From contig NZ_CP095491.1 in assembly GCF_023028105.1 (NCBI RefSeq), forward strand, positions 2,542,001 through 2,606,000: a DNA stretch of 64,000 nucleotides. Reading direction: 5' to 3'. The position numbers and the translations under genes are program-made. Shown in pieces: positions 1 through 64,000 of the stretch. The notes below the pieces were generated by a model. The model did not search any database. It was not told the DNA's origin and saw only the letters and a program-made list of their open reading frames with translations. Within the stretch, counting starts at the first letter, position 1. The number at the start of each line of letters is the position of its first letter. This stretch comes from Halosolutus gelatinilyticus. Its GTDB lineage: Archaea; Halobacteriota; Halobacteria; Halobacteriales; Natrialbaceae.

Positions 1-57
1 CCGACGACGAGCCGGAACTCGATCGATACACCTGGCGGACCCGTCCGGACTCGGGAC

Positions 58-750
58 TCAGCGGAGGCGGGCGACCAGCTCGGAGAGCGTCGCCAGATCG
101 TACTGCCCCGGAGCGGTCGCCGTTCCGGGATCGACGGGTGCGTAGCCGATCTTCGAGCCGTACACCGGCGCGACCGCGCGGGTGTGGCTCCCGACCTCGC
201 CCATCGCCATCGTCGCGACGGCGTCGCCGTGGTGGGTCAACTGTTCCGTCGCCGAGAGCAGCGCGAGGGTATCTGCCGTCGACTCCGCGGTGACGGCTAC
301 CTTCGCGACGTCGCCGTACTTGCTCGCTTCCGTTAGCGTTCGGACGAGTTCCCGACGTGGCGGCGTCCCTTCGAAGTCGTGGGCCGAGACGACGATCGAG
401 ACGTCTCGATCCCGGGCGGTTTCGAGGAGGTCGTCCGTGTCGATCCCGTCGTCGAGGATCGCCTCGAGTTCGACGTCGATCGCGTCGACGGCGTCGATCG
501 CGGTCGCGTCGATCAGCGCGGCGAGTCGCGCCTCGTCGTCGCCGTCGTACTCGCCGCCCTCCCAGTCGGGGCGGTTCGTCGCCAGGATCGGCAGGTCGCC
601 GTCGTACGCGTGGAGTTCGGCGATCGGATCGCCGGCGAGGTCCATTCGGTACTCGACGGCGTCGGCGTGCTCGCGGGCGACCGGATCGTCGGCGTCCGCG
701 AGATCGGCGGTCGAGGCGGCGAGAACGAACGAGTCGAAGTCCAGCGGCAT
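58..750 (-). CDS. aroD: 3-dehydroquinate dehydratase, type I
   Basis: Shikimate-pathway enzyme that dehydrates 3-dehydroquinate to 3-dehydroshikimate through a Schiff base. The 230-residue protein has the type I landmarks: EYRMD at 33-37, the catalytic histidine in SAHDF (His124) and the Schiff-base lysine in AKVAV (Lys150). Length is normal for the archaeal family. It starts 75 bases after the end of the TFB gene on the same strand, so the two could be cotranscribed, although nothing links them functionally. Only 57 bases of window lie downstream, too few to identify the next gene. Confidence 0.93.
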   Translation of the reverse strand: MPLDFDSFVLAASTADLADADDPVAREHADAVEYRMDLAGDPIAELHAYDGDLPILATNRPDWEGGEYDGDDEARLAALIDATAIDAVDAIDVELEAILDDGIDTDDLLETARDRDVSIVVSAHDFEGTPPRRELVRTLTEASKYGDVAKVAVTAESTADTLALLSATEQLTHHGDAVATMAMGEVGSHTRAVAPVYGSKIGYAPVDPGTATAPGQYDLATLSELVARLR

Positions 751-825
751 CGTTGTGCGATACTGCGCGCGGCGGCGGAAAAACGGTGTCGTTTCGGCGA
801 ATTCCGCGATCGGTAGCGGCGGCGA

Positions 826-1806
826 TTACGCGACGCCCAGCGTCTCCTCGGCTTCGAGGAGTTCGTGGTAGCGGTTTCGGATCGTCACTTCGGAGATGTC
901 GGCGACGTCGCTGACGGCGGCCTGGGTGGTCTTCTCGTTGGTCAGCAACGCGGCGGCGTAGACCGCGGCGGCGGCGAGGCCGACCGGCGACTTGCCGCTG
1001 TGGACGCCCTTCTCCTTTGCGTTCTGGAGCAGCGATCGGGCGCGGTGTTCGGCTTCGTCGGAGAGTTCGAGTCCGGAGGCGAACCGCGGCACGTAGCTCT
1101 CGGGATCGGCCGGCTGGACTTCGAGGCCGAGTTCCCGGACCACGTAGCGGTACGTGCGGGCGATCTCGTTTTTCTCGACGCGCGATACGTCCGCGATCTC
1201 GTCGAGGCTGCGCGGGACGCCGGCCTGGCGCGCGGCCGCGTAGACGCAGGACGTCGAGACGCCCTCGATCGATCGGCCGGGCAGAAGATCCTCCTCGAGC
1301 GCGCGGCGGTAGATCACCGAAGCGGTCTCGCGGACGTTCGTCGGCAGGCCGAGCGCGCTCGCCATCCGATCGATCTCGCCCAGTGCCTGTTTGAGGTTGC
1401 GCTCCTTGGAGTCTCGGGTGCGAAAGCGCTCGTTCCACTTGCGCAGGCGCTGCATCTTCTCGCGCTGGCGCGATCCGAGGGAGTTACCGTAGGCGTCCTT
1501 GTTCCGCCAGTCGATGTTGGTCGAGAGTCCCTTGTCGTGCATCGTGTTCGTCGTGGGCGCGCCCACGCGGGACTTCTCGTTCTTCTCGGCGGCGTCGAAC
1601 GCGCGCCACTCCGGCCCGCGGTCGACGGAGTCTTCCTCGACGACGAGGCCGCAGTCCTCACAGACGGTTTCGCCGTGCTCGTCGTCGACGATGAGGTTAC
1701 CCGTACACTCCGGACAGGCGAGGCTGTCGGCTTCCTGTTCGGCGGTTTCGTCGGTCGTTTCTCGTTCGGTACGTCGTACTCTGGTGTTCGATCGTGTGCT
1801 TGTCAT
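826..1806 (-). CDS. tfb: Transcription initiation factor IIB (TFB)
   Basis: General archaeal transcription factor that recognises the BRE and recruits RNA polymerase to TBP-bound promoters. The 326-residue protein has an N-terminal zinc ribbon (Cys31, Cys34, Cys49, Cys52), a B-finger/linker region, then two cyclin-like repeats filling the C-terminal two thirds. The reading frame stays open about 100 codons upstream, but that stretch is unlike TFB and lies in AT-richer intergenic DNA, so the ATG at 1806 is chosen. Haloarchaea carry several TFB paralogues; which one this is cannot be decided here. Confidence 0.95.
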   Translation of the reverse strand: MTSTRSNTRVRRTERETTDETAEQEADSLACPECTGNLIVDDEHGETVCEDCGLVVEEDSVDRGPEWRAFDAAEKNEKSRVGAPTTNTMHDKGLSTNIDWRNKDAYGNSLGSRQREKMQRLRKWNERFRTRDSKERNLKQALGEIDRMASALGLPTNVRETASVIYRRALEEDLLPGRSIEGVSTSCVYAAARQAGVPRSLDEIADVSRVEKNEIARTYRYVVRELGLEVQPADPESYVPRFASGLELSDEAEHRARSLLQNAKEKGVHSGKSPVGLAAAAVYAAALLTNEKTTQAAVSDVADISEVTIRNRYHELLEAEETLGVA

Positions 1807-2026
1807 GCGATGGCGAGTGCTGCCCGGCCGAACCAATCGCAAAAGCCGGACGGAGTCGTTACCTACCTCGTTCTGACACCCAAGGTTTAATGCTTTCGAA
1901 ATCTCGATCCGACACCGCTCGAAAACGGGTAATTCGTCGGGTCTGGCATTAAAAATCAAAACATTAAAGTGAGGTTCCGTCGGGCGCGATCGCGAACCCT
2001 GAAGTTCGCCGGCGCTAACGGCGGGT

Positions 2027-2545
2027 ATGGACGTCGCAGTCGGCAGTACGAACCCCGTCAAGATCGAGGCGGTCGAACGGACGCTCGATCGGTTCGACCC
2101 GACCGTCACGCCGGTCGCGGTCGATCCGGGAATTCCGGAACAGCCGTGGTCGATCGAAGAGACGGTGACGGGCGCGGAGAACCGCGCTCGTCGATCCCTG
2201 ACCGCGACCGACGCGACCTACGGCGTCGGACTCGAGGGCGGCGTCGCTCGACTCGACGGCGCGCCGGGGCTCTCGTTGATCATGTGGGCCGCCGTCACCG
2301 ACGGCGACCGAGTCGAACGCGGGGGCGGCCCGACCCTCCGGCTCCCCGATCGCGTCGCCGATCGACTCGACGCGGGCGCGGAACTCGGGCCGGTAATGGA
2401 CGACTTCCTCGACACCGACGGCGTCGCCGAATCCGAAGGGGCGGCGGGCGCGCTCACCGACGGGCTGACCGATCGGACGCGCGCGCTCGGCGAGGCGGTC
2501 GCGTGCGCGTTCGGTCCCTTCCGGACGACGGCGTACGATCGGTAG
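2027..2545 (+). CDS. DUF84-family inosine/xanthosine triphosphatase
   Basis: Probable house-cleaning NTPase removing non-canonical ITP/XTP from the nucleotide pool (YjjX/DUF84 family). The 172-residue protein opens with the family nucleotide-binding motif VGSTNPVKI at 5-13 and has the central GVGLEGG stretch and a conserved ALTDGLTDR segment near the C-terminus. It is divergent from the TFB gene. Function is inferred from the family; substrate preference cannot be read from sequence. Confidence 0.86.
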   Translation: MDVAVGSTNPVKIEAVERTLDRFDPTVTPVAVDPGIPEQPWSIEETVTGAENRARRSLTATDATYGVGLEGGVARLDGAPGLSLIMWAAVTDGDRVERGGGPTLRLPDRVADRLDAGAELGPVMDDFLDTDGVAESEGAAGALTDGLTDRTRALGEAVACAFGPFRTTAYDR

Positions 2546-2620
2546 CCGGCAATCGCGAGGCTAGCCGCTCGTTTCCCCCGAAACAGTCAGTCGATCGGTA
2601 CAGTCCCCGAACGGAATGAA

Positions 2621-2717
2621 TTAACCGGGCGTACCAACGCTACCTTTCCAGCCGAGTATCGATCGATTACCCGACGCAAAAACCGCATGACGGCGGCGGG
2701 TTAACCGGACGTACCAA
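2621..2717. repeat. Pair of 17-bp direct repeats upstream of the DUF7123-like gene
   Basis: TTAACCGGRCGTACCAA occurs at 2621-2637 and 2701-2717 with one mismatch (G/A), exactly 80 bp apart. The second copy abuts the probable promoter of the 2752 gene, whose TATA-like CCTAAG lies near 2722. Either two binding sites of one regulator or a duplicated promoter fragment would fit. Confidence 0.6.
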
Positions 2718-2751
2718 ACCCCCTAAGGGCGATCCGGCCATCCGAACGACT

Positions 2752-2985
2752 ATGAGCACTGCAATGGCCCCCGAACTCACGAGCAAACAGCGGCAGATTC
2801 TTCAGTACCTCCGCGAGAACGCGGCGACGAAGACGTACTTCAAATCGCGGCTGATCGGGAAAGAACTCGGGATGACGGCCAAAGAAGTCGGTGCGAACAT
2901 CACGGCGCTCCAGGAAGGCGAGTACGACGTCGACATCGAAAAGTGGGGTTACTCCTCCAGTACCACTTGGAAAGTCGACGTTTAA
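2752..2985 (+). CDS. DUF7123-like winged-helix protein
   Basis: Small 77-residue basic/acidic protein of a type common in haloarchaea. The segment from about residue 8 to 60 (KQRQILQYLRENA, then RLIGKELGMTAKEVGANITAL) reads as a compact winged helix-turn-helix, and the C-terminus ends in an aromatic-rich YSSSTTW stretch. The start ATG lies about 27 bp after a CCTAAG TATA-like element, consistent with a leaderless transcript. DNA binding is inferred from the fold; no target is known. Confidence 0.82.
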   Translation: MSTAMAPELTSKQRQILQYLRENAATKTYFKSRLIGKELGMTAKEVGANITALQEGEYDVDIEKWGYSSSTTWKVDV

Positions 2986-3121
2986 CCGCGCGTTAGCGGG
3001 GTCCCTCCACGCGGTTCGATATTTGTTTCGACGCTACTCGGTCCCGGCGAGCGCCCCGTCTCGCCGTCTTCGGCAGCAACCGTGAAAACCACGGCGTCCG
3101 GCGTGCCGATTGCGACCGGTC

Positions 3122-3739
3122 TCACCCGCTGTATTCGAGATACCCGTCGGCGTTTCCGGCGAGCGTCATCGCTCGCTGGCCGAACGAGTCTGCGTGGCGG
3201 ACGATCAGAAGCAACACCGTCTCGGGCCGTTCGACCGCGTAGCCGTCCTCGCGCGAGAGGAGCCCCGCGTCTTCGAGTTCGCCCGCGTACTTGCTGACGG
3301 TGGGCGGGGAGACGTCGAGGGCGTCAGCGAGGTCGCCGGCGGTGGCCTCGGGATCGAGGAGGAGTTCGATCAACATCCCGCGCGGGGTCGATCGACGGAG
3401 GTAGCCGAGCGCGTCCTTCTCGAACTCGTCGAACCGGTTCGCGAGCACGAACCGCTTGTAGTCGCCATCCCGGTAGCGCTCGATCGCGCCGACATCCTCG
3501 AGCTGGCGGAGGTGATGTTGGGTTTCGCCCGTCCCGAGCTGGAGGTCGTCCCGAATCTTCGAGAAGTGCGCGCCGGGCGTCGTCGAGAGGTAGCCGGCGA
3601 TCGCGTCCCGAGCGTCGCTTTCGCCGGTCTCGGCCGCGCCCGTCTCGGAGAATCGAGCGAGTGGCGCAGTGGCACCGAGCGCGGCGAATCGGCGGAGGGT
3701 CGCCCGTTTGCTATCGTCGACCCCGTCGGGAGCAGTCAT
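3122..3739 (-). CDS. Dual winged-helix transcriptional regulator
   Basis: A 205-residue predicted DNA-binding protein with two winged-helix segments in tandem. The first (about residues 45-105) contains HFSKIRDDLQLGTGETQHHL. The second (about 120-175) contains ATAGDLADALDVSPPTVSKY. Tandem wHTH regulators of this layout are frequent in haloarchaea and often sense membrane or redox state, but nothing here shows the signal. The internal ATG at 3739 is preferred because the upstream in-frame extension is only seven unconvincing residues. It lies 160 bp downstream of the SPFH gene on the same strand. Confidence 0.78.
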   Translation of the reverse strand: MTAPDGVDDSKRATLRRFAALGATAPLARFSETGAAETGESDARDAIAGYLSTTPGAHFSKIRDDLQLGTGETQHHLRQLEDVGAIERYRDGDYKRFVLANRFDEFEKDALGYLRRSTPRGMLIELLLDPEATAGDLADALDVSPPTVSKYAGELEDAGLLSREDGYAVERPETVLLLIVRHADSFGQRAMTLAGNADGYLEYSG

Positions 3740-3898
3740 CGTGCGTCTACAGTTGCCCATGGGGCGCGTCGTAAAACCGGTTTCGCTCCGTTTCGTTACT
3801 CGTACCGAGACTCTCTGGCGGTTTTGAACGTCCCCTCGGTGGGGACAATCGTCGATTGCCCGCGTCCGATCGTCGACGATCGATCGTTCGGGTCGCGG

Positions 3899-5074
3899 TC
3901 AGTTACGCTCGTTCGATTCGTCAGTGTCGCCGACCACCGCGTCGGAGCCGCCGTCCGTCTGCCCCTGGAAGTCCTGGTCCATCTCCTCGATTACTTCGTT
4001 CGGGTCGGCGATATCCGCCGGCTCCTTTCCTTCCTTGATGGCCTGGGCCTCCTGTTCCATCGCCTCGACGTCCATGTCGGCCTCCTGGTCGATCTCGCCG
4101 ATGATCTCGGCGATATCGTCGAGGCCGATCAGTTCGCGGGTCTCCTCGTCGAACTCGAGGCTCTCGAGTTGGTCGTCGCCGTCCGCGACGTCGCTGCCGG
4201 TCAGGTGTTTGCCGTACCGCCCGACCATCGAGGACAGTTCCTGCGGGAGCACGAACGTCGTCGACTCGCTCTGGCCGATCTCGGTCAGCGCGTCCATCCC
4301 TTTGTCGATGATCGCCCGCTCGCCCATCGACTCGGCGGATCGCGCGCGAAGCACGGTCGAAATGGCGTCACCCTGGGCTTCGAGGATCTGACTCTGTTTC
4401 TCACCCTGGGCGCGGATGATCTGGCTCTGCTTGTCACCCTCGGCCTTCTCGACGGCGCTGCGGCGTTCACCCTGCGCTTCGAGGATCATCGCCCGCCGTC
4501 TGCGCTCGGCGGAGGTCTGTTGCTCCATCGCGCGCTGGACGTCCTTCGAGGGATTCACTTCGCGCACTTCGACGCTCTCGACGCGGATCCCCCACTCGTC
4601 GGTGGGTTCGTCGAGTTCCTGGCGGATGCGCGCGTTGATTTCCTGGCGCTTGTTGAGGGTGTCGTCGAGTTCCATGTCACCCAGCACGGCCCGCAGGGTC
4701 GTCTGAGCGAGATTCGAGACGGCGGTCTTGTAGTTGTCGACCTCGAGGAACGCCTTCTTCGCGTCCATCACTTTGATGTAGACGACGGCGTCGGCCGTGA
4801 CGGGCGAGTTGTCCCGCGTGATCGCCTCCTGTCGGGGGACGTCCAGCGTCTGCGTTCGCATGTCGAACCGATAGGTGTTCGAGACGAACGGCGGGACGAT
4901 GTTGATCCCCGGCTCGAGGAGTTTCCGGTACTCGCCGAAGACGGTCAGGGCGCGTTTCTCGTACGCGTCGACGATCTCGATCGCGCTGAGGAGCGCGGCG
5001 ATGACGACGACGAGTACGAGGGCACCGATGATCAGCACCGCAGCACCGGTAGTCTGCATGGGGAGTAGTTCCAT
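3899..5074 (-). CDS. SPFH/stomatin-like membrane protein
   Basis: Membrane-anchored scaffold of the stomatin/prohibitin (SPFH) family. One N-terminal transmembrane helix (about residues 8-30) is followed by the SPFH domain (about 35-215, including PPFVSNTYRFDMRTQ and the NLAQTTLRAVLGDMELDD core). A long Ala/Glu/Gln-rich coiled coil (about 190-260) and an acidic tail complete the 391 residues. The NfeD-like gene lies immediately upstream, the standard stomatin-operon pairing in which NfeD and SPFH proteins act together in membrane quality control. A TATA element 22-30 bp ahead of the ATG supports this start. Confidence 0.93.
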   Translation of the reverse strand: MELLPMQTTGAAVLIIGALVLVVVIAALLSAIEIVDAYEKRALTVFGEYRKLLEPGINIVPPFVSNTYRFDMRTQTLDVPRQEAITRDNSPVTADAVVYIKVMDAKKAFLEVDNYKTAVSNLAQTTLRAVLGDMELDDTLNKRQEINARIRQELDEPTDEWGIRVESVEVREVNPSKDVQRAMEQQTSAERRRRAMILEAQGERRSAVEKAEGDKQSQIIRAQGEKQSQILEAQGDAISTVLRARSAESMGERAIIDKGMDALTEIGQSESTTFVLPQELSSMVGRYGKHLTGSDVADGDDQLESLEFDEETRELIGLDDIAEIIGEIDQEADMDVEAMEQEAQAIKEGKEPADIADPNEVIEEMDQDFQGQTDGGSDAVVGDTDESNERN

Positions 5075-5095
5075 GTTTCGCCCTTACGCCGGTGG

Positions 5096-5104
5096 GATAA
5101 AAAG
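5096..5104 (-). promoter_or_regulatory. TATA box of the SPFH gene
   Basis: On the minus strand the sequence reads CTTTTTATCCC, centred about 26 bp upstream of the ATG at 5074. That spacing gives a leaderless transcript, as is usual in haloarchaea. It implies the SPFH gene can be transcribed separately from nfeD. Confidence 0.6.
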
Positions 5105-5145
5105 CGTTCCCTTACTGATCAGACATGTTTTCGCGGAGCCGACCG

Positions 5146-5733
5146 TCAGTCGATGGTCCCCGACTCGGTTTCGGACGGTTCGGTCGAGTGGTCATCGTCG
5201 ACCTCGGTCGACGCCCGGTCGACCGCCGCCTCGCGAGCGAGCGCGCGATCGATCTCGTCCTCGCCGATCGCCGACATGGATTCGACGGTGAGCACGTTCC
5301 CGCCGCCGGGATCGAGGACGATGATCTCCTCGCCCTCTTCGATCGTGTCGCCGGTCGATCGCGCGCTGTAGTAGGGGGAAAAGCCGCCGCTTTCGAGTTT
5401 GACCTCGCCGCCGCGGTTCGTGACGGTCTCGGTGACGTAGCCCGTCGCCCCGGCCAGTGAGTTCGAGTCCGACGTTTGGGCGGTTCCCTTCCCGCCGTAG
5501 AAGTCGAACTCGCGGTAGACGTAGGTCGCGGCGATTCCGATCGCCAGCGTGAGCGCGGCCAGTACGAGCACGTGGGCTGCGGGCGGGAAGAGTAACCCGA
5601 CGAGCCCCGCGCCGGCCAGCGCGACCCCGATGACGATGAAGTGCGCGCCGGGCGAGAGGGCCTCGAGTCCCATCAGGACGAGTCCCACCGCCAGCAGCAA
5701 CAGGGGGACGTTCTCGAAGAGGGGTTCGACCAT
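5146..5733 (-). CDS. NfeD-like membrane protein
   Basis: Partner of SPFH proteins in stomatin operons. The 195-residue protein has an N-terminal hydrophobic block (about residues 5-70, two to three helices), then the soluble OB-fold typical of NfeD (about 85-150, with LAGATGYVTE and EGEEIIVLDP), and a disordered acidic C-terminus. It is the truncated NfeD form without a ClpP-like protease domain. It is followed after 71 bp by the SPFH gene on the same strand. Confidence 0.88.
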   Translation of the reverse strand: MVEPLFENVPLLLLAVGLVLMGLEALSPGAHFIVIGVALAGAGLVGLLFPPAAHVLVLAALTLAIGIAATYVYREFDFYGGKGTAQTSDSNSLAGATGYVTETVTNRGGEVKLESGGFSPYYSARSTGDTIEEGEEIIVLDPGGGNVLTVESMSAIGEDEIDRALAREAAVDRASTEVDDDHSTEPSETESGTID

Positions 5734-5757
5734 ACTGGTGGCTAAGGTCTCGGCCCG

Positions 5758-5763
5758 ATTAAA
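5758..5763 (-). promoter_or_regulatory. TATA box of the NfeD-like gene
   Basis: Minus-strand TTTAAT lies 25-30 bp upstream of the ATG at 5733 and fits a haloarchaeal leaderless promoter. Confidence 0.5.
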
Positions 5764-5791
5764 GGTTTATTGCACGGACGGCCGCGCTTTA

Positions 5792-6109
5792 TCAGACCGG
5801 GAGCGCGAGCAGCCGAACGATCACGGCGACGGTCACGAGTGCGCCGAGAACGACGAACACCGCGTGTTCGAGTTCCGGATTGCCGGGTTCGATCGGTTCA
5901 GAGTTCGGTTCCGGCGCGTAGGGGTCCTCCTCGTCCGCTCCGTCGGACCGGGCCGCGTTCGAGCCGGAGAGATCGATCGGGATCCGATCGCCGTGGTCGT
6001 CTCGGTCGTCCGCTCGCGTTCGATCGTCCGTTTCGTCCGGGCTCGTCCGCGACGGGGCGACGGCGTCGTCGCGCTCGCCGGCACCGTTTCCGGACGCCTC
6101 GTCTGCCAT
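5792..6109 (-). CDS. DUF7312-like single-pass membrane protein
   Basis: A 105-residue protein with about 75 hydrophilic, Asp/Arg/Glu-rich residues followed by one C-terminal transmembrane helix (AVFVVLGALVTVAVIVRLL). The layout matches small haloarchaeal tail-anchored proteins of the DUF7312 type. The ATG at 6109 is preferred over one nine codons upstream because MADEASG is the more natural start. It may be in the same transcription unit as nfeD and the SPFH gene, 58 bp ahead. Function unknown. Confidence 0.72.
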   Translation of the reverse strand: MADEASGNGAGERDDAVAPSRTSPDETDDRTRADDRDDHGDRIPIDLSGSNAARSDGADEEDPYAPEPNSEPIEPGNPELEHAVFVVLGALVTVAVIVRLLALPV

Positions 6110-6258
6110 GCGACGCAGTATGCGCGCCGCCGCCAAAAACCCGCGGTCCGCCGGCGATCGTACCGGGTTAGTCGCGGGATGTCACTACTGACGCGAGCGA
6201 GGGCGATTCACCACCGAAAACACGGACTCCGAACGAGACCGCCGCTAGCCGAAGGCTT

Positions 6259-8016
6259 TCAGGCGCGATCCGCCCGGTGTCGGGTATTCCCGCCGTAGAC
6301 GACGCCCCGTTCGGCGTCGAGGGTCACGACGGTTCCCGCCTCGGTCTCGGAGAGGTCCGCTCCGCTGATCATCGGGATGTCCATCTCCCTGGCGACCAGC
6401 GAAGGGTAGCCCGTCATGCCGCGCTGGGCGTCGACGATCCCGGCGATCTTCGTCAGATCGCCCTCGAACTCCGCGTCGAACTCCGCGGAGAGCGCGACGA
6501 TCGCGCCGTCGGGAACGTCCGCGAGATCGCCGTCGGGGACGTGGGCGATCGGTCCGGAGGTCCGGCCCTCGACGACGACGCGGCCGGTCGTCAGCGCCTC
6601 GGCGGCGACGTGGACCTTGAGCATGTTCGTCGTGTTCGCCCCCTCGAGTTCGGTCATCATCCCGCAGAGGACGACGACGGTGTCGCCGCTGTCGGCGACG
6701 CCCGCGTCGAGGGCCGACTGGACGGCCTTCTCGACGACCGCGCCGGCCCCCTGGTCGGAGACGTGGGCGTACAGCGGCGTCACGCCCCACGAGAGCGCGA
6801 GGCGGCGGCGCACGCCGTGGTTCGGCGTCGACGCGACGACGGGGACGCCGGGGCGGTACTTCGCGGTCTTCAGCGCCGTGTAGCCGGACTCGGTCGCGGC
6901 CACCACCGCGTCCGCGTCGATGTCGCGCGCGAGGTAGCGCGCCGATCGGGCCAGCGCGTCCGTCCGCGCGTCGCCGGATGGCGGCACGCGCTGTTCGAGC
7001 GTCTCGGCGTACTCGGTGGAGTTCTCGACCTGGCGGACGATGCGGTCCATGGCGTCGACGACGGCGACGGGGTGATCGCCGATCGCGGTCTCGGCCGAGA
7101 GCATCACGGCGTCGGTGCCGTCGAGGACGGCGTTGGCGACGTCCGACGCTTCAGCGCGCGTGGGCCTGCGCGCGTGGACCATCGAGTCGAGCATCTCCGT
7201 GGCCGTGATGACCGGCTTACCGGCCGCCTGGCACTTCCGGATGATCCGCTTTTGGATCATCGGCACGTCCTCCATCGGGCACTCGACGCCGAGGTCGCCG
7301 CGGGCGACCATGATCCCGTAGGAGGCGTCGGTGATCTCGTCTAGGTTCTCGACCGCGCCAGCCCGCTCGATCTTCGCGATGATCGGGATCTCGACGCCCA
7401 ATTCCTCCAAGACTCCGCTGACCTCGTAGACGTCTTCGGCGTCGCGGACGAAACTCGCCGCGACGAAGTCGACTTCCTTCTCGGCGGCGAGTTCCAGGTC
7501 CTTGCGATCGGACTCGGTGACGATGTCCAGATCGAGGTCGACGCCCGGGACGTTGACGCCCTTGCGGCCCGCGAGGTCGCCGCCGGTGTCGACCCGCGCC
7601 CGGATCCGATCGTCCGTCCCCTCCAGCACGGTCGTCTCGATCAGGCCGTCGTCGAGCAGGATGCGATCGCCCGCCTCGACGGCGTCGATCGGCAAGGAGA
7701 GGCCGACTCGATCGGGCGTCGCCTCGTCGCCGACGGTGAACTCGATCTCGGATCCGGTCTCCAGCGGAACCGTTTCGCCGTCCGGGAGCGGCGCGGTTCG
7801 GATCTCGGGCCCCTGCATGTCGAGCATGACGGCGACGGGTTCCTCGCGCCCGCCGTCGACGTCGCGAACTCGATCGACGAGCTCGGCCCGATCCTCGCGA
7901 CTGCCGTGGCTCGCGTTCAACCGGGCCACGGACATCCCGGCGTCGGCGAGATCCCGAATCACTGCCCCGCTGCTCGAGGCGGGGCCCAGCGTACAGACGA
8001 TCTTCGCGTTTCTCAT
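6259..8016 (-). CDS. pyk: Pyruvate kinase
   Basis: Final glycolytic enzyme, converting PEP and ADP to pyruvate and ATP. The 585-residue protein starts MRNAKIVCTLGPASS, the classic pyruvate kinase N-terminus. It contains the active-site segment with MVARGDLGVE, then TATEMLDSM, and ends with an extra PEP-utilising swivelling-type domain (about 480-580, with RGMTGYPSLVARE and an ISGADLSE stretch). Such an extra domain occurs in haloarchaeal and some Bacillus enzymes. The frame is open 79 codons further upstream, but that sequence is not kinase-like. A TATA-like CTTTTTGCC lies about 28 bp upstream on the minus strand. Confidence 0.95.
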   Translation of the reverse strand: MRNAKIVCTLGPASSSGAVIRDLADAGMSVARLNASHGSREDRAELVDRVRDVDGGREEPVAVMLDMQGPEIRTAPLPDGETVPLETGSEIEFTVGDEATPDRVGLSLPIDAVEAGDRILLDDGLIETTVLEGTDDRIRARVDTGGDLAGRKGVNVPGVDLDLDIVTESDRKDLELAAEKEVDFVAASFVRDAEDVYEVSGVLEELGVEIPIIAKIERAGAVENLDEITDASYGIMVARGDLGVECPMEDVPMIQKRIIRKCQAAGKPVITATEMLDSMVHARRPTRAEASDVANAVLDGTDAVMLSAETAIGDHPVAVVDAMDRIVRQVENSTEYAETLEQRVPPSGDARTDALARSARYLARDIDADAVVAATESGYTALKTAKYRPGVPVVASTPNHGVRRRLALSWGVTPLYAHVSDQGAGAVVEKAVQSALDAGVADSGDTVVVLCGMMTELEGANTTNMLKVHVAAEALTTGRVVVEGRTSGPIAHVPDGDLADVPDGAIVALSAEFDAEFEGDLTKIAGIVDAQRGMTGYPSLVAREMDIPMISGADLSETEAGTVVTLDAERGVVYGGNTRHRADRA

Positions 8017-8148
8017 GGCGAGATCTACCGTCGGCACCGGCAAAAAGATGCGTGATTCACTCGATACTGAGTTTCTTTTGAACGGTGCGCTCGCGTCCCG
8101 TCCTGTGCCACGACAACCGTTTTCCATCGCCTCGCCCACGCCTGACGT

Positions 8149-8436
8149 ATGCCCACCTACGCTTCGCTCATCGAACTGGCCGATCGAGACGTCCAAAACG
8201 CTCAAGAGATGGCGTCGGTGTGGGGAGAAATCCGGACGGAGTTCGAGCAGCACAACGCCGAGCTACTCGATTCCTACGCGGTTCTCGGCGAGCACGACTT
8301 TCTCGTCACCTTCGAGGCTAGGGACAACGAGGCGGCGTTCAAGTGCGCGCTGACGTTTCGCCGGCACGGCCTCGACGGTCAAACGATGGAGATCGTCGAC
8401 ACGGACGACTTCTCGCAGTTGGTCGACGAGATCTAA
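8149..8436 (+). CDS. GYD-domain protein
   Basis: A 95-residue protein of the GYD family (small dimeric ferredoxin-like fold). It has the family pattern of an N-terminal beta strand MPTYASLIEL, a helix with WGEIRTEFEQHNAEL, and the central YAVLGEHDFLVTFEA strand pair. The family is widespread, often near metabolic enzymes, and has no firmly assigned activity. It sits between divergent pyk and convergent metG with no operon partner. Confidence 0.8.
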   Translation: MPTYASLIELADRDVQNAQEMASVWGEIRTEFEQHNAELLDSYAVLGEHDFLVTFEARDNEAAFKCALTFRRHGLDGQTMEIVDTDDFSQLVDEI

Positions 8437-8465
8437 CGGGTCGACGGGGTATTTCGGTCGCCGCG

Positions 8466-10571
8466 TTACCGGACCTTCTCGCCGATCGCGGCGTCGCCGT
8501 GGGTCGTCAGCAGGTCAGCCTCGTCGCCGGCGGCGAGGATCATTCCGTTCGATTCGACGCCGAACAGCTCCGCGGGCTCCATGTTCGCCAGCAGGACGCA
8601 TTTCTCGCCGGAGAGTTCGTCGAGGTCGTGAAGCTGCTTGATCCCGGCGACCACCTGTCGCGTCTCGAACCCGATGTCGACCTCGAGGCGCGCGAGGTCG
8701 TCCGCGCCCTCGATCCCCTCGGCCGACTCGATCCGGCCGACGCGAATGTCCAGATTCTGGAAGTCCTCGAAGCTGATGCGGTCCTCGAGCAGCGGTTCGA
8801 GGTCCTCGGTGTCCGTCATGGCCTCGGATTCGTCCGCGGGGGTGTCGTCGCTTTCGGTTTCTTCGCCTTCGTCCTCGGCCGCGGCGGCCTCCTCGATCCG
8901 GGCGTCCAGTTTCTCCTCCAGTTCGGCCACGCGATCGTCTTCGATCTTCGCGAACAGTTCGTCGGGTTCGTCGAAGTTCCGCGGGGGCGCCTCGAGCGCG
9001 TCCTCGAGGTGGGCGTCCGCGACCGCGCCGTCTTCCCCTACCTGCTCCCACAGCCGCTGGGCCTTGTCGGGCGCGATCGGTTCGAGGAGGACGCCGACGG
9101 CCTTGGCGATCTGGACGCAGTCGCGAATGACCTGTTCGGCGCGATCGGGGTCGTCGTCGGTCAGCTTCCAGGGCTCGTTGCGCTGGATGTACTCGTTGCC
9201 GAACTGGGCGAGCGCCGTGGCGGCCTGCCCGACCCCGCGCAGCGAGTAGTCGTTGACGCTCTCGCGGACCTCGCCGATCGCGCCCTCGATCCGCTCGCGG
9301 ACCTCCTCGGAGACGTCGGCGTCGGGGGTTCCCTCGTAGTTCCGGTAGGCGAACAGTAGCGATCGGTACCAGAAGTTGCCGATCGTCCCCACCAGTTCGC
9401 CGTTGACCTTCTCCCGGAAGGCGTCCCACGTGAAGTCGACGTCCTGCTGGAGGCCGCCCGTCGTCGTCAGGTAGTACCGCAGCAGATCGGGGTGAAAGCC
9501 CTCGTCGAGGTACTCGCGGGCCCAGATGGCGCGATTGCGACTCGTCGACAGCCCCTTCCCGCCGATCGTGATGAAGCCCGTGGCGGCGATCCCGCGCGGG
9601 GCGTTGTAGCCGGCCCCCTCGAGCATCGCGGGCCAGAAGATGGTGTGGTGCTGGATGATGTCGCGGCCGATGACGTGGACGATCTCGCCGTCGTCCTTCC
9701 AGACGCGCTCCCAGTCGTACTCGTCCTCGCCCACGCGTTCGCCGTACTGCTTCGTCGAGGCGATGTACTCGATCGGGGCGTCGACCCAGACGTAGAGGAC
9801 GAGATCGTCGGCGCCGTCGTCGCCGTCGGCAGGATAGTCGATCCCCCAGTCCATGTCCCGCGTGATGCACCAGTCCTGGAGGCCGTCCTCGATCCACTGG
9901 CGGGGCTGGTTGCGCGCGTTCGAGGTGCCCTCGAGATCGTCGAGGAAGTCGGTCAGGTAGTCGGCGAACTCGGAGACGCGGAAGAACTTGTGCGTGCGTT
10001 CGCGGTACTCCGCGGGATTGCCGGTGATCGCGCTCTTCGGGTCCTCGACCTCGCCGGGTTCGAGGTGGCGCTGACAGCCCTCGTCGCACTCGTCGCCGCG
10101 GGCCTTCGCGCCGCAGTAGGGACAGGTCCCCTCGACGTAGCGATCGGGGAGGTACTGATCGGCGTCGGGGTCGTAGGCGACCTGGATCGCCTTCTCGTAG
10201 ATATACCCCTCCTCGTCGAGCGTTCGAACGATCTCCTGGGTCAGTTCGGTGTTGGTCTCGTCGTGGGTGTGGCCGTAGTTGTCGAACTCGACGTTGAACT
10301 GCGGGAACGTCTCCTCGTACTGCTCGTGCCAGTCGAGAGCGAAGTCTTCGGGATCGACGCCCTGCTCCTCGGCGTTGACGGCGACCGGCGTGCCGTGCAT
10401 GTCGGAGCCGGAGACGTAGGCCGATCGCTGGCCCAGCGTCCGGAGCGCGCGGTTGAACGCGTCTGCGCCGATGTATCCGCGGAGGTGACCGATGTGGAGG
10501 TCGCCGTTGGCGTAGGGCAACCCGCAGGTCACGACCGCGGGGCGGTCCGTCGGAAACTCGTCGGTGCTCAT
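8466..10571 (-). CDS. metG: Methionyl-tRNA synthetase
   Basis: Charges tRNA-Met. The 701-residue protein has the class I HIGH motif in GDLHIGHLRGY (about residues 23-33), the zinc knuckle CPYC...CDEGC, and the archaeal KMSKS equivalent KGLSTSRN. The anticodon-binding helical domain follows, then an acidic linker (about 560-600), then a fused C-terminal tRNA-binding OB domain (IRVGRIESAEG onward). Carrying the tRNA-binding domain in the same chain is usual for haloarchaea. A TATA-like GTTTTACG lies about 30 bp upstream. Confidence 0.96.
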   Translation of the reverse strand: MSTDEFPTDRPAVVTCGLPYANGDLHIGHLRGYIGADAFNRALRTLGQRSAYVSGSDMHGTPVAVNAEEQGVDPEDFALDWHEQYEETFPQFNVEFDNYGHTHDETNTELTQEIVRTLDEEGYIYEKAIQVAYDPDADQYLPDRYVEGTCPYCGAKARGDECDEGCQRHLEPGEVEDPKSAITGNPAEYRERTHKFFRVSEFADYLTDFLDDLEGTSNARNQPRQWIEDGLQDWCITRDMDWGIDYPADGDDGADDLVLYVWVDAPIEYIASTKQYGERVGEDEYDWERVWKDDGEIVHVIGRDIIQHHTIFWPAMLEGAGYNAPRGIAATGFITIGGKGLSTSRNRAIWAREYLDEGFHPDLLRYYLTTTGGLQQDVDFTWDAFREKVNGELVGTIGNFWYRSLLFAYRNYEGTPDADVSEEVRERIEGAIGEVRESVNDYSLRGVGQAATALAQFGNEYIQRNEPWKLTDDDPDRAEQVIRDCVQIAKAVGVLLEPIAPDKAQRLWEQVGEDGAVADAHLEDALEAPPRNFDEPDELFAKIEDDRVAELEEKLDARIEEAAAAEDEGEETESDDTPADESEAMTDTEDLEPLLEDRISFEDFQNLDIRVGRIESAEGIEGADDLARLEVDIGFETRQVVAGIKQLHDLDELSGEKCVLLANMEPAELFGVESNGMILAAGDEADLLTTHGDAAIGEKVR

Positions 10572-11084
10572 ATCTGTGTGCTGTCGGTGGCGGGCGTAAA
10601 ACCCGCCGGTTTTCGATCGGTTCGCGCGCGGTACCGTTGAAGATCGATCGGTCCGGGTTTCGCGTCGCGCGGAAACCGTATGACCGGTACAACGCGCGGC
10701 GGTCTACCCGTAGACGACGCTATCGCCGCATCCGCATAGAACGAGCGCCGGCCGCAGCGAGCGTCGTCATCACTCGGGTCAGTATTTCGGCGGCGTCACC
10801 AAAAGCATTGTTCTCGATCCGCGACCGCCGACGGGCAGCGACCGGCTCCAACGCACGGGATTTCGGAGGACTCGTACGGCCGGTCTCGCGACCCGTGCCA
10901 CCGTACCCAAATTAATTCATCCATAGCCGATTTTGTGGAATTCTGTTCAGTAATATTCATCCAGTATCGTGATAGTGTCTGGGAATTTACGAAAATGTAT
11001 CAGAAAAACCGTTGGCGCGGAATACTGGAGGGCGGCGTCGCAGATTCAGTAGGTATTTAATCCACTATCAGTCAAGCTAAGCCT
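10572..11084. other. Gene-free stretch between metG and the NSS transporter
   Basis: About 510 bp with no convincing gene. The left 330 bp is GC-rich; its only open frame is arginine-rich and unlike real proteins. A short inverted repeat, GTCTAC-CC-GTAGAC, is at 10702-10715. From about 10910 the DNA becomes AT-rich and leads into the transporter promoter. An unannotated regulatory RNA cannot be excluded. Confidence 0.5.
11054..11060 (+). promoter_or_regulatory. TATA box of the NSS transporter
   Basis: TATTTAA is centred about 28 bp before the ATG at 11085, so the transcript should begin at or very near the start codon (leaderless). Confidence 0.6.
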
Positions 11085-12416
11085 ATGGTACGTGATACCT
11101 GGGCAACGCGGGCAGGATTCATTCTTGCCGCCGTTGGCAGCGCAGTGGGGCTTGGAAACATCTGGCGGTTCCCGTTCTTGACGGCCGAATCGGGCGGAGC
11201 AGTGTTCGTGCTGGTCTACCTGTTCCTGGTCGCGCTCATCGGACTGCCGGTGATGCTCGTCGAGTTCGTCATCGGCAGACGATCGGAGCGCAACCCGATC
11301 GGCGCGTTCAGGCGTCTCGGGCATCCGTCCTGGAAGTTCGCCGGGGTGATCGGCGCGGTCGCCGGCTTCATCATCCTGTCGTACTACAGCGTCGTCGGCG
11401 GCTGGGTTCTCCAGTACATTATTGCCAGCTTCACCGGCGGTTACGGTGAAGACCCAGCGACCTTCTTCGGCCAGACCGCGTCCGGAACGAACGCGATCAT
11501 CTACCACGCCGTCTTCATGGCGCTCGTTGCTGGCATCGTTTCCCTCGGCGTCCGCGACGGGCTGGAGCGGGCGGCCAAGCTGATGGTGCCGAGCGTCATC
11601 GTGCTCCTCGTGGGCCTCGCCGTGTACGCCGCGACGCTCCCGGGCACGGGCGCCGGCTACGAGTTCTACCTCTCCCCGAACGTGGATACGTTCGTCTCCG
11701 ACGTGGTGGACATTCTGCCCGCCGCGGCCGGGCAGGCGTTCTTCACGCTCTCGCTCGGGATGGGCGTGATGATCACCTACTCCTCGTACCTCGGTGAGGA
11801 TCGGAACTTGCTCAGCGATTCGCTCATCATCGTCGCCATCGATACGATCGTCGCGATCCTGGCGGGCCTCGTCGCCTTCCCGTTCCTCGCCTCCCAGGGG
11901 GTCAACCTCGTCCAAGACGGCGGCGGCGCCGGCGCGGTCTTCATCAGTCTCGCGACCGCGTTCGAGACCATGCCCGCGGGCACTATCGTGGGCGGCATCT
12001 TCTTCATCATGCTGGCGATCGCCGCGCTGACCAGCGCGTTCAGCATCCTCGAAGTCGTCGTCTCGTTCGTGACCGACACGTTCGACATCGATCGCATCCC
12101 GGCGACGCTCGGACTGGCGGGGATCATCTTCGTCGTGGGCCTTCCGACCGCGATGGACCTGACGTACCTCGACACCTACGACAAGTTCGCGAACAACATT
12201 CTGCTCATCCTTGGCGGGCTGGTGCTCTCGATCTTCATCGGCTGGGTGTACGCTCCCGACGCCCTCGACGAACTCGGACAGGGGCGGGGCGGAAACAACG
12301 GCTTCGACACGTACTGGATTACCGTCGTCCGGTGGATCGTTCCGCTCGTGCTGGCGTACACGGTGTACCTCGCGGTCGTGGAGTACGTCAATTTCCTGCA
12401 GGGAACGTTCTTCTGA
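11085..12416 (+). CDS. Sodium-dependent neurotransmitter-type symporter (NSS/SNF family)
   Basis: Na+-coupled amino-acid-type transporter in the cytoplasmic membrane. The 443-residue protein begins with the family hallmark of helix 1, GSAVGLGNIWRFPF (about residues 17-30), where the sodium ions and substrate bind around unwound TM1. Hydrophobicity suggests 11 helices, the usual count for prokaryotic NSS proteins such as MhsT. It is monocistronic, with its own TATA box. The substrate cannot be told from sequence; hydrophobic or aromatic amino acids are the family default. Confidence 0.93.
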   Translation: MVRDTWATRAGFILAAVGSAVGLGNIWRFPFLTAESGGAVFVLVYLFLVALIGLPVMLVEFVIGRRSERNPIGAFRRLGHPSWKFAGVIGAVAGFIILSYYSVVGGWVLQYIIASFTGGYGEDPATFFGQTASGTNAIIYHAVFMALVAGIVSLGVRDGLERAAKLMVPSVIVLLVGLAVYAATLPGTGAGYEFYLSPNVDTFVSDVVDILPAAAGQAFFTLSLGMGVMITYSSYLGEDRNLLSDSLIIVAIDTIVAILAGLVAFPFLASQGVNLVQDGGGAGAVFISLATAFETMPAGTIVGGIFFIMLAIAALTSAFSILEVVVSFVTDTFDIDRIPATLGLAGIIFVVGLPTAMDLTYLDTYDKFANNILLILGGLVLSIFIGWVYAPDALDELGQGRGGNNGFDTYWITVVRWIVPLVLAYTVYLAVVEYVNFLQGTFF

Positions 12417-12436
12417 TTCGGTAGTTCAACCGAATC
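12415..12436 (+). terminator. Hairpin at the end of the NSS transporter gene
   Basis: An 8-bp perfect stem (GATTCGGT / ACCGAATC) with a 6-base loop overlaps the stop codon, with a second GC-rich inverted repeat just downstream. There is no strong T-run after it, so a terminator role is only suggested. Confidence 0.3.
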
Positions 12437-12583
12437 GAACCGTCACCTCCCGCCCGATCGGAACGAGGCGGGATCACCCCCGATTCTCGTCGGTCGCTGC
12501 GACGGAGCGAGCGGCGGCGACCGTCGGGGACGTCCGTCTCGGCGGAGTCGCTCGCTTTCGCACTCCGCCTCTCGAAACCGTTC

Positions 12584-12922
12584 TTACCGTCCGTCGGCGG
12601 GCTCTCGATCGGCGTCCCAGATCGGCGGCAGCAACTCGAACCGGCTGGCGAAGAGCAGCCCCGAGCCGATCGCCAGCGGCGCGAGAACCGTCGCGGCGAA
12701 CGCCGGGCCGTCGGGAGCGAAGACGAGCCCGATGGCGGCGCCGACCCAGGCGAGCCAGGCCAGCGCTTCCCACGGCCGCCCCTCGTAGAGCCGCCGGACG
12801 GTGATCGAGAGGAGGAAACCGCCGAGTGCGGCCGATAGAACCGTCGGTTCGGCGAGAAGCGAGAGGGCGACGATCGCCGCGAAGCCGACGATCGCGACCC
12901 CGTCCTGTCGGTCGAGATTCAC
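12584..12922 (-). CDS. Small integral membrane protein, unknown function
   Basis: A 112-residue hydrophobic protein with about four predicted membrane helices (around residues 10-30, 30-45, 52-68 and 72-92) and a short acidic C-terminal tail. No known family is recognised. It lies 80 bp beyond the end of mfnA on the same strand, so it may share that transcript. Confidence 0.65.
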   Translation of the reverse strand: MNLDRQDGVAIVGFAAIVALSLLAEPTVLSAALGGFLLSITVRRLYEGRPWEALAWLAWVGAAIGLVFAPDGPAFAATVLAPLAIGSGLLFASRFELLPPIWDADREPADGR

Positions 12923-13002
12923 GGCGGGACCTGGGCGGGGCTGCCAAAAACGCGTATCGGTTTCGGCGCCGACGAGCGGCCGGTCGACGCTCGCCGATCC
13001 GC

Positions 13003-14088
13003 TCAGTCGTCGCCGGCGATCGGCACGCTCGCGCGCACCTCGAGGCGATCGAGGTCACCGATGAAGGAGGCGAGCATCTCGCGGCTGACGTGGGGCATGC
13101 AGACGATCCGAAGCTCGCCCGACCCCGTTCGCGAGATCCGCCACCCCCTCGCCCGGAGCGCGTCGAAGGTCGATCGCGGCACGTCGGCCGCAACGAGCGG
13201 CAGCGCCGGATCGACGACCTCGTAGCCGCGTTTCTCCAGGGCATCGGCCAGCCACTCGGCGTTATTCCGCGATCGGACGTACTGGCTGCGGTAGCCCGCG
13301 GGCCACAGCTCCTCCATCGCGGCGACGGCGCTGGCGACGCCCGCACCCGACCGCGTCCCGGTGAGCGTCGCCTGGGAGGTCGACTCGAGGTACGGCGTGG
13401 AAACCGCGAGTTCGTCGAGCAACCCGGCGGAGCGGACGAGCAGTCCGCCGGCCGGCACCGCGGCCTGTCCCATCTTGTGCGGATCGATCGCCATGGTGTC
13501 GACGGGCGCGTGCGCGAAGTTCCACTCGTAGTCCGTGAAGGGCAGGACGAACCCGCCCCAGGCGGCGTCGACGTGGAACATGGCGTCGACCTCCCGGGCG
13601 ATCGATCCGAGTTCGGGAATCGGATCGACGCGGCCGTACTCGGTGGTGCCGGCGACGCCGATCACCAGCGCCGTCTCCTCGTCGACGCAGGCGCGGACGG
13701 CGTCGAGGTCGACCCGGTAGTCGTCGTCGGTCGGGACGATGCGGAGCTCGACGCCGAGTACGTCCGCGGCTTTCCGGAAGCTGAAGTGGCCCGACTCGGG
13801 CATGACGACGTTCGGGGTGTCCGCCTCGCACCGCTCGCGGGCGATGCGGACGGCCTGGATGTTCGCTTCCGTCCCGCCGCTGGCGACGTATCCCGCGGGT
13901 TCGTCGAGGTCCGCGATCTCGCCCAGCATCGCGATCGCGTCGTCCTCGAGGGCCGCAACGGCCGGATAGGTTCCCGGGTCGCCCGGATTCGTCGCGAGAA
14001 ATCGTTCGGCCGCGTCGCGCGCTACCGGGTGTGGCTCCGTACACATCGACGAGAGCACCCGATCGAACGACTGCGGCTCCGCTTGCAT
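13003..14088 (-). CDS. mfnA: PLP-dependent L-tyrosine/L-aspartate decarboxylase
   Basis: Group II PLP-dependent decarboxylase. In archaea without methanofuran the enzyme is thought to supply beta-alanine for coenzyme A from aspartate. The 361-residue protein shows the family features: [16 protein letters not shown] near the N-terminal third, the HVDAAWGGF cofactor segment, and the PLP-binding lysine in IDPHKMG. The ATG at 14088 is used because the in-frame upstream extension has no decarboxylase character. A minus-strand TATA-like element (ACTAAACC) lies about 28 bp upstream. Confidence 0.92.
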
Positions 14089-14268
14089 ATCGCGTACGTA
14101 GTTGGTCGACGGTTTAGTAGTTGCGTTTATCGGTCGCGAACCGCTCTCGCGGGGCTCGAGCGCCGAATCGACGATCGGATCCGGGTCGACGAGCCGGCCG
14201 TCCTCGATCGACGTCTCGATCGCTCGAAACAACACATATTGATAACCGGTGCGTTGAAATGGCCGTCC

Positions 14269-15561
14269 ATGAACGGCCGTCTGCCGCGCGCGGTGGAGCA
14301 CGCCGGAACCGCCGCCGGCGCCGCCGGACTGTTGCTCGTCGGACTCGTCCACGGGGCGGACGTGCAGCGGCTGACGATCGATCTATTCGTCGTCACGATT
14401 CGATTCGTCTTCCTCGAAGCCCTCTCGACCGTGGCCGTGTTCACGCTGTTCGTGACGCTCACCGGCGCGCTCCTCGTTCGCGAAGTGTGGACGTCTCGGG
14501 ACGCCGTTCAACCGATCGCCGACGGCCCGCCGGTGACGGCGATCGTCCCGGTCTATCGCGATCATCGGGTGATGGACGCGAGCGTCGAGAGTCTCGTCGA
14601 GAGCGAGTACGACCCGCTCGAGATCGCGATCGTCGCCGAACCGAACGACGACGCGACCTGCGAGCGCGCCCGCGAGCTCGCGGACGCCCACGACGGGGTC
14701 GAGGTACTCATCAACGGCGAGTCCGGTTCGAAAGCGGGGGCGGTCAACTACGCCGTCAGGGAACTCGACGCCGAGAACGTAGCCGTCTTCGACGCCGACG
14801 AGTGGATCGCCCCGGAGTTTCTCTCCCAGGCGATGGGTGCCCTCTCCGACGGGGCGGACGTCTTCCAGGGCCGGCGCGTTCCGCGCCCGACCGGTCCCGT
14901 CGAGACGGTCGCCTACTGCGAGCGGATCGTCTTCCACGCGAGCTACAAGCTGGTCGAACTGTTCGACTTCACGAACTGCCGGAGTTCCTCGACGGTGATG
15001 ACCCGCGAGGCGTTCGAACGCGTCGACGGCTACGACGACGTGCTCACCGAGGACCTCAACTTCGCCCACGCCTGCTATCGCGAGGGACTCGACGTCAGGC
15101 AGGCCCGCCAGTGCACCAACACGATGGAGGCACCCCACACGCTGTCCGACCTCTGGGGACAGCGAAAGCGCTGGCGCGTCGGCCAGATCGAGGTGTTACA
15201 CGCGACGCTCGTCGAACTGCTCCGCGGACGGGTCCGCCGTCGCGGCCTCGTCTCGATCGGCCGGATGTGTTCGAGCCTGTTCGGGTGCCTGGTCACGCTC
15301 GCGCTCGCCTCGAAACTCCTCCTCTTGCTCGTTCTCGACGTCGAATCCGCGTTTCTGATGCCGTTTACCGTTCTTCTGGCGACGATCGGGCTCGTCGCGT
15401 GGCGCGACCGGAGAGACGGCCGAATCGACGGCCTCCACTGGTGCGTCGTCCTCGCGCCGCTGTTCTACCCCGCCTTCGGCATCCTCACGCTGAAGTCGCT
15501 GCTCGGGTACGGTCTGAGCTGGGACGGGGGCTGGTACCGGGTCGAAAAGACGGGAACGTGA
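14269..15561 (+). CDS. Membrane-bound family 2 glycosyltransferase
   Basis: Processive-type inverting glycosyltransferase of the GT2 family. The 430-residue protein has two N-terminal membrane helices (about residues 10-30 and 42-70). The GT-A catalytic domain follows, with VPVYRDH, the metal-binding DADEW, the general-base TED, and the product-channel motif QRKRW. About three C-terminal helices end the protein, an arrangement like cellulose or hyaluronan synthases. The long open frame upstream is antisense to mfnA, so the ATG at 14269, about 30 bp after CATATTGA, is chosen. The polymer is unknown; an exopolysaccharide is likely. Confidence 0.85.
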
Positions 15562-15573
15562 CCTCGGAAGCGG

Positions 15574-17916
15574 TTATCGAACCGACTCGAGCATCAGCTT
15601 CTGCTCGACCCGCTTCACTTCGTGCTGGACGTCGCGGACGGCGTCGATGTTCGCGGAGATCGAACTCACGCCCTCGTTGACGAGGAACTGAGCCATCTCC
15701 GGCTTGGAGCCGGCCTGGCCGCAGATGCTCGTGGCGACGTCGTGTTCGCGGCAGGTCGCGATCACGTCGCCGATCAGCCGGAGCACGGCGGGGTGGAGTT
15801 CGTCGAACCGATCGGCGACGTGCTCGTTGTTCCGATCGACCGCGAGCGTGTACTGGGTGAGGTCGTTCGTCCCGAAGGAGGCGAAGTCGATGCCCGCCTC
15901 GGCCATTCCCTCGATCGACAGCGCGGAGGCGGGTGTCTCGATCATCACGCCCCACTTGCGCTTTTCGGGGTCGATCCCGGCCTCCGTCAGCAGCTGTTTC
16001 GCGCGGTAGACGTCCTCGGCGTCGTTGACCAGCGGGAACATGATCTCGACGTTGTCGTAGCCCATCTCGTACAGCCGACGGAACGCCTCGAGTTCGTGGG
16101 CGAAGACGTCCGGTCGATCGAGCGAGCGCCGGATGCCGCGGTAGCCGAGCATGGGGTTGTGCTCGTCGGGCTCGTTCTCGCCGCCTTCGAGCTGGCGGAA
16201 CTCGTCGGTCGGGGCGTCGAGTGTGCGCACGCGGACGGGGCGCGGGTAGAACTCGTCGGCGACGGTGCGGACGCCCTGAACGAGTTCCGAGACGTACGCG
16301 TCCTCGCCCTCGTCCTCGATGAACTTCGCGGGCGTCCGATTCAGCGAGAGGATCATGTGCTCCATGCGGAGCAGGCCGACGCCGTCGGCGCCGGTGGCGG
16401 CCGCTCGTTCGGCGGCCTCCGGAATGGAGACGTTCACCTTGACCTCCGTCGCGGTCATCGGCTTGACCGGCGACTGCGGACGGACCTCCTCGACGGGTTC
16501 GGTCTCCTCGTCGGGTTCGACCTCGCGTCCCTCGAGCACCCGGCCCTTCTCGCCGTCGAGCGTGACAACCTGGCCGTCCTGGAGGACCGTCGTGGCGTTG
16601 GTCGTGCCGACGATCGCGGGGACGCCCAGTTCCCGCGAGACGATCGCGGCGTGGCTGGTCATGCCGCCCTCGTCGGTGATGATCCCCGCGGCGCGTTTCA
16701 TCGCGGGAACCATGTCAGGCATCGTCATCTCGGTGACGATGATGTCGCCCTCGCCGACCCTGTCGAGGTCGTCGAGTTTCTTGACGATCCGGGCGGCGCC
16801 GCTGACCGTTCCCGGACTCGAGCCGAGGCCGTCGACGACGACCTCGCTGGACGCGCCGGACGTCCCAGCCTCCGTCCCGGTGTCTTCGGCGGCCTGGACG
16901 CTACCGCTGCCGTCGGTCACCCCCTTCGCCGCCTCGATCTCGCTCTCGAGCGGATCGACGGCGCCCGCGTCCTGCTCGTCGATCGTCGTGATCGGCCGCG
17001 ACTGGAGCATGTAGACGTCCCCATCGGCGATCGCCCATTCGACGTCCTGGGGCTGGTCGTAGTGGTCCTCGACGCGCTCGCCGAGATCGAGCAGTTCGTC
17101 GATCTCGTCGTCGGCGAGAACGCGCGCGTTGCGCTTTTCCTCGGCGACCTCGCGCTCGACCGTCTCGCCGGTTTCCTCGTCCTTGACGTGCATCACCTTC
17201 TTCTCGGCGACGGTCGCGTCGATCGATCGATCGTCGCGCTCGACGACGTAGTTGTCCGGCGAGACGGCGCCGGAGACGACCGCTTCGCCGAGGCCCCAGG
17301 CGGCTTCGATGATCATCGTCGGATCGCCGGTCGAGGGGTGGCTCGTGAACATCACGCCGGACTTCTCGGCGTCGACCATCTGCTGGACGACGACCGCGAT
17401 GTTCACCGCCGAGTGGTCGAAGCCCTGCTCCTGGCGGTAGTAGATCGCCCGCTGGGTGAACAGCGAGGCCCAGCACTCGCGGACCCGATCGAGCAGGGCC
17501 TCCTCGGTGACGTTGAGGAACGTCTCCTGTTGGCCGGCGAAGGACGCGTCGGGCAGATCCTCGGCCGTCGCCGACGAGCGGACGGCGACGAAGGCGTCCC
17601 CGTCGCCGACCTCTCGGTAGGCGTCGAGGATCTCCTCGCGGCGGTCCTCGGGGAAGGGAGTTTCGAGGATGAGTTCTTGCGCGCGATCGGCCGCCTCGGC
17701 GAGCGCGTTCGACTCGTCGACGTCGACGTCGACGGCGGCGAACAACTCCTCGTCGATGTTCGCCTCTTCGATGAACGAGCGGTACGTCCCCGCGGTGACG
17801 ACGAATCCGGGCGGGACGGGCAGCCCGGCTCCCGTCAACTCGCCGAGGGACGCACCTTTTCCGCCGACCGTCTCGAGGTCGTCGGCGCTGATTTCTTCCA
17901 GCCAGAGTACAGCCAT
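15574..17916 (-). CDS. ppsA: Phosphoenolpyruvate synthase
   Basis: Gluconeogenic enzyme converting pyruvate and ATP to PEP, AMP and phosphate. The 780-residue protein has an N-terminal ATP-grasp domain (VGGKGASLGEL, then VRSSATAEDLPDASFAGQQE). The swivelling phosphohistidine domain carries the catalytic His in GGMTSHAAIVSRE, and the C-terminal PEP/pyruvate barrel has GTNDLTQYTL and CGQAGS. The start at 17916 gives the usual MAVLWLEE; an ATG six codons earlier (17934) is also possible. An Ala/Gly/Thr-rich linker of about 40 residues precedes the phosphohistidine domain, longer than in many homologues. Confidence 0.95.
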   Translation of the reverse strand: MAVLWLEEISADDLETVGGKGASLGELTGAGLPVPPGFVVTAGTYRSFIEEANIDEELFAAVDVDVDESNALAEAADRAQELILETPFPEDRREEILDAYREVGDGDAFVAVRSSATAEDLPDASFAGQQETFLNVTEEALLDRVRECWASLFTQRAIYYRQEQGFDHSAVNIAVVVQQMVDAEKSGVMFTSHPSTGDPTMIIEAAWGLGEAVVSGAVSPDNYVVERDDRSIDATVAEKKVMHVKDEETGETVEREVAEEKRNARVLADDEIDELLDLGERVEDHYDQPQDVEWAIADGDVYMLQSRPITTIDEQDAGAVDPLESEIEAAKGVTDGSGSVQAAEDTGTEAGTSGASSEVVVDGLGSSPGTVSGAARIVKKLDDLDRVGEGDIIVTEMTMPDMVPAMKRAAGIITDEGGMTSHAAIVSRELGVPAIVGTTNATTVLQDGQVVTLDGEKGRVLEGREVEPDEETEPVEEVRPQSPVKPMTATEVKVNVSIPEAAERAAATGADGVGLLRMEHMILSLNRTPAKFIEDEGEDAYVSELVQGVRTVADEFYPRPVRVRTLDAPTDEFRQLEGGENEPDEHNPMLGYRGIRRSLDRPDVFAHELEAFRRLYEMGYDNVEIMFPLVNDAEDVYRAKQLLTEAGIDPEKRKWGVMIETPASALSIEGMAEAGIDFASFGTNDLTQYTLAVDRNNEHVADRFDELHPAVLRLIGDVIATCREHDVATSICGQAGSKPEMAQFLVNEGVSSISANIDAVRDVQHEVKRVEQKLMLESVR

Positions 17917-18138
17917 CTGTACCTGCGTGGTCACTCGACCGAATAAAGAAGGTTGCGAACAGCCCGCACGAATCGTAACTCGTGGGTGAATGACTTCTCT
18001 CGAGTCGGTGGCAATTTTTGGGCCCCCGACCGGCGGTGCGCCACCCGGACGGTCCGCCGACCCCGGCGGTCCGCAGTCGGCGTCGGACGCCCCGATCGCG
18101 CGGGCGAAGCCGGCGGACGGTTCGCTGATCCGATCGAC

Positions 18139-19047
18139 TCAGGCTTCGAGGATCTCGTCGTCTTCGTCCGCGGGGACGGCGATCGTGCCGTCGAGGACCG
18201 TCACGCCGCGGCCGCCGACCCGAACGGTTCCCGCCACTCGAACGGAGACGACTCCGGGCCGGTCGACGTAGTGGCCCTGCTCCAGTCGCAGTTCGTCCGG
18301 AAAGTCGTCGTCGAACGCGCCGAACCGATCGAGGTACGCGCCGACGGCGCCGCTCGCGGTCCCCGTGACGGGATCCTCCGGAACGCCCGCGCCGGGGGCG
18401 AACATCCGCCCGTGGAGGGTCGATTCGGCGCCGAGGGCGTCGAACGTGAACACGTAGACCCCGGTCGCGTCGACGTCGTCGGCGAGCGCTTCGATCGCGC
18501 GCATGTCCGGCTCGGCGTTCCCGAGATCCGAGAGGTAGGTGATGGGAACGATCAGGAACGGGAGTCCGGTCGAGGATACCGCGAGCGGGAGGTCGGCGCT
18601 CGCACCCTCCAGCGCGGCTCGCTCGACGCCGAGCGCGTCGGCGATCCGATCGTAGTCGACGTCCACTTCGCGGATCGTCGGCGCGTCCTGGGTCATCCAG
18701 ACCGTCCCGTCCGACTCGACCTCGATCTCGAGCACCCCAACGTTCGTTTCGAGCGTCGTCGTTCCCGCGTCGAGCCCCTCCTCGCGGAGGATTGCGAACG
18801 AGCCGATCGTCGCGTGTCCACAGAGGTCGACCTCCTGGGTCGGCGTGAAGTAGCGAATCCGCCGATCGGCGTCGTCGCTCCCGAGAACAAAGGCGGTCTC
18901 GCTCACGGAGAGTTCGTTCGCGATCGCCTGCATCTGTGCCGTCGAGAGGCCGTCGGCGTCGGGGACGACGCCAGCCGGGTTCCCCGCGAGCGGTTCGTCG
19001 GTGAACGCGTCGACGAGTCGCACTCCCACCGTCCGTGTGTCGTACAT
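18139..19047 (-). CDS. PhzF-family isomerase/epimerase-like protein
   Basis: Member of the PhzF phenazine-biosynthesis-like fold, two-domain proteins related to diaminopimelate epimerase. The 302-residue protein has the N-terminal DAFTDEPLAGNPAGVV signature, the conserved catalytic-region glutamate in SETAFV, the GHATIGS loop, and the second-half GTASGAVGAYL motif. Most PhzF homologues have no assigned substrate and there is no phenazine gene set here. It sits alone, divergent from the subtilase. Confidence 0.88.
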   Translation of the reverse strand: MYDTRTVGVRLVDAFTDEPLAGNPAGVVPDADGLSTAQMQAIANELSVSETAFVLGSDDADRRIRYFTPTQEVDLCGHATIGSFAILREEGLDAGTTTLETNVGVLEIEVESDGTVWMTQDAPTIREVDVDYDRIADALGVERAALEGASADLPLAVSSTGLPFLIVPITYLSDLGNAEPDMRAIEALADDVDATGVYVFTFDALGAESTLHGRMFAPGAGVPEDPVTGTASGAVGAYLDRFGAFDDDFPDELRLEQGHYVDRPGVVSVRVAGTVRVGGRGVTVLDGTIAVPADEDDEILEA

Positions 19048-19227
19048 ATTCCATCGAAGGTGTAGCCGGGACCAAAGTCGTGTCGACCCGCCGACGGTGA
19101 TTCGTCGGTGGACGGTTTCGCCCGGGGTTCCGATCGACCTCTCGAATTACCTAACTACCATTCAACACGAACAGAAATCAGTAGAAAGTAATTGAGCGCT
19201 AGATATTTTCAATTTCATTCAGAAAAC

Positions 19228-19236
19228 AATAATTAT
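19228..19236 (+). promoter_or_regulatory. AT-rich promoter element of the subtilase
   Basis: CAATAATTA lies about 27-35 bp ahead of the ATG at 19263, within a markedly AT-rich stretch (about 19150-19240). It is consistent with a leaderless or short-leader transcript. Confidence 0.4.
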
Positions 19237-19262
19237 GAAAACGTCGTTCAGACGATCGCTAG

Positions 19263-20381
19263 ATGAGTAATAATAATCAAATAAGAAGGCGAAACGTACT
19301 GCGAACGATCGGCGGATCGGCGGCCCTCGGACTCGCCGGAACCGTGGCGGCTTCCGAGGAACTGCTGGAGATCAACGTCGGGTTCGATGACGAGCGCGGC
19401 GCCGAGGTCGCGCGAGCGGAAGCGGCCGGCGGCGTGAAACGGGAGTTCGCGTTCGGCGCGGTGACGATCGACGTCCCCGAGACCGCGGCGAAGGGTCTGA
19501 AGAAGAACCCGCACGTCGAGTACGTCGAGAAGAACGGCGAGATGCGGGCCCTCGATGACTACCCGTGGGGGATCGAACGGGTCGAGGCCGACGTCGCCCA
19601 CGACAGCGGCTACGGCGGAGCCGGCGCCAGCGTCTCGGTCATCGACACCGGTATCGACTCGTCGCACTCCGATCTCGAGGGGAACGTCGCCGGCGGAGCC
19701 TGTTTCTCCGGCTGTTCCGAGGGCTGCGAGACGTGCTGGGACGACGACAACGGGCACGGCACCCACGTCGCGGGCACCGCCGGGGCAGCCCTGAACGGCG
19801 ACGGCGTCGTCGGCGTGGGTCCCGACGTCGACCTCTACGGCGTCAAGGTGCTCGACGGCAACGGAACCGGCACCTACTCGGACATCGCAGCCGGCATCGA
19901 GTGGACCGCCGACCAGGGGATCGACGTCGCGAACCTCAGCCTCGGCGGGCGCTACTCGGGCGTCATCCACGACGCCTGCCGATACGCCGCCGAGCGCGGC
20001 GTCCTGCTCGTCGCCGCGGCGGGCAACGGCGGTTGTGCCACCTGCATCAGTTATCCCGCGGCGTTCGAGGAGTGCATCGCCGTCAGCGCGACGGATCGGG
20101 ACGACACACTCGCGAACTTCTCGGCCTCCGGCCCCGAGATCGAACTCGTGGCGCCCGGCGTGGACGTGCTGTCGACGTATCCCGACGACGACTACCAGCG
20201 CCTCTCCGGTACGTCGATGGCCGCTCCGCACGTCGCCGGCGCCGGCGCCCAGCTGATGGCCACCGGCCTGTCTCGCGCAGACGCGCGCCAGCGACTCCGC
20301 GACACGGCCGACGACATCGGACTCCCCGCCGAGCAGCAGGGGTACGGTCTGGTAAACGTTCGGCGGGCGCTCTGGCCGTAA
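19263..20381 (+). CDS. Tat-exported subtilisin-like serine protease (halolysin type)
   Basis: Secreted S8-family protease. The 372-residue preproprotein has a twin-arginine signal (RRRNVL at 8-13, then a hydrophobic stretch and AAS). An I9-like propeptide ends around residue 97. The catalytic domain contains Asp128 (VIDTG), His165 (NGHGTH) and Ser318 (GTSMAAPH). It stops soon after the catalytic domain, so it lacks the C-terminal extension of classic halolysins. Eight cysteines (147, 151, 155, 158, 239, 258, 261, 271) are unusual for the group; four cluster just before the catalytic His. Confidence 0.94.
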   Translation: MSNNNQIRRRNVLRTIGGSAALGLAGTVAASEELLEINVGFDDERGAEVARAEAAGGVKREFAFGAVTIDVPETAAKGLKKNPHVEYVEKNGEMRALDDYPWGIERVEADVAHDSGYGGAGASVSVIDTGIDSSHSDLEGNVAGGACFSGCSEGCETCWDDDNGHGTHVAGTAGAALNGDGVVGVGPDVDLYGVKVLDGNGTGTYSDIAAGIEWTADQGIDVANLSLGGRYSGVIHDACRYAAERGVLLVAAAGNGGCATCISYPAAFEECIAVSATDRDDTLANFSASGPEIELVAPGVDVLSTYPDDDYQRLSGTSMAAPHVAGAGAQLMATGLSRADARQRLRDTADDIGLPAEQQGYGLVNVRRALWP

Positions 20382-20424
20382 CGACCGCTTCGACGGTTTT
20401 CGAGTACGGTTCGCGATCGACCGA

Positions 20425-21846
20425 TCAGTCGTCTCCGGACGGGACCTCTTCCGCGAGAGCGTCGCGTTCGTCGACCTCGTGCGTCCCGGTCGGCGGCAGG
20501 TTCACCTCCGCGGCGGGCGAGGAGTCGAGATCGGTCGTCGATTCGAGGCGGGCCATCTCGCCATCTTCCCTCGCATCCTGATCGATCCGCATCGAACAGA
20601 ACTCGACGCCGCACATCGAGCAGAAGCGCGCCTCCTTGTAGTTGTCTCCGGGGAGCGTCTGGTCGTGGTAGTCGCGGGCCCGATCGGGATCGAGCGCGAG
20701 GCGGAACTGCTCGCGCCAGTCGAAGGCGTACCGGGCCTCCGAGAGGGCGTCGTCCCAGTCCCGGGTGCCCGGTCGTTCGTTGGCCACGTCGCCCGCGTGT
20801 GCGGCGATCCGGTACGCCGCGAGGCCCTCGCGGACGTCTTCCTCCTCGGGCAGCCCGAGGTGTTCCTTGGGCGTCACGTAACACAGCATCGCAGCACCGG
20901 CCTGCGCGGCCATCGCGGCGCCGATCGCGCTCGTGATGTGATCGTAGCCGGGCGCGATGTCGGTCACGAGCGGCCCGAGGACGTAGAACGGGGCGCCGTC
21001 GCAGACGGCCTGCTGGCGCTCGACGTTCTCGGCGACCTTGTGCATCGGGACGTGGCCCGGTCCCTCGACCATCACCTGGACGTCGTACTCCCGGGCGCGG
21101 CGGGTGAGTTCGCCGAGCGTATCGAGTTCGGCGTACTGGGCCTCGTCGCAGGCGTCGGCCAGACTGCCCGGCCGGAGACTGTCGCCGAGGCTGAACGTGA
21201 CGTCGTGTGCGGCGAAGATCTCACAGATCTCGTCGTAGACCTGAAACAGCGGGTTCTGCTTCCCGTGAGACTCCATCCACGACGCCATAATCGAACCGCC
21301 GCGCGAGACGATTCCCGTCTTCCGCCCGTCGGTCAGCGGCAGATGCTCCAGCAGGATTCCGGCGTGGATCGTCATGTAGTCGACGCCCTGCTCGGCCTGC
21401 TTCTCGATGACCTCGAGAAGCAGGTCTTTCGTCAGGTCCTCCGGACTCCCCGCTCGCTTGACGGCCTCGTACAGCGGCACCGTCCCGATCGGCACGGGCG
21501 AGCGATCGACGTGCATCTCGCGAATCTCGTCTAAGTCGCTCCCCGTCCCCAGGTCCATCACCGTGTCCGCGCCGTAGTGGACCGCCGCGTGGAGTTTCTC
21601 GGCCTCTTCCGCGAGATCGCTGGTCGTCTCGCTGTTGCCGATGTTCGCGTTGACCTTCGTCGCGAACTCGCGGCCGATGATCATCGGATCGATCGCGTCG
21701 TGGTTCCGGTTCGCCGGGATCACGGCCCGTCCCGCGGCGACCTGCTCCCGAACGAACTCGGGATCGCGGTTCTCGCGCTCGGCGGCTCGTTCCATCTCCT
21801 CGGTGATCGTTCCCTCGCGGGCGGCTTCGATCTGGGTTCGCGCCAT
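20425..21846 (-). CDS. thiC: Phosphomethylpyrimidine synthase
   Basis: Radical-SAM-type enzyme converting aminoimidazole ribotide to the HMP-phosphate moiety of thiamine. The 473-residue protein has the ThiC core ([27 protein letters not shown]) and the C-terminal 4Fe-4S motif CSMCGVEFC. It is somewhat shorter than bacterial ThiC, as expected for archaea. A strong TATA element precedes it, and the implied leaderless transcript leaves no room for a TPP riboswitch. Confidence 0.96.
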
Positions 21847-21869
21847 CGATAATCTAGTTGTATTACTCG

Positions 21870-21878
21870 ATTATATAG
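21870..21878 (-). promoter_or_regulatory. TATA box of thiC
   Basis: Minus-strand CTATATAAT lies 24-32 bp upstream of the ATG at 21846, giving a leaderless message. Confidence 0.6.
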
Positions 21879-22072
21879 CTCTGGCGCTGTCCTGTCCGGT
21901 CCCTGGCTGGCCGATCGAGCGGTGATCGACGGGATCGAGAGTCGATCGAGTTTCGGTTCCGCGGACCGTGTCGTGGAGTCGAAAATGTGACGTCCAGTTG
22001 CTATTTCGGAAGGTACCCCGTTTCAGCCCACTTATAGGCTCCCCGGACCTGGCACCGAGTAGGTGCAACCAG

Positions 22073-22771
22073 ATGTCCGACTTACCGGACGACTTCGACT
22101 GTACGATCACGAACTGGGACTACATCTACGGCCTGTGTCGAGACGTGAGCGACGAGGTTCGACGCGACGAGTTCGAACCAGACGTCATCGTCGCGCTCGC
22201 CCGCGGCGGCTGGTTCGCGGGCCGGTGTCTCTGTGACTTTCTCGGACTCGACGATCTGACGAGCCTGAAGATGGAACATTACGTCGGCACCGCCGAGAAG
22301 AGCGGCGAACCGACCGTCCGGTACCCGATGCCCGAGGGCAGCGTCGAGGGCAAGGACGTCCTCATCATCGACGACATCGCCGACACCGGCGGCTCGATCG
22401 AACACGCCTACGAGTACGTCGACGAGCGGGACGCCGACGAAGTCCGCACGGCGACGCTCCAACTCCTCCAGACGAGCGTGTTCGAACCCGAGTACGTCGG
22501 CGAACGCCTCGAGGAGTGGACCTGGATCGTCTACCCGTGGAACTTCATCGAGGACATGACCGATCTGATCTCGGGCGTGATGGACCAGGCCGACCAGGAG
22601 ACGTTCACGCGGGAGGAGATCCGTCACTTCCTCGCCGAGTTCCACGGCATCGATCGGATCGAGATGGAGATCGCACAGCCCGATCGGATTCCCGAGGTGC
22701 TGGCGGAGATGGAACGACGCGACGTCATCGAGTCGACGGGGCCGGACGAGTGGGCGCTCGCGACGGAGTGA
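22073..22771 (+). CDS. Phosphoribosyltransferase
   Basis: Type I PRTase-fold protein that transfers or recognises phosphoribosyl groups. The 232-residue protein has the PRPP-binding signature VLIIDDIADTGGS in its middle and the preceding ARGGWFAGR loop. A C-terminal extension of about 90 residues beyond the PRTase core has a helical, possibly winged, character. Purine (xanthine or hypoxanthine) salvage is the likely role, but the base specificity is not readable. The ATG at 22073 is selected; TATA-like CTTATAGG lies about 38 bp upstream. Confidence 0.85.
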   Translation: MSDLPDDFDCTITNWDYIYGLCRDVSDEVRRDEFEPDVIVALARGGWFAGRCLCDFLGLDDLTSLKMEHYVGTAEKSGEPTVRYPMPEGSVEGKDVLIIDDIADTGGSIEHAYEYVDERDADEVRTATLQLLQTSVFEPEYVGERLEEWTWIVYPWNFIEDMTDLISGVMDQADQETFTREEIRHFLAEFHGIDRIEMEIAQPDRIPEVLAEMERRDVIESTGPDEWALATE

Positions 22772-22786
22772 ACGCGATACCCTCGA

Positions 22787-24247
22787 TTACTCGGCGAGTG
22801 TGCTATCCTCGGCTGGATCGGCTTGATCGGCCGAGTCGGCCGTCGATCCCGGTTCCTCCTCGACGATCGACTTCTTCCACGTCCCGCGCGTGAACCACGC
22901 GACGGCCGCGATCGCGCTGGCGACGTCGCCGAGCACGACGCCCGTCCAGATCCCGGTCGTTCCCCACTCCGCGATGAAGATGAGGTAGTAGGTGATCGGG
23001 ACGCGGACGATCCAGAGTCCGAGCACGGCGAAGACGAGCGCCGTCTTCGTGTTGCCCGCGCCGCGGAACGCCCCCTGAATCACCTGCAGGACGCCCATGA
23101 AGACGAACGCGAACGCGGCGAACTGGAGGTACGTGACGCCGTAGGCGATCGTCTCGGCGCGCCCCGCTTCGTCGGCCGTGAGGAAGACCGAGACGAACGG
23201 CTCGGGGAAGAGGAAGGCGATCGCGCCAGCGAGGAGCATGATGCCGGCGATCACGCCGGACGCGATCCACGTCGCCTTCGCCGCGCGATCGGACCTGTCG
23301 GCACCCAGGTTCTGGCCGACGATCGAGTCCGTCGCCTGACCTAGCCCCATCGCCGGCAGGAACGCGAGCGAGATGAGTCGGTTGCCCAGGCCGTAGGCCG
23401 CGACCACCGCCGGCGGGAAGGTGACGACCATCGCCGTCATCACGACCAGCGCCAGGGCCGTCATCGACTGCTCGAGGGCCGTCGGCACCCCCAGCCGGAC
23501 GATCTCGGTGACGTACTCGAGGCGCGGGCGGATGTGGTCGACGCCGATCTCCGGGCCGACGTCCGTGTAGTACAGCAGGTAGAAGCCGACGGCCGTCGCA
23601 ATCGCTCTCGAGAGAACCGTCGCGACGGCGGCGCCGGCGACGCCGAGTTCGGGGAACACCCACCAGCCGAAGATCAACAGCGGATCGAGCAGGAGGTTGA
23701 TCACGACGCTGATCGCCATCACGCGCATCGGCGCGCGCGTGTTGCCGTACCCCCGCATGAGCGAGGCGAAGACGAAGAAGCCGAAGACGAACGGAACGCC
23801 GAGGAAGAAGATCTCCAGGTACTCGGCGGCCAGCGGGAGGATCTCCGCTTTCGTGTCGCTATCGGCGGGCAGCGCCTCGAGCATCGGCTCCGTCGCGTAG
23901 TAGCCGACGATTCCGAGGCCGATCGCGACCAGCGAGATGAACGAGATCGTCTGTCCGGCGATCAACCCGCCCTTCCCGCTCTCCGCGCCGGTGTGCTGGG
24001 CGATGAGGATGGCGCCGGCCGCGGTGAACCCGCCGCCGACGGAGATCACTAGAAAGAGGAGCGGGAACGCGAGGCTGATCGCGCCGACGGCGTCGGGCGA
24101 GAGCGCGCCCAGCCAGAAGGTGTCGCCGACGTTGTACGCGACCTGTAACAACTGAATGACCACGAGGGGCCACGCCAGTCTGAACATCGGGCGAACGAGT
24201 TCGCCCTCCGTGAGACTGTCTTCGTTTACGTTCGGCCCGCTCGACAT
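22787..24247 (-). CDS. MATE-family efflux transporter
   Basis: Multidrug/toxin extrusion antiporter in the cytoplasmic membrane. The 486-residue protein has about 12 hydrophobic helices in two halves with the family motifs, including LAWPLVVIQLLQVAYNVGDTF near the N-terminus region (residues 28-48) and the second-half GVPTALEQSM and GQNLGADRSDRA segments. The C-terminal tail is acidic and short. The gene is monocistronic and tail-to-tail with the phosphoribosyltransferase. The substrate is unknown. Confidence 0.93.
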   Translation of the reverse strand: MSSGPNVNEDSLTEGELVRPMFRLAWPLVVIQLLQVAYNVGDTFWLGALSPDAVGAISLAFPLLFLVISVGGGFTAAGAILIAQHTGAESGKGGLIAGQTISFISLVAIGLGIVGYYATEPMLEALPADSDTKAEILPLAAEYLEIFFLGVPFVFGFFVFASLMRGYGNTRAPMRVMAISVVINLLLDPLLIFGWWVFPELGVAGAAVATVLSRAIATAVGFYLLYYTDVGPEIGVDHIRPRLEYVTEIVRLGVPTALEQSMTALALVVMTAMVVTFPPAVVAAYGLGNRLISLAFLPAMGLGQATDSIVGQNLGADRSDRAAKATWIASGVIAGIMLLAGAIAFLFPEPFVSVFLTADEAGRAETIAYGVTYLQFAAFAFVFMGVLQVIQGAFRGAGNTKTALVFAVLGLWIVRVPITYYLIFIAEWGTTGIWTGVVLGDVASAIAAVAWFTRGTWKKSIVEEEPGSTADSADQADPAEDSTLAE

Positions 24248-24393
24248 ACCACTATCCAGACGGTCGGTCTATTTGTGCGCTCGGGAGATGTGATAACGCT
24301 GGACAATCCGTTCGTCCGAAATGCGGTGGCGTCCGATCGGCGACGGTCGTGCGCCGGGTTCCGATCGGCCGAGTCGGACGTCGCGCGGAACGC

Positions 24394-24735
24394 CTACTGG
24401 CGATCCCGATCGACGACCCGCTCTCTCGCCTCGTCGTCTCGGCGGTCGCTCGATGGCCGGGTCGCGGTCGCGGAATCCGACCGATCGTGGTCCCTCGTCG
24501 CGCAGTCGAGACAGTAGTGGTTACGCCCTTCCGACAGCGATCGGACGGGGACGCCGGCGATAACGAACTGCTCGCGGAATCGTCGGACGAGTCCGCGGGT
24601 CATCCGCGCCTCGCACGAAACGCAGCGCTCCGTGTGGTTCTCCTCCGGCCGAACCGTTCGGTGATCGACCGTTCGAACGCTTCCGAACTGCGTAATCGAG
24701 CGCCGCTCGTCCAGCCCGCCGCTCGGATCGGCCAT
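24394..24735 (-). CDS. Small zinc-ribbon-like protein, unknown function
   Basis: A 113-residue hydrophilic protein with a CVSC ... CLDC cysteine pair arrangement spaced about 35 residues apart, suggesting one zinc knuckle. The C-terminus is rich in Arg, Asp and Ser and probably disordered. A good minus-strand TATA (AATATATTTG) 27-35 bp upstream of the ATG at 24735 supports both the gene and this start over the in-frame ATG at 24831. No family is recognised with confidence. Confidence 0.6.
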   Translation of the reverse strand: MADPSGGLDERRSITQFGSVRTVDHRTVRPEENHTERCVSCEARMTRGLVRRFREQFVIAGVPVRSLSEGRNHYCLDCATRDHDRSDSATATRPSSDRRDDEARERVVDRDRQ

Positions 24736-24761
24736 TACTTTCGCGTTCGAACTACGATCAC

Positions 24762-24770
24762 AAATATATT
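24762..24770 (-). promoter_or_regulatory. TATA box of the zinc-ribbon gene
   Basis: Minus-strand AATATATTT is 27-35 bp before the ATG at 24735 in otherwise GC-rich DNA; leaderless spacing. Confidence 0.55.
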
Positions 24771-24848
24771 GCTCACGCGCTTCGAGCTGTGCTTTGTGCG
24801 TGCGATCGGGAACGGGGCTCAACACTCCCACTAGCCGCAGCGATCGAC

Positions 24849-25937
24849 CTAGTCGGCGATCGCTTCCTCGGGCTCCGCGTCGAGGGTCACGCGCTGGATC
24901 CAGAGGTCGCCGAACAGTTCGTCCTGTTCGAGGGTGACGCGGCCGCGGTGGGCGAGAAAGAGGAGCGCGAGGTAGGTCATCACGCGCGTGCCCCCGACCT
25001 CGTCGATCTCGGCGTAGAGGACCTCGTCGCGGCCCTTCTCGTACTGCTCCTCGAGGACCGTTTCGACATCGTCGATGACGGCCTCGATGTCCTCCTCGTG
25101 GGTCGTGTGCGTGACGTCGTCACTCGTTGGCTCGTCGTCGACGCGAAACTCGTCTTCCGTGTGGTAGCTGAGTTCCTGAACGCCGCGGCCGTACCCCCGC
25201 GGCGAGTCGCTGGTGTCGTAGCTGCGAGATTCCTTCCACCAACTGCCGCGCTCGGCGTCCCGGAGTTCACGGACGAGCTCGTCCAGCGTCTCGGGCTTTC
25301 CACGGGCCTGTTTCCGCTCGAGCCGCCGTTCCATTTCCGCCTCGAGGTTCTCGACGGGGTCGAACCCGGGCGCCGGTCTGCCGCCGTCGCCGCCGTCGAT
25401 CGGCCCCTCGTCGGCGAACGGTGCCTCCCACGGGGGCAGTTCCTCCTCCTCGGGTTCGTCCGGCGCGAACAGCTCGTCGCTTTTCATCCGCAACAGGACG
25501 CTCGCGTAGAACAGCGCCCGGCCCGACGTGCGGAGGTCGGCGTCGTCCAGCGCCGCCAGGAACTTGTCCGTGACGCGGACGACGTCGATGTCCCACGGAT
25601 CGATTTCGCCGTCCTTGGCGAGTTGCACGAGGAGTTCGACGGGTTCGACCTCCTCGTCTTCGTCCTCGGCGTCCCGTTTCGCGCCCTCGATCTCGGGGTC
25701 GTCTCCGTCGTCCGCGAATTCGAGGACCGTCTCGTCGCCTGGCCGCTCTCGGTCCTCGTGGCCGGCGATGTTCAGCGGGATGTCCTCACCGCTCTCGTCG
25801 CTTTCTCGCGACCCGCTTCCCTCGCTGTCTCGTGGGTCGCCTCGCTCCCCGGTCGGCTTTTCGGAGTCGCTTCGCGACTCCCTGCTCGCGGCTTCGCCGC
25901 TCGCTTTTTCCGAAGAGCGTGGCTCCTCGCTAGTCAT
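24849..25937 (-). CDS. scpA: Segregation and condensation protein A (kleisin)
   Basis: Kleisin subunit that bridges the SMC dimer heads for chromosome compaction and segregation. The conserved kleisin sequence begins around residue 52 (DIPLNIAGHED) and continues with EPVELLVQLAKDGEIDPWDIDVV in two parts and a C-terminal winged-helix region (VTLEQDELFGDLWIQRV). The 362 residues exceed bacterial ScpA because of acidic linkers and an N-terminal stretch of about 50 residues dominated by Ser, Glu, Arg and Asp. That stretch is encoded by palindromic repeat-like DNA. The start overlaps the smc stop by 8 bp, so translation is probably coupled. Confidence 0.9.
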   Translation of the reverse strand: MTSEEPRSSEKASGEAASRESRSDSEKPTGERGDPRDSEGSGSRESDESGEDIPLNIAGHEDRERPGDETVLEFADDGDDPEIEGAKRDAEDEDEEVEPVELLVQLAKDGEIDPWDIDVVRVTDKFLAALDDADLRTSGRALFYASVLLRMKSDELFAPDEPEEEELPPWEAPFADEGPIDGGDGGRPAPGFDPVENLEAEMERRLERKQARGKPETLDELVRELRDAERGSWWKESRSYDTSDSPRGYGRGVQELSYHTEDEFRVDDEPTSDDVTHTTHEEDIEAVIDDVETVLEEQYEKGRDEVLYAEIDEVGGTRVMTYLALLFLAHRGRVTLEQDELFGDLWIQRVTLDAEPEEAIAD

Positions 25938-28900
25938 CCGCCGGCACCTCCCCGCTGCTCAGATCGATCCCCGTCACCGCGCTCACGTTGTCCTGTTGCA
26001 TCGTCACCCCGATCGCGCGCTCGGAGCGATCGAGCATCGCCGTCCGGTGAGAGACGACGACGAACTGCGCCCGATCGGAGAGTTCGTCGACCATCTCGCC
26101 GATCCGCTCGGCATTGACGGCGTCGAGGAAGGCGTCGACTTCGTCGAGCGCGTAGAACGGCGCCGGATTGTGTCGCTGGATCGCGAAGATGAAGGCGAGC
26201 GCGGTCAGCGACTTCTCCCCGCCGGACATCGCGTCCAGCCGCTGGATCGGCTTGTCGCCGGGCTGGGCCTTCATCGTCAGCCCGCCGTCGAACGGGTCCG
26301 CCTCGTTCTCCAGGTGCAGGGTCCCGGTCCCCTCCGAGAGCTTCTCGAAGATCTCCGTGAAGTGCGAGGAGATCGCCTCGTAGGCCGTCATGAACGTCTC
26401 CTTCTTCTGGGTCTCGTACTGTTCGATCCGATCGCGGATACCGTCGGCCTCCTCAACGAGCGTGGCCTTCGCGTCCTCCAGTTCCTCGAGATCCCCGCGA
26501 ACCTCGTCGTACTCGTCGATCGCGAGCATGTTCACCGGCTCCATCGCCTCCATGTCGGCGGCGAGGAGGTCGATCATCTCGAGGACGGTGTCGTGGTCGG
26601 GGACGTCCTCGGGGTCGTAGTCGCCGACCTCGGATTCGAGGGATTCGATCTCCCACTCGAGGTTCCCCGCCCGCTCGCGGCGGTCCTCAAGTTTGCTCTC
26701 GACGGCGTTGACGCGATCCTGCTGCTGGTCGCGCTCCGTCCGGGCCTCGGACAGCTCCTCCTTCAGGTCGCCGCGCTCGTCCTTCAGCTCGGCGAGTTCG
26801 TCCTCTAGCTCCGCGACGGCCTCGTGTTTCGCCTCGAGCGCCTCGCGCTTCTGTTCGATCGTCTCCTCGCAGTCGGCGATGCGCTCTTCGTGTTCGGCCT
26901 TCCGGTTCTGGGCGGCCTCGATGTCATCGTGGAGATCGTCGATCGCGTCCTCGGCGTACTCCTTCTCGAGGCTCAGCTCGTTCAGTTTGCCGTCGATTTC
27001 GCTGATTCGGTCCTCGCGCTCGTCGATCTCGGCCTCCAACTCCTCGATCTGGGCGGTCAGTTCGGGGATCTTCGAGTCCTCGAGTTCGGCTTCCAGCTCG
27101 GCGATGTCGGCCTCGATCGACTCCACGGTCGCGGTCTTTGTCTCGATCTCGTCGGCGATCTCGTTCATCCGCTCGTCGACCGACTCCCGTTCCTCGCGGA
27201 GTTCCTCGAGTTCGCCCTCGAGGCGCTCGACGTCGCCCTCGATCGTCTCGCGGCGGTCGTCGAGTTTCTCGATCTCGGTCTCGATCGAGCGGACCTCGTC
27301 GGCCGCGTCGGTCTTTCGATCGCGGGCGTCGTCGAGCCGTCCCTCGACGTCCCGCAGTTCTTCGCGGAGGGACTCGCGTTCGTCCTGCAGGTCGGTGATC
27401 TGCTTGGCGACGCGCTCGAGCTGGCCCTCGCCGCCGCCGGTGAAGGAGTAGCGCGACCCCTTCCGGGAGCCGCCGGTCATGGCGCCGCTCTTCTCGACCA
27501 GATCGCCGTCGAGCGTGACCATGCGGTAGTCGCCCATGTACGAGCGGGCGGTCTCTAAGTCCTGGACGACTAGCGTGTCGCCGAGCACGTACGAGAAGAC
27601 GCTCGCGTACTGGCTGTCGAACTCCACGAGGTCGTACGCGAAGCCGACGACGCCGGGATCGGACGGGGCCTTCGGCAGCCCCCGTTTCCGCATGTCCGTC
27701 ATCGGCAGGAACGTCGCCCGACCGGCGTTGCGGGACTTCAGGTGCTCGATACACTGCTGGCCGACGACGTCGTCGTCGACGACCACGTTCGCGAGGCGGC
27801 CGCCCGCGGCGGTCTCGCAGGCGACCGCGTACTCGCTCGACACGGAGCCGAGCTGGGCGACCGCACCGTGGACGCCGCCGATCCCCGAGTTCAGGATCGT
27901 CGTCACCGCCCGGCCAAACGAGGAGTCGCCGCTCTCGCCCGCGTTGGCCTCGAGTTCGGCGTACTCCTGCTGTTTGGCCTGCAACTTGTCGTCGAGGTCG
28001 TCGAGGTCTCCCTGCAGGCGCCGTTTTTCGGCCTTGAGGTCATCGACGACGCTCGCGATGTTCTCGCGGTTCGCCTCGGCCTTGCGCAACTCGCGTTCGA
28101 GGTCCGACCGCTTGCTCTCGATCTCCGGCAGCTCCTCGCGTTTCTCCTCGATCGCCGCTTCCTTCTCGCTGATCGCGTTCGATCGCCGGCGGGCCTCGTC
28201 GAGCAGGCGGTCCTGCTCGCGCTGGAGGTCGTTCTTTTCCGTTTTGGCTTCCTCTACGTCGTCCTTGCGCTCGGCGAGTTCCGTCTTGAGTTCGTCGAAC
28301 TCGGTGTCGACCTCCTCGATCTCCGTCTCGAGCGCGTCGCGTTCCGTCTCGCGCTCCTGGATCTCCGTCTTGATCGACGCCTTCTCGAGTTTGTGCTCGC
28401 GAATCTCGTCCTCGAGGTCGGCGATCGTCTCCTGCTTGCGATCGATCTGGACGAACGCCTCGCGCCGCTTGGCCTCGGCGTCCTCGATCTGCTCCTCGCT
28501 GGCCTCGATCTTGTCCTCGAGTCGCGAAATCTCGCCTTTCAGCTCCTCGATCTCGCTTTTAATTCGGAGCTGTTCGTCCTCGCCCTTGCGCTCGATCTCG
28601 GCGTTTAGATCCTCGAGGTCCTCCTGCAGGCGGACGACCTTGCCCTGCCGTTCGTCGAGTTCGCGCTGGAGGTCCTCGAGGTCGCTTTCGAGGTCGTCGA
28701 CGCGCGATTCGATCCGCTCGAGTTCCCCGCGTTTCTCCTCGAGTTCGCTGGCCTTCTTGTACCCCTCGTACTCCTCCTTCTCGCGGCGGAGGCGCCGATA
28801 TCGGAGGGCCTGCTGGCGTTCGTCTTCTAATTGCGCGAGCCGATCGCGTTTCTCCTCGATCCGGAGTTCGGCCTCGTCGATCCGCTCCTGGACGACCTCG

Positions 28901-29505
28901 AGTTCCTCGAAGGCGTCTTCCTTCTTGGCGTCGAACTCCGCCACGCCCGCGATCTCGTCGATGATCTCGCGGCGGGCGTGGGGCGTCATGTTGATGATCT
29001 CGGTGACGTCGCCCTGCATGACGACGTTGTATCCCTCCGGCGTGACGCCCGCCTGCGCGAGCAGATCCTGGATGTCGGAGAGATTGACCGAGCGGTCGTT
29101 CAGGTAGTAGTAGGAGTAGTAGTTGTCCTCGGTCTCCTTGACGCGCCGGCGGATGCGGATCTCGTCGACGTCGCCGACGTCCTCGCTACCGGCGGCGTTG
29201 ACGACCTGCGATCGGGTGAGGGTCCCGTCTTCGTTGTCGAGGATCACCTCGACGGTGGCCTCCCGCGGACCGGACCGGTTGCCGCTGCCGTCCTCGTGGC
29301 CGGGATTGTAGATGAGGTCGGTCAGTTTCTCGGCGCGGATGCCGCGGGTCCGGGCGAGTCCGAGCGCGAAGAGCACGGCGTCGATGATGTTCGACTTTCC
29401 GGAGCCGTTCGGGCCGGTAACCACGGTGAAATCCTGGTAGAACGGGATCTTGGTCTTACGGCCGAAGCTCTTGAAGTTGTCCAGAACGAGCGCCTTGATG
29501 TACAT
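25930..29505 (-). CDS. smc: Chromosome partition protein SMC
   Basis: ATPase that organises chromosomes. The 1191-residue protein has the N-terminal Walker A GPNGSGKSN (31-39) and a coiled-coil arm to about residue 500. The hinge domain (about 520-680, with GIGGVHGAVAQL and FLPMTDMRKRG) precedes the returning coil and a C-terminal head with the ABC signature MSGGEKSL and Walker B FYALDEVDAFLD. The ATG at 29505 gives the standard start MYIKALVLDNFKSF; the frame is open 17 codons upstream. It forms an operon with the upstream coiled-coil gene and with downstream scpA. ScpB is not in the window. Confidence 0.97.
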   Translation of the reverse strand: MYIKALVLDNFKSFGRKTKIPFYQDFTVVTGPNGSGKSNIIDAVLFALGLARTRGIRAEKLTDLIYNPGHEDGSGNRSGPREATVEVILDNEDGTLTRSQVVNAAGSEDVGDVDEIRIRRRVKETEDNYYSYYYLNDRSVNLSDIQDLLAQAGVTPEGYNVVMQGDVTEIINMTPHARREIIDEIAGVAEFDAKKEDAFEELEVVQERIDEAELRIEEKRDRLAQLEDERQQALRYRRLRREKEEYEGYKKASELEEKRGELERIESRVDDLESDLEDLQRELDERQGKVVRLQEDLEDLNAEIERKGEDEQLRIKSEIEELKGEISRLEDKIEASEEQIEDAEAKRREAFVQIDRKQETIADLEDEIREHKLEKASIKTEIQERETERDALETEIEEVDTEFDELKTELAERKDDVEEAKTEKNDLQREQDRLLDEARRRSNAISEKEAAIEEKREELPEIESKRSDLERELRKAEANRENIASVVDDLKAEKRRLQGDLDDLDDKLQAKQQEYAELEANAGESGDSSFGRAVTTILNSGIGGVHGAVAQLGSVSSEYAVACETAAGGRLANVVVDDDVVGQQCIEHLKSRNAGRATFLPMTDMRKRGLPKAPSDPGVVGFAYDLVEFDSQYASVFSYVLGDTLVVQDLETARSYMGDYRMVTLDGDLVEKSGAMTGGSRKGSRYSFTGGGEGQLERVAKQITDLQDERESLREELRDVEGRLDDARDRKTDAADEVRSIETEIEKLDDRRETIEGDVERLEGELEELREERESVDERMNEIADEIETKTATVESIEADIAELEAELEDSKIPELTAQIEELEAEIDEREDRISEIDGKLNELSLEKEYAEDAIDDLHDDIEAAQNRKAEHEERIADCEETIEQKREALEAKHEAVAELEDELAELKDERGDLKEELSEARTERDQQQDRVNAVESKLEDRRERAGNLEWEIESLESEVGDYDPEDVPDHDTVLEMIDLLAADMEAMEPVNMLAIDEYDEVRGDLEELEDAKATLVEEADGIRDRIEQYETQKKETFMTAYEAISSHFTEIFEKLSEGTGTLHLENEADPFDGGLTMKAQPGDKPIQRLDAMSGGEKSLTALAFIFAIQRHNPAPFYALDEVDAFLDAVNAERIGEMVDELSDRAQFVVVSHRTAMLDRSERAIGVTMQQDNVSAVTGIDLSSGEVPADD

Positions 29506-29585
29506 CCCTTCTCGAACCCTCCGTCTCCCTGAGTCGATCGCGTGCGCCGCGATCACCGAGATCCGTTCGCGACGTAGTCGTTCGG

Positions 29586-29888
29586 TTATGCGACTATAAT
29601 GTCGTCGCTACCTGAGTCTTCCGCTTCGTCGCCGGTCGCATCGTCGGCCTCCGCCGCCGCCTCGGCGACGTCGTCGGGGTCCGCTTCCTCGGTGTCCGCC
29701 GACGGCGCGTCCTCGTCCGCATCGGACGCGCGTCGTTCGGGAACGCGCGTCGGCGTGTCGGCGTCGAGTTCGGCTTCGAGCACGCGGATCCGCTCTTTCG
29801 CTTCGATGAGCTCGTCCGTCAACCCATCCACCGTCGACTCGAGTTCTGCGACCGTCGATTCGAGCTGCTCGACGCGGTTTTTCGACAT
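29586..29888 (-). CDS. DUF7518-like short coiled-coil protein
   Basis: A 100-residue protein whose first half is a clean coiled coil with heptad spacing (VEQLESTVAELESTVDGL and onward to residue 45). The second half is an Asp/Glu/Ala-rich disordered tail. It lies 80 bp upstream of smc on the same strand, the position in which DUF7518-type proteins are found in haloarchaea, so a role with SMC is plausible but unproven. The ATG at 29888 is preferred over one nine codons earlier. Confidence 0.75.
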   Translation of the reverse strand: MSKNRVEQLESTVAELESTVDGLTDELIEAKERIRVLEAELDADTPTRVPERRASDADEDAPSADTEEADPDDVAEAAAEADDATGDEAEDSGSDDIIVA

Positions 29889-30042
29889 ACCTCCTAGGGA
29901 TCTGTCCGGACACATAAACGTACGTCAGACACAATTAACCGATCTGGCAAATGCCCGATCGACGTGGATCAGTCGATCGCTGGTCGACCGAGGTGGTTGC
30001 TATCGGAAAAATTAAAATTTTCCGCGGACAGAGCGAGGACGG

Positions 30043-30296
30043 ATGGTAGAATTGCAACTACTATCAGTTGCGATATTGGCAGTTTTATCGATTAGTTCGC
30101 TTGTAGTAACCGTACAGAGTTTCGAATTGTTCTTCCCGAGTGGGCGGCCGCGTTCGCGTTCACCGTAGGCTACGTCGGCGCGGCAATGTTCTCGGACACT
30201 ACAGGGACGCAACGAGCGGTGATGATCCTCTCCGGCGGGCTCTGTATCATCACCGGGCGGCTATGGCCGTACACGGACGGAACGACCGATCAGTGA
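30043..30296 (+). pseudogene. Frameshifted small membrane-protein gene
   Basis: From the ATG at 30043 one frame encodes a hydrophobic helix (LLSVAILAVLSISSLVVTV) then runs into a proline/arginine-rich junk tail and stops near 30166. From about 30130 the frame shifted by minus one encodes a second and third hydrophobic stretch (PEWAAAFAFTVGYVGAAMF, then ILSGGLCIITGRLWPY) ending at the TGA at 30294-30296. The joined protein would be about 84 residues. The total length of 254 bp is one base short of a multiple of three, as expected for a single-base deletion near 30140. A programmed shift or sequencing error is the alternative. Confidence 0.55.
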
Positions 30297-30333
30297 ACAC
30301 GCCGGCGAGTCCCGAAACCGCGGCGGCCAGCGG

Positions 30334-31056
30334 TCAATTTGTCGTGTCTTCGGCGTCGGAAAGTTCGTCCAGCGCCGAGAGCGCTCCCGTCAGGAGCTTT
30401 CGCTCGCCGCGCCGGAGGTTCATCGAGACGGCAGTCTTCGAGACGTCGAAGTGATCTGCGAGTTCGTCGAGGGTCGTCTCGCGCGGCGTCTCGTAGTACC
30501 CCTTTCGGGAGGCGACCTCGAACGTCTCGCGTTCGGTCTCGGTCAGCGATCGACAGCTCTCGAGCAGCTGCATCGCGCCGTCGGCGTTCTCGAGCAGGTC
30601 GAACAGCGCCGTCGGCCCGAGTCGATCGCGGTTTTCGACGCGGTAGTCGTTGTGGCGTTCGAGTTCGGCCAGGGCGTGATCCTCGTCCCGGTCGTCGTCG
30701 AAGCCGACGTGCCAGTGCTCTCGGCCGCTCTCGATCTGGAACGGACCGGTGATGTAGCCGCCGTTCGCCCGGATCGTCTCCATGGCGTTCGTCTGTTCGA
30801 TCTTCGTCCCGATCTGGGCGACGTTCTCCCGCTTCGAGAGGATATAACACTCCGTCATGTTGGGATGATCTCGAAGCGTGTGCAGGCCGTCGTCGAGCGC
30901 TCCCACCGAGTCGGCCTTCGCGATGAGCCGCGTCTCGAGTTTCTCGGCGTCCGTGTCGAGTTGCCACTGGACGGCCGAAAACGCGATGTCGACGTCGTCG
31001 GTCGTATCGATGAACGGACAATCGTACTGCCGCATATCGAGATCGAGGTCGATCAT
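30334..31056 (-). CDS. HTH_10 (bacterio-opsin activator-type) transcriptional regulator
   Basis: Haloarchaeal regulator of the bat/HTH_10 class. The 240-residue protein has an N-terminal sensor-like region of the bacterioopsin-regulator type (DMRQYDCPFIDTTDD onward to about residue 150) and a C-terminal helix-turn-helix (about 185-225, TLDELADHFDVSKTAVSMNL) preceded by the usual GYYETPRE linker. The start at 31056 (MIDLDLDMRQYDCPF) is preferred; the frame is open to an ATG at 31086. The upstream flank is occupied by a transposase remnant, so its native promoter may have been altered. Confidence 0.85.
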   Translation of the reverse strand: MIDLDLDMRQYDCPFIDTTDDVDIAFSAVQWQLDTDAEKLETRLIAKADSVGALDDGLHTLRDHPNMTECYILSKRENVAQIGTKIEQTNAMETIRANGGYITGPFQIESGREHWHVGFDDDRDEDHALAELERHNDYRVENRDRLGPTALFDLLENADGAMQLLESCRSLTETERETFEVASRKGYYETPRETTLDELADHFDVSKTAVSMNLRRGERKLLTGALSALDELSDAEDTTN

Positions 31057-31123
31057 CGCTTGATGAAGAACGATCATGATAGACATTAACTGTTATTATC
31101 CCCCACATGGCAGCGTCCGGTCA

Positions 31124-31370
31124 TCAGTCCATCACTTCTTCTACAGGAGTGCGGTTGTCCAGCGCCTGATTCGGCCGTTGTGTGTTGTACTAGTGGGCGA
31201 AGCCGGTAAGCCAGCGCGCTGCGCTGGCTCGCTCGCCCATCCACGTCTGATGGAGCCGATCGATCCGCATAACCACCGCCTGGCGTGATCGAGTGACGCC
31301 AACCGGTTCGAGACCTTCACGTAAACGGAAGAGGCGATTTTTAATGACACATTCGCGTAAGTGGTATAGT
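31124..31370 (-). pseudogene. Decayed transposase, C-terminal fragment
   Basis: Read on the minus strand, about 80 codons give an integrase-core transposase C-terminus. It ends in YNTQRPNQALDNRTP and VEEVMD, the usual tail of rve-type insertion-sequence transposases. One codon before the YNT motif is an in-frame TAG (31190-31192), most simply a tryptophan codon turned into a stop. Another in-frame stop lies near 31370 and nothing further upstream is recognisable. No terminal inverted repeats were identified. A 9-bp inverted repeat sits inside at 31209-31229. Confidence 0.72.
31209..31229. repeat. Perfect 9-bp inverted repeat
   Basis: AGCCAGCGC and GCGCTGGCT are separated by GCT. In this frame the arms encode residues of the decayed transposase, so the palindrome could be a by-product of the coding sequence. 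Confidence 0.6.
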
Positions 31371-31430
31371 ATCTACCGTGAACAAGGCTTTATTATCCCC
31401 TCTGTGGTCGTAAACCTGGCGGTGAGTACT

Positions 31431-31580
31431 ATGAGTAGTAACCTACCCAACCCGGAAGACGTCCAGGTCGACGACCTCCAAAACCTAATCGAGAACCTCC
31501 CGGAAGAGAAACGTCAAAAGTTGTTATCCCGGCTTGAAGGAGATATGGGCGATGTCAGCGGCAAAGGCCTTGGGTTATGA
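31431..31580 (+). CDS. Small 49-residue acidic protein, unknown function
   Basis: A short open frame encoding an amphipathic, acidic peptide (VDDLQNLIENLPEEKRQKLL in the middle, GKGLGL at the end). Support comes from its signals: a TATA-like CTTTATTATCC at about 31386-31396, a Shine-Dalgarno-like GGTGAG five bases before the ATG, and an inverted repeat just downstream (31599-31618). It lies between a decayed transposase and a tandem duplication. No family is recognised; an accessory peptide or toxin/antitoxin-like role is only a possibility. Confidence 0.55.
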   Translation: MSSNLPNPEDVQVDDLQNLIENLPEEKRQKLLSRLEGDMGDVSGKGLGL

Positions 31581-31598
31581 GGTTCCCCGCCTAAAGAG

Positions 31599-31618
31599 CG
31601 AGATCCACGCTGATCTCG
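31599..31618 (+). terminator. Hairpin downstream of the 49-residue gene
   Basis: A 7-bp perfect stem (CGAGATC / GATCTCG) with a 6-base loop lies 19 bp after the stop codon. No T-run follows, so it is a weak terminator candidate. Confidence 0.3.
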
Positions 31619-31710
31619 TGACCCCCCTGGTCGGTAAGACTGCACGATGATCGAGCGAACCGTGCCGATCCGGCCGTTCGTGGGCCGTCGAGGTGGATTT
31701 CGTCCGCGTC

Positions 31711-31774
31711 GAGGATCTCGAACGGCTCGCTCGCTCGACGCCGAGGATCTCGAACGGCTCGCTCGCTCGACGCC
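31711..31774. repeat. Two exact tandem copies of a 32-bp unit
   Basis: The unit beginning GAGGATCTCGAACGGCTCGC occupies 31711-31742 and 31743-31774 without mismatch, and a third partial copy (GAGGAT) follows. It lies in non-coding DNA 90 bp upstream of the SDR gene. Perfect identity suggests a recent duplication. Confidence 0.9.
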
Positions 31775-31861
31775 GAGGATACTCTGCCGGCTCGCCGATC
31801 GGGCTTGATATGTTAACGACCCAGTTTTAGCACGTCCCAGGGTGACGTATTTTGTAGGACC

Positions 31862-32716
31862 ATGTCTCGAGAAGTGACGCCACCGACGGTGACGCGGGAG
31901 GACATCCACACGATCGACGACGATGCGTTCACGGGGCGCAACGTCTGTCTCGTGACGGGTGCCGGGTCGGGAATCGGACGGGCGACCGCGCTCGCGGCCG
32001 CCGGTAACGGGTTGACCGTCGCGGCGACGGACGTCGACGAGGAGGGGCTCGACGGGACGATCGAGCGGAGGTCGGAGCTCGATCTCGACGGATCGATCGA
32101 ATCGATCCCCGGGGACCTCACGGACGACGACGACATCGAGCGAGTCGTCGACGAGGCGGCCGACCTGGGCGCTATCAAGTACCTCGCGAACATCGCCGGG
32201 ATGCAACACATCGACTCGATCGAAGAGTTCCCGATGGAGACCTACGATCGGATGCACGACATCATGCTCCGGGCGCCGCTGTACCTCTCGAAGCGCTGCA
32301 TTCCGCACTTTCGGGAGACCGATGATGGGCGGGGCTGCGTCGGCAACATGGGCTCGGTCCACGGCCACTACGTCACCAGCGACAAGGTCGCCTACAACGT
32401 CTCGAAGTTCGGTCTGCGCGGGCTCACCCAGTCGATCGCGGCGGAGGGCGACGGCGAGATCCGCGCGTTCTCGGTCAGCACGGGCTACGTGAAAACGCCG
32501 CTCGTGACGAACCAGCTCGAGGACACGGCCGAGCAGCGCGGAATCAGCGTCGACGAGGTGATTCAGGACGTGATGCTCGGCCAGTCCCGCGTGAAGGAGA
32601 TGATGGAGCCGATCGACGTCGCCAACCTGTTCCTGATCGGCTTCTCCGATCTGGGCCGACACTTAGACGGCGGCGACCTGTTGTTTGATGGTGGAATGAC
32701 CCTTACGTACGACTGA
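31862..32716 (+). CDS. Short-chain dehydrogenase, 3-hydroxybutyrate dehydrogenase-like
   Basis: NAD(P)-dependent oxidoreductase of the classical SDR family, closest in pattern to D-3-hydroxybutyrate dehydrogenases. The 284-residue protein has the dinucleotide motif TGAGSGIGRA (about 38-47), the NIAG stretch, the catalytic serine in NMGSVHG and YNVSK with catalytic Tyr and Lys. The GG..LLFDGGMT C-terminus is that of a full-length SDR. An N-terminal extension of about 30 residues precedes the Rossmann core. Its stop is two bases before the start of the acyl-CoA synthetase, so the two form an operon that could feed hydroxybutyrate or a similar acid into CoA metabolism. Confidence 0.88.
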   Translation: MSREVTPPTVTREDIHTIDDDAFTGRNVCLVTGAGSGIGRATALAAAGNGLTVAATDVDEEGLDGTIERRSELDLDGSIESIPGDLTDDDDIERVVDEAADLGAIKYLANIAGMQHIDSIEEFPMETYDRMHDIMLRAPLYLSKRCIPHFRETDDGRGCVGNMGSVHGHYVTSDKVAYNVSKFGLRGLTQSIAAEGDGEIRAFSVSTGYVKTPLVTNQLEDTAEQRGISVDEVIQDVMLGQSRVKEMMEPIDVANLFLIGFSDLGRHLDGGDLLFDGGMTLTYD

Positions 32717-32718
32717 CT

Positions 32719-34869
32719 ATGTCCGGAACCACCGACCCGAGCCTCGAAGACGTCGACGAGATCGTCCACGAACCCGACGAGGCGTTCGTCGACTCGACGA
32801 ACGTGTACGCCTTCATGGAGGCGTACGGGATCGACGGCTACGAGGAGTTGATCGAGCGCACGACGACGGAACTCGACGGGGTCGAGGAGTCGGGCGTCGA
32901 CTGGTTCTGGGACGAACTGGTCGACTACCTCGGCGTCGAGTTCTACGAGGACTATGAGACGGTACGAGATGACAGCGAGGGGCCGCAATTCACCGACTGG
33001 TACCCCGGCGGCGAGCTCAACATCGCGCACAACGTCCTCGATCGGCACGCGGCCGTCGACGAGGAGCGCCGAAATAAAGTGGCGACCATCTGGGAGGGCG
33101 AGGACGGCGAGATCCGGGAGGTGACGTACCACGAACTCCGCCGACAGTCGAACATGGTCGCCAACGCGCTGGAAGAGCGCGGCATCGAAACCGGCGACAC
33201 CGTGGGGCTGTACATGCCGATGGTGCCGGAGGTCGTCTCCATCCTCTACGGTTGTTTCAAGGTCGGCGCGATCGCCGTCCCCATCTTCTCCGGGTTCGGC
33301 GTCGACGCCGCCGCGACCCGAATCGCCGATTCGGAGTGTTCGGTCCTCTTTACGGGCGACGGCTTCTACCGCCGCGGGGATCCCGTCTTCCTCAAGTCGG
33401 CCGCCGACGAGGCGATCGAGGAAGCCGGCCACGTCGAGCACACGATCGTTTTCGATAGGCTGGGGAGCGAGGCGCAAAGCGCCTCGGAAATGCGAACGGG
33501 GAACGATGCGAGGTCTGAGCGGAGCGAAGACCTCGAAAACGCGAACGGGGAGCGCGAGCGACCCGTGAGCGAAGCGACCCGTGAGCAGAGCGCTCCGAAG
33601 AGCGAACACGAGATCTCCTGGAACGACGATCGCGACGAGTGGTGGATCGACGCCGTCGAGACGGCCGACGACGAGTACGAGACCAAGTCGCTCCCGTCGG
33701 ACCAGGAGTCGATGCTCCTCTACTCCTCGGGCACGACGGGCAAGCCGAAGGGGATCGTCCACACCCACGCTGGCGTCCAGGTCCAGTGTGCGAAGGAGGT
33801 CCACTTCGGCATGGATCTCAAACCCGCCGATCGGTTCTTCTGGGTCTCGGACATCGGCTGGATGATGGGGCCGTGGACGCTCATCGGCACGCACACCTTC
33901 GGCGGCACCGTCTTCGTGTACGAGGGCGCGCCGGACTACCCTGACCCCGATCGCTTCTGGGAGATGATCGATCGCCACGAACTGACCCAGTTCGGCATCT
34001 CGCCGACGGCGATTCGCGCCCTGCGCAAGCACGGGGGCGGCTGGCTCTCCGGTCACGACCTCTCGTCGCTTCGACTGCTGGGCTCGACGGGCGAGCCCTG
34101 GGACCCCGAGTCCTGGCGCTGGTTCTACGAGAACGTCGGCGGCGGCGAGTGCCCGATCATCAATATCTCCGGCGGCACCGAGATCTGCGGCTGCTTCCTG
34201 ATGCCGATGCCGACCGAACCGCTCAAACCCTGCACGCTGGGCGGCCCCGGCCTCGGCATGGATATCGACATCGTCGACGCCTCGGGCGAGTCCATCAAGG
34301 AGGACCACGAACGCGGCTTCCTCGTCGCCAGGGACTCCTGTCCGTCGATGACGAAGTCGCTCTGGTCGGGCGACGAGCGCTACTTGGAGGAGTACTGGTC
34401 GACGTTCGAGGATCCACCGATGTGGAACCACGGCGACTGGGCTCAGAAGGACGAGGACGGCTTCTGGTTCCTCCACGGCCGCGCCGACGACGCGCTCAAC
34501 GTCGCCGGCCGAAAGGTCGGCCCCGCCGAGGTCGAGGGCGCGCTCATCGACCACGAGGCGGTCAACCAGGCCGCGGCCATCGGCGCCCCCGACGACACCA
34601 CCGGGACGGCGGTCGTCGCCTACGTCATCCTCGAAGACGGACGCGAGGAGACCGACAGCCTGCGCGAGGAACTGCGCGCGCAGGTCGGCGAGGAGCTCGG
34701 CAAGCCGTTCCGTCCGCGCGAGGTGCTGTTCGTCGACGAGTTCCCCAAGACGCAGAGCGGGAAGATCATCCGGCGGGCGATCGAGGCCACCTACACGGGC
34801 GAGGACCTCGGCGACATGAGCAGCATCGAGAACCCCGAGGCGCTCGATCGGCTCGAGGAGGCCCGTTGA
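32719..34869 (+). CDS. AMP-forming acetyl/acyl-CoA synthetase
   Basis: Adenylate-forming enzyme that activates a short-chain acid with ATP and CoA. The 716-residue protein has the acetyl-CoA-synthetase N-terminal cap and the P-loop SSGTTGKPKGIVHTHAG in the middle. The adenylation motifs (WVSDIGWMMGPW, GDWAQKDEDGFWFLHGRADD) follow. The C-terminal lysine in KTQSGKIIRRA is the usual acetylation-regulated residue. Residues about 250-298 form a repeat-rich Ser/Glu/Arg insertion absent from homologues. It is cotranscribed with the upstream SDR. Acetate, acetoacetate or hydroxybutyrate are possible substrates. Confidence 0.9.
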   Translation: MSGTTDPSLEDVDEIVHEPDEAFVDSTNVYAFMEAYGIDGYEELIERTTTELDGVEESGVDWFWDELVDYLGVEFYEDYETVRDDSEGPQFTDWYPGGELNIAHNVLDRHAAVDEERRNKVATIWEGEDGEIREVTYHELRRQSNMVANALEERGIETGDTVGLYMPMVPEVVSILYGCFKVGAIAVPIFSGFGVDAAATRIADSECSVLFTGDGFYRRGDPVFLKSAADEAIEEAGHVEHTIVFDRLGSEAQSASEMRTGNDARSERSEDLENANGERERPVSEATREQSAPKSEHEISWNDDRDEWWIDAVETADDEYETKSLPSDQESMLLYSSGTTGKPKGIVHTHAGVQVQCAKEVHFGMDLKPADRFFWVSDIGWMMGPWTLIGTHTFGGTVFVYEGAPDYPDPDRFWEMIDRHELTQFGISPTAIRALRKHGGGWLSGHDLSSLRLLGSTGEPWDPESWRWFYENVGGGECPIINISGGTEICGCFLMPMPTEPLKPCTLGGPGLGMDIDIVDASGESIKEDHERGFLVARDSCPSMTKSLWSGDERYLEEYWSTFEDPPMWNHGDWAQKDEDGFWFLHGRADDALNVAGRKVGPAEVEGALIDHEAVNQAAAIGAPDDTTGTAVVAYVILEDGREETDSLREELRAQVGEELGKPFRPREVLFVDEFPKTQSGKIIRRAIEATYTGEDLGDMSSIENPEALDRLEEAR
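33463..33612. repeat. Palindrome-rich insertion inside the acyl-CoA synthetase gene
   Basis: About 150 bp, in frame, with inverted repeats GAGGCGC-AAA-GCGCCTC (33469-33485) and CGAGGTCT ... AGACCTCG (33509-33516 with 33528-33535). It also holds a direct repeat GCGACCCGTGAGC (33558-33570 and 33574-33586). The encoded Ser/Glu/Arg/Asn-rich segment interrupts an otherwise continuous adenylation-domain alignment between VFDRLG and SWNDDRDEW. Confidence 0.75.
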
Positions 34870-34950
34870 GGGACGCCCACTTCGAGCGGTATCGCGGATC
34901 CCGAATCGAAGTCCGGAACGACTATTTCGGGGACGTGGTAGAACGTGGCG

Positions 34951-35073
34951 ATGAAACCGGTCACCCTGCGCCTTCTGGAGGACGAGGAGACACCAGCCGA
35001 ACTCGACGCGGAATCGATCGCGGACAGATCTTCGGTTCTTCGTCGTCTCGTCCGCCGAGGGCTCGTCGACTAG
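34951..35073 (+). CDS. Possible 40-residue ribbon-helix-helix-like protein
   Basis: The frame starts MKPVTLRLLEDE and continues to a basic C-terminus (SSVLRRLVRRGLVD). The beta-strand then helix-turn-helix outline recalls the N-terminal half of RHH or antitoxin-type proteins, but it is short and no promoter or partner gene is visible. It could be the remnant of a larger gene. Confidence 0.3.
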   Translation: MKPVTLRLLEDEETPAELDAESIADRSSVLRRLVRRGLVD

Positions 35074-35377
35074 CGTCGCGAGCGTACCCCCGGCAGACGC
35101 GGTCACCTCCCGTTTGCACGGCACTCTGGACGGCGGCGCGGCCGTCGATCGGCGAGCGAAGGGGCGAGGTGCGCCGGTTCACGACTCCGGCGCGAGCCCC
35201 TCGAAATATGCGGATCGAGGGCGGTTCCGGCGCCCGCTCCGAGTTCTCGTAGCGAGTTCTCGACTGTTAGCCTGCGTGAGCGCGCCGCAAGCGCTCGATC
35301 GTCGCAAGACGCGACGCCTCCGCGTGCGTTGCGGGGGAAAACGAGCAGTAGACTCTCGAAACCGATCGCTGGGTTGG

Positions 35378-35410
35378 TCACATTATGTGAACGATCGAAG
35401 ATTATATATG
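35378..35410 (+). promoter_or_regulatory. Promoter and operator-like palindrome of the lactate permease
   Basis: A TATA-rich block ATTATATATG at 35401-35410 is preceded at 35378-35390 by the palindrome TCACA-TTA-TGTGA. The palindrome lies ten bases upstream of the TATA block, where an archaeal activator or repressor would act on TBP/TFB. Confidence 0.5.
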
Positions 35411-35418
35411 ATGATTTG

Positions 35419-37374
35419 ATGGTTGCCACACCATGCCAGATCCGATCACACGCGGTGGCGGCACCGATCGCCCGTTACGAGCTTCCCCGACGGGGCGTCG
35501 AGGTGGTGGCCGTGGCTAGTCCGGTCGAAATCCTGCTCGCGGCGACGCCGCTCGTTCTCGCGGGCGTCCTACTCGTCGGACTGCTGTGGCCCGCGACGCG
35601 GGCGATGCCGATCGCCTATCTCGCCGCGGTGGCGGTCGGGCTCGGCGTCTGGGGTATGCCGGGGGAGTATGTCGCAGCGGCCTCGATCGCCGGCGCGATG
35701 ACGGCGATCCAGATCCTTTGGATCGTCTTCGGCGCGCTGCTGTTGCTGTACACGCTGATGCAGGCGGGCGCGTTCGACAGGATCAACCAGGGCTTTGCGC
35801 AGATCAGCGACGATCGCCGCGTCCAGGTGATCCTGCTCGGGTTCTTCCTCGCGACGTTCATCGAGGGTGCGGCCGGATTCGGGACGCCGGCGGCGGTCGT
35901 CGCGCCGCTACTGCTGGCGCTCGGCTTCCCGGCGCTGGCCGCGGTGATCGCCGCGCTGATCGGCCACATCATCGCCGTGACCTACGGCGCCGTCGGGACG
36001 CCGATCATCATCGGGATCAAGGATCCGCTCTCGTCGACGGCCGCGACGGAGACGGCGATCACGGACGGTGGCTTTACCGTCGCCGACTACTCGCTCGAGG
36101 TTGCCGTCTGGGCGGCGACCTACCACACGCTGGTCGGGTTCCTCATGCCGCTGTTCGCCGTGGGAATGGTCGTCTACTTCTTCGGCGACCGGGAAGAGCG
36201 CAGCCTCGAACCGGCCTGGGAGGTCGCGCCGCTGTGTCTGTTCGCCGGGCTGGCGTTCGTGGTTCCGTACTGGCTCTCCGCCCAGGTAAGCGCGGAGTTC
36301 CCGTCGCTTCTGGGGTCGATGGTCGGCGGCGCGATCGTCGTCGGCGCCCTGAAAGCCGGCTACTTCGTGCCGGACGAGGAGTGGGACTTCCCGGACCGCG
36401 AGGAGTGGCCCGCCCACTGGGTCGGCACGATCGAGCCCGGAGAGTCGAGCAGCGGCGGCGTCGCTACCGGAACGGACGACGGCGCAGCGGTCGCCGACGG
36501 CGGCGCTGGTACGGCGTCTATCGGACGGACCGACATGTCCCTGCTTCGCGCCTGGACCCCGTACATCCTGCTCGTCGCGCTCCTGGTCGTCACGCGCGTT
36601 TGGGACCCGATCGCGGCGTTCCTGCAGGGCGAGCCGACGACTCTGCTCGGAGTGTCCCTCGAAATTCCGCCAGTCACCGTATCTCTGCCGGACGTCTGGC
36701 TGCTCGGCGGCAAGATCGAGATTCACCCGCTGTTGTTTTTCACTCGATGGACCGATATCGGCGGTGGAACCGGACTCGGCGGCGGGATCGACTGGATCTA
36801 CGTCCCGGGCTTCTGGCTCGTCCTCTGTGCGCTGCTCGCGATCCCGCTGTACCGGATGGACGGCGACCAGGTGACGGCCGCCTGGGGTGAGGCCCTGCGG
36901 AAGCTCGTTGCACCGTTCATCGCGCTCGTGTTCGTCATCGCGATGGTGCAGGTGATGCTCCAGTCCGGCGCGCACGCCGAGGGCACCGAGAGCATGATCT
37001 TCGTCCTCGCGCAGGCGACCGCCGACGCCGTCGGTCCGGCGTATCCGTTCATCGCCGCGCTCATCGGCGCCCTCGGGGCCGCGATGGCCGGCTCGAACAC
37101 CGTCTCGAACATCACCTTCGGCGGGTTCCAGTTCGAGGCCGCGAGCCAACTCGGCCTCCCCACGCAGCTCATCGTCGGCGCGCAGGCCGTCGGCGGCGCG
37201 ATCGGCAATCTCGTGGCCGTCCACAACGTCGTCGCCGCGCTCGCGACCGTCGGCCTCGTCGGCCAGGAGGGCCGCGTGATGCGGCTGAACCTGATCCCGC
37301 TGGTGTACTACGCGATCGGGGTCGGTGTCGTCGCGACGGTGTTCAGCTACGTCCTCTTCCCGGGGCTCTTCTAA
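35419..37374 (+). CDS. L-lactate permease (LctP family)
   Basis: Lactate/H+ (or Na+) symporter in the cytoplasmic membrane. The 651-residue protein is very hydrophobic with about 13-14 helices. It has the family motifs ATFIEGAAGFGTPAAVVAPLL in the first third and SNTVSNITFGGFQFEAA near the C-terminus, plus a hydrophilic Gly/Ala/Asp-rich loop of about 35 residues around position 360. The ATG at 35419 is used, but the recognisable family sequence begins about 30 codons later. GTG codons at 35503, 35506 or 35512 are alternative starts. Confidence 0.92.
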   Translation: MVATPCQIRSHAVAAPIARYELPRRGVEVVAVASPVEILLAATPLVLAGVLLVGLLWPATRAMPIAYLAAVAVGLGVWGMPGEYVAAASIAGAMTAIQILWIVFGALLLLYTLMQAGAFDRINQGFAQISDDRRVQVILLGFFLATFIEGAAGFGTPAAVVAPLLLALGFPALAAVIAALIGHIIAVTYGAVGTPIIIGIKDPLSSTAATETAITDGGFTVADYSLEVAVWAATYHTLVGFLMPLFAVGMVVYFFGDREERSLEPAWEVAPLCLFAGLAFVVPYWLSAQVSAEFPSLLGSMVGGAIVVGALKAGYFVPDEEWDFPDREEWPAHWVGTIEPGESSSGGVATGTDDGAAVADGGAGTASIGRTDMSLLRAWTPYILLVALLVVTRVWDPIAAFLQGEPTTLLGVSLEIPPVTVSLPDVWLLGGKIEIHPLLFFTRWTDIGGGTGLGGGIDWIYVPGFWLVLCALLAIPLYRMDGDQVTAAWGEALRKLVAPFIALVFVIAMVQVMLQSGAHAEGTESMIFVLAQATADAVGPAYPFIAALIGALGAAMAGSNTVSNITFGGFQFEAASQLGLPTQLIVGAQAVGGAIGNLVAVHNVVAALATVGLVGQEGRVMRLNLIPLVYYAIGVGVVATVFSYVLFPGLF

Positions 37375-37394
37375 GGTCTTTTCCGGGAGGACGA

Positions 37395-37580
37395 TTATCC
37401 CGTCGTCGATGAGGCCATTGGGTTCTTGGGGACGATGCCGACGATCACCTCGACGAAGTCGGGCGCCTCGGCTGGCTCAAACTCCACACCCTCTGCCAGG
37501 GTCAGCCCCGTTCCCGGGTTAACCGGGTTCGCCACGGCCAGCCCGGTGAACAGGTATCGAACGATACCTCCGCCAGTATG
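37395..37580 (-). pseudogene. Fragment of a dicarboxylate/amino-acid:cation symporter (DAACS)
   Basis: The minus-strand frame ending at 37395 encodes about 58 residues resembling the middle of GltP/DctA-type symporters. A LFTGLAVANPVNPGTGLTL stretch is followed by EAPDFVEVIVGIVPKNPM, matching the family's FI..IP.NP motif. It then stops abruptly at TAA. Upstream the similarity breaks off within a short palindrome (AGGTATCG-CGATACCT, 37552-37569), and only a different frame stays open. Start codon, first helices and the whole second half are missing. Confidence 0.55.
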
Positions 37581-37686
37581 AAAACGAGGTGTTTGTTGGC
37601 GTGTAACACCCTTTCGACTAGCGCTTCCACGACCGCGGTCAAAAAGGCTCGACTGGAATAACGATCGGCGGAGACGGGCGTCGCGA

Positions 37687-38505
37687 TCACACGCTCGGAA
37701 CGCCGACCAGCAGCGTGAACGCGGCGGCGGCGAGCAGGACGACGCCCCAGGCGAGGGCGACGTCATCGCTCTCGGGCGCCACGCGTTCGAGCACGACGAC
37801 GACCGTCAGGCCGATCATGACGGAGAGGTTCATCGACCCGAGCGCGACCATCACCGCGAACAGGGGCCAGGTGCAGCCGACGCAGTTGACGGCGTACTCG
37901 AGTCCCGTCCGGACCATGCGGGTGACGTCCGGATGGTGCGGGATCGATCGACAGCACGCACAGCGTTCGAGCAGATCGCGTTTCAGCGACGTGAACTGGT
38001 AGCCGCCGGCGAAGGCGAACAGGCCGGCGACCACCACCGATCCTGCGCTCCACCCGAGCGCGGATTCGGTCACCAGATCGTGAATCGGAACCACGTACTG
38101 GACCGCCAGCGGGACGGCCCCGACGAGCGTCCATACGAGCCCGTACGCGCCGAGGAAGGCGGCGATCGAGCGGATGAAGAGGGTCGAATCGTCACAAATC
38201 TCCTCACGATACCGTCGGACGGCGGGAACGAGCGACGGCAGCATCATCGCCAGCATCATCGTTCCCCATATGAGCAGGTACGCGGTGACGCCGGTGAGTC
38301 CGTTCGCCGTCGCCATCGCCTCGGGGACGCCGGGTGCGTCCATCGGCGCCTCGAGATCGGCCGGAGCGGGACCAAGGCCGGGAAGCCACCCTTCGAGCAG
38401 GACGAGCCACAGGAACGCGGCGAGCGAGAGCACGAACGTGTCCGCGAGCGGAGGGCTATCGAGATCGATACGACTAACGACGGTGCGAAGTGTATCGGAA
38501 ACCAT
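37687..38505 (-). CDS. DUF2182 integral membrane protein
   Basis: Predicted metal-binding membrane protein of the DUF2182 family. The 272 residues form about seven helices. The family features are the MMLAMMLPSL helix, the YQFTSLKRDLLERCACC segment with clustered cysteines, and the following NCVGCTWP motif with further cysteines. Methionine- and cysteine-rich helices suggest copper or another soft metal, though no function is established. It is the last gene of the minus-strand arm, 80 bp after the propeller gene. Confidence 0.85.
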   Translation of the reverse strand: MVSDTLRTVVSRIDLDSPPLADTFVLSLAAFLWLVLLEGWLPGLGPAPADLEAPMDAPGVPEAMATANGLTGVTAYLLIWGTMMLAMMLPSLVPAVRRYREEICDDSTLFIRSIAAFLGAYGLVWTLVGAVPLAVQYVVPIHDLVTESALGWSAGSVVVAGLFAFAGGYQFTSLKRDLLERCACCRSIPHHPDVTRMVRTGLEYAVNCVGCTWPLFAVMVALGSMNLSVMIGLTVVVVLERVAPESDDVALAWGVVLLAAAAFTLLVGVPSV

Positions 38506-38585
38506 CAGCTACGGTCGGTGGAACGGCGAGGAACCGCTGAACGGTCGGAGATCGCTTCGACTCGACAACGTGGAACCGAGATCGG

Positions 38586-39758
38586 TCACGGCGATCGATC
38601 GCGTTCGAGGATGACGCCGCCGGCGCCGACGGCGACGTCGACGGGGCTGGTCGCGAGTCCGCCGTCGACGTCGTCGCTCGATCGGGCGAGCGCGAGACCC
38701 TGCAACGATTGTTCGGTGGGGGTGTCCAGTTCGGCCCAGCGGACGCTCTCCTCGCGGCGGTAGATCCGTCCGCCGGTCGCGACCGCGACGGCGCCGGTAC
38801 CGCGCGCCTGGATCGCCTGGAGAGCGCCCTGGCCGACGTGCAGCGGCGTCCAGTTCTCGCAGTCGGGATCGTACCGGTAGGCGATGCCGTCGGCGCCGGC
38901 GATGTAGACGGCGCCGTCGCCGGCCCAGATATCCTGGAAGTCGACCTGCGCGTTCCGGACGCCGATCCGTTCCCACCGATCGGACGAGGTGCTCTCGGTA
39001 TCGGAGGTCGATTCGCCGTTTTCGTCTCGATCCGCGGATTCTCGGTACGCGCCGCCGCTGGTGTCGACGGCGCAGAATCCGTCCGGCCCGGCCGTCAACC
39101 CGGGAACCGTCGACCCGCCGCCGGGTTCGACCACGTCGCCCCAGGTCGGGCAGCCGTCCTCGACGGTGCAATCGAGCACCTCGCCGGAGCCGTTCGCGAT
39201 CCGGACGCGCTCCTCGCCGGTCGATCCGGTGACGGCGATCGCCTCCCAGGTGCTCGTCTTCTCCATCGGCGCCGAGTAGTCGCTGAGGCGCCCGTCGACC
39301 ACGTCGTAGCAGCCGAGCGCGCCGCTGTCGCCGGCGAACCAGAGCCGACAGCCGTCGTCGGTCGCCGCGACGTCGCGGAGGGTGTTTTCCGACACACCCG
39401 GCCCGCGCTCGAGGACGACCTGCCAACCGTCATCACCCCGGTGGAGCAGGAGCCCGCCCTCGCCGCAGGCGTAGGGTCCGTCGTGGCCGTGGACGACGGC
39501 GTGGAGGGCGCGCGACGTGGGCGATTCGGCGGCGCCCCATCCGCCGGTGCCGTCGTTCGTCCCGGTATCCGCGTCGTCGCTCTCGTCTCCATCCCCGTCG
39601 CTCGACCGATCGTCAGCGGCGTCGACGACCGGCAGCCGGACTTCGTCCTCGTTCGCGCCGTCGCCGCTCGAGTCGTCGGACGCCACCCGGTCCGGCAAGC
39701 CGACATCCTGGAGCCAGTCGAGCGCGTCGGACAGCGAGTCGTCGACGCGATCGATCAT
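38586..39758 (-). CDS. Cytoplasmic beta-propeller protein, paralogue of the lipoprotein at 50567
   Basis: A 390-residue acidic protein without a signal peptide. The first 80 residues contain a short amphipathic start (MIDRVDDSLSDALDWLQDVG) and a long Asp/Gly/Ser linker. Then come about six repeats of the BNR/Ycf48-like kind, for example YACGEGGLLLHRGDDGW and WFAGDSGALGCYDVV at 140-154. It shares ordered motifs with the lipoprotein encoded at 50567-51547, including GDSGALG and DYSAP.EKT. Its ATG overlaps the stop of the glutamate-dehydrogenase-like gene by 4 bp, so the two are probably made together. Confidence 0.75.
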   Translation of the reverse strand: MIDRVDDSLSDALDWLQDVGLPDRVASDDSSGDGANEDEVRLPVVDAADDRSSDGDGDESDDADTGTNDGTGGWGAAESPTSRALHAVVHGHDGPYACGEGGLLLHRGDDGWQVVLERGPGVSENTLRDVAATDDGCRLWFAGDSGALGCYDVVDGRLSDYSAPMEKTSTWEAIAVTGSTGEERVRIANGSGEVLDCTVEDGCPTWGDVVEPGGGSTVPGLTAGPDGFCAVDTSGGAYRESADRDENGESTSDTESTSSDRWERIGVRNAQVDFQDIWAGDGAVYIAGADGIAYRYDPDCENWTPLHVGQGALQAIQARGTGAVAVATGGRIYRREESVRWAELDTPTEQSLQGLALARSSDDVDGGLATSPVDVAVGAGGVILERDRSP

Positions 39759-41029
39759 CGAATCACCTCGTGGGCCGCCGCGACGCGGGAACAGCCGACG
39801 CTGTAGGCTGCCTCGCGCCAGCTCAGGTCGCACCGGTCGCGACGATCCCGGACATCGTCGACGGCGTCGGCGAGCGCGTACCGGAACTCGTTGCCCACGC
39901 GCGCGTCGCTCATTCGGTCGCGGCCGACGCTCTGGACCCACTCGAGGTGGGCCGCGATCATCCGACCGGCCGTCGCCAGCACCGCGGGGACGACGGTGAC
40001 GCCTCGCTCTTCGAGGGTGCGCTGGCCGCCGGGCGTCACGCTGCCGACGGTGCCCTCGACGACGAGATCGGCTCGAATCCCGTCGGCATTCTCGGCGGTC
40101 ACCGTCGTCGCGGGGTCGGCGAGGAGCAGGGCGTCGACGTCGTGCTCGAGGACGTTTCTCGTGCCGGTCACCGTCCCGCCGTCGAACTCCGCGAGCGTCC
40201 CCGGCCGCCGGAGGTAGCTGGGGGCGAGGTTCGTGTCGAGCCCCGTTTCGTCGGCGGCGGCGAGTCCCGCGCCGTCGCCGCACATCGCGACGATGGTCCC
40301 GCCGCGGAACTCGAGCAGTCGGGCGGCCGTCGAGCCGACGGTGCTGGTGCCGTAGACGGCGATCGTCGCGTCGGACAGCGGTCGAGCGCGGTCCGTCTCG
40401 AGGACGTCCTGGGCGACGGTCGCGACGCTGTGGGCTCCGGGCTCGGAGAGTTCGCGGAACCCGCCGATCGCCGGCGGTTTGCCGGCGACCGTCGCCCGAG
40501 CCGGAGCGTCGACGCGATCGGTGATGGCGTCGGCGATCCGCGCCATGGTTCGCCGATCGGTGCCGACGTCCGGCATGAAGACGTCGCCGTCGCTGTCGAC
40601 GCCGGTGATTCGGGTCGCGTACGCTCGAGTGAGCCGCGCCCGTTCGTCCCGGGAGAGTTCCGCGGGATCGACCGCGATCCCGCCCGCGGCGCCGCCGAAC
40701 GGCACGTCGGCGATCGCCGCGCTGACGGTCGCCGCGGCCGCGAGGCCGGCGCAGTCGTCGCCGTTCAGCGCGGGGAAGTACCGGTGCGGGCCCGCGGGCG
40801 GTCCGCGGACGGTCTCGTGGCGAACGCGGTACCCCTCGCAGACGTCGTACGCCCCGTCGTCGCGTTCGAACGGGACCGAAATCCGCTCGCGTTGACGCGG
40901 GTGGAGGAACCGCTGCTCGATGTCGTCGGGGAGGCCGAGACGGTGCGCGGCGGTTGTCGCGTACGTCCACGGCGCTTCGAGATCGGGTGCTGTTCGACTG
41001 GTGTCGTCCGAAGAACTGTATGCTGACAT
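39755..41029 (-). CDS. Glutamate-dehydrogenase-like protein lacking the catalytic lysines
   Basis: A 424-residue protein alignable over its whole length with hexameric Glu/Leu/Phe/Val dehydrogenases (YDVCEGYRVRHETVRG, then DVPFGGAAGGI, FMPDVGT and AGKPPAIGG). The three conserved lysines of the active site are replaced. GPYKGG is GPPAGP (Ala79), the TWK lysine is Ser103, and the GGAKGG catalytic lysine is Ala115. Asp154 of PDVGT is retained. The Rossmann motif is also altered (YGTSTVG). A working amino-acid dehydrogenase is therefore unlikely; a binding or regulatory role is more plausible. It is coupled to the propeller gene downstream. Confidence 0.82.
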   Translation of the reverse strand: MSAYSSSDDTSRTAPDLEAPWTYATTAAHRLGLPDDIEQRFLHPRQRERISVPFERDDGAYDVCEGYRVRHETVRGPPAGPHRYFPALNGDDCAGLAAAATVSAAIADVPFGGAAGGIAVDPAELSRDERARLTRAYATRITGVDSDGDVFMPDVGTDRRTMARIADAITDRVDAPARATVAGKPPAIGGFRELSEPGAHSVATVAQDVLETDRARPLSDATIAVYGTSTVGSTAARLLEFRGGTIVAMCGDGAGLAAADETGLDTNLAPSYLRRPGTLAEFDGGTVTGTRNVLEHDVDALLLADPATTVTAENADGIRADLVVEGTVGSVTPGGQRTLEERGVTVVPAVLATAGRMIAAHLEWVQSVGRDRMSDARVGNEFRYALADAVDDVRDRRDRCDLSWREAAYSVGCSRVAAAHEVIR

Positions 41030-41168
41030 TACGAATCGATGGGTTCGGATCAGTTGCATCGGCGATCGCGACCGTCAGCCGGCTGTGTCGAGAACTGCGT
41101 CCGGCAGCTGGCGAGAGCTGCCTCGAACCGACCCTCCGCGATCGCCGCCAGGAGCGGCCGCAGAGCGC

Positions 41169-41531
41169 TTACTGATCGCAGCGGAGACAGCGCCGTTCCC
41201 ACTCGTGGTGCTCCTCGAGTCGCTTGTTGGCTCGTGTACTGGGCCGATAGGCGTTGGTACGACCGTCGAGCGGGTACTTCTCAACGTACCCTTCTTCGAC
41301 GAGTTCGCCGAGGTTCTGGTAGAGCCGTCCCTGGTTGATCTCCTCGTCGTAGTAACAGTCCAGTTTGTCCTTGATGACGAGGCCGTGTGGGTTTCGGGCC
41401 GCGAGCATCCGAATGACGAACAGTTGGTCGCGCTTGAAGCCCGTGAGGTCCGTCAGCGGACGCGCACAGCCGGTCTTTTTTGTGCTCGATTCTTCACCGT
41501 CGTAGGCGTTCGATTGCGTGCGATTGGACAT
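41169..41531 (-). CDS. PadR-family transcriptional regulator
   Basis: A 120-residue winged-helix repressor. It has the PadR core (FKRDQLFVIRMLA, then GRLYQNLGELVEEGYVEKYPLDGRTNAY) and ends in a short CLRC pair. The pair might bind metal or respond to thiols, which is inferred. It is placed in the middle of the minus-strand arm, upstream of the dehydrogenase-like gene and downstream of the oxidase subunit I gene, so it may control this locus. Confidence 0.88.
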   Translation of the reverse strand: MSNRTQSNAYDGEESSTKKTGCARPLTDLTGFKRDQLFVIRMLAARNPHGLVIKDKLDCYYDEEINQGRLYQNLGELVEEGYVEKYPLDGRTNAYRPSTRANKRLEEHHEWERRCLRCDQ

Positions 41532-41615
41532 CGGTACGTCATCGGCGGCTCGGCCGCCGAAGCTACGCGCGGGGGTCGAACCCGCACCCGGCCGGACCGG
41601 ACGTAGCGGGCGGTC

Positions 41616-41942
41616 TCAGGGACCGTGTTCGAGCCGATGTTCCCGGTACAGAACGACGACGAACGCCCCGAGCGGGACGAGTCCGAGAACGACGAGCAAT
41701 AGCGCTGCGTAGATCGCCGTCGACAACCCGACCGCCGTCACGAAGTAGGCCAGAACGCCGATCGCGGCCGCGATCAGCAACAGGACGCTCGAGAGCACGA
41801 GGGCGAAGCTCACCTTGCGGAGCTGCCACTCGAGGTTCTCGGATCGGCGGAGCTGTTCGATGAGGACGACTGTCGGCGGGATCGTCAGCGCGATCAGTTG
41901 CAAGAGCATCAGTGCGACGTCGGTGTTTGCGGTGGTTGACAT
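41616..41942 (-). CDS. Small membrane protein, unknown function
   Basis: A 108-residue protein with about three predicted helices (about residues 10-28, 45-68 and 72-98) separated by a charged segment (EQLRRSENLEWQLRKV). Similar small proteins occur widely in haloarchaea without assigned function. It is 140 bp after the oxidase subunit I gene and 84 bp before the PadR gene, all on one strand. Confidence 0.65.
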   Translation of the reverse strand: MSTTANTDVALMLLQLIALTIPPTVVLIEQLRRSENLEWQLRKVSFALVLSSVLLLIAAAIGVLAYFVTAVGLSTAIYAALLLVVLGLVPLGAFVVVLYREHRLEHGP

Positions 41943-42081
41943 GGGCGTATGCTAGCGTGGTGCGGCAGTGGGCGGGCCGCAGGCATCTGCGGTGGTTCGA
42001 TGACGGTGCAGCCGCGTTCGACGGTGAGACAGCTGCGTTCGACAACGATGCAATCGCGACGGCGGCGGCTCGGCGTCGGTC

Positions 42082-43659
42082 CTACTCGGTCGACTCGGCC
42101 GCGGTATCCCACTCGCGAGCGTGCGATGGGCCGTCAGCGAGATCCCACGGGTCGGCGGGAGCGGACGCGGGCTCGCCGGCCCGCAGCGATCGGGCGAGGT
42201 TCCAGAGGAAGACGAGCTGGCCGCCGGCGATGACGTAGGCGCCGACGGTCGCGAGTTGCTGCAGCGGCGCGTACGTCGCCGGATACGTCGCGATGCGCCG
42301 CGGGAGCCCCGCGAGGCCGACGAGCAGGAGGGCGCCGAACGTGACGGCGACGCCGACGATCGTGAGCCGGACGTGCAGGCGGGCGAGCCCCGGCTCGAGG
42401 CGCCGTCCGGTCAGCAGGGGTGCCCAGTAGTATCCCCCGGCGACGAGCGCCAGTGCGACGAAGCCGGCGAGCAGCAGGTGAAAGTGCGCGACGACGTAGT
42501 AGGTGCCGTTGTACCGCACGTTGATCGGCACGACGGCGAGGAGGACGCCGGTGACGCCGCCGACGACGAAGAAGCCGACGGCGGCGAGACAGGCGAGCAT
42601 CGGCGCAGTGTGCCGAATCGCGCCGCCCCACAGCGTCGCGAGCCACGTGCAACACTTCGCCGAACTCGGCAGGGCGATCGCCAGCGTGACGACCATGAAG
42701 ACGACCCGAACGGACGGTCCCGTGGCGGCGACGAACAGGTGGTGTCCCCAGACGGTGAACGAGAGGACGCCGATCGCGAGCGTCGAGTAGACGGACGATC
42801 GCCACCCGAACAGCCGTCGACCGGCGAACCGCGGGAGGACGTGGCTGACGATACCCATCGGCGGTAACACCAGCACGTACACCAGCGGGTGGGCGAAGAA
42901 CCAGAACACCTGCTGCCAGCTCGTTGGCCCGCCGCCGGCGACGAAGTACGTCGTTCCGATCGTCCGATCGGCGAGCAACAGCGTCGCCGCGAACGCCAGG
43001 ACCGGAAACGCGACCACCGTCATCGCCGCGCTCGTCAGAACCGTCCAGGTGAACGTGTCCACGTCGCGCCACCGAACGTCGCGGCGCCACAGGATCGTCG
43101 CGGCGAGGTTCGCGGCGGTCGCCGCCGACCCAACGGCGACGAGCAGGAGTCCGACGAGTAGGGCGTCGACGGCGGGATTCCGCGACAGGGCGCTCAGCGG
43201 CGGGTACAGCGTCCACCCGGTCGCGACCGGCTCGAGGCCCGCCACACCGAGGATGCCGCCGAGGGTGCCCGCGCGGATCGCCAGCGCCGCCGGCACCTGC
43301 GACCAGAACGCCGCGGTGCCGAGCGCGGGGAACGCGGTCCCCTCGGCCTCGATCAGCGGCGGCACGGCGGCGTACGCGACGCCCCAGATCGCCGGCAGCG
43401 CGAACAGGAACAGCATCGTCAGCCCGTGGGTCGTGAAGAGGGCGTTGTAGGTCTCGGCCGAGACGAGATCCTGCCACGACGTGACCAGCGCCGTCCGGAG
43501 CAACAGGGCGTCGAACCCGCCCCACAGGCCGAACGCCAGCGCGAACCCGAGGTACCAGCGGGCGAGCCGCCGGTGATCGACCGCGACCCTCGTCGCGCCG
43601 GCCGACCCGATCGCGCGGGCCGCACTCTCGAGGGCGCGCCGCGGCGTGGACCGCGTCAT
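42082..43659 (-). CDS. Divergent heme-copper oxidase subunit I
   Basis: Catalytic subunit of a terminal oxidase. The 525 residues form about 12 helices with all metal ligands: His78 (low-spin heme), His257, His306 and His307 (CuB), His392 and His394 (heme a3 and heme a positions), Tyr261 and the K-channel Lys335. Several otherwise conserved A-type residues are changed. HPEVY is HPLVY (Leu259), the D-channel Asp is Gly107, and the His-Asp pair of the Mg/Mn site before TYYVVAHFH is Asn384-Gly385. It starts within the stop of the MFS-like gene (4-bp overlap). The likely subunit II is encoded at 51617. Confidence 0.88.
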   Translation of the reverse strand: MTRSTPRRALESAARAIGSAGATRVAVDHRRLARWYLGFALAFGLWGGFDALLLRTALVTSWQDLVSAETYNALFTTHGLTMLFLFALPAIWGVAYAAVPPLIEAEGTAFPALGTAAFWSQVPAALAIRAGTLGGILGVAGLEPVATGWTLYPPLSALSRNPAVDALLVGLLLVAVGSAATAANLAATILWRRDVRWRDVDTFTWTVLTSAAMTVVAFPVLAFAATLLLADRTIGTTYFVAGGGPTSWQQVFWFFAHPLVYVLVLPPMGIVSHVLPRFAGRRLFGWRSSVYSTLAIGVLSFTVWGHHLFVAATGPSVRVVFMVVTLAIALPSSAKCCTWLATLWGGAIRHTAPMLACLAAVGFFVVGGVTGVLLAVVPINVRYNGTYYVVAHFHLLLAGFVALALVAGGYYWAPLLTGRRLEPGLARLHVRLTIVGVAVTFGALLLVGLAGLPRRIATYPATYAPLQQLATVGAYVIAGGQLVFLWNLARSLRAGEPASAPADPWDLADGPSHAREWDTAAESTE

Positions 43660-45044
43660 CGGTCGCCGTCGCGGCCGAACGTGAACGCCCGCCCCAGCTC
43701 GCGAACGCCGAGCAGGCCGACCGTCGTCGCGGCGGTGAACGCGGCGAGGGGGTCGACCGCGTACAGGAGCCCGCCGATCAGCGGCGCGGGGACGACGGCG
43801 ATCCGGACCGCCGTTCGAACCGTCTCAGGGAGTTCCGATCCCGGAATCGGCGCGGCTCGGGCGCTCGCCCCGACGGTCGGTCGCAGCGGCTCGATCGCAG
43901 TGCGACAGCCGAACAGCGCGAACAGCGCGGCGACGACGCCGGGGCCCTTCGGTGCCGCCACGAGCGCCATCGGGACCAGCGACGCGACCGCGAGCCCGAC
44001 GGCGAGCAACGCCCGCCGATCGACTCGCGAGGCGAGCGGACCGGAGCCGAGGGCGCCGAGGATCGCACCGCCCGCCTCCGCGAGGAGGAACAGCCCGAAG
44101 ACGGCCGCCGGAGCCAGCGAGAAGCCGCCGATCGAGAGGCCGATCGACTCGTACTCGACGACCAGGAGGACCAGAAACGGCGCGATCCCGGCGATCGCGA
44201 CCCGGACGAGTCCGTCGCCGATGACGGCCCACCGTCTTCGGTCCGGCAGTCTCGAGACGCCGTTTCGAACGGTCTCGAGCGATCGATCGTCGCCGGCCGC
44301 GGTCTCGATCGCGCCGCCGGTCGCTCGATCGCCGGCGGTCGTCGCGCCGTCGACGACAGTGCTCAGCGCGACCGCCCCGACGAGCGCGACCGCGGCGCCG
44401 GCCGCGGCGACGAGCGCGATACCGGCGGAGACCGTATCGGCGCCCGCGACGGCGGCCGTCGCGATCACCGCGGCGACGGCGATTCCGAGCGCGCCGAGCA
44501 CGACTGCGGTTCGCCGATCCGGTCGCACCCCGGTCGCGCCCGCGGCCTGGTCCGCGTCCGCGGTTCCGTCCGACCGATCGTCGTCTCCGACGGGGCTTCT
44601 CCAGAACGGCGACACGCGGGTGTCGATCGGCCAGAAGTGACGCGTCGGACCGCGGGCGTGCCACGCCTGGAGGAGCACGACGCCGATCGCGAGCCACCCC
44701 AGCGCCGAGAGGGGCGTTCCGAGCAGGCCGTCGAGCGTCGGCGCGCCGGTCCAGGTGAGCAGCCCGGCGGCGGCGAGTAGCGCCGAGAGGGCTGCGACCG
44801 CCCGCTCACGATCGCGTTCGTCGACGCCCGCGGTCGAGCGCTCCGCCGCGACGGCGGCGATACCGAGTCCGAGCGTCGCCAGCGCGCCGACGACGATCGG
44901 CCCGTAGCCGAGGGCGACCACGAACTCGGGAAGGTAGCGTTCGGTCACGCGGATCAGCCCGTGGCTCGCCGCGAGCGCGGCGAGGGTGACCAGTCGGGCC
45001 GGATCGGACTGTTCGCCGGCTGTCGCTATCGGTGGTGGCATCAT
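43656..45044 (-). CDS. MFS-like multi-pass membrane protein
   Basis: A 462-residue protein with about 12 hydrophobic helices in two halves and a hydrophilic loop of 30-35 residues around position 155. The layout is that of the major facilitator superfamily, and the second half (LFLLAEAGGAILGALGSGPLASRVDRR) carries a degenerate MFS loop motif. The substrate is unknown. It lies 67 bp after the UPF0718-type permease and overlaps the oxidase subunit I gene by 4 bp. A link to oxidase assembly, for example metal or heme handling, is inferred only from this coupling. Confidence 0.7.
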   Translation of the reverse strand: MMPPPIATAGEQSDPARLVTLAALAASHGLIRVTERYLPEFVVALGYGPIVVGALATLGLGIAAVAAERSTAGVDERDRERAVAALSALLAAAGLLTWTGAPTLDGLLGTPLSALGWLAIGVVLLQAWHARGPTRHFWPIDTRVSPFWRSPVGDDDRSDGTADADQAAGATGVRPDRRTAVVLGALGIAVAAVIATAAVAGADTVSAGIALVAAAGAAVALVGAVALSTVVDGATTAGDRATGGAIETAAGDDRSLETVRNGVSRLPDRRRWAVIGDGLVRVAIAGIAPFLVLLVVEYESIGLSIGGFSLAPAAVFGLFLLAEAGGAILGALGSGPLASRVDRRALLAVGLAVASLVPMALVAAPKGPGVVAALFALFGCRTAIEPLRPTVGASARAAPIPGSELPETVRTAVRIAVVPAPLIGGLLYAVDPLAAFTAATTVGLLGVRELGRAFTFGRDGDR

Positions 45045-45111
45045 GGATACTGGAACGGGGATTCTTCGGGGGTGGCGGACGCGTCGAAAGTCGCCGCTCG
45101 AATCCGGGCGC

Positions 45112-46626
45112 TCACTTCAGGCCGCGGTCCTCGAGCGCGTAGGCGATCCGCCGGAGGACGAGGTAGGATCGGATGAGAACGCCGGCGACGTGGGGAGCCA
45201 GCCGGTTTCCGAGCCGCCGCCGCTGGGCCGGCTCGAGGGCGGCGTACAGTTGGACCGCGAGGATCGGGAGGGTGACGACGTTGAGCAGGGCCGTGTACGT
45301 CCCGGGGACGGTGCCGCCGGCCTCGGACACGGGCGGAATCAGACCCAGACCGCCGAACAACAGCTGGACGGCGAGACCGGCGGTGACCGCCGCGAGGAAG
45401 AACCCGACGAAGATCACGCCGGCCATGCGGGTGCCGTAGTACCGGCGGTAGGTGCGGACCAGCGGCAGGATCAGCAGGTCGGCGAAGATGAACGAGAGGA
45501 CGCCGCCGAAGGAGACGCCGTTCTGCCAGAGCACGACCGCAAAGGGGACGTTGCCGACGGAACAGAGGAACGTCAACACGCCGACGACGGCGCCAAGCAC
45601 GACGTTCGAGACGAGCCGAACGGCGCTTCCCTCGGCGCCGACGCCGAAGACGGCGGTCCACCAGGCGGTGGGAACCAACGCGGCCAGCAGGCCGGCGATG
45701 AGGAACCCCAGCGCGATGTCCCGCCAGAGCATGTCCCACTCGCGAATCGTGTTCGCGGCCGCCGATCGCCAGCGATCGCCCGAGAAGAGTTCGGGGCCGG
45801 CGGTGACCGCCTCTCGGTCGGTCGTCGGATCGTACGCACCGCGACAGCCGTCACAGCAGAAGTACCGCCGTTCGCCGTCGAACTCCCGCACGACGGTGTC
45901 CTCGTCGGTCGGATCCGCGCGCATCCCACAGGTCGCACACTCGATCTCCTCGAGCGACCGCGCGCGAGACCGCGCGCGCTCGATCCACGACTCGGGAACG
46001 AACCGCCGGTAGACGATCGCGAGGACGACGATCGCGACGAGCCCGCCGACGATCTCGGCGGCCGCGAACTGCCAGCCCAGCAGGAGCAACACGACGAGGG
46101 CGAGTTCGAGGACGAGATCGGTGCTCGCGAACTGGAACGCGCCCAGGCTGGCCGCGGCCGACGCGCCCTTCGTGAACAACGACCGCGTCGTCGCGACCGC
46201 GGAGAACGAGCAACTCGAGGACGAAGCCCCGAAGAACGACCCGTAGGCGACCGCTCTCCAGTCGTCGTCACCGAGGTAGTCGGTGAGCCGGTCCGCGGAG
46301 ACGAACTCCTGGACGGCGCCGGTGATCGTGAAGCCGAGCACGAGCGCCCACCACGTCTCCCAGGCCATCTCGAAGGCGATGATCGCCCCCTCGACGATAC
46401 CCAGGAGAACGGCGCCGAGCAGGCCGACGAGCCGAGCTGCGAGCTCGAGGCTGCTTCCGGCCGCGTGCGGGCGAGCGAACCGGGCGCCGACTACCGAACC
46501 GTCGACGACCGGTTCGAAACCGAGCGGCCACTGATCGATCGCCAGGAGCGCTAGCGTGGGGACCAATCGTCCGTATACGTGTCCGACGGTGGACGCGTCG
46601 GTAAGCGTGTGTGTCGCCGAAAGCAT
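45112..46626 (-). CDS. UPF0718/ArsP-type permease with an internal YHS-like metal domain
   Basis: A 504-residue permease of the DUF318/UPF0718 family, related to ArsP. The two family half-motifs are present: SSSSCSFSAVATTRSLF near residues 135-151 and CSVGNVPFAVVLW in the second half, each followed by the FAS or FAD helix. Between the halves (about 228-270) lies a soluble cysteine domain with CATCGM (Cys230, Cys233) and FCCDGC (Cys257, Cys258, Cys261), a YHS/TRASH-like metal-binding module. Export of a soft metal or metalloid compound is likely. It is the first gene of the minus-strand arm. Confidence 0.82.
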   Translation of the reverse strand: MLSATHTLTDASTVGHVYGRLVPTLALLAIDQWPLGFEPVVDGSVVGARFARPHAAGSSLELAARLVGLLGAVLLGIVEGAIIAFEMAWETWWALVLGFTITGAVQEFVSADRLTDYLGDDDWRAVAYGSFFGASSSSCSFSAVATTRSLFTKGASAAASLGAFQFASTDLVLELALVVLLLLGWQFAAAEIVGGLVAIVVLAIVYRRFVPESWIERARSRARSLEEIECATCGMRADPTDEDTVVREFDGERRYFCCDGCRGAYDPTTDREAVTAGPELFSGDRWRSAAANTIREWDMLWRDIALGFLIAGLLAALVPTAWWTAVFGVGAEGSAVRLVSNVVLGAVVGVLTFLCSVGNVPFAVVLWQNGVSFGGVLSFIFADLLILPLVRTYRRYYGTRMAGVIFVGFFLAAVTAGLAVQLLFGGLGLIPPVSEAGGTVPGTYTALLNVVTLPILAVQLYAALEPAQRRRLGNRLAPHVAGVLIRSYLVLRRIAYALEDRGLK

Positions 46627-46877
46627 GGTGAGGACTCGAAGGAATGGGGACGGCGCGGAACGAAGCGGCCTGTACGGACCGCTGTCGAGCGAACAGTAGC
46701 GGCTATGCTGTCGGGCCGGGAGGTCATCCGCGCCGAGCCGGCGCGTCGTCCGGGCCTTCCAACAGCGGTATCCAACGGTCGGAGACGTATAAGGGTGGAC
46801 GGAACCTAGAGAAAGTAGAACGACGGTTCGCGGTCAGTTCGTCGTCGCAAGCGGTCGGTTCTCGAATCGGATCGGCC

Positions 46878-47321
46878 TCATCGCGTCAGCAACCCGATCG
46901 TTCGGTGGCGGTTGTACAGGTAGACGACGCAAACCGTTACCGTCGAGAGGAGAAACGCGACGATCGCGATCGCGAGGGCGACGCCGAATCCGGCCGCCAG
47001 TCCGGAGAGGACGGCGAGAAGCAGCGGGGCGGCGACGGCCGTACCGACGTAAATTTCGCGATCCGGCGTCCAGTCGTCGGTTTCAGTCGCGACGAACTCG
47101 ACGTCGCGCCAGATCGCGGGGAGCGTGACGGCTCCAGCGGCGGTGATCACGATCAGAAGCGCGACGCCGCCGAGACTCGAGGCCAGCACCGAACCGCCGC
47201 CGGTGAGGCGAGCGAGCGAGACAATCCCGAGCAGGCTCAGCGCCGGGTAGCCGATCAGGACGTACCAGTACCACGGATATCGGTCGATCGAATCGATGGA
47301 CGGAAGTTCACCACGTGACAT
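46878..47321 (-). CDS. Membrane protein, unknown function
   Basis: A 147-residue protein with about four helices (about residues 18-38, 45-68, 88-108 and 110-132) and a conserved-looking amphipathic start, DSIDRYPWYWYVLIGYP. The ATG at 47321 is preferred; TATA-like ACTTATCC lies about 33 bp upstream on the minus strand. No family recognised. Confidence 0.62.
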   Translation of the reverse strand: MSRGELPSIDSIDRYPWYWYVLIGYPALSLLGIVSLARLTGGGSVLASSLGGVALLIVITAAGAVTLPAIWRDVEFVATETDDWTPDREIYVGTAVAAPLLLAVLSGLAAGFGVALAIAIVAFLLSTVTVCVVYLYNRHRTIGLLTR

Positions 47322-47425
47322 GGTGCATCCGCCGTTCGCCTCGCCGACGGATAAGTCGTCCAAATTCCTAACTTTTCCGCACAAAATCACTGCATTCGGA
47401 CAGTAAGTTTCCCTACGGGTCAGCA

Positions 47426-47433
47426 AATTTATT
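47426..47433 (+). promoter_or_regulatory. TATA box of the zinc-ribbon gene at 47452
   Basis: AATTTATT lies 19-26 bp before the GTG at 47452. This spacing favours the GTG over the downstream ATG at 47533 as the start. Confidence 0.4.
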
Positions 47434-47451
47434 TCAGACCGTTTCAGTACT

Positions 47452-48099
47452 GTGTCATCTTATGACCCTGGCACCGCTATCCCGGCGTGCCCGGTCGGAC
47501 CGCACCGACGGTTCGATCGACCACCCAAACACATGATTGGTGAACACGCATTCTGTCCGACCAGCGGTGCATCTCTCTCGCGAGAGATCCACTACGACGA
47601 CTGCGGCCGCCCCGAGCGCGTCCCCCAGTCCGACGACCTCGCACCGAACGCGACCCTCGACGCCCCGCTGACGACCGGGAAACGCCGCTCTTCGAGGCGT
47701 GCGCTGCTCACGTACTTTCGGCGGTGTCACCGCCGACACGCCGACGCGGACGACGATCTCTACCGTCGCGTCGCGACCGCGCTCGGCCGCCTCAAGCGAA
47801 CGGCGTCTGGCCGCGAGGAACGCGACATAATCGTCTGGTTCGCGCTGGGCGAACGGCTCACGTGCGACGGATTCGACGTGTCGTGGATGACAGCTCACGT
47901 CGAACCCCGGTGTCCGGATTGCGGCAGTCGGCTGGCGTACGTCGACGGGCCCGACGGCCTGGTCGGCCGCTGCGGTAGTTCGTGCCGGGACCGACGGGAC
48001 GATCGCCTCGACGAGATTCGGACCGCCGTTCGATCGTTGTTCGCGCGAACGTATCCCAACGACGTGCCCCCTGAAACGGATGCGCTCGCACTACTGTGA
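47452..48099 (+). CDS. Zinc-ribbon protein, unknown function
   Basis: A 215-residue hydrophilic protein. A C-terminal zinc ribbon is visible at about 149-174 (CPDCGSRLAYVDGPDG then CGSSC), and the N-terminus has another cysteine near FCPTSG. The middle is basic (RRALLTYFRRCHRRHADAD). A GTG start at 47452 fits the promoter spacing; the ATG at 47533 would remove 27 residues. It overlaps or nearly touches the DUF389 gene, so it may lead the plus-strand arm. No family recognised. Confidence 0.65.
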   Translation: MSSYDPGTAIPACPVGPHRRFDRPPKHMIGEHAFCPTSGASLSREIHYDDCGRPERVPQSDDLAPNATLDAPLTTGKRRSSRRALLTYFRRCHRRHADADDDLYRRVATALGRLKRTASGREERDIIVWFALGERLTCDGFDVSWMTAHVEPRCPDCGSRLAYVDGPDGLVGRCGSSCRDRRDDRLDEIRTAVRSLFARTYPNDVPPETDALALL

Positions 48100-48149
48100 T
48101 CGACCGCGACGGCAGTCGTCGCGCTTCCATCGGAACGTCGACGTCCACC

Positions 48150-49160
48150 ATGCGCCTGCTGACGGTGCTTACCGACTCGCAGTCCGCGACCGACGAGGTC
48201 ATGGCCGTCCTCGAGCGCCACGACCTCACGTACAGCCTCGCCGACGACGCCGACGGCGAGGATCGAACGATCACGATTCCCGCCCCCGAGCACGCGGTCG
48301 AACCGCTGGAAGACGATCTGACGTCGGTCCCTTGCGACATTACGATCGTCGTCGAGGAACCGATGGCGGTCGTCGGCAGCGACTGGGAGGGGCCGTCCCC
48401 GCGGCAGGGAGAGTGGCTCTCGTTCGAACGCATCTCCAGGAGCGAGCTCCGGTCGAAAGCCCGATCCCAGTTGCCGTCGCTGGTCATCTTCGTCGCGATG
48501 ACCGCGATCAGCGGCGTCGTCGCCACCACCGGCGTCCTCCTGAACTCGATTGCGGTGCTGGTCGGCGCGATGGTGATCGCGCCGCTGCTGGGACCGGCGA
48601 TGGCCTCGAGCGTCGCGACCGTCCTCGACGAACGCCGGCTCTTCGCCCGCGGCGTCAAACTCCAGTTAACCGGAATCGGCGTCGCGACGACGAGCGCGCT
48701 CGTGTTCGCGATGTTCGCGCGGACCTCGACGGTCGTCGCGACCGCCGTCGATCTCGAGGCCAGCCTCGGGCTGGGCAGTCATGGCCTGCCGCCGTCACTG
48801 CTCGTGACCGTCGCGGTCTGCTCCGGCATCGCCGGCGGCCTCGGCATGGCGACGACCGGCATCACCGACCTCATCGGCGTGATGATCGCGGCCGCGATCA
48901 TGCCACCGATCGGCGTCGTCGGCGTCGGCGTCGCCTGGGGCGAACCCGTGGTGGTCCTCGGCTCGCTCGTCGTCGTCGCGGTGAACCTCATCGCGATCAA
49001 CGTCGGCGCGATCGCGACCCTCTGGACCGTCGGGTTCCACCCCACGGACCACTCGCGGATCAGAACGACCAGGGCCGCCATCCTCCGGCGCACCGCCCTG
49101 TTGACCGTCCTGCTGTTGATCGCGCTCCGACTGCTCGAGGTCGTCTCCAACGGCCTCTGA
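48150..49160 (+). CDS. DUF389 (TIGR00341-type) membrane protein
   Basis: A 336-residue protein. A soluble alpha/beta N-terminal domain of about 90 residues (MRLLTVLTDSQSATDEVMAV onward) is followed by about six helices with the DUF389 hallmarks LVGAMVIAPLLGPAMA and GVMIAAAIMPPIGVVGVG. The family is widespread, and no function is established. The ATG at 48150 matches the start of homologues; a GTG at 48096 overlapping the previous stop is the alternative. A 24-bp gap separates it from the next gene. Confidence 0.86.
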   Translation: MRLLTVLTDSQSATDEVMAVLERHDLTYSLADDADGEDRTITIPAPEHAVEPLEDDLTSVPCDITIVVEEPMAVVGSDWEGPSPRQGEWLSFERISRSELRSKARSQLPSLVIFVAMTAISGVVATTGVLLNSIAVLVGAMVIAPLLGPAMASSVATVLDERRLFARGVKLQLTGIGVATTSALVFAMFARTSTVVATAVDLEASLGLGSHGLPPSLLVTVAVCSGIAGGLGMATTGITDLIGVMIAAAIMPPIGVVGVGVAWGEPVVVLGSLVVVAVNLIAINVGAIATLWTVGFHPTDHSRIRTTRAAILRRTALLTVLLLIALRLLEVVSNGL

Positions 49161-49184
49161 ACCGAACCCACGCTCCCACCGCTC

Positions 49185-50567
49185 ATGTCTGACGCCCCAT
49201 CACCATCCGCACCCGATACCGATCGATCGAACGACGGCGACGAACACCCGGTTCGCGACGGTGCTGACCGCGATGCTGACAACGGCGACGACCGCGACGA
49301 CGAACGGTCGATCGGCTTGTCGATCGTCGGCTATGCGCTTCGACTGGCCGTCGCGGCGGTGCTGATCGTCGGCCGGCTCCTGTGGACCGGCGTCCGCATC
49401 GGATCTCGGCTGCTCACCGACACGGCGTCGCGCCGCGAGTGGCGCCGCTGGCTCCTGCTCGAGGGCGACCGCCGCGCGATCGTCGGCGCCTTCGTCGTCG
49501 GCGTCTTCGCCCTGGCCCTGCTCCTCGGGGTCAGCGACGTCATCGGCGTCCGCGAGAGCCGGTTCGTCACGACGATGTTCAGTACGATGATCGCGGGGCT
49601 GTTCTCGTTCATCCCGATCGTCGTCTCGGTCAACCAGCTGATCATCTCGCGGCTGTTCGGCACGCCCGATCGGCTCACCGAGCGCATCGACGGCGTCCAG
49701 GAGTTTCGCAGCCGCGTCGAGACCCAGACCGAGGGCGACGGCGTCAGTCCGACCGATCCCGCGGCCTTCCTCGCTCGACTCGCGGGGACGCTCGGCAGCC
49801 GCGCCGACGAACTCGCGACCGTGTGCGGGGACGACGCGACCGATCGATCGGACGAGGGATTTCTCGGTGACGGTCGGCCCGGTGAGGGGGCGACACCGAC
49901 CGCCGCCCTCGAGTCGATCTGTCGCTTCGCGGCCAACACGCGCGAGCACGCCCGCGATCTCTCTGCGCAGCTCACCGGCGAGACGGAGTCGGTGTTCGAC
50001 GTCGTGTTGCCGACGATCAACCACGATTACGCCGGCGCCGCCAACGAGGCGCGGCGGCTCGGACGGCGGTTCGACGAGAACCTGTCAGACCGATCCGCGG
50101 CGCTGCTTGCGGAGCTCCGGGAACTGTTCGTCACCGCCGACGCGACGCGTCAGTACTTCACGACGATCTACCTGCAGCGCGAGCTCGCGCGGCTGTCGCG
50201 GCTGATCACCTACAGCGGCACCGCCGCGATCTTGCTCTCGTCGCTGGTCATCATGATCTACGCGAGCGGCTACCCGCCGGTCGCCTTCGAGGGGTGGCTG
50301 CTCGTCCTCGTGAGCCTCGCGCTCGCGGTCGCCTTCAGTCCCCTCGCGGTCCTCTTCGCGTACGTCGTTCGCGTTTCGGCCATCCTCAAGCGAACCTCCG
50401 CGCCGGGCGCGTTCACGCCGTCGGGCGAGTACCACCGCACGAACGAAGTCGACGTCGACGATCCGCACGCGACCGGGACCGACGCCGACGGCGATCGCTC
50501 CGCACGCTCGAGCGAGACCGAGGGCGAAGACGGAGACGAGACCGAAAGTGACGGCGAGGGGAACTAA
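49185..50567 (+). CDS. Four-helix membrane protein with acidic ends, unknown function
   Basis: A 460-residue protein. After an acidic N-terminus of about 42 residues come two helix pairs: about 44-66, then 97-116 and 128-150, and finally two helices at about 343-395. The central 190-residue soluble part (RFVTTMFSTMIAG... to the TRQYFTTIYLQRELARL segment) is helical. The C-terminus is Asp/Glu-rich. Similar proteins occur in haloarchaea next to transporters, without assigned role. Its stop codon overlaps the next ATG by one base, so it is coupled with the propeller lipoprotein gene. Confidence 0.72.
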   Translation: MSDAPSPSAPDTDRSNDGDEHPVRDGADRDADNGDDRDDERSIGLSIVGYALRLAVAAVLIVGRLLWTGVRIGSRLLTDTASRREWRRWLLLEGDRRAIVGAFVVGVFALALLLGVSDVIGVRESRFVTTMFSTMIAGLFSFIPIVVSVNQLIISRLFGTPDRLTERIDGVQEFRSRVETQTEGDGVSPTDPAAFLARLAGTLGSRADELATVCGDDATDRSDEGFLGDGRPGEGATPTAALESICRFAANTREHARDLSAQLTGETESVFDVVLPTINHDYAGAANEARRLGRRFDENLSDRSAALLAELRELFVTADATRQYFTTIYLQRELARLSRLITYSGTAAILLSSLVIMIYASGYPPVAFEGWLLVLVSLALAVAFSPLAVLFAYVVRVSAILKRTSAPGAFTPSGEYHRTNEVDVDDPHATGTDADGDRSARSSETEGEDGDETESDGEGN

Positions 50568-51547
50568 TGCCCGATCGTCGTTCGTGCACTCGTCGCGCCG
50601 TCCTCGCATCGATCGGCGCCGGGGTCGGCTCGCTGTCGATCGCCGGCTGCGTCGACGTCGATCCCGACAGCGAATGGGTCGCCGCCGACGTGCCCACCGA
50701 CGCGGCGCTGTACGACGTCGTGACGACGGCCGGCGGGGTCTACGCCGTCGGCGAAGACGGCGTCGTCCTCGCGCGCGACGGTGACGACTGGACCGTCCGC
50801 CTCGAGAACGGGATCGGCGGTGCGGGAGACGGGCTCCGCACCGCGGCGGTGACGAGCAACGGGCGGGCGATGTGGGTCGCCGGCGACAGCGGCGCGCTCG
50901 GACTGTACGACGTCGTCGCCGACCACGTCGCGGACTTCTCGGCCCCGGAGGAGAAGACGACCTCCTGGACGGCGGTCGCGGCCGCCGGACTGGCCGGCGA
51001 CGAGCGGCTGACGGTCATCAACAGCTCCGGGGAACTCCTCCGTGGGCGGCGCGACGACGCGACCGTCGAGTGGTTCGACGTCGTCGAACCCGGCTCCGGC
51101 TCGAGCGTCACCGACGTCTCGCTCACCCCGCTGGCGTACGGCTACGTCGTCGATACCGACGGCGGCGTCTTCGAGTCCCGAGACGGCGGCGTCTCCTGGA
51201 GCCGGATCGGAATCGCGGACGCGGCGATCGACTTCGAAACGGTCGCGGCCTCCGACTCGGGCCACGTTACGGTCGCGGGCGGGAACGGCACCGTCTACAC
51301 CTACAACGGCGTCGACTGGTCCCGGACGACCCTCGGCGAGCAGCCGATCGCGGCGCTCGCGCGCGATCGCTACGACGCGATGGCCGTCTCGTCTTCGGGG
51401 ACGATCTACGAGCGCGGGTTCGATGGCTGGAGCGAATCCGCGCGACTCGAACCCGGGAACGAACTGCACGCGGTCGCGCTCGGAACCGCCCGCACGCCGC
51501 AACTGGTCGTCGGCGAGTCCGGAACGGTGTTCGAGCGGCGGTACTAA
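50567..51547 (+). CDS. Tat-exported lipoprotein with a beta-propeller domain
   Basis: A 326-residue protein. The N-terminus has a twin-arginine motif (RRAVLA) and a lipobox ending at Cys28 (SIAGC), so it should sit on the outer face of the membrane. The rest consists of about six BNR/Ycf48-like blades (GGVYAVGEDGVVLARDGDDW; WVAGDSGALGLYDVV at 103-117; GGVFESRDGGVSW). It is a paralogue of the cytoplasmic protein at 38586-39758. It follows the four-helix protein with a 1-bp overlap and precedes the oxidase subunit II gene by 69 bp. Confidence 0.82.
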   Translation: MPDRRSCTRRAVLASIGAGVGSLSIAGCVDVDPDSEWVAADVPTDAALYDVVTTAGGVYAVGEDGVVLARDGDDWTVRLENGIGGAGDGLRTAAVTSNGRAMWVAGDSGALGLYDVVADHVADFSAPEEKTTSWTAVAAAGLAGDERLTVINSSGELLRGRRDDATVEWFDVVEPGSGSSVTDVSLTPLAYGYVVDTDGGVFESRDGGVSWSRIGIADAAIDFETVAASDSGHVTVAGGNGTVYTYNGVDWSRTTLGEQPIAALARDRYDAMAVSSSGTIYERGFDGWSESARLEPGNELHAVALGTARTPQLVVGESGTVFERRY

Positions 51548-51616
51548 CGCCGTCGGCTCGGAACCGAACTCGACCACGAACTGCGCGCGAAACGAGCACG
51601 ACTGCTGTCCCACGTC

Positions 51617-52504
51617 ATGTCCATCCGTTCACGATTCGAAACGAACGCTTCCCGCGGTGCGCTCGGCCGACCGCGCTCGATGCGACGAGCGATCGAGGCG
51701 ATTGGCCGCGCCGCGGCCGACAGCCCGAAGCGCTCGACGGCGCTCGCCCGGATCGCCGTATTCGGGAGTTGCTCGCTCGCGGCCGTCCCGTTCGCGACGG
51801 AATCAGCCGCTGCACAGTCGGTGAACAGGAACCTCATCGAATCGCTCCACGTTCGGTTGCTCGCGATCGCGGTTCCGCTGACGCTGGCCGTGCTGGCTTT
51901 TCTCGCGTACGCCGCCGTTCGCTTTCGGGAGCCGGCGGGCGCGAACGGCGCCGAACCGGAGCCCACGCCCGAGAAGCCGTCGCTCGAGATCGCGTGGGTC
52001 GCGGCGACGGCCGCCGTTCTGCTCGTCGTGGCCCTCTGGGCGTACCCGGTGCTCGCCACCCCCTATCTCTCGCCGGGAGGCCAGTCGGCGGGGACCGAAG
52101 CGACTCCGGGCGCGGAATCGAACGTCACCGAAATCGAGGTCGTCGCCTCGCAGTGGGCGTGGCAGTTCACGTACGACGAGGCGAACGTCACGACGCGGAA
52201 CGAGCTGGTGGTGCCGGTCGACGAGGAGGTGCGCCTCGTCATGACCTCGCGGGACGTGATCCACGCGTTCTCGATCGCCGACCTCGGCGTCAAGCGGCAG
52301 GTATTTCCCGGCGAGAAGACGGTGATCCGGACTCGCGTTCACGAGCGCGGCGAGTACCGCGCTCGGTGCACCGCGTTCTGCGGCGCCCGCCACGCTCAGA
52401 TGGAGGCGAACGTGACGGCCGTCGATCGCGAGACGTACGACGCGTGGCTCGCCGAGCACGAGGGGGAGACCGATCCCGACCCGCCGGATCCGCCCGCAGG
52501 GTGA
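51617..52504 (+). CDS. Cytochrome c oxidase subunit II
   Basis: Electron-entry subunit of a heme-copper oxidase. The 295-residue protein has a probable signal or first hydrophobic segment (about 45-66), two helices (about 81-101 and 127-148) and a cupredoxin domain. The CuA ligands are complete: His216, Cys251, Cys255, His259 and Met262, with the aromatic electron-entry patch SQWAWQF present. The glutamate of the usual CxExC motif is alanine (Ala253), removing the subunit II ligand of the Mg/Mn site. No subunit III or cytochrome c gene is adjacent. Partner subunit I is probably the one at 42082-43659. Confidence 0.88.
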   Translation: MSIRSRFETNASRGALGRPRSMRRAIEAIGRAAADSPKRSTALARIAVFGSCSLAAVPFATESAAAQSVNRNLIESLHVRLLAIAVPLTLAVLAFLAYAAVRFREPAGANGAEPEPTPEKPSLEIAWVAATAAVLLVVALWAYPVLATPYLSPGGQSAGTEATPGAESNVTEIEVVASQWAWQFTYDEANVTTRNELVVPVDEEVRLVMTSRDVIHAFSIADLGVKRQVFPGEKTVIRTRVHERGEYRARCTAFCGARHAQMEANVTAVDRETYDAWLAEHEGETDPDPPDPPAG

Positions 52505-52613
52505 CGACTCCCGGTCGGATGGGCGACGCCGCCGACGGCCACGACCCGCGGGCCGCTCGCACCCCGATCGCCAGTCGTTACGCTTTACCGCCACCGGCCC
52601 GAATCGAGGCCCA

Positions 52614-54116
52614 ATGACTGCCCAGACCGTCCAGCAGGGCGACCTCGTGACCGTCATCGGGCTCGAGGTGCACGTCCAGCTGGAGACCGACACGAAGATC
52701 TTCTGCGGCTGTTCGACCGATCGGACCGACGAGCCCAACGAGAACGTCTGCCCGGTCTGTCTCGGCCTGCCGGGTGCCCTGCCGGTGTTAAACGAGGCCG
52801 CCGTCGAGGCAGCGGTCAAGATCGGCAAGGCGATCGACGCCGACATCCCCGAGGAGACGCGGTTCCACCGGAAGAACTACTACTACCCCGACCTGCCGAA
52901 GAACTTCCAGATCACGCAGTACGACGAGCCGATCTGCCAGGACGGCGAACTCGAGATCAGCGTCGAGGGCGAGCGCCGCACGGTGACGATCGAGCGCGCC
53001 CACCTGGAGGAGGACCCGGGCAGCCTCCAGCACGTCGGCGGCGGCGGCGGCATCGACACCGCCGACTACACCCTCGTCGACTACAACCGCGCCGGGACGC
53101 CGCTGATGGAGATCGTCACGGCGCCGGACTTCCGCAGCCCGAGCGAGGTGCGGGCGTTCCTCGCCGAACTCGAGGAGGTACTCGAGTACCTGGGCGTCTT
53201 CGACGCCGAGCGCGACGGCAGTCTGCGCGTCGACGCCAACCTCTCGATCGTCCCCGCCGACGAGATCGAGGGGGGCGACCACTCGACGGCCGAGATCGGC
53301 GAGGAGACCCTCGCGGCCGCGAACCGCACCGAGGTCAAGAACATCTCGAGCCACAAGGGCGCCGAGAAGGCCTTAGCCTACGAGGAGACCCGCCAGAAGA
53401 ACGCCATCCAGCGCGGACGCGCGGTCGCACAGGAGACCCGCCACTGGGACGAATCCCGCGGCATCACGGTCTCGATGCGATCGAAGGAGGAGGAAAAGGA
53501 CTACCGCTACTTCGAGGAGGCCGACCTGCCGCCGCTTCGCGTCTCGGGCTGGAAGGAGGAAATCGCCATTCCGGAGCTGCCGACGGCTCGCCGCGAGCGC
53601 TTTCAGGACGAGTACGGCCTGAGCGAGGAGGCCGCCTCGAAGCTGACCTCGACGAAGCAGGTCGCCGACTTCTACGAGAACGTGGCCCGGGAATTCGACC
53701 CCGACCTCGCGGCGACGTGGGTCGCCGACGAACTGCTCGGCGAACTCAACTACCGCGACATGGCGATCACGGACATCGCCGATCGCCTCGACGAGGTCTC
53801 CCGGCTCGTCGAACTCGTCGCCGAGGACGAGATCACGGCCAAGAACGCCCGCGAGACCGTCCTCCGATCGATGCTCGACGACGGCGCCGACCCCGAGACG
53901 ATCGTCGAGGAGGAGGGGCTGGGCAAGACCGGCGAGGACGAGGTCCAGCGGGCGGTCGTCGAGGCGATCGACGAGAACCCTGACGCCGTTTCCGACTACG
54001 AGACCGGCGAGGACGGCGCGATCAACTTCCTCGTCGGACAGGTGATGCAAAAAACCGGCGGCAGCGCCGATCCGGGCGACGTGAATCAGTTGCTCCGGGC
54101 GGAACTCGAGAGCTGA
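52614..54116 (+). CDS. gatB: Aspartyl/glutamyl-tRNA amidotransferase subunit B
   Basis: Kinase/tRNA-binding subunit of GatCAB, which makes Asn-tRNA or Gln-tRNA by transamidation. The 500-residue protein has the signature VIGLEVHVQLETDTKIFCGC (residues about 14-33), the zinc-site CPVCLGLPG, the LEEDPGSL active-site loop, and the C-terminal YqeY-like domain ending in GDVNQLLRAEL. It is monocistronic here; gatA and gatC are elsewhere. Confidence 0.96.
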   Translation: MTAQTVQQGDLVTVIGLEVHVQLETDTKIFCGCSTDRTDEPNENVCPVCLGLPGALPVLNEAAVEAAVKIGKAIDADIPEETRFHRKNYYYPDLPKNFQITQYDEPICQDGELEISVEGERRTVTIERAHLEEDPGSLQHVGGGGGIDTADYTLVDYNRAGTPLMEIVTAPDFRSPSEVRAFLAELEEVLEYLGVFDAERDGSLRVDANLSIVPADEIEGGDHSTAEIGEETLAAANRTEVKNISSHKGAEKALAYEETRQKNAIQRGRAVAQETRHWDESRGITVSMRSKEEEKDYRYFEEADLPPLRVSGWKEEIAIPELPTARRERFQDEYGLSEEAASKLTSTKQVADFYENVAREFDPDLAATWVADELLGELNYRDMAITDIADRLDEVSRLVELVAEDEITAKNARETVLRSMLDDGADPETIVEEEGLGKTGEDEVQRAVVEAIDENPDAVSDYETGEDGAINFLVGQVMQKTGGSADPGDVNQLLRAELES

Positions 54117-54219
54117 GCGCTCCCATTCCTACTCCTGTTCGACTATTCGGAACTCGAGTTACCAACGTTTTCGTTTCGCGCTCCAGAAGCTACTATTGGA
54201 TAGAAGGCGTGCGGAGGGT

Positions 54220-55206
54220 ATGGACCGCATTTCGCTGGGCAACGACGAATTCGAGGGGCGAAACAACGCGTACGTCCTCGCCGACGACGATCGAGACGAA
54301 CTCGCGCTCGTCGACACGGGCATCGCGACCGACGACGTGCTGGCGGACCTCCGCGACGGGTTGGCCGATCGCGGCTACGCGTTCGCCGACGTCGACGCCG
54401 TCGTTCTGACGCACTTCCACGTCGATCACGCGGGGCTGGCCGGGGAGATCCAGGCTGAAGGCGGCGCGACGGTCTACGTCCACGAGGCCGATCTGTCCCT
54501 CGTCGAGGGACGTCCGGATGCGATCGCCGCCCGCGACGAGCGCCGTCGATCGCTGCTCGAGGAGTGGGGCGTCCCCGCTGACGCGCGGGAGGAGTTGTTC
54601 TCGTTCCTCGAACTGACGAGTCGCATCGAGGGCCCGCCGCCGGAAGCGACGGCAATCGAGGACGGGACGGTTCTCGAGGTCGGCGGGACGACGCTCGAGA
54701 CGGTCCACGCGCCGGGTCACGCGGCGGGGCTCTGTTGTTTCGAATTCGAGACGGCCGACGGCGCCGAGGCGTTCGTCGGCGACGCGGTCCTGCCGGTGTA
54801 CACGCCGAACGTCGGCGGCGCCGACGTCCGGGTCCAGCGACCGCTGGAGAACTATCTCACCACGCTGCGCGGGATCGCCGATCGGGGCTACGACCGCGTC
54901 TGGCCCGGTCACCGGGAGCCGATCGACGAGCCGGCCGATCGCGCGCTGGCGATCGTCGACCACCATCGGGACCGCTCCGCGGCGGTGCTCGAGATCCTCC
55001 GCGAGCACGGGCCGGCGGACGCGTGGACGGTCAGCGCCCGCCTGTTCGGCGACCTCGACGGGATCCACATCGTGCACGGCCCCGGCGAGGCGTACGCCCA
55101 CCTCGACCACCTCCGCCGCGAGGGCGTTCTCGACGTCGACGGCGGGCGATATCGCTTCGCCGACGACGGCGTCGACCCCGATTCGATCGAACTCCTCGCC
55201 GATTGA
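54220..55206 (+). CDS. Metallo-beta-lactamase-fold hydrolase
   Basis: A 328-residue MBL-fold protein. The zinc signature is LTHFHVDHAG (about residues 64-73), with further ligands in VHAPGHAAG and the FVGDAVLP aspartate. The final 90 residues form a helical C-terminal region with a winged-helix look (YAHLDHLRREGVLDVDGGRY), as in LACTB2/RNase Z-like hydrolases. The ATG at 54220 is chosen over an in-frame one eight codons earlier. Substrate unknown. Confidence 0.86.
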   Translation: MDRISLGNDEFEGRNNAYVLADDDRDELALVDTGIATDDVLADLRDGLADRGYAFADVDAVVLTHFHVDHAGLAGEIQAEGGATVYVHEADLSLVEGRPDAIAARDERRRSLLEEWGVPADAREELFSFLELTSRIEGPPPEATAIEDGTVLEVGGTTLETVHAPGHAAGLCCFEFETADGAEAFVGDAVLPVYTPNVGGADVRVQRPLENYLTTLRGIADRGYDRVWPGHREPIDEPADRALAIVDHHRDRSAAVLEILREHGPADAWTVSARLFGDLDGIHIVHGPGEAYAHLDHLRREGVLDVDGGRYRFADDGVDPDSIELLAD

Positions 55207-55312
55207 CCGTTCTTCCGCCCTGGTCGCCGGAGCGCGCCCTCGTCGCGTCCGATTTCCAGAACGTGTCGTTCCCGGTACCGATTGCCGATTGTGATGTGCT
55301 ACACTCCCTCAT

Positions 55313-55320
55313 CTTTAATA
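55313..55320 (+). promoter_or_regulatory. TATA box of the ABC-importer operon
   Basis: CTTTAATA lies about 53 bp upstream of the ATG at 55370, predicting a short leader of roughly 25 bases. A GGAGG at 55345-55349 is 20 bases before the ATG, too far for a normal Shine-Dalgarno role. Confidence 0.45.
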
Positions 55321-55369
55321 TGGATGGTTGAAAAGGGGTGCATAGGAGGCGCTAAACTAGTGGTCCAAA

Positions 55370-56704
55370 ATGGTTAACAAAGGTAATGAAACTCCCAATT
55401 CGGGAAAAGATGGAAGGAGAGCTATCGGGCGACGGACGTTTCTCGGGGTCGCCGGGACCGGAGCAGTGGGGGCGACGCTCGCCGGGTGTCTCGGCGGCGA
55501 GGACGACGGGGCGATCACGATCGGACACCTCGCCCCGCTGGAGAACACGCAGGGGCTGGGGTCCGATCGGAGCGCTCAGCTGGCCGTCGAGCAGATAAAC
55601 GACGACGGCGGGATCCGCGACGAGACCGTCGAACTCGTCAGCGCGGATACGAGGGCCGATCCGTCCACGGCCCAGGACGAAGCGTCGCGGCTGCTCAACC
55701 AGGAGAACGTCGACGTGCTCATCGGGACGTTCTCCAGCGAGGTGTCGCTCGGCATCACGGACATGATCGCGGAAAACGGCGTCCCCTACATCGTCACGGG
55801 GTCGGCGTCGCCCCAGATCATCGAGAACTCGGTCGGGTCGGACTACGACGCGTACAAGAACATCTTCCGATCCGGCCCGATCAACTCGTTCTTCCAGGCC
55901 GAGGCGATGGGCGGGTACGCCGATTACCTCTCCGACCTGCACGGCTGGAACACGTTCGCGTACCTCGCCGACGACGCCGCGTGGACCGATCCGTTCACGA
56001 ACAACCTACCGGGCGAACTGGAGGACCGGGGGTACGAGGTCGTCTACGAGGATGAACTCTCGACCGAGATCGACGACTTCACGCCGGTGATGAACACCCT
56101 CGACGAGGAGGACCCCGACGCGGTCTTCCGCTTTTTCGCGCACATCATCGGCGCCGAGATGCTCGGCGAGTGGCACCAGCGCGAACTCGACTTCGGCGTC
56201 GAGGGGATCCACGTCGCCTCGATGACGCCGGACTTCTACGAACTGTCCGAGGGCGCCGCGACCTACGAGACGACCTCCCAGTCGGGCGCCGCCGGGACGA
56301 CAGACATCACGGAGAAGACCCTCGACTTCGTCGACGAGTACCGGGCGTTCGTCGAGGACGACGAGGACGCGCCGGATCTCCCGATGTACATGGGGTTCAA
56401 CACCTACGATGCGATCTACGCGTACCGGGAGGCGGTCGAGGAGGCCGGGACGACGGATTACGAGGGCGACCTCGACGCGATCGTCGACGCGATGCTCGGA
56501 CTGGAGTTCACCGGCACCGCGGGAATCGTCTCCTTCTACGGCGAGGGCGAGACGTACCCACACGACGTCCAGGAGGAGCGCGACGGCGAGGGCGTGATCA
56601 CCAACTTCCCGATCACTCAGTGGCTGCCCGAGGGCGGCCTCGAGTGCGTCTACCCCGAACAGCACCGCACCGCGGACCACACCGCGCCGCACTGGATGGA
56701 GTAG
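55370..56704 (+). CDS. livK: ABC-importer substrate-binding lipoprotein, branched-chain amino-acid type
   Basis: Extracytoplasmic solute receptor of the Leu/Ile/Val-binding family. The 444-residue protein has a Tat motif (RRTFLG), a lipobox ending LAGC at about residue 42, and then a type I periplasmic-binding fold. Family motifs are GHLAPLENTQGLGSDRS, the LAVEQINDDGGI stretch and FSSEVSLGI. It opens the livKHMGF-ordered operon. Haloarchaeal members bind amino acids, urea or other small organics, and the ligand cannot be assigned. Confidence 0.93.
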   Translation: MVNKGNETPNSGKDGRRAIGRRTFLGVAGTGAVGATLAGCLGGEDDGAITIGHLAPLENTQGLGSDRSAQLAVEQINDDGGIRDETVELVSADTRADPSTAQDEASRLLNQENVDVLIGTFSSEVSLGITDMIAENGVPYIVTGSASPQIIENSVGSDYDAYKNIFRSGPINSFFQAEAMGGYADYLSDLHGWNTFAYLADDAAWTDPFTNNLPGELEDRGYEVVYEDELSTEIDDFTPVMNTLDEEDPDAVFRFFAHIIGAEMLGEWHQRELDFGVEGIHVASMTPDFYELSEGAATYETTSQSGAAGTTDITEKTLDFVDEYRAFVEDDEDAPDLPMYMGFNTYDAIYAYREAVEEAGTTDYEGDLDAIVDAMLGLEFTGTAGIVSFYGEGETYPHDVQEERDGEGVITNFPITQWLPEGGLECVYPEQHRTADHTAPHWME

Positions 56705-56705
56705 G

Positions 56706-57587
56706 ATGCTCGAGTCGATCCTCTCGATACTGATCACCGGGGCGATGATCAGCGCGCTCTACGCGCTGATCGCGATCGGATTCACGATGATCTTCGGCGT
56801 CGGCGGCGTGTTGAACCTCGCCCACGGCGCCCTGATCATGGCCGGCGCGTACGTGTTCATGGCCCTCAACCGGGAGATCGTCGCGAGTTCGATCGCGTTA
56901 CCGCAAGTCGTCGTCTTCCCGCTCGCGGTCGCGATCGTCGCGGGCCTCTCGTACGGACTGTACGTCGGGCTCGTTCGCTACGTCGAGGACAACCCCGTCA
57001 TCACGTTCCTCGCGACGGTCGTGCTGGCGACCGCGGTGACGGAGATCGCGATCGGCATCTTCGGCGATCAGCCGTACTCGTACACCGTCATCTCCGGGAA
57101 CGTCGAAGTGGCCGGCACGGCCGTTTCGTCCAACGACCTTGCCGGGTTCGTCCTCTCCTGGATCGCGATCGGCCTGCTGTGGTACTACGTCACCGAGACC
57201 GACGGCGGGCGATCGATCCTGGCCGCGTCCATGAGCGAGCGCGGCGCCCGCCTCACCGGCGTGGATCTGCGCGCGGTGCAGACTCGGACGTGGCTCATCG
57301 CCGGCGCGCTCGCGGGCGTCGCGGGAATCTTCCTCGGCGGCGGACAGGCCGCGACGCCGCTGATGTGGCTGAACCCGCTCGCGCTGGCGTTCATCATCGT
57401 GGTGATCGGCGGCATCGGCTCGATCAAGGGGTCGATCGTTGCCGCCTACCTGATCGGCTACACCGAGACGCTCACCGTCACCACGCTCGGGCAGGGCTTT
57501 CGCGGCATCCTCTCGCTGCTGATCCTGCTCGTCGTCCTGTTCCTGTTACCGCAGGGGCTCTACGGGAGGGAGTTCGTCCATGACTGA
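56706..57587 (+). CDS. livH: ABC-importer permease, LivH type
   Basis: Membrane-channel half of the importer. The 293-residue protein has about eight helices. The family motifs are GFTMIFGVGGVLNLAHGAL near the N-terminus and the EAA-type loop GVDLRAVQTRTWLIAGALAG that contacts the ATPase. It starts two bases after the livK stop and overlaps livM by 8 bp, indicating translational coupling. Confidence 0.94.
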   Translation: MLESILSILITGAMISALYALIAIGFTMIFGVGGVLNLAHGALIMAGAYVFMALNREIVASSIALPQVVVFPLAVAIVAGLSYGLYVGLVRYVEDNPVITFLATVVLATAVTEIAIGIFGDQPYSYTVISGNVEVAGTAVSSNDLAGFVLSWIAIGLLWYYVTETDGGRSILAASMSERGARLTGVDLRAVQTRTWLIAGALAGVAGIFLGGGQAATPLMWLNPLALAFIIVVIGGIGSIKGSIVAAYLIGYTETLTVTTLGQGFRGILSLLILLVVLFLLPQGLYGREFVHD

Positions 57588-58698
57588 GGAACTACCGCCG
57601 CTGGGTCGGCTTCGCAGCACGGTTCAGCGATCGATACTCGCGCCGAGCGGGCAGGCCGTCGCTCGCGCGCTCGCACCGATCGATCGGGCGCTCCAGCCCG
57701 CTGCGAACGGGTTCAATCGCCTTCTGGGATCGTACGTCGGCGAGGTGACCGGCCTGCAATTGGGGCTGCTCGTCGCGTCGCTGCTCGCGCTCGTGGCCGC
57801 CCCGGCCTGGGCGCCGCTGCTCGCGGGCAACTACATGCGAACGCTCACGCTCGCCTGCATCTGGGCGATCTTCGCGATGGGGTGGGACGTACAGAGCGGC
57901 TACACCGGCTACATCAGCTTCGGTCACTCGGCGCTGTCGGCCGCCGCCGGCTACGCGACCGCGCTGCTGGTCGTCCGCGTCAGCCCGGAGCTGGGCTTTG
58001 CGGTCACCATCCCGCTCTCGATTCTCGCGGCGCTGGCGTTCGGACTGCTCATCGGGCTCCCCTCGCTCCGACTCTCCGGCCCGTACTTCTCGCTGGTCAC
58101 GTTCGTCGCCGTGTTGCTGTTCTATCGGCTGACGATAGGCTTCAGCGAGACGCTCGGCGGTGAAAACGGGTTCCAGGCGGTCGAGGTCTTCACCTGGGAC
58201 TTCACGATGCGGTACTACTACATGCTCGTCCCGATGCTGGGCGTCGCCGCCGCGCTGACGGTCGTGGCGCGATCGAACGTCGGCATGGTGCTCGTCGCGA
58301 TTCGCGAGAACGAGTCCGCCGTCTCGGCTGCCGGGCTCGACCCGACCAAGTTCAAACTCTGGTCGTTCGCCCTCAGTTCGATCACCATGGGGATCGGCGG
58401 CGTCCTGCTCGCCCACTTCGGCGGGACCGTCGATCCGTCGACCTTCGTCGTCGTCGATCGGAGCATCGAGATGATCGCGATGGCGGTCGTCGGCGGGATG
58501 AGTTCCGTCCTCGGCCCGATCGGCGGCGCGTTCCTGTTCGTGTTGCTGCGCGACGAGGTGTTGCGCCTCTGGTTCGGCCACTCGACGCGGTGGATCGTGC
58601 TCTGGGTCCTCGTCCTGCTGGTGCTCGTGTTCGCCCGCGATGGTTTGTTCCGCTGGGGCTGGCACGCGCTCGGCTCGGTCGGGGGTGATCGCGAGTGA
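57580..58698 (+). CDS. livM: ABC-importer permease, LivM type
   Basis: Second channel subunit. The 372-residue protein carries an N-terminal extension of about 60 residues before the first helix. About nine helices follow with the family motifs SGYTGYISFGHSALSAAAGY and the cytoplasmic coupling loop GLDPTKFKLWSFALSS. It overlaps livH by 8 bp and the following ATPase gene by 4 bp. Confidence 0.94.
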   Translation: MTEELPPLGRLRSTVQRSILAPSGQAVARALAPIDRALQPAANGFNRLLGSYVGEVTGLQLGLLVASLLALVAAPAWAPLLAGNYMRTLTLACIWAIFAMGWDVQSGYTGYISFGHSALSAAAGYATALLVVRVSPELGFAVTIPLSILAALAFGLLIGLPSLRLSGPYFSLVTFVAVLLFYRLTIGFSETLGGENGFQAVEVFTWDFTMRYYYMLVPMLGVAAALTVVARSNVGMVLVAIRENESAVSAAGLDPTKFKLWSFALSSITMGIGGVLLAHFGGTVDPSTFVVVDRSIEMIAMAVVGGMSSVLGPIGGAFLFVLLRDEVLRLWFGHSTRWIVLWVLVLLVLVFARDGLFRWGWHALGSVGGDRE

Positions 58699-59426
58699 GC
58701 CTCCTCGACGTGAGCGGACTGACGAAGACGTTCGGCGGTCTCGTCGCCGTCGACGACGTCTCGCTGTCGGTCGATCGCGGCGAGATCGTCGGGCTCATCG
58801 GCCCGAACGGCTCGGGGAAGTCGACGGTATTCAACTGCATCATGGGCGTCCACGACGTCACCGACGGGACGATCGCGTTCGACGGCGAGGACATCACCCG
58901 CGACGCGACCCACGAGGTCGTCAACACGGGGATCGCGCGGGTCTCCCAGGAGTCGAACCCGATCGACCTGTACCCCGTCGCCGGGAATATCAAGCTGTTC
59001 ACCCTGCCGAACAGCGTGCGCTCGCTCTACGGCGGCGCGAGCGACGCGGAGATCTACGAGTACGCCGCGCGGGTCGATCTCGAGGACAAACTCGAGGAGA
59101 TGCCCGACGAATTGCCCCACGCCGACGTCCGCCGGCTCGAGATCGCCAAGGCGCTGGCGACGGAGCCGGACCTGCTGTTGCTCGACGAACCGTTCGCCGG
59201 CATGAACCGACAGGAGATCGCCGACCTCGCCACCCGGATCGAGCGCTTCCGCGAGGGGGGGATGACGATCGTCGTCGTCGACCACAACATGGGCGGGCTG
59301 ATGGATCTCGTCGATCGGATCGTCGTCCTCAACAACGGCGAGCGACTGGCGGCGGGCACCCCGGACGCGATCGCGAACGACGAGGCGGTCCAGGAAGCCT
59401 ACCTGGCCGGCACGGAGGTGGTCTAG
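58695..59426 (+). CDS. livG: ABC-importer ATPase, LivG type, with altered signature motif
   Basis: Nucleotide-binding subunit. The 243-residue protein starts at a GTG overlapping the livM stop. Walker A (GPNGSGKST, 36-44), Walker B (LLLLDEP, 160-166) and the switch histidine (VVDHNMG) are present. The ABC signature that is usually LSYGQ or LSGGQ reads LPHAD (140-144), in the expected place before RRLEIAKAL. One of the two composite ATP sites is thus non-canonical, while LivF is normal. Confidence 0.92.
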   Translation: MSLLDVSGLTKTFGGLVAVDDVSLSVDRGEIVGLIGPNGSGKSTVFNCIMGVHDVTDGTIAFDGEDITRDATHEVVNTGIARVSQESNPIDLYPVAGNIKLFTLPNSVRSLYGGASDAEIYEYAARVDLEDKLEEMPDELPHADVRRLEIAKALATEPDLLLLDEPFAGMNRQEIADLATRIERFREGGMTIVVVDHNMGGLMDLVDRIVVLNNGERLAAGTPDAIANDEAVQEAYLAGTEVV

Positions 59427-60137
59427 ATGGCGACGCTCGACGTTCGGGATCTGCACGTCTACTACGGGAAGTCCCACGCCCTGAAGGGCGTCTCGCTGTC
59501 GATCGATCGCGGCGAGATCTACGGCGTGATCGGTCCGAACGGGGCCGGCAAGACGACCATGCTCAACGCGATCGCCGGCTTCGTCGACTACGAGGGGACG
59601 ATCCGGTACGACGGGACGGACCTCGCCGCGGCGCGGTCCCAGGAGATCGTCAGGGACGGGTTGGTCTACTGCACCGAGGACCGGGACCTGTTCCCGTTCT
59701 TCTCGGTCCACGAGAACCTGCTGATGGGCGCGCAGTTCCGGGAGAATCGCAACGCCGTCGAGGCGGACCTCGAGATGGTCTACGACCTGTTCCCCCGACT
59801 CGACGAACGCCGCGAGCAGGAGGCGGAGACGATGAGCGGCGGCGAACAGCAGATGCTCGCGATCGGCCGGGCGCTGATGAGCGACCCCGACCTGCTGATG
59901 CTGGACGAGCCGACGCTCGGTCTCGCGCCGGTCATCATCCAGGACATCAGCGAGGCGATCGAGCGGCTGAACGACGAGGGGCTGACGATCCTGCTCGCCG
60001 AGCAGAACGCGACGTTCGCGCTGCGCCACGCCGAACGGCTCTCGCTGATCGAAACCGGCGAGATCGAACTCTCGGGATCGTCAGCGGAGTTCCACGACAA
60101 CGAGTACGTCCGTGAGGCGTACGTCGGCGTCCACTGA
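59427..60137 (+). CDS. livF: ABC-importer ATPase, LivF type
   Basis: Second nucleotide-binding subunit. The 236-residue protein has Walker A GPNGAGKTT (about 34-42), a canonical signature MSGGEQQM, Walker B LLMLDEP and the switch histidine replaced in the LivF manner by LLAEQN. It follows livG directly with no gap and ends the operon. Confidence 0.94.
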   Translation: MATLDVRDLHVYYGKSHALKGVSLSIDRGEIYGVIGPNGAGKTTMLNAIAGFVDYEGTIRYDGTDLAAARSQEIVRDGLVYCTEDRDLFPFFSVHENLLMGAQFRENRNAVEADLEMVYDLFPRLDERREQEAETMSGGEQQMLAIGRALMSDPDLLMLDEPTLGLAPVIIQDISEAIERLNDEGLTILLAEQNATFALRHAERLSLIETGEIELSGSSAEFHDNEYVREAYVGVH

Positions 60138-60214
60138 TCGCCCGATCGATCAGCTCCGACTCGTTCCAACTCGTTCGTTCTCGATCGTCGCGCCGAACGA
60201 TCCCTGCGCTCCGA

Positions 60215-60661
60215 TCAGCGCCCGCCCTGGAACTCGGTGACCGCCTCCCGGAACCCGTCGGGGACGGGAATCGTCTCCTCGGTTTCGAGATCGACGGCGA
60301 CGTGCGTGACAGTCCCGTCGGCGAGGAGGGCCTCGTCCTCCTTGCGGCGGGCGCGGTACTCGGAGGTGAAGCTGGCCGTTCCGAACTCGACGACGCGCAG
60401 TTCGTTGACGACGACGTCGCCGAACGCGGCCGCCTCGCGGAAGTTCAGTTCGGCGTTCGCGACGTGGGTCTGCCAGCCGCGGTCGACCATGTCCGCGAAG
60501 CCGTAGCCGATCCGGCGAAAGAACTCGGAGACGGTCTCGTCCTGGAAGGTGAAGTACTCCCCGTAGAAGACGATCCCTTGCTGGTCCGTCTCGGCGAACC
60601 GGACGCGGTTCTCGAAGACGGCCCGGAATTCGGGTCCATCGGCGTCGTCCGTCGATTCCAT
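60215..60661 (-). CDS. Acyl-CoA thioesterase, hotdog fold
   Basis: A 148-residue 4-hydroxybenzoyl-CoA-thioesterase-like protein that would hydrolyse an acyl- or aryl-CoA. The family landmarks are VRFAETDQQGIVFYGEYFTF (about 16-35) with the catalytic-region aspartate, and the ARRKEDEALLADGTVTHV strand pair. It is transcribed towards the end of the importer operon and alone. The CoA ester is unknown. Confidence 0.88.
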   Translation of the reverse strand: MESTDDADGPEFRAVFENRVRFAETDQQGIVFYGEYFTFQDETVSEFFRRIGYGFADMVDRGWQTHVANAELNFREAAAFGDVVVNELRVVEFGTASFTSEYRARRKEDEALLADGTVTHVAVDLETEETIPVPDGFREAVTEFQGGR

Positions 60662-60785
60662 ACCGACACCGATCGGTCGACGCGCAAAGTCGTGTCGGCC
60701 CCGGCAAACCGCCTGTTCGCCGATCGGCCGTCCGCTCGAAGGTCCGCCGCTGTCGGCGTGCTACGGAAGGTACACCGCTGTCGGC

Positions 60786-61580
60786 CTACAACCCCGATCG
60801 CAGCGCGTCGAGGTCGTCGCCGTCGTGGCCGCAGACGATACGGGCGTCGTGCCGGCGCTCCTCGTCCTTGAGCAGTCGCAGGCTCTCGTACCACGCCCGT
60901 TTGCTCCACAGGAGGCTGCCGCCCATCGGGTGTTCTTCGTCGTAGTTCGCCCGGACGTACGCCTGATCGCCCGCGAGGATCACGGTGCCCGCGTCGTCGA
61001 GGTCGAGTCGAACGCCGAGGAGGCCGGGAGTGTGGCCCGGCAGGCGGACGAACTCCAGCTCCTCGAAGCGCCGTTCCCGATCGCGGTGGACGACCGTCCA
61101 GTTCAGGTCGCGATCGAAGTCACCCGCCACGTAGGCGTCGCCGCCGGCGTCGGTTTTGGCGCTGTAGTAGGCGTACTTGAGTTCCGCCTCGTGGACGAAG
61201 ATCGGTGTCTCCGTCCCCTCGAACGCGTAGAGGCCGCCGGCGTGGTCGAGGTGCAGGTGCGTCTGGATCACGTAGTCGATATCGGCCACGTCGTAGCCGG
61301 CGTCGTCGAGGTCGTCCTCGATCGGCCGCAGTCCGGTGTGTTCGAACGCCGCGTACAGTTCGGCAGGCCAGTGGCCCGAGTCGGCGTCGGGGTGGGAGCC
61401 GGTATCCCAGAGGATCGTCCCCTCCGGGTGGTCGATCACCAGGTTGTAGACCGGACCGTCGACCATCGCGGTGTCCGGGTTCGGATCCGCGGCGGTCCCT
61501 ATCGTGTGGCCCTCGATTATGTTGTTGACGTCCGCGGTGATCGTTCCGCGATCGATCGCCGTGATGGATGCGTCGACCAT
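60786..61580 (-). CDS. Metallo-beta-lactamase-fold lactonase-like hydrolase
   Basis: A 264-residue MBL-fold protein of the type often annotated as N-acyl-homoserine lactonase. The dinuclear zinc motif THLHLDHAGG lies at about 109-118. It is followed by LPGHTPGLLG and the ILAGDQAYV aspartate, and the C-terminal CGHDGDD histidine. Whether the true substrate is a lactone is unknown; haloarchaea have many such proteins. The ATG at 61580 gives MVDASITAIDRG. Confidence 0.87.
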   Translation of the reverse strand: MVDASITAIDRGTITADVNNIIEGHTIGTAADPNPDTAMVDGPVYNLVIDHPEGTILWDTGSHPDADSGHWPAELYAAFEHTGLRPIEDDLDDAGYDVADIDYVIQTHLHLDHAGGLYAFEGTETPIFVHEAELKYAYYSAKTDAGGDAYVAGDFDRDLNWTVVHRDRERRFEELEFVRLPGHTPGLLGVRLDLDDAGTVILAGDQAYVRANYDEEHPMGGSLLWSKRAWYESLRLLKDEERRHDARIVCGHDGDDLDALRSGL

Positions 61581-61687
61581 GAGTCGACCACGACGGGCGC
61601 ACCAATAGATCGTGGTGGTTGCTGACGTGTCACCCCTCCTGTGAATGCTGGCCCCAGGTCTACCCCGGTGCCCCTCGAACGAACCGT

Positions 61688-61822
61688 ATGGTCAGACTGT
61701 CGACGATCGTGATCCTAATCGGCATCGGCCTGCTGCTCGTCCCAATTCCGCCGGTTGCAACGATCCTCGGCGCGCTCGTCATCCTCGGCGGGCTCGCGCT
61801 GCGGATCTTCCGCGATACGTGA
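61688..61822 (+). CDS. Small membrane protein, 44 residues
   Basis: A short protein made almost entirely of two hydrophobic segments (TIVILIGIGLLLVPIPP and IVPGG-like ILGALVILGGLALRIF) joined by a proline turn. Small two-helix proteins of this kind are frequent in haloarchaea and lack assigned roles. The ATG at 61688 is chosen because the 23 in-frame codons upstream are cysteine/proline-rich and unlike a protein start. Confidence 0.6.
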   Translation: MVRLSTIVILIGIGLLLVPIPPVATILGALVILGGLALRIFRDT

Positions 61823-62083
61823 CGGCGCCGGGTCGGTGAGGGGAAAACTCGATCGCGGGAGGTCCGTGGCGGTTCCGGCCGAGCACCCGGTCAGCCGAGC
61901 GACCGATCGGCTCGATCGAGTCCGCGCCGCCGGCGCCGCGGGTTCGTCTCTCGTCCGAGCGATCGCCGGCGACCTCGCCGGACGTGCTTTCGCAGATCGC
62001 GCTCTCGACTTCGGTCGGGCGCGGGAGGGTCGCCGGGGGAACCGGCCGACCGATCGGTGCGTCCCGGGATTCGCTTCCGGCCG
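61823..62083. other. Gene-free stretch
   Basis: About 260 bp of GC-rich DNA with only shadow frames. No promoter, RNA or repeat is recognised. Confidence 0.4.
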
Positions 62084-62404
62084 TCACCTCGAGTCGGACG
62101 AATCGACACCCCGCTCGCGATCGAAGATAGCGATCGTTCCGTCGCTTTCGATCGAAATTTCGTACTCTTCGACCCTGACGCGGAGCGTCACGTCCTGGTT
62201 CGAGTCGCGAGCGATCGTCATCAGTCGATTCATCGAGTCAGGGTCGACGTAGCGATAGAGCGGCGGGAGTTCGTCGACCGGTCGCCCGTCGATATCGGAG
62301 ATCGCGGTAACGATCGCCTGGATCGGGGGCTCATCGTGAAAGTCGGTACTGAACGACGCACCGCCGTCGGTGATGGCCATCTCGGGCCGATCAGCCAATA
62401 CCAT
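62084..62404 (-). CDS. HalOD1-type output-domain protein
   Basis: A 106-residue protein matching the small haloarchaeal output domain (HalOD1), found alone or after response-regulator domains. The recognisable core is PIQAIVTAISDIDGRPVDELPPL followed by YRYVDPDSMNRL (two adjacent parts of residues about 28-60) and a C-terminal beta region with VTLRVRVEEYEISI. The ATG at 62404 is supported by a minus-strand TATA 27-35 bp upstream. An ATG at 62419 is in frame but would lie before the expected transcript start. Confidence 0.8.
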   Translation of the reverse strand: MVLADRPEMAITDGGASFSTDFHDEPPIQAIVTAISDIDGRPVDELPPLYRYVDPDSMNRLMTIARDSNQDVTLRVRVEEYEISIESDGTIAIFDRERGVDSSDSR

Positions 62405-62430
62405 GCACGTGGCTACCATCGTCCAGCTAC

Positions 62431-62439
62431 AAATAAAAT
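62431..62439 (-). promoter_or_regulatory. TATA box of the HalOD1 gene
   Basis: Minus-strand ATTTTATTT is centred about 31 bp upstream of the ATG at 62404. The spacing predicts a leader of at most a few bases. Confidence 0.55.
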
Positions 62440-62456
62440 CGTTGTTCGGAATGCTA

Positions 62457-62687
62457 CTACTCCTCTCGGGAGCGGAGTCGAAACCGGACGGCGATCGGTT
62501 CGATGTCCATCCCTCGTAGTCGGTCCAGCGCGCCGGGGTCGAGCTCCCTGATGACGCCGTCGATCGAGAACTCGAGCGGGAGGCCGTCCGAATCCACTTC
62601 GATCGCACAGAGTTCTAACTCCGCTCCGTCGTCGAGGGAGACCTCTATTTCGCCCGGTGGCCCCTCCGAAGGGTCGTGGTTATCCAT
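62457..62687 (-). CDS. Small acidic protein upstream of the HalOD1 gene
   Basis: A 76-residue protein. Its sequence is acidic and beta-rich (GEIEVSLDDGAELELCAIEV, then IDGVIRELDPGALDRL) and resembles no family recognised with confidence. A minus-strand TATA (TATTATACA) lies just over 20 bp before the ATG at 62687. It is followed after 52 bp by the HalOD1 gene, which has its own promoter, so the two may be functionally linked. Confidence 0.65.
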   Translation of the reverse strand: MDNHDPSEGPPGEIEVSLDDGAELELCAIEVDSDGLPLEFSIDGVIRELDPGALDRLRGMDIEPIAVRFRLRSREE

Positions 62688-62704
62688 TGTTCACAATTGT
62701 TTGT

Positions 62705-62713
62705 GTATAATAC
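62705..62713 (-). promoter_or_regulatory. TATA box of the small acidic protein gene
   Basis: Minus-strand TATTATACA is centred 22 bp upstream of the ATG at 62687. Between them lies the short palindrome ACAATTGT. Confidence 0.5.
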
Positions 62714-62871
62714 GTCGCGGCGAAGCGCCAAAAGTTATTCGCGTCGTCGAGCGGCTCTCGTTGACAATCACTACCGTTCGTTGACATCCGTTGCAGCGTC
62801 GTACAATTCTTCCCGGATTCGATCGTCGACGAGCAGCGATAACCGGCGGCGACTCGCGGCAGATCGGCGCC

Positions 62872-63591
62872 TCACAGCAGCCGGCGACACTCCCCCAGCG
62901 GCGGAAACCACAGCGCCTCCTCGAACGAGCCCCCCCGGATCGCCGGGTAGAACGCGTCGGCGTCGGCGACGAGCGGTGTCTGGAAATCCCGCCCGCGCAT
63001 GCCGTTGACGGTCGACCCGGGCGCCAGGCGGGTAAACGCCGGCACAACGAGGACGTCCGCCCCATCGTACTCGCCGGGTCCGTACAGGAAACACGGCAGT
63101 TTGCGCCCGTCGACCGACAGCGCCGGATGGTCGTGACCGATCACGTACCGATCGGCGTCGGCCGCCGGCCGTTCGTGACCGTGACAGACGACGGTCTCGC
63201 CGTCGGCCAGTCGGTACTCGTCGATCGACGTCCCGTCGAACGCCGACTCCAGCATGGTGTCGTGGTTGCCGGGCGTGACGACCAGCGACGCGCCCGCCCG
63301 ATCGACGGTCGCGCCGAGGTCCAAGAGGTCGTCCTCGACGCCCCGCGGGAGGGTGGAAAACGAGTGGAGGAGATCGCCGGCGATCACGACGGTGTCGGGG
63401 CTCGTCTCCGCGAGAAGTCGATCGAGGCGATCCACCGCGTCGGTGCCGTCGCCGAGCGGTGCGTCGACGTTCGAGGCGGCCCCGCGGCCGAGGTGGAGGT
63501 CGGCGAGTACGAGCGCATCGGCTGCCGGAAGGAAGGCCGCCCGATCGTACAGGGTAAAGGGGACGTCGACCTCGACGCCGGCGTCGCTCAT
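62872..63591 (-). CDS. Metallophosphoesterase (calcineurin-like)
   Basis: A 239-residue dinuclear metallophosphatase. The five family blocks are visible: LVLADLHLGRG (metal ligands Asp and His), VVIAGDLLHSF, TPGNHDTM, the CHGHE and the YVIGHDHPAL histidines. Related haloarchaeal and methanogen proteins are single-domain exonuclease- or phosphatase-like enzymes of unknown substrate, sometimes near DNA-repair helicases. The ATG at 63591 overlaps the stop of the archaeosortase gene by 4 bp, indicating cotranscription. Confidence 0.88.
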   Translation of the reverse strand: MSDAGVEVDVPFTLYDRAAFLPAADALVLADLHLGRGAASNVDAPLGDGTDAVDRLDRLLAETSPDTVVIAGDLLHSFSTLPRGVEDDLLDLGATVDRAGASLVVTPGNHDTMLESAFDGTSIDEYRLADGETVVCHGHERPAADADRYVIGHDHPALSVDGRKLPCFLYGPGEYDGADVLVVPAFTRLAPGSTVNGMRGRDFQTPLVADADAFYPAIRGGSFEEALWFPPLGECRRLL

Positions 63592-64000
63592 CGCTCGGAC
63601 TTCGAGTCCGAGGTAGAAGCTTCTTCGGTCGTCGACCGGCCGCCGTCGGCCCGAACGTCGGCGTCGAGCGCCGAGTAGAGGTCGTACTCGTTGCCGGTCA
63701 GGATGAAGAGGACGTCCTCGAGCGGTTCGAGCACCTCGGGGAGGATCTTGACCACGAGATAGGTGATCCCGATGAGCGCGACGATCGACAGCGTCTGGGC
63801 GATGTAGTTGTGCGCGACGAGGAAGGAGACGCGGCCCTCTTCGGCACCCATGTAGGTCGTCATGAACGAGACTAGCCAGGGCTGCTGGAACCAGCCCCAC
63901 GGCGACGCGAGACCGATGAACACGTTCCGGACGAGGTTGAGAAACCAGATGACGCCGATCGCCAGCGCGAACGCGGAGAGCTTTCGGCGCAGCGGCGCCT
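63588..64000 (-). CDS. artA: Archaeosortase A, 3' part (cut by window end)
   Basis: C-terminal 137 or so residues of an intramembrane cysteine transpeptidase. It processes PGF-CTERM proteins, such as the S-layer glycoprotein, and anchors them to lipid. The visible part has the PLRRKLSAFALAIGVIWFLN helix, the catalytic-triad arginine in LVRNVFI, and the histidine in FLVAHN followed by the last helix. An EDVLFILTGNEYDL stretch and a polar tail follow. The active-site cysteine would lie beyond the window. Identification rests on motif pattern and spacing. Confidence 0.75.
   Translation of the reverse strand, partial: APLRRKLSAFALAIGVIWFLNLVRNVFIGLASPWGWFQQPWLVSFMTTYMGAEEGRVSFLVAHNYIAQTLSIVALIGITYLVVKILPEVLEPLEDVLFILTGNEYDLYSALDADVRADGGRSTTEEASTSDSKSER

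Follow-up and report, generated by a model that had tools for sequence, protein, structure and literature searches.

A conserved clade of putative glutamate dehydrogenase pseudoenzymes encoded in a haloarchaeal oxidase and metal-handling gene cluster

Glutamate dehydrogenase (GDH) is a textbook enzyme. The GDH homologue encoded at positions 39755 to 41029 of the stretch of the Halosolutus gelatinilyticus genome analyzed here (64,000 nucleotides, referred to as the window) belongs to a real, conserved clade of pseudoenzymes, here called pGDH. Its non-catalytic status is well supported by the residues at the active site, and we strongly infer from the same residues that dehydrogenase activity has been lost. 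Its partner and role we infer from the gene cluster in which it lies: pGDH is probably a partner protein or regulator without catalysis. The explanation that we favor, and hold to be reasonably probable, is that pGDH serves a haloarchaeal haem-copper-oxidase/metal-handling cluster as a dedicated part with no enzymatic activity and acts through assembly with cluster partners.

The protein is a full-length homologue of Glu/Leu/Phe/Val dehydrogenases and is matched end to end by both Pfam GDH domains (ELFV_dehydrog_N, PF02812, 6e-31, 107 bits with a cut-off of 25; ELFV_dehydrog, PF00208, 5e-30, 105 bits with a cut-off of 23). Its best family model is that of haloarchaeal GdhB (the GdhB_Halo equivalog NF041398), which covers residues 25 to 422; the score of 320 bits is below its cut-off of 620. 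The window genome also encodes three lysine-intact GDHs; identity to the lysine-intact paralogue L003 is 41%. A distant Leu/Val-dehydrogenase-like gene is present there as well (L005); its open frame of 568 amino acids includes lysine motifs, for example MTYKAA and GGGKA.

Active-site residues were numbered as in C. symbiosum GDH (Lys89, Lys113, Lys125, Asp165, and Ser380). In an alignment with haloarchaeal GDHs, Lys89 is replaced by Ala79, Lys113 by Ser103, and Lys125 by Ala115, exactly as numbered in a first-pass annotation made from the sequence alone. The analysis likewise bore out its reading of the GxGxxG dinucleotide (Rossmann) loop as GTSTVG (residues 227 to 232) and of an intact frame with end-to-end GDH homology. 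A further change went unnoticed there: the equivalent of the substrate-binding Ser380 is Ala360. The catalytic Asp, described as retained, is indeed present in the window protein as D154 of PDVGT (the D165 equivalent), but it is not retained across the clade, in which this position is Asp in 57% and otherwise Gly, Glu, or Asn. Unlike GdhB, pGDH has no active-site lysines, no Ser380, and an eroded GxGxxG, and it falls short of a catalytic glutamate dehydrogenase at the lysines, at the Asp and Ser380 pair, and at GxGxxG. An AF2 model gave the N-terminal domain at low confidence, probably because of a shallow alignment, and the fold match of the model to GDHs adds nothing beyond the sequence result.

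When the protein was searched against 125 genomes of its family, which named matches identify as Natrialbaceae, 23 sequences (that of the window among them) were recovered at 57 to 100% identity and one at 47% (Saliphagus, G120), below which came canonical GDHs at about 43% identity or less. These orthologues occur in 24 genomes of 8 genera (an alignment scan named Natrinema, Haloterrigena, Natrialba, Halobiforma, Halovivax, Natronoglomus, and Saliphagus as hosts), and the lysines are absent from all 24. A 25th, far-diverged copy was found via its cluster in genome G001 (L136, 12617 to 13918, forward strand); its lysines are likewise gone and Gly stands at the catalytic Asp position, but GYGAVG and Ser380 are kept. 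A profile run against 392 genomes from the order found no close pGDH member outside Natrialbaceae, scores dropping from 659 to 409 bits, where canonical GDHs start. The lysines are lost in 25/25 cluster pGDHs and in 0/53 other haloarchaeal GDHs sampled, which include two lysine-intact GDHs encoded in clusters. Three Natrialba proteins (L027, L030, and L031) have ~15 to 34 residues of acidic, low-complexity sequence inserted into the C-terminal (Rossmann) domain, following an AGLAAD-type segment.

The genes around pGDH, which include those for an oxidase and for metal handling, are listed below; this setting is new and was overlooked in the first-pass annotation.

37687 to 38505, reverse strand: PpoB2 membrane protein (Pfam "Copper chaperone," PF09948, 2.2e-41)
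38586 to 39758, reverse strand: beta-propeller protein, 390 amino acids, with an N-terminal helix, a low-confidence acidic linker, and the propeller (fold model)
39755 to 41029, reverse strand: pGDH, lysine-less GDH homologue, 424 amino acids (open reading frame, Pfam, and alignment); an alternative in-frame ATG is possible at 41059, 10 codons upstream
41169 to 41531, reverse strand: PadR-family regulator (PadR, 7.5e-08; synteny)
41616 to 41942, reverse strand: c8TM, small hydrophobic, probably membrane protein, 108 amino acids (conserved in the cluster)
42082 to 43659, reverse strand: COX1, haem-copper oxidase subunit I (COX1, 2.4e-116; CtaD, 484 bits, cut-off 671)
43656 to 45044, reverse strand: MFS-like transporter, overlapping COX1 by 4 nt (weak MFS_1 match below cut-off; synteny)
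45112 to 46626, reverse strand: ArsP-type permease (ArsP_1, 1.2e-64)
46878 to 47426, reverse strand: c6TM, membrane-like protein of unknown family, 147 to 182 amino acids depending on the start (synteny)
47533 to 48099, forward strand: c10, divergent conserved flank gene, zinc-ribbon-like (conserved flank)
48150 to 49160, forward strand: TIGR00341/DUF389 membrane protein (conserved flank)
49185 to 50567, forward strand: u460, conserved membrane-like protein of unknown family (conservation)
50567 to 51547, forward strand: propLP, second propeller, lipoprotein-like (YCF48 family PSII_BNR, 7.2e-09; conserved)
51680 to 52504, forward strand: COX2, cytochrome c oxidase subunit II (8.6e-16)

The order c6TM, ArsP permease, MFS-like, COX1, c8TM, PadR, pGDH, propeller, PpoB2 is found in 24/24 genomes, except that c8TM is uncalled in 2 genomes and PpoB2 is present in 17/24 and unseen in 7. 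On the opposite flank lie TIGR00341, u460, and the second, YCF48-like propeller; COX2 occupies its position in the window and in L243 and L245 and is absent from most other genomes looked at. With linkage in 24/24 genomes, we reject a chance association of pGDH with the cluster. The coupling of pGDH to the propeller gene pointed out in the first-pass annotation is a 4-nt stop/start overlap (ATGA or GTGA) that recurs in all 24 orthologous loci, and the gene immediately upstream of that for GDH encodes PadR in 27/27 cluster copies. The ArsP-type permease contains an internal TRASH-like metal-binding segment (C-x2-C and C-x3-C), its TRASH match being below cut-off. In Natrinema zhouii the pGDH locus (L091, NZ_CP084883.1) is on a record titled plasmid unnamed2, so the pGDH cluster may be mobile.

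The product of 42082 to 43659 has the haem and CuB His ligands and the cross-link Tyr of a haem-copper oxidase subunit I, and the corresponding motifs (HGLTM, HP.VY, HH, and H.H) are present in all aligned cluster copies. The Natrialbaceae genomes with a close COX1 orthologue (63 to 80% identity) are precisely the 24 pGDH genomes; G001 has a 54% identical COX1, and the slot of pGDH there holds its diverged GDH without the lysines. The COX1 proteins of pGDH-bearing clusters are also without the HPEVY Glu (the equivalent of proton-channel Glu286), reading HPLVY in 22/24 and HPQVY in 1/24; this Glu is kept in COX1 of pGDH-less clusters and in ordinary CoxA. CcoA is a member of the MFS that imports copper for cbb3 oxidase (PMC5829832), and the cluster MFS-like gene, which overlaps the oxidase gene and lies near a putative copper chaperone, may be likened to it by context; unlike the cbb3 oxidase served by CcoA, the cluster oxidase resembles CtaD/CoxA.

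The product of 38586 to 39758 was modelled as a beta-propeller (mean pLDDT of 79), with Ycf48 among its best PDB matches. The likeness to the photosystem II assembly propellers Ycf48/HCF136 amounts to a TM score of 0.57 to 0.60 by query length at 14% identity, many other propellers score alike, and there is no photosystem. This propeller matches no Pfam family, and so does not reach the cut-off of PSII_BNR (the Ycf48 family), which the second propeller does match. Rate covariation with pGDH gave a partial correlation of 0.02 for the propeller and about 0.4 to 0.5 for COX1 and MFS, although rate correlations between linked genes are weak evidence on partners. The propeller as a proven partner of pGDH is not supported by these rates, and propellers also occur without a GDH.

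With a propeller profile, the cluster was also located elsewhere in the order, in families other than Natrialbaceae; most of these versions have no GDH gene. Since most haloarchaea with the cluster have no GDH in it, pGDH is not essential to the cluster; PadR is kept in most of the GDH-less versions. The haloarchaeal oxidase/ArsP/propeller clusters (L173 to L192 and L136) often encode an HMA protein and, in some cases, a Na+/H+ exchanger-like protein. In two genomes of another family (f17; G233 and G215), the slot after PadR is occupied by a GDH with every catalytic residue intact, whose gene overlaps PadR by 11 nt; one lysine-intact cluster GDH is encoded at L175, 11628 to 12905, reverse strand.

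The first-pass annotation had called for a family tree of haloarchaeal GDH paralogues. In a maximum-likelihood tree of 22 lysine-less rows, the 2 intact cluster GDHs, and 45 canonical rows, the lysine-less rows do form one group, at a weaker support of 93/75, and the intact cluster sisters join them in a single group apart from the canonical rows (support, 99/99). The cluster-GDH clade persisted when the longest branches were removed (SH-aLRT, 100), and a separate recruitment, in which the f17 cluster GDHs would derive from the canonical GDHs of f17, was rejected (AU test, P = 0.0017); long branches are the remaining caution. The tree, together with the intact f17 sisters, points to a single acquisition of a GDH by the cluster: a working enzyme was probably recruited once, and catalysis was then lost in the Natrialbaceae line. 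The intact sisters at the same locus also allow an order of losses to be proposed, in which the lysines and the Asp would have gone first (as in G001, where GxGxxG and Ser380 are kept), the 24-genome clade also being without Ser380 and having an eroding GxGxxG.

Among 23 aligned close orthologues, Ala115 and Ala360 are fixed, and the second Gly of GxGxxG is kept in 61% of the clade. Canonical GDHs have 188 invariant positions; the pGDH clade keeps 69 of these, has a different, fixed residue at 17, and varies at the remaining 102. Fixed swaps near the old pocket include K to A115, S to A360, V to A359, W to A99, C to A104, and G to P81. Judged from the alignment, this pattern is the one expected of a changed but constrained function. 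Omega for ten pGDH pairs was 0.08 to 0.31, or 0.08 to 0.21 without the widest pair (window versus L010), compared to 0.05 to 0.10 for canonical GDHs from these genomes or related ones and 0.11 to 0.37 for the neighboring propeller, COX1, and ArsP genes. The close-pair values, ~1 to 2.5 times those of canonical GDHs of related genomes and not above those of most neighboring genes, indicate purifying selection rather than decay. That pGDH is a decaying, functionless duplicate is therefore scarcely credible, and we reject it: pGDH does diverge faster than canonical GDH, and its catalytic Asp and GxGxxG drift, but 25 frames are open in nine genera, synteny is strict, the gene overlap is conserved, and neither of the marks of a pseudogene, a broken frame or neutral evolution, is found. 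The proposal in the first-pass annotation of selection for a non-catalytic function over decay accordingly stands. Lysine-intact close homologues together with relaxed selection were to count against that proposal; such homologues do occur, in the two f17 genomes, but selection has not weakened to the neutral level.

Other functional explanations were weighed against the one that we favor. pGDH might be a regulatory subunit of canonical GDH, assembling with GdhB into mixed hexamers and coupling the oxidase cluster to nitrogen status. The three lysine-intact GDHs of the window genome would suit such an arrangement, as would R135 and D167, 96% kept in the pGDH clade, which by our own mapping from motif position we take to be the Arg and Asp of the allosteric leucine site. 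The same two residues are, however, invariant in canonical GDHs as well and so are not diagnostic of a Thermus-type subunit, the Saliphagus protein has Ala at R135, positions invariant in canonical GDHs are much changed, and the pGDH gene is tied to the oxidase cluster rather than to gdh genes. On balance we consider a subunit of this kind unlikely, although there is a precedent: GdhA of T. thermophilus is a catalytically inactive regulatory subunit of a hetero-hexameric GDH (PDB 3AOE; PMC9570180). It was the only naturally inactive GDH subunit found in the literature searched, a "pseudoenzyme" remark on S. aureus YwlG being speculation in its source paper. As pGDH is predicted to be, GdhA is a GDH-fold protein that does not catalyze, and it offers by analogy the closest precedent for the working mode, with no claim of membership; GdhA pairs with GdhB, whereas the genetic partners of pGDH are oxidase and metal genes.

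Somewhat less likely again is a ligand sensor that works through the adjacent PadR, the old pocket binding a metabolite without catalysis and transcription of the cluster being controlled in response. The invariable position of PadR, which overlaps the GDH gene in the two lysine-intact clusters, and the fact that several pocket replacements are fixed and not drifting agree with a sensor, but GDH-less clusters mostly keep PadR too. New fixed residues near the pocket (GPHRY and FGGAAGG) could instead mark a different enzyme whose remodelled pocket catalyzes another reaction; Ala, Leu, and Pro make up most of the replacements, His82 is the sole new acid/base group, and the dinucleotide motif is eroding, which makes a new activity very improbable.

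In the explanation that we favor, that of a non-catalytic cluster component, glutamate turnover by pGDH would be abolished, and the protein would assemble as a homo-oligomer or as a hetero-oligomer with a cluster product, which may be the oxidase or its maturation proteins, the propeller, or PadR. The constant adjacency of PadR and the overlap with the propeller gene make these two products candidate partners. The oxidase, the metal permease, and the "copper chaperone" family, with the HMA protein in other versions of the cluster, point to a role in the production or control of the oxidase and of the metal supplied to it, in which pGDH would probably serve as a scaffold or ligand sensor. Judging by the lysine-intact cluster GDHs, the link may at first have been one between glutamate/2-oxoglutarate metabolism and control of the cluster; the structural or regulatory part may then have outlasted catalysis in Natrialbaceae.

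The literature search found no paper on a haloarchaeal GDH pseudoenzyme, and the open-access literature searched held no description of the oxidase/metal cluster, which is widespread in haloarchaea. An entire clade is without the catalytic site and has intact sisters at the same locus, and this setting and these intermediates are of greater interest than the residue losses themselves. As a tentative fuller account, a GDH recruited one time, at first catalytic (as it apparently still is in the two f17 genomes), may have become a pseudoenzyme subunit or sensor that controls assembly of an unusual oxidase. If so, these haloarchaea would hold a living series from an active to a structural GDH at one locus, and a link between GDH and respiration is made testable.
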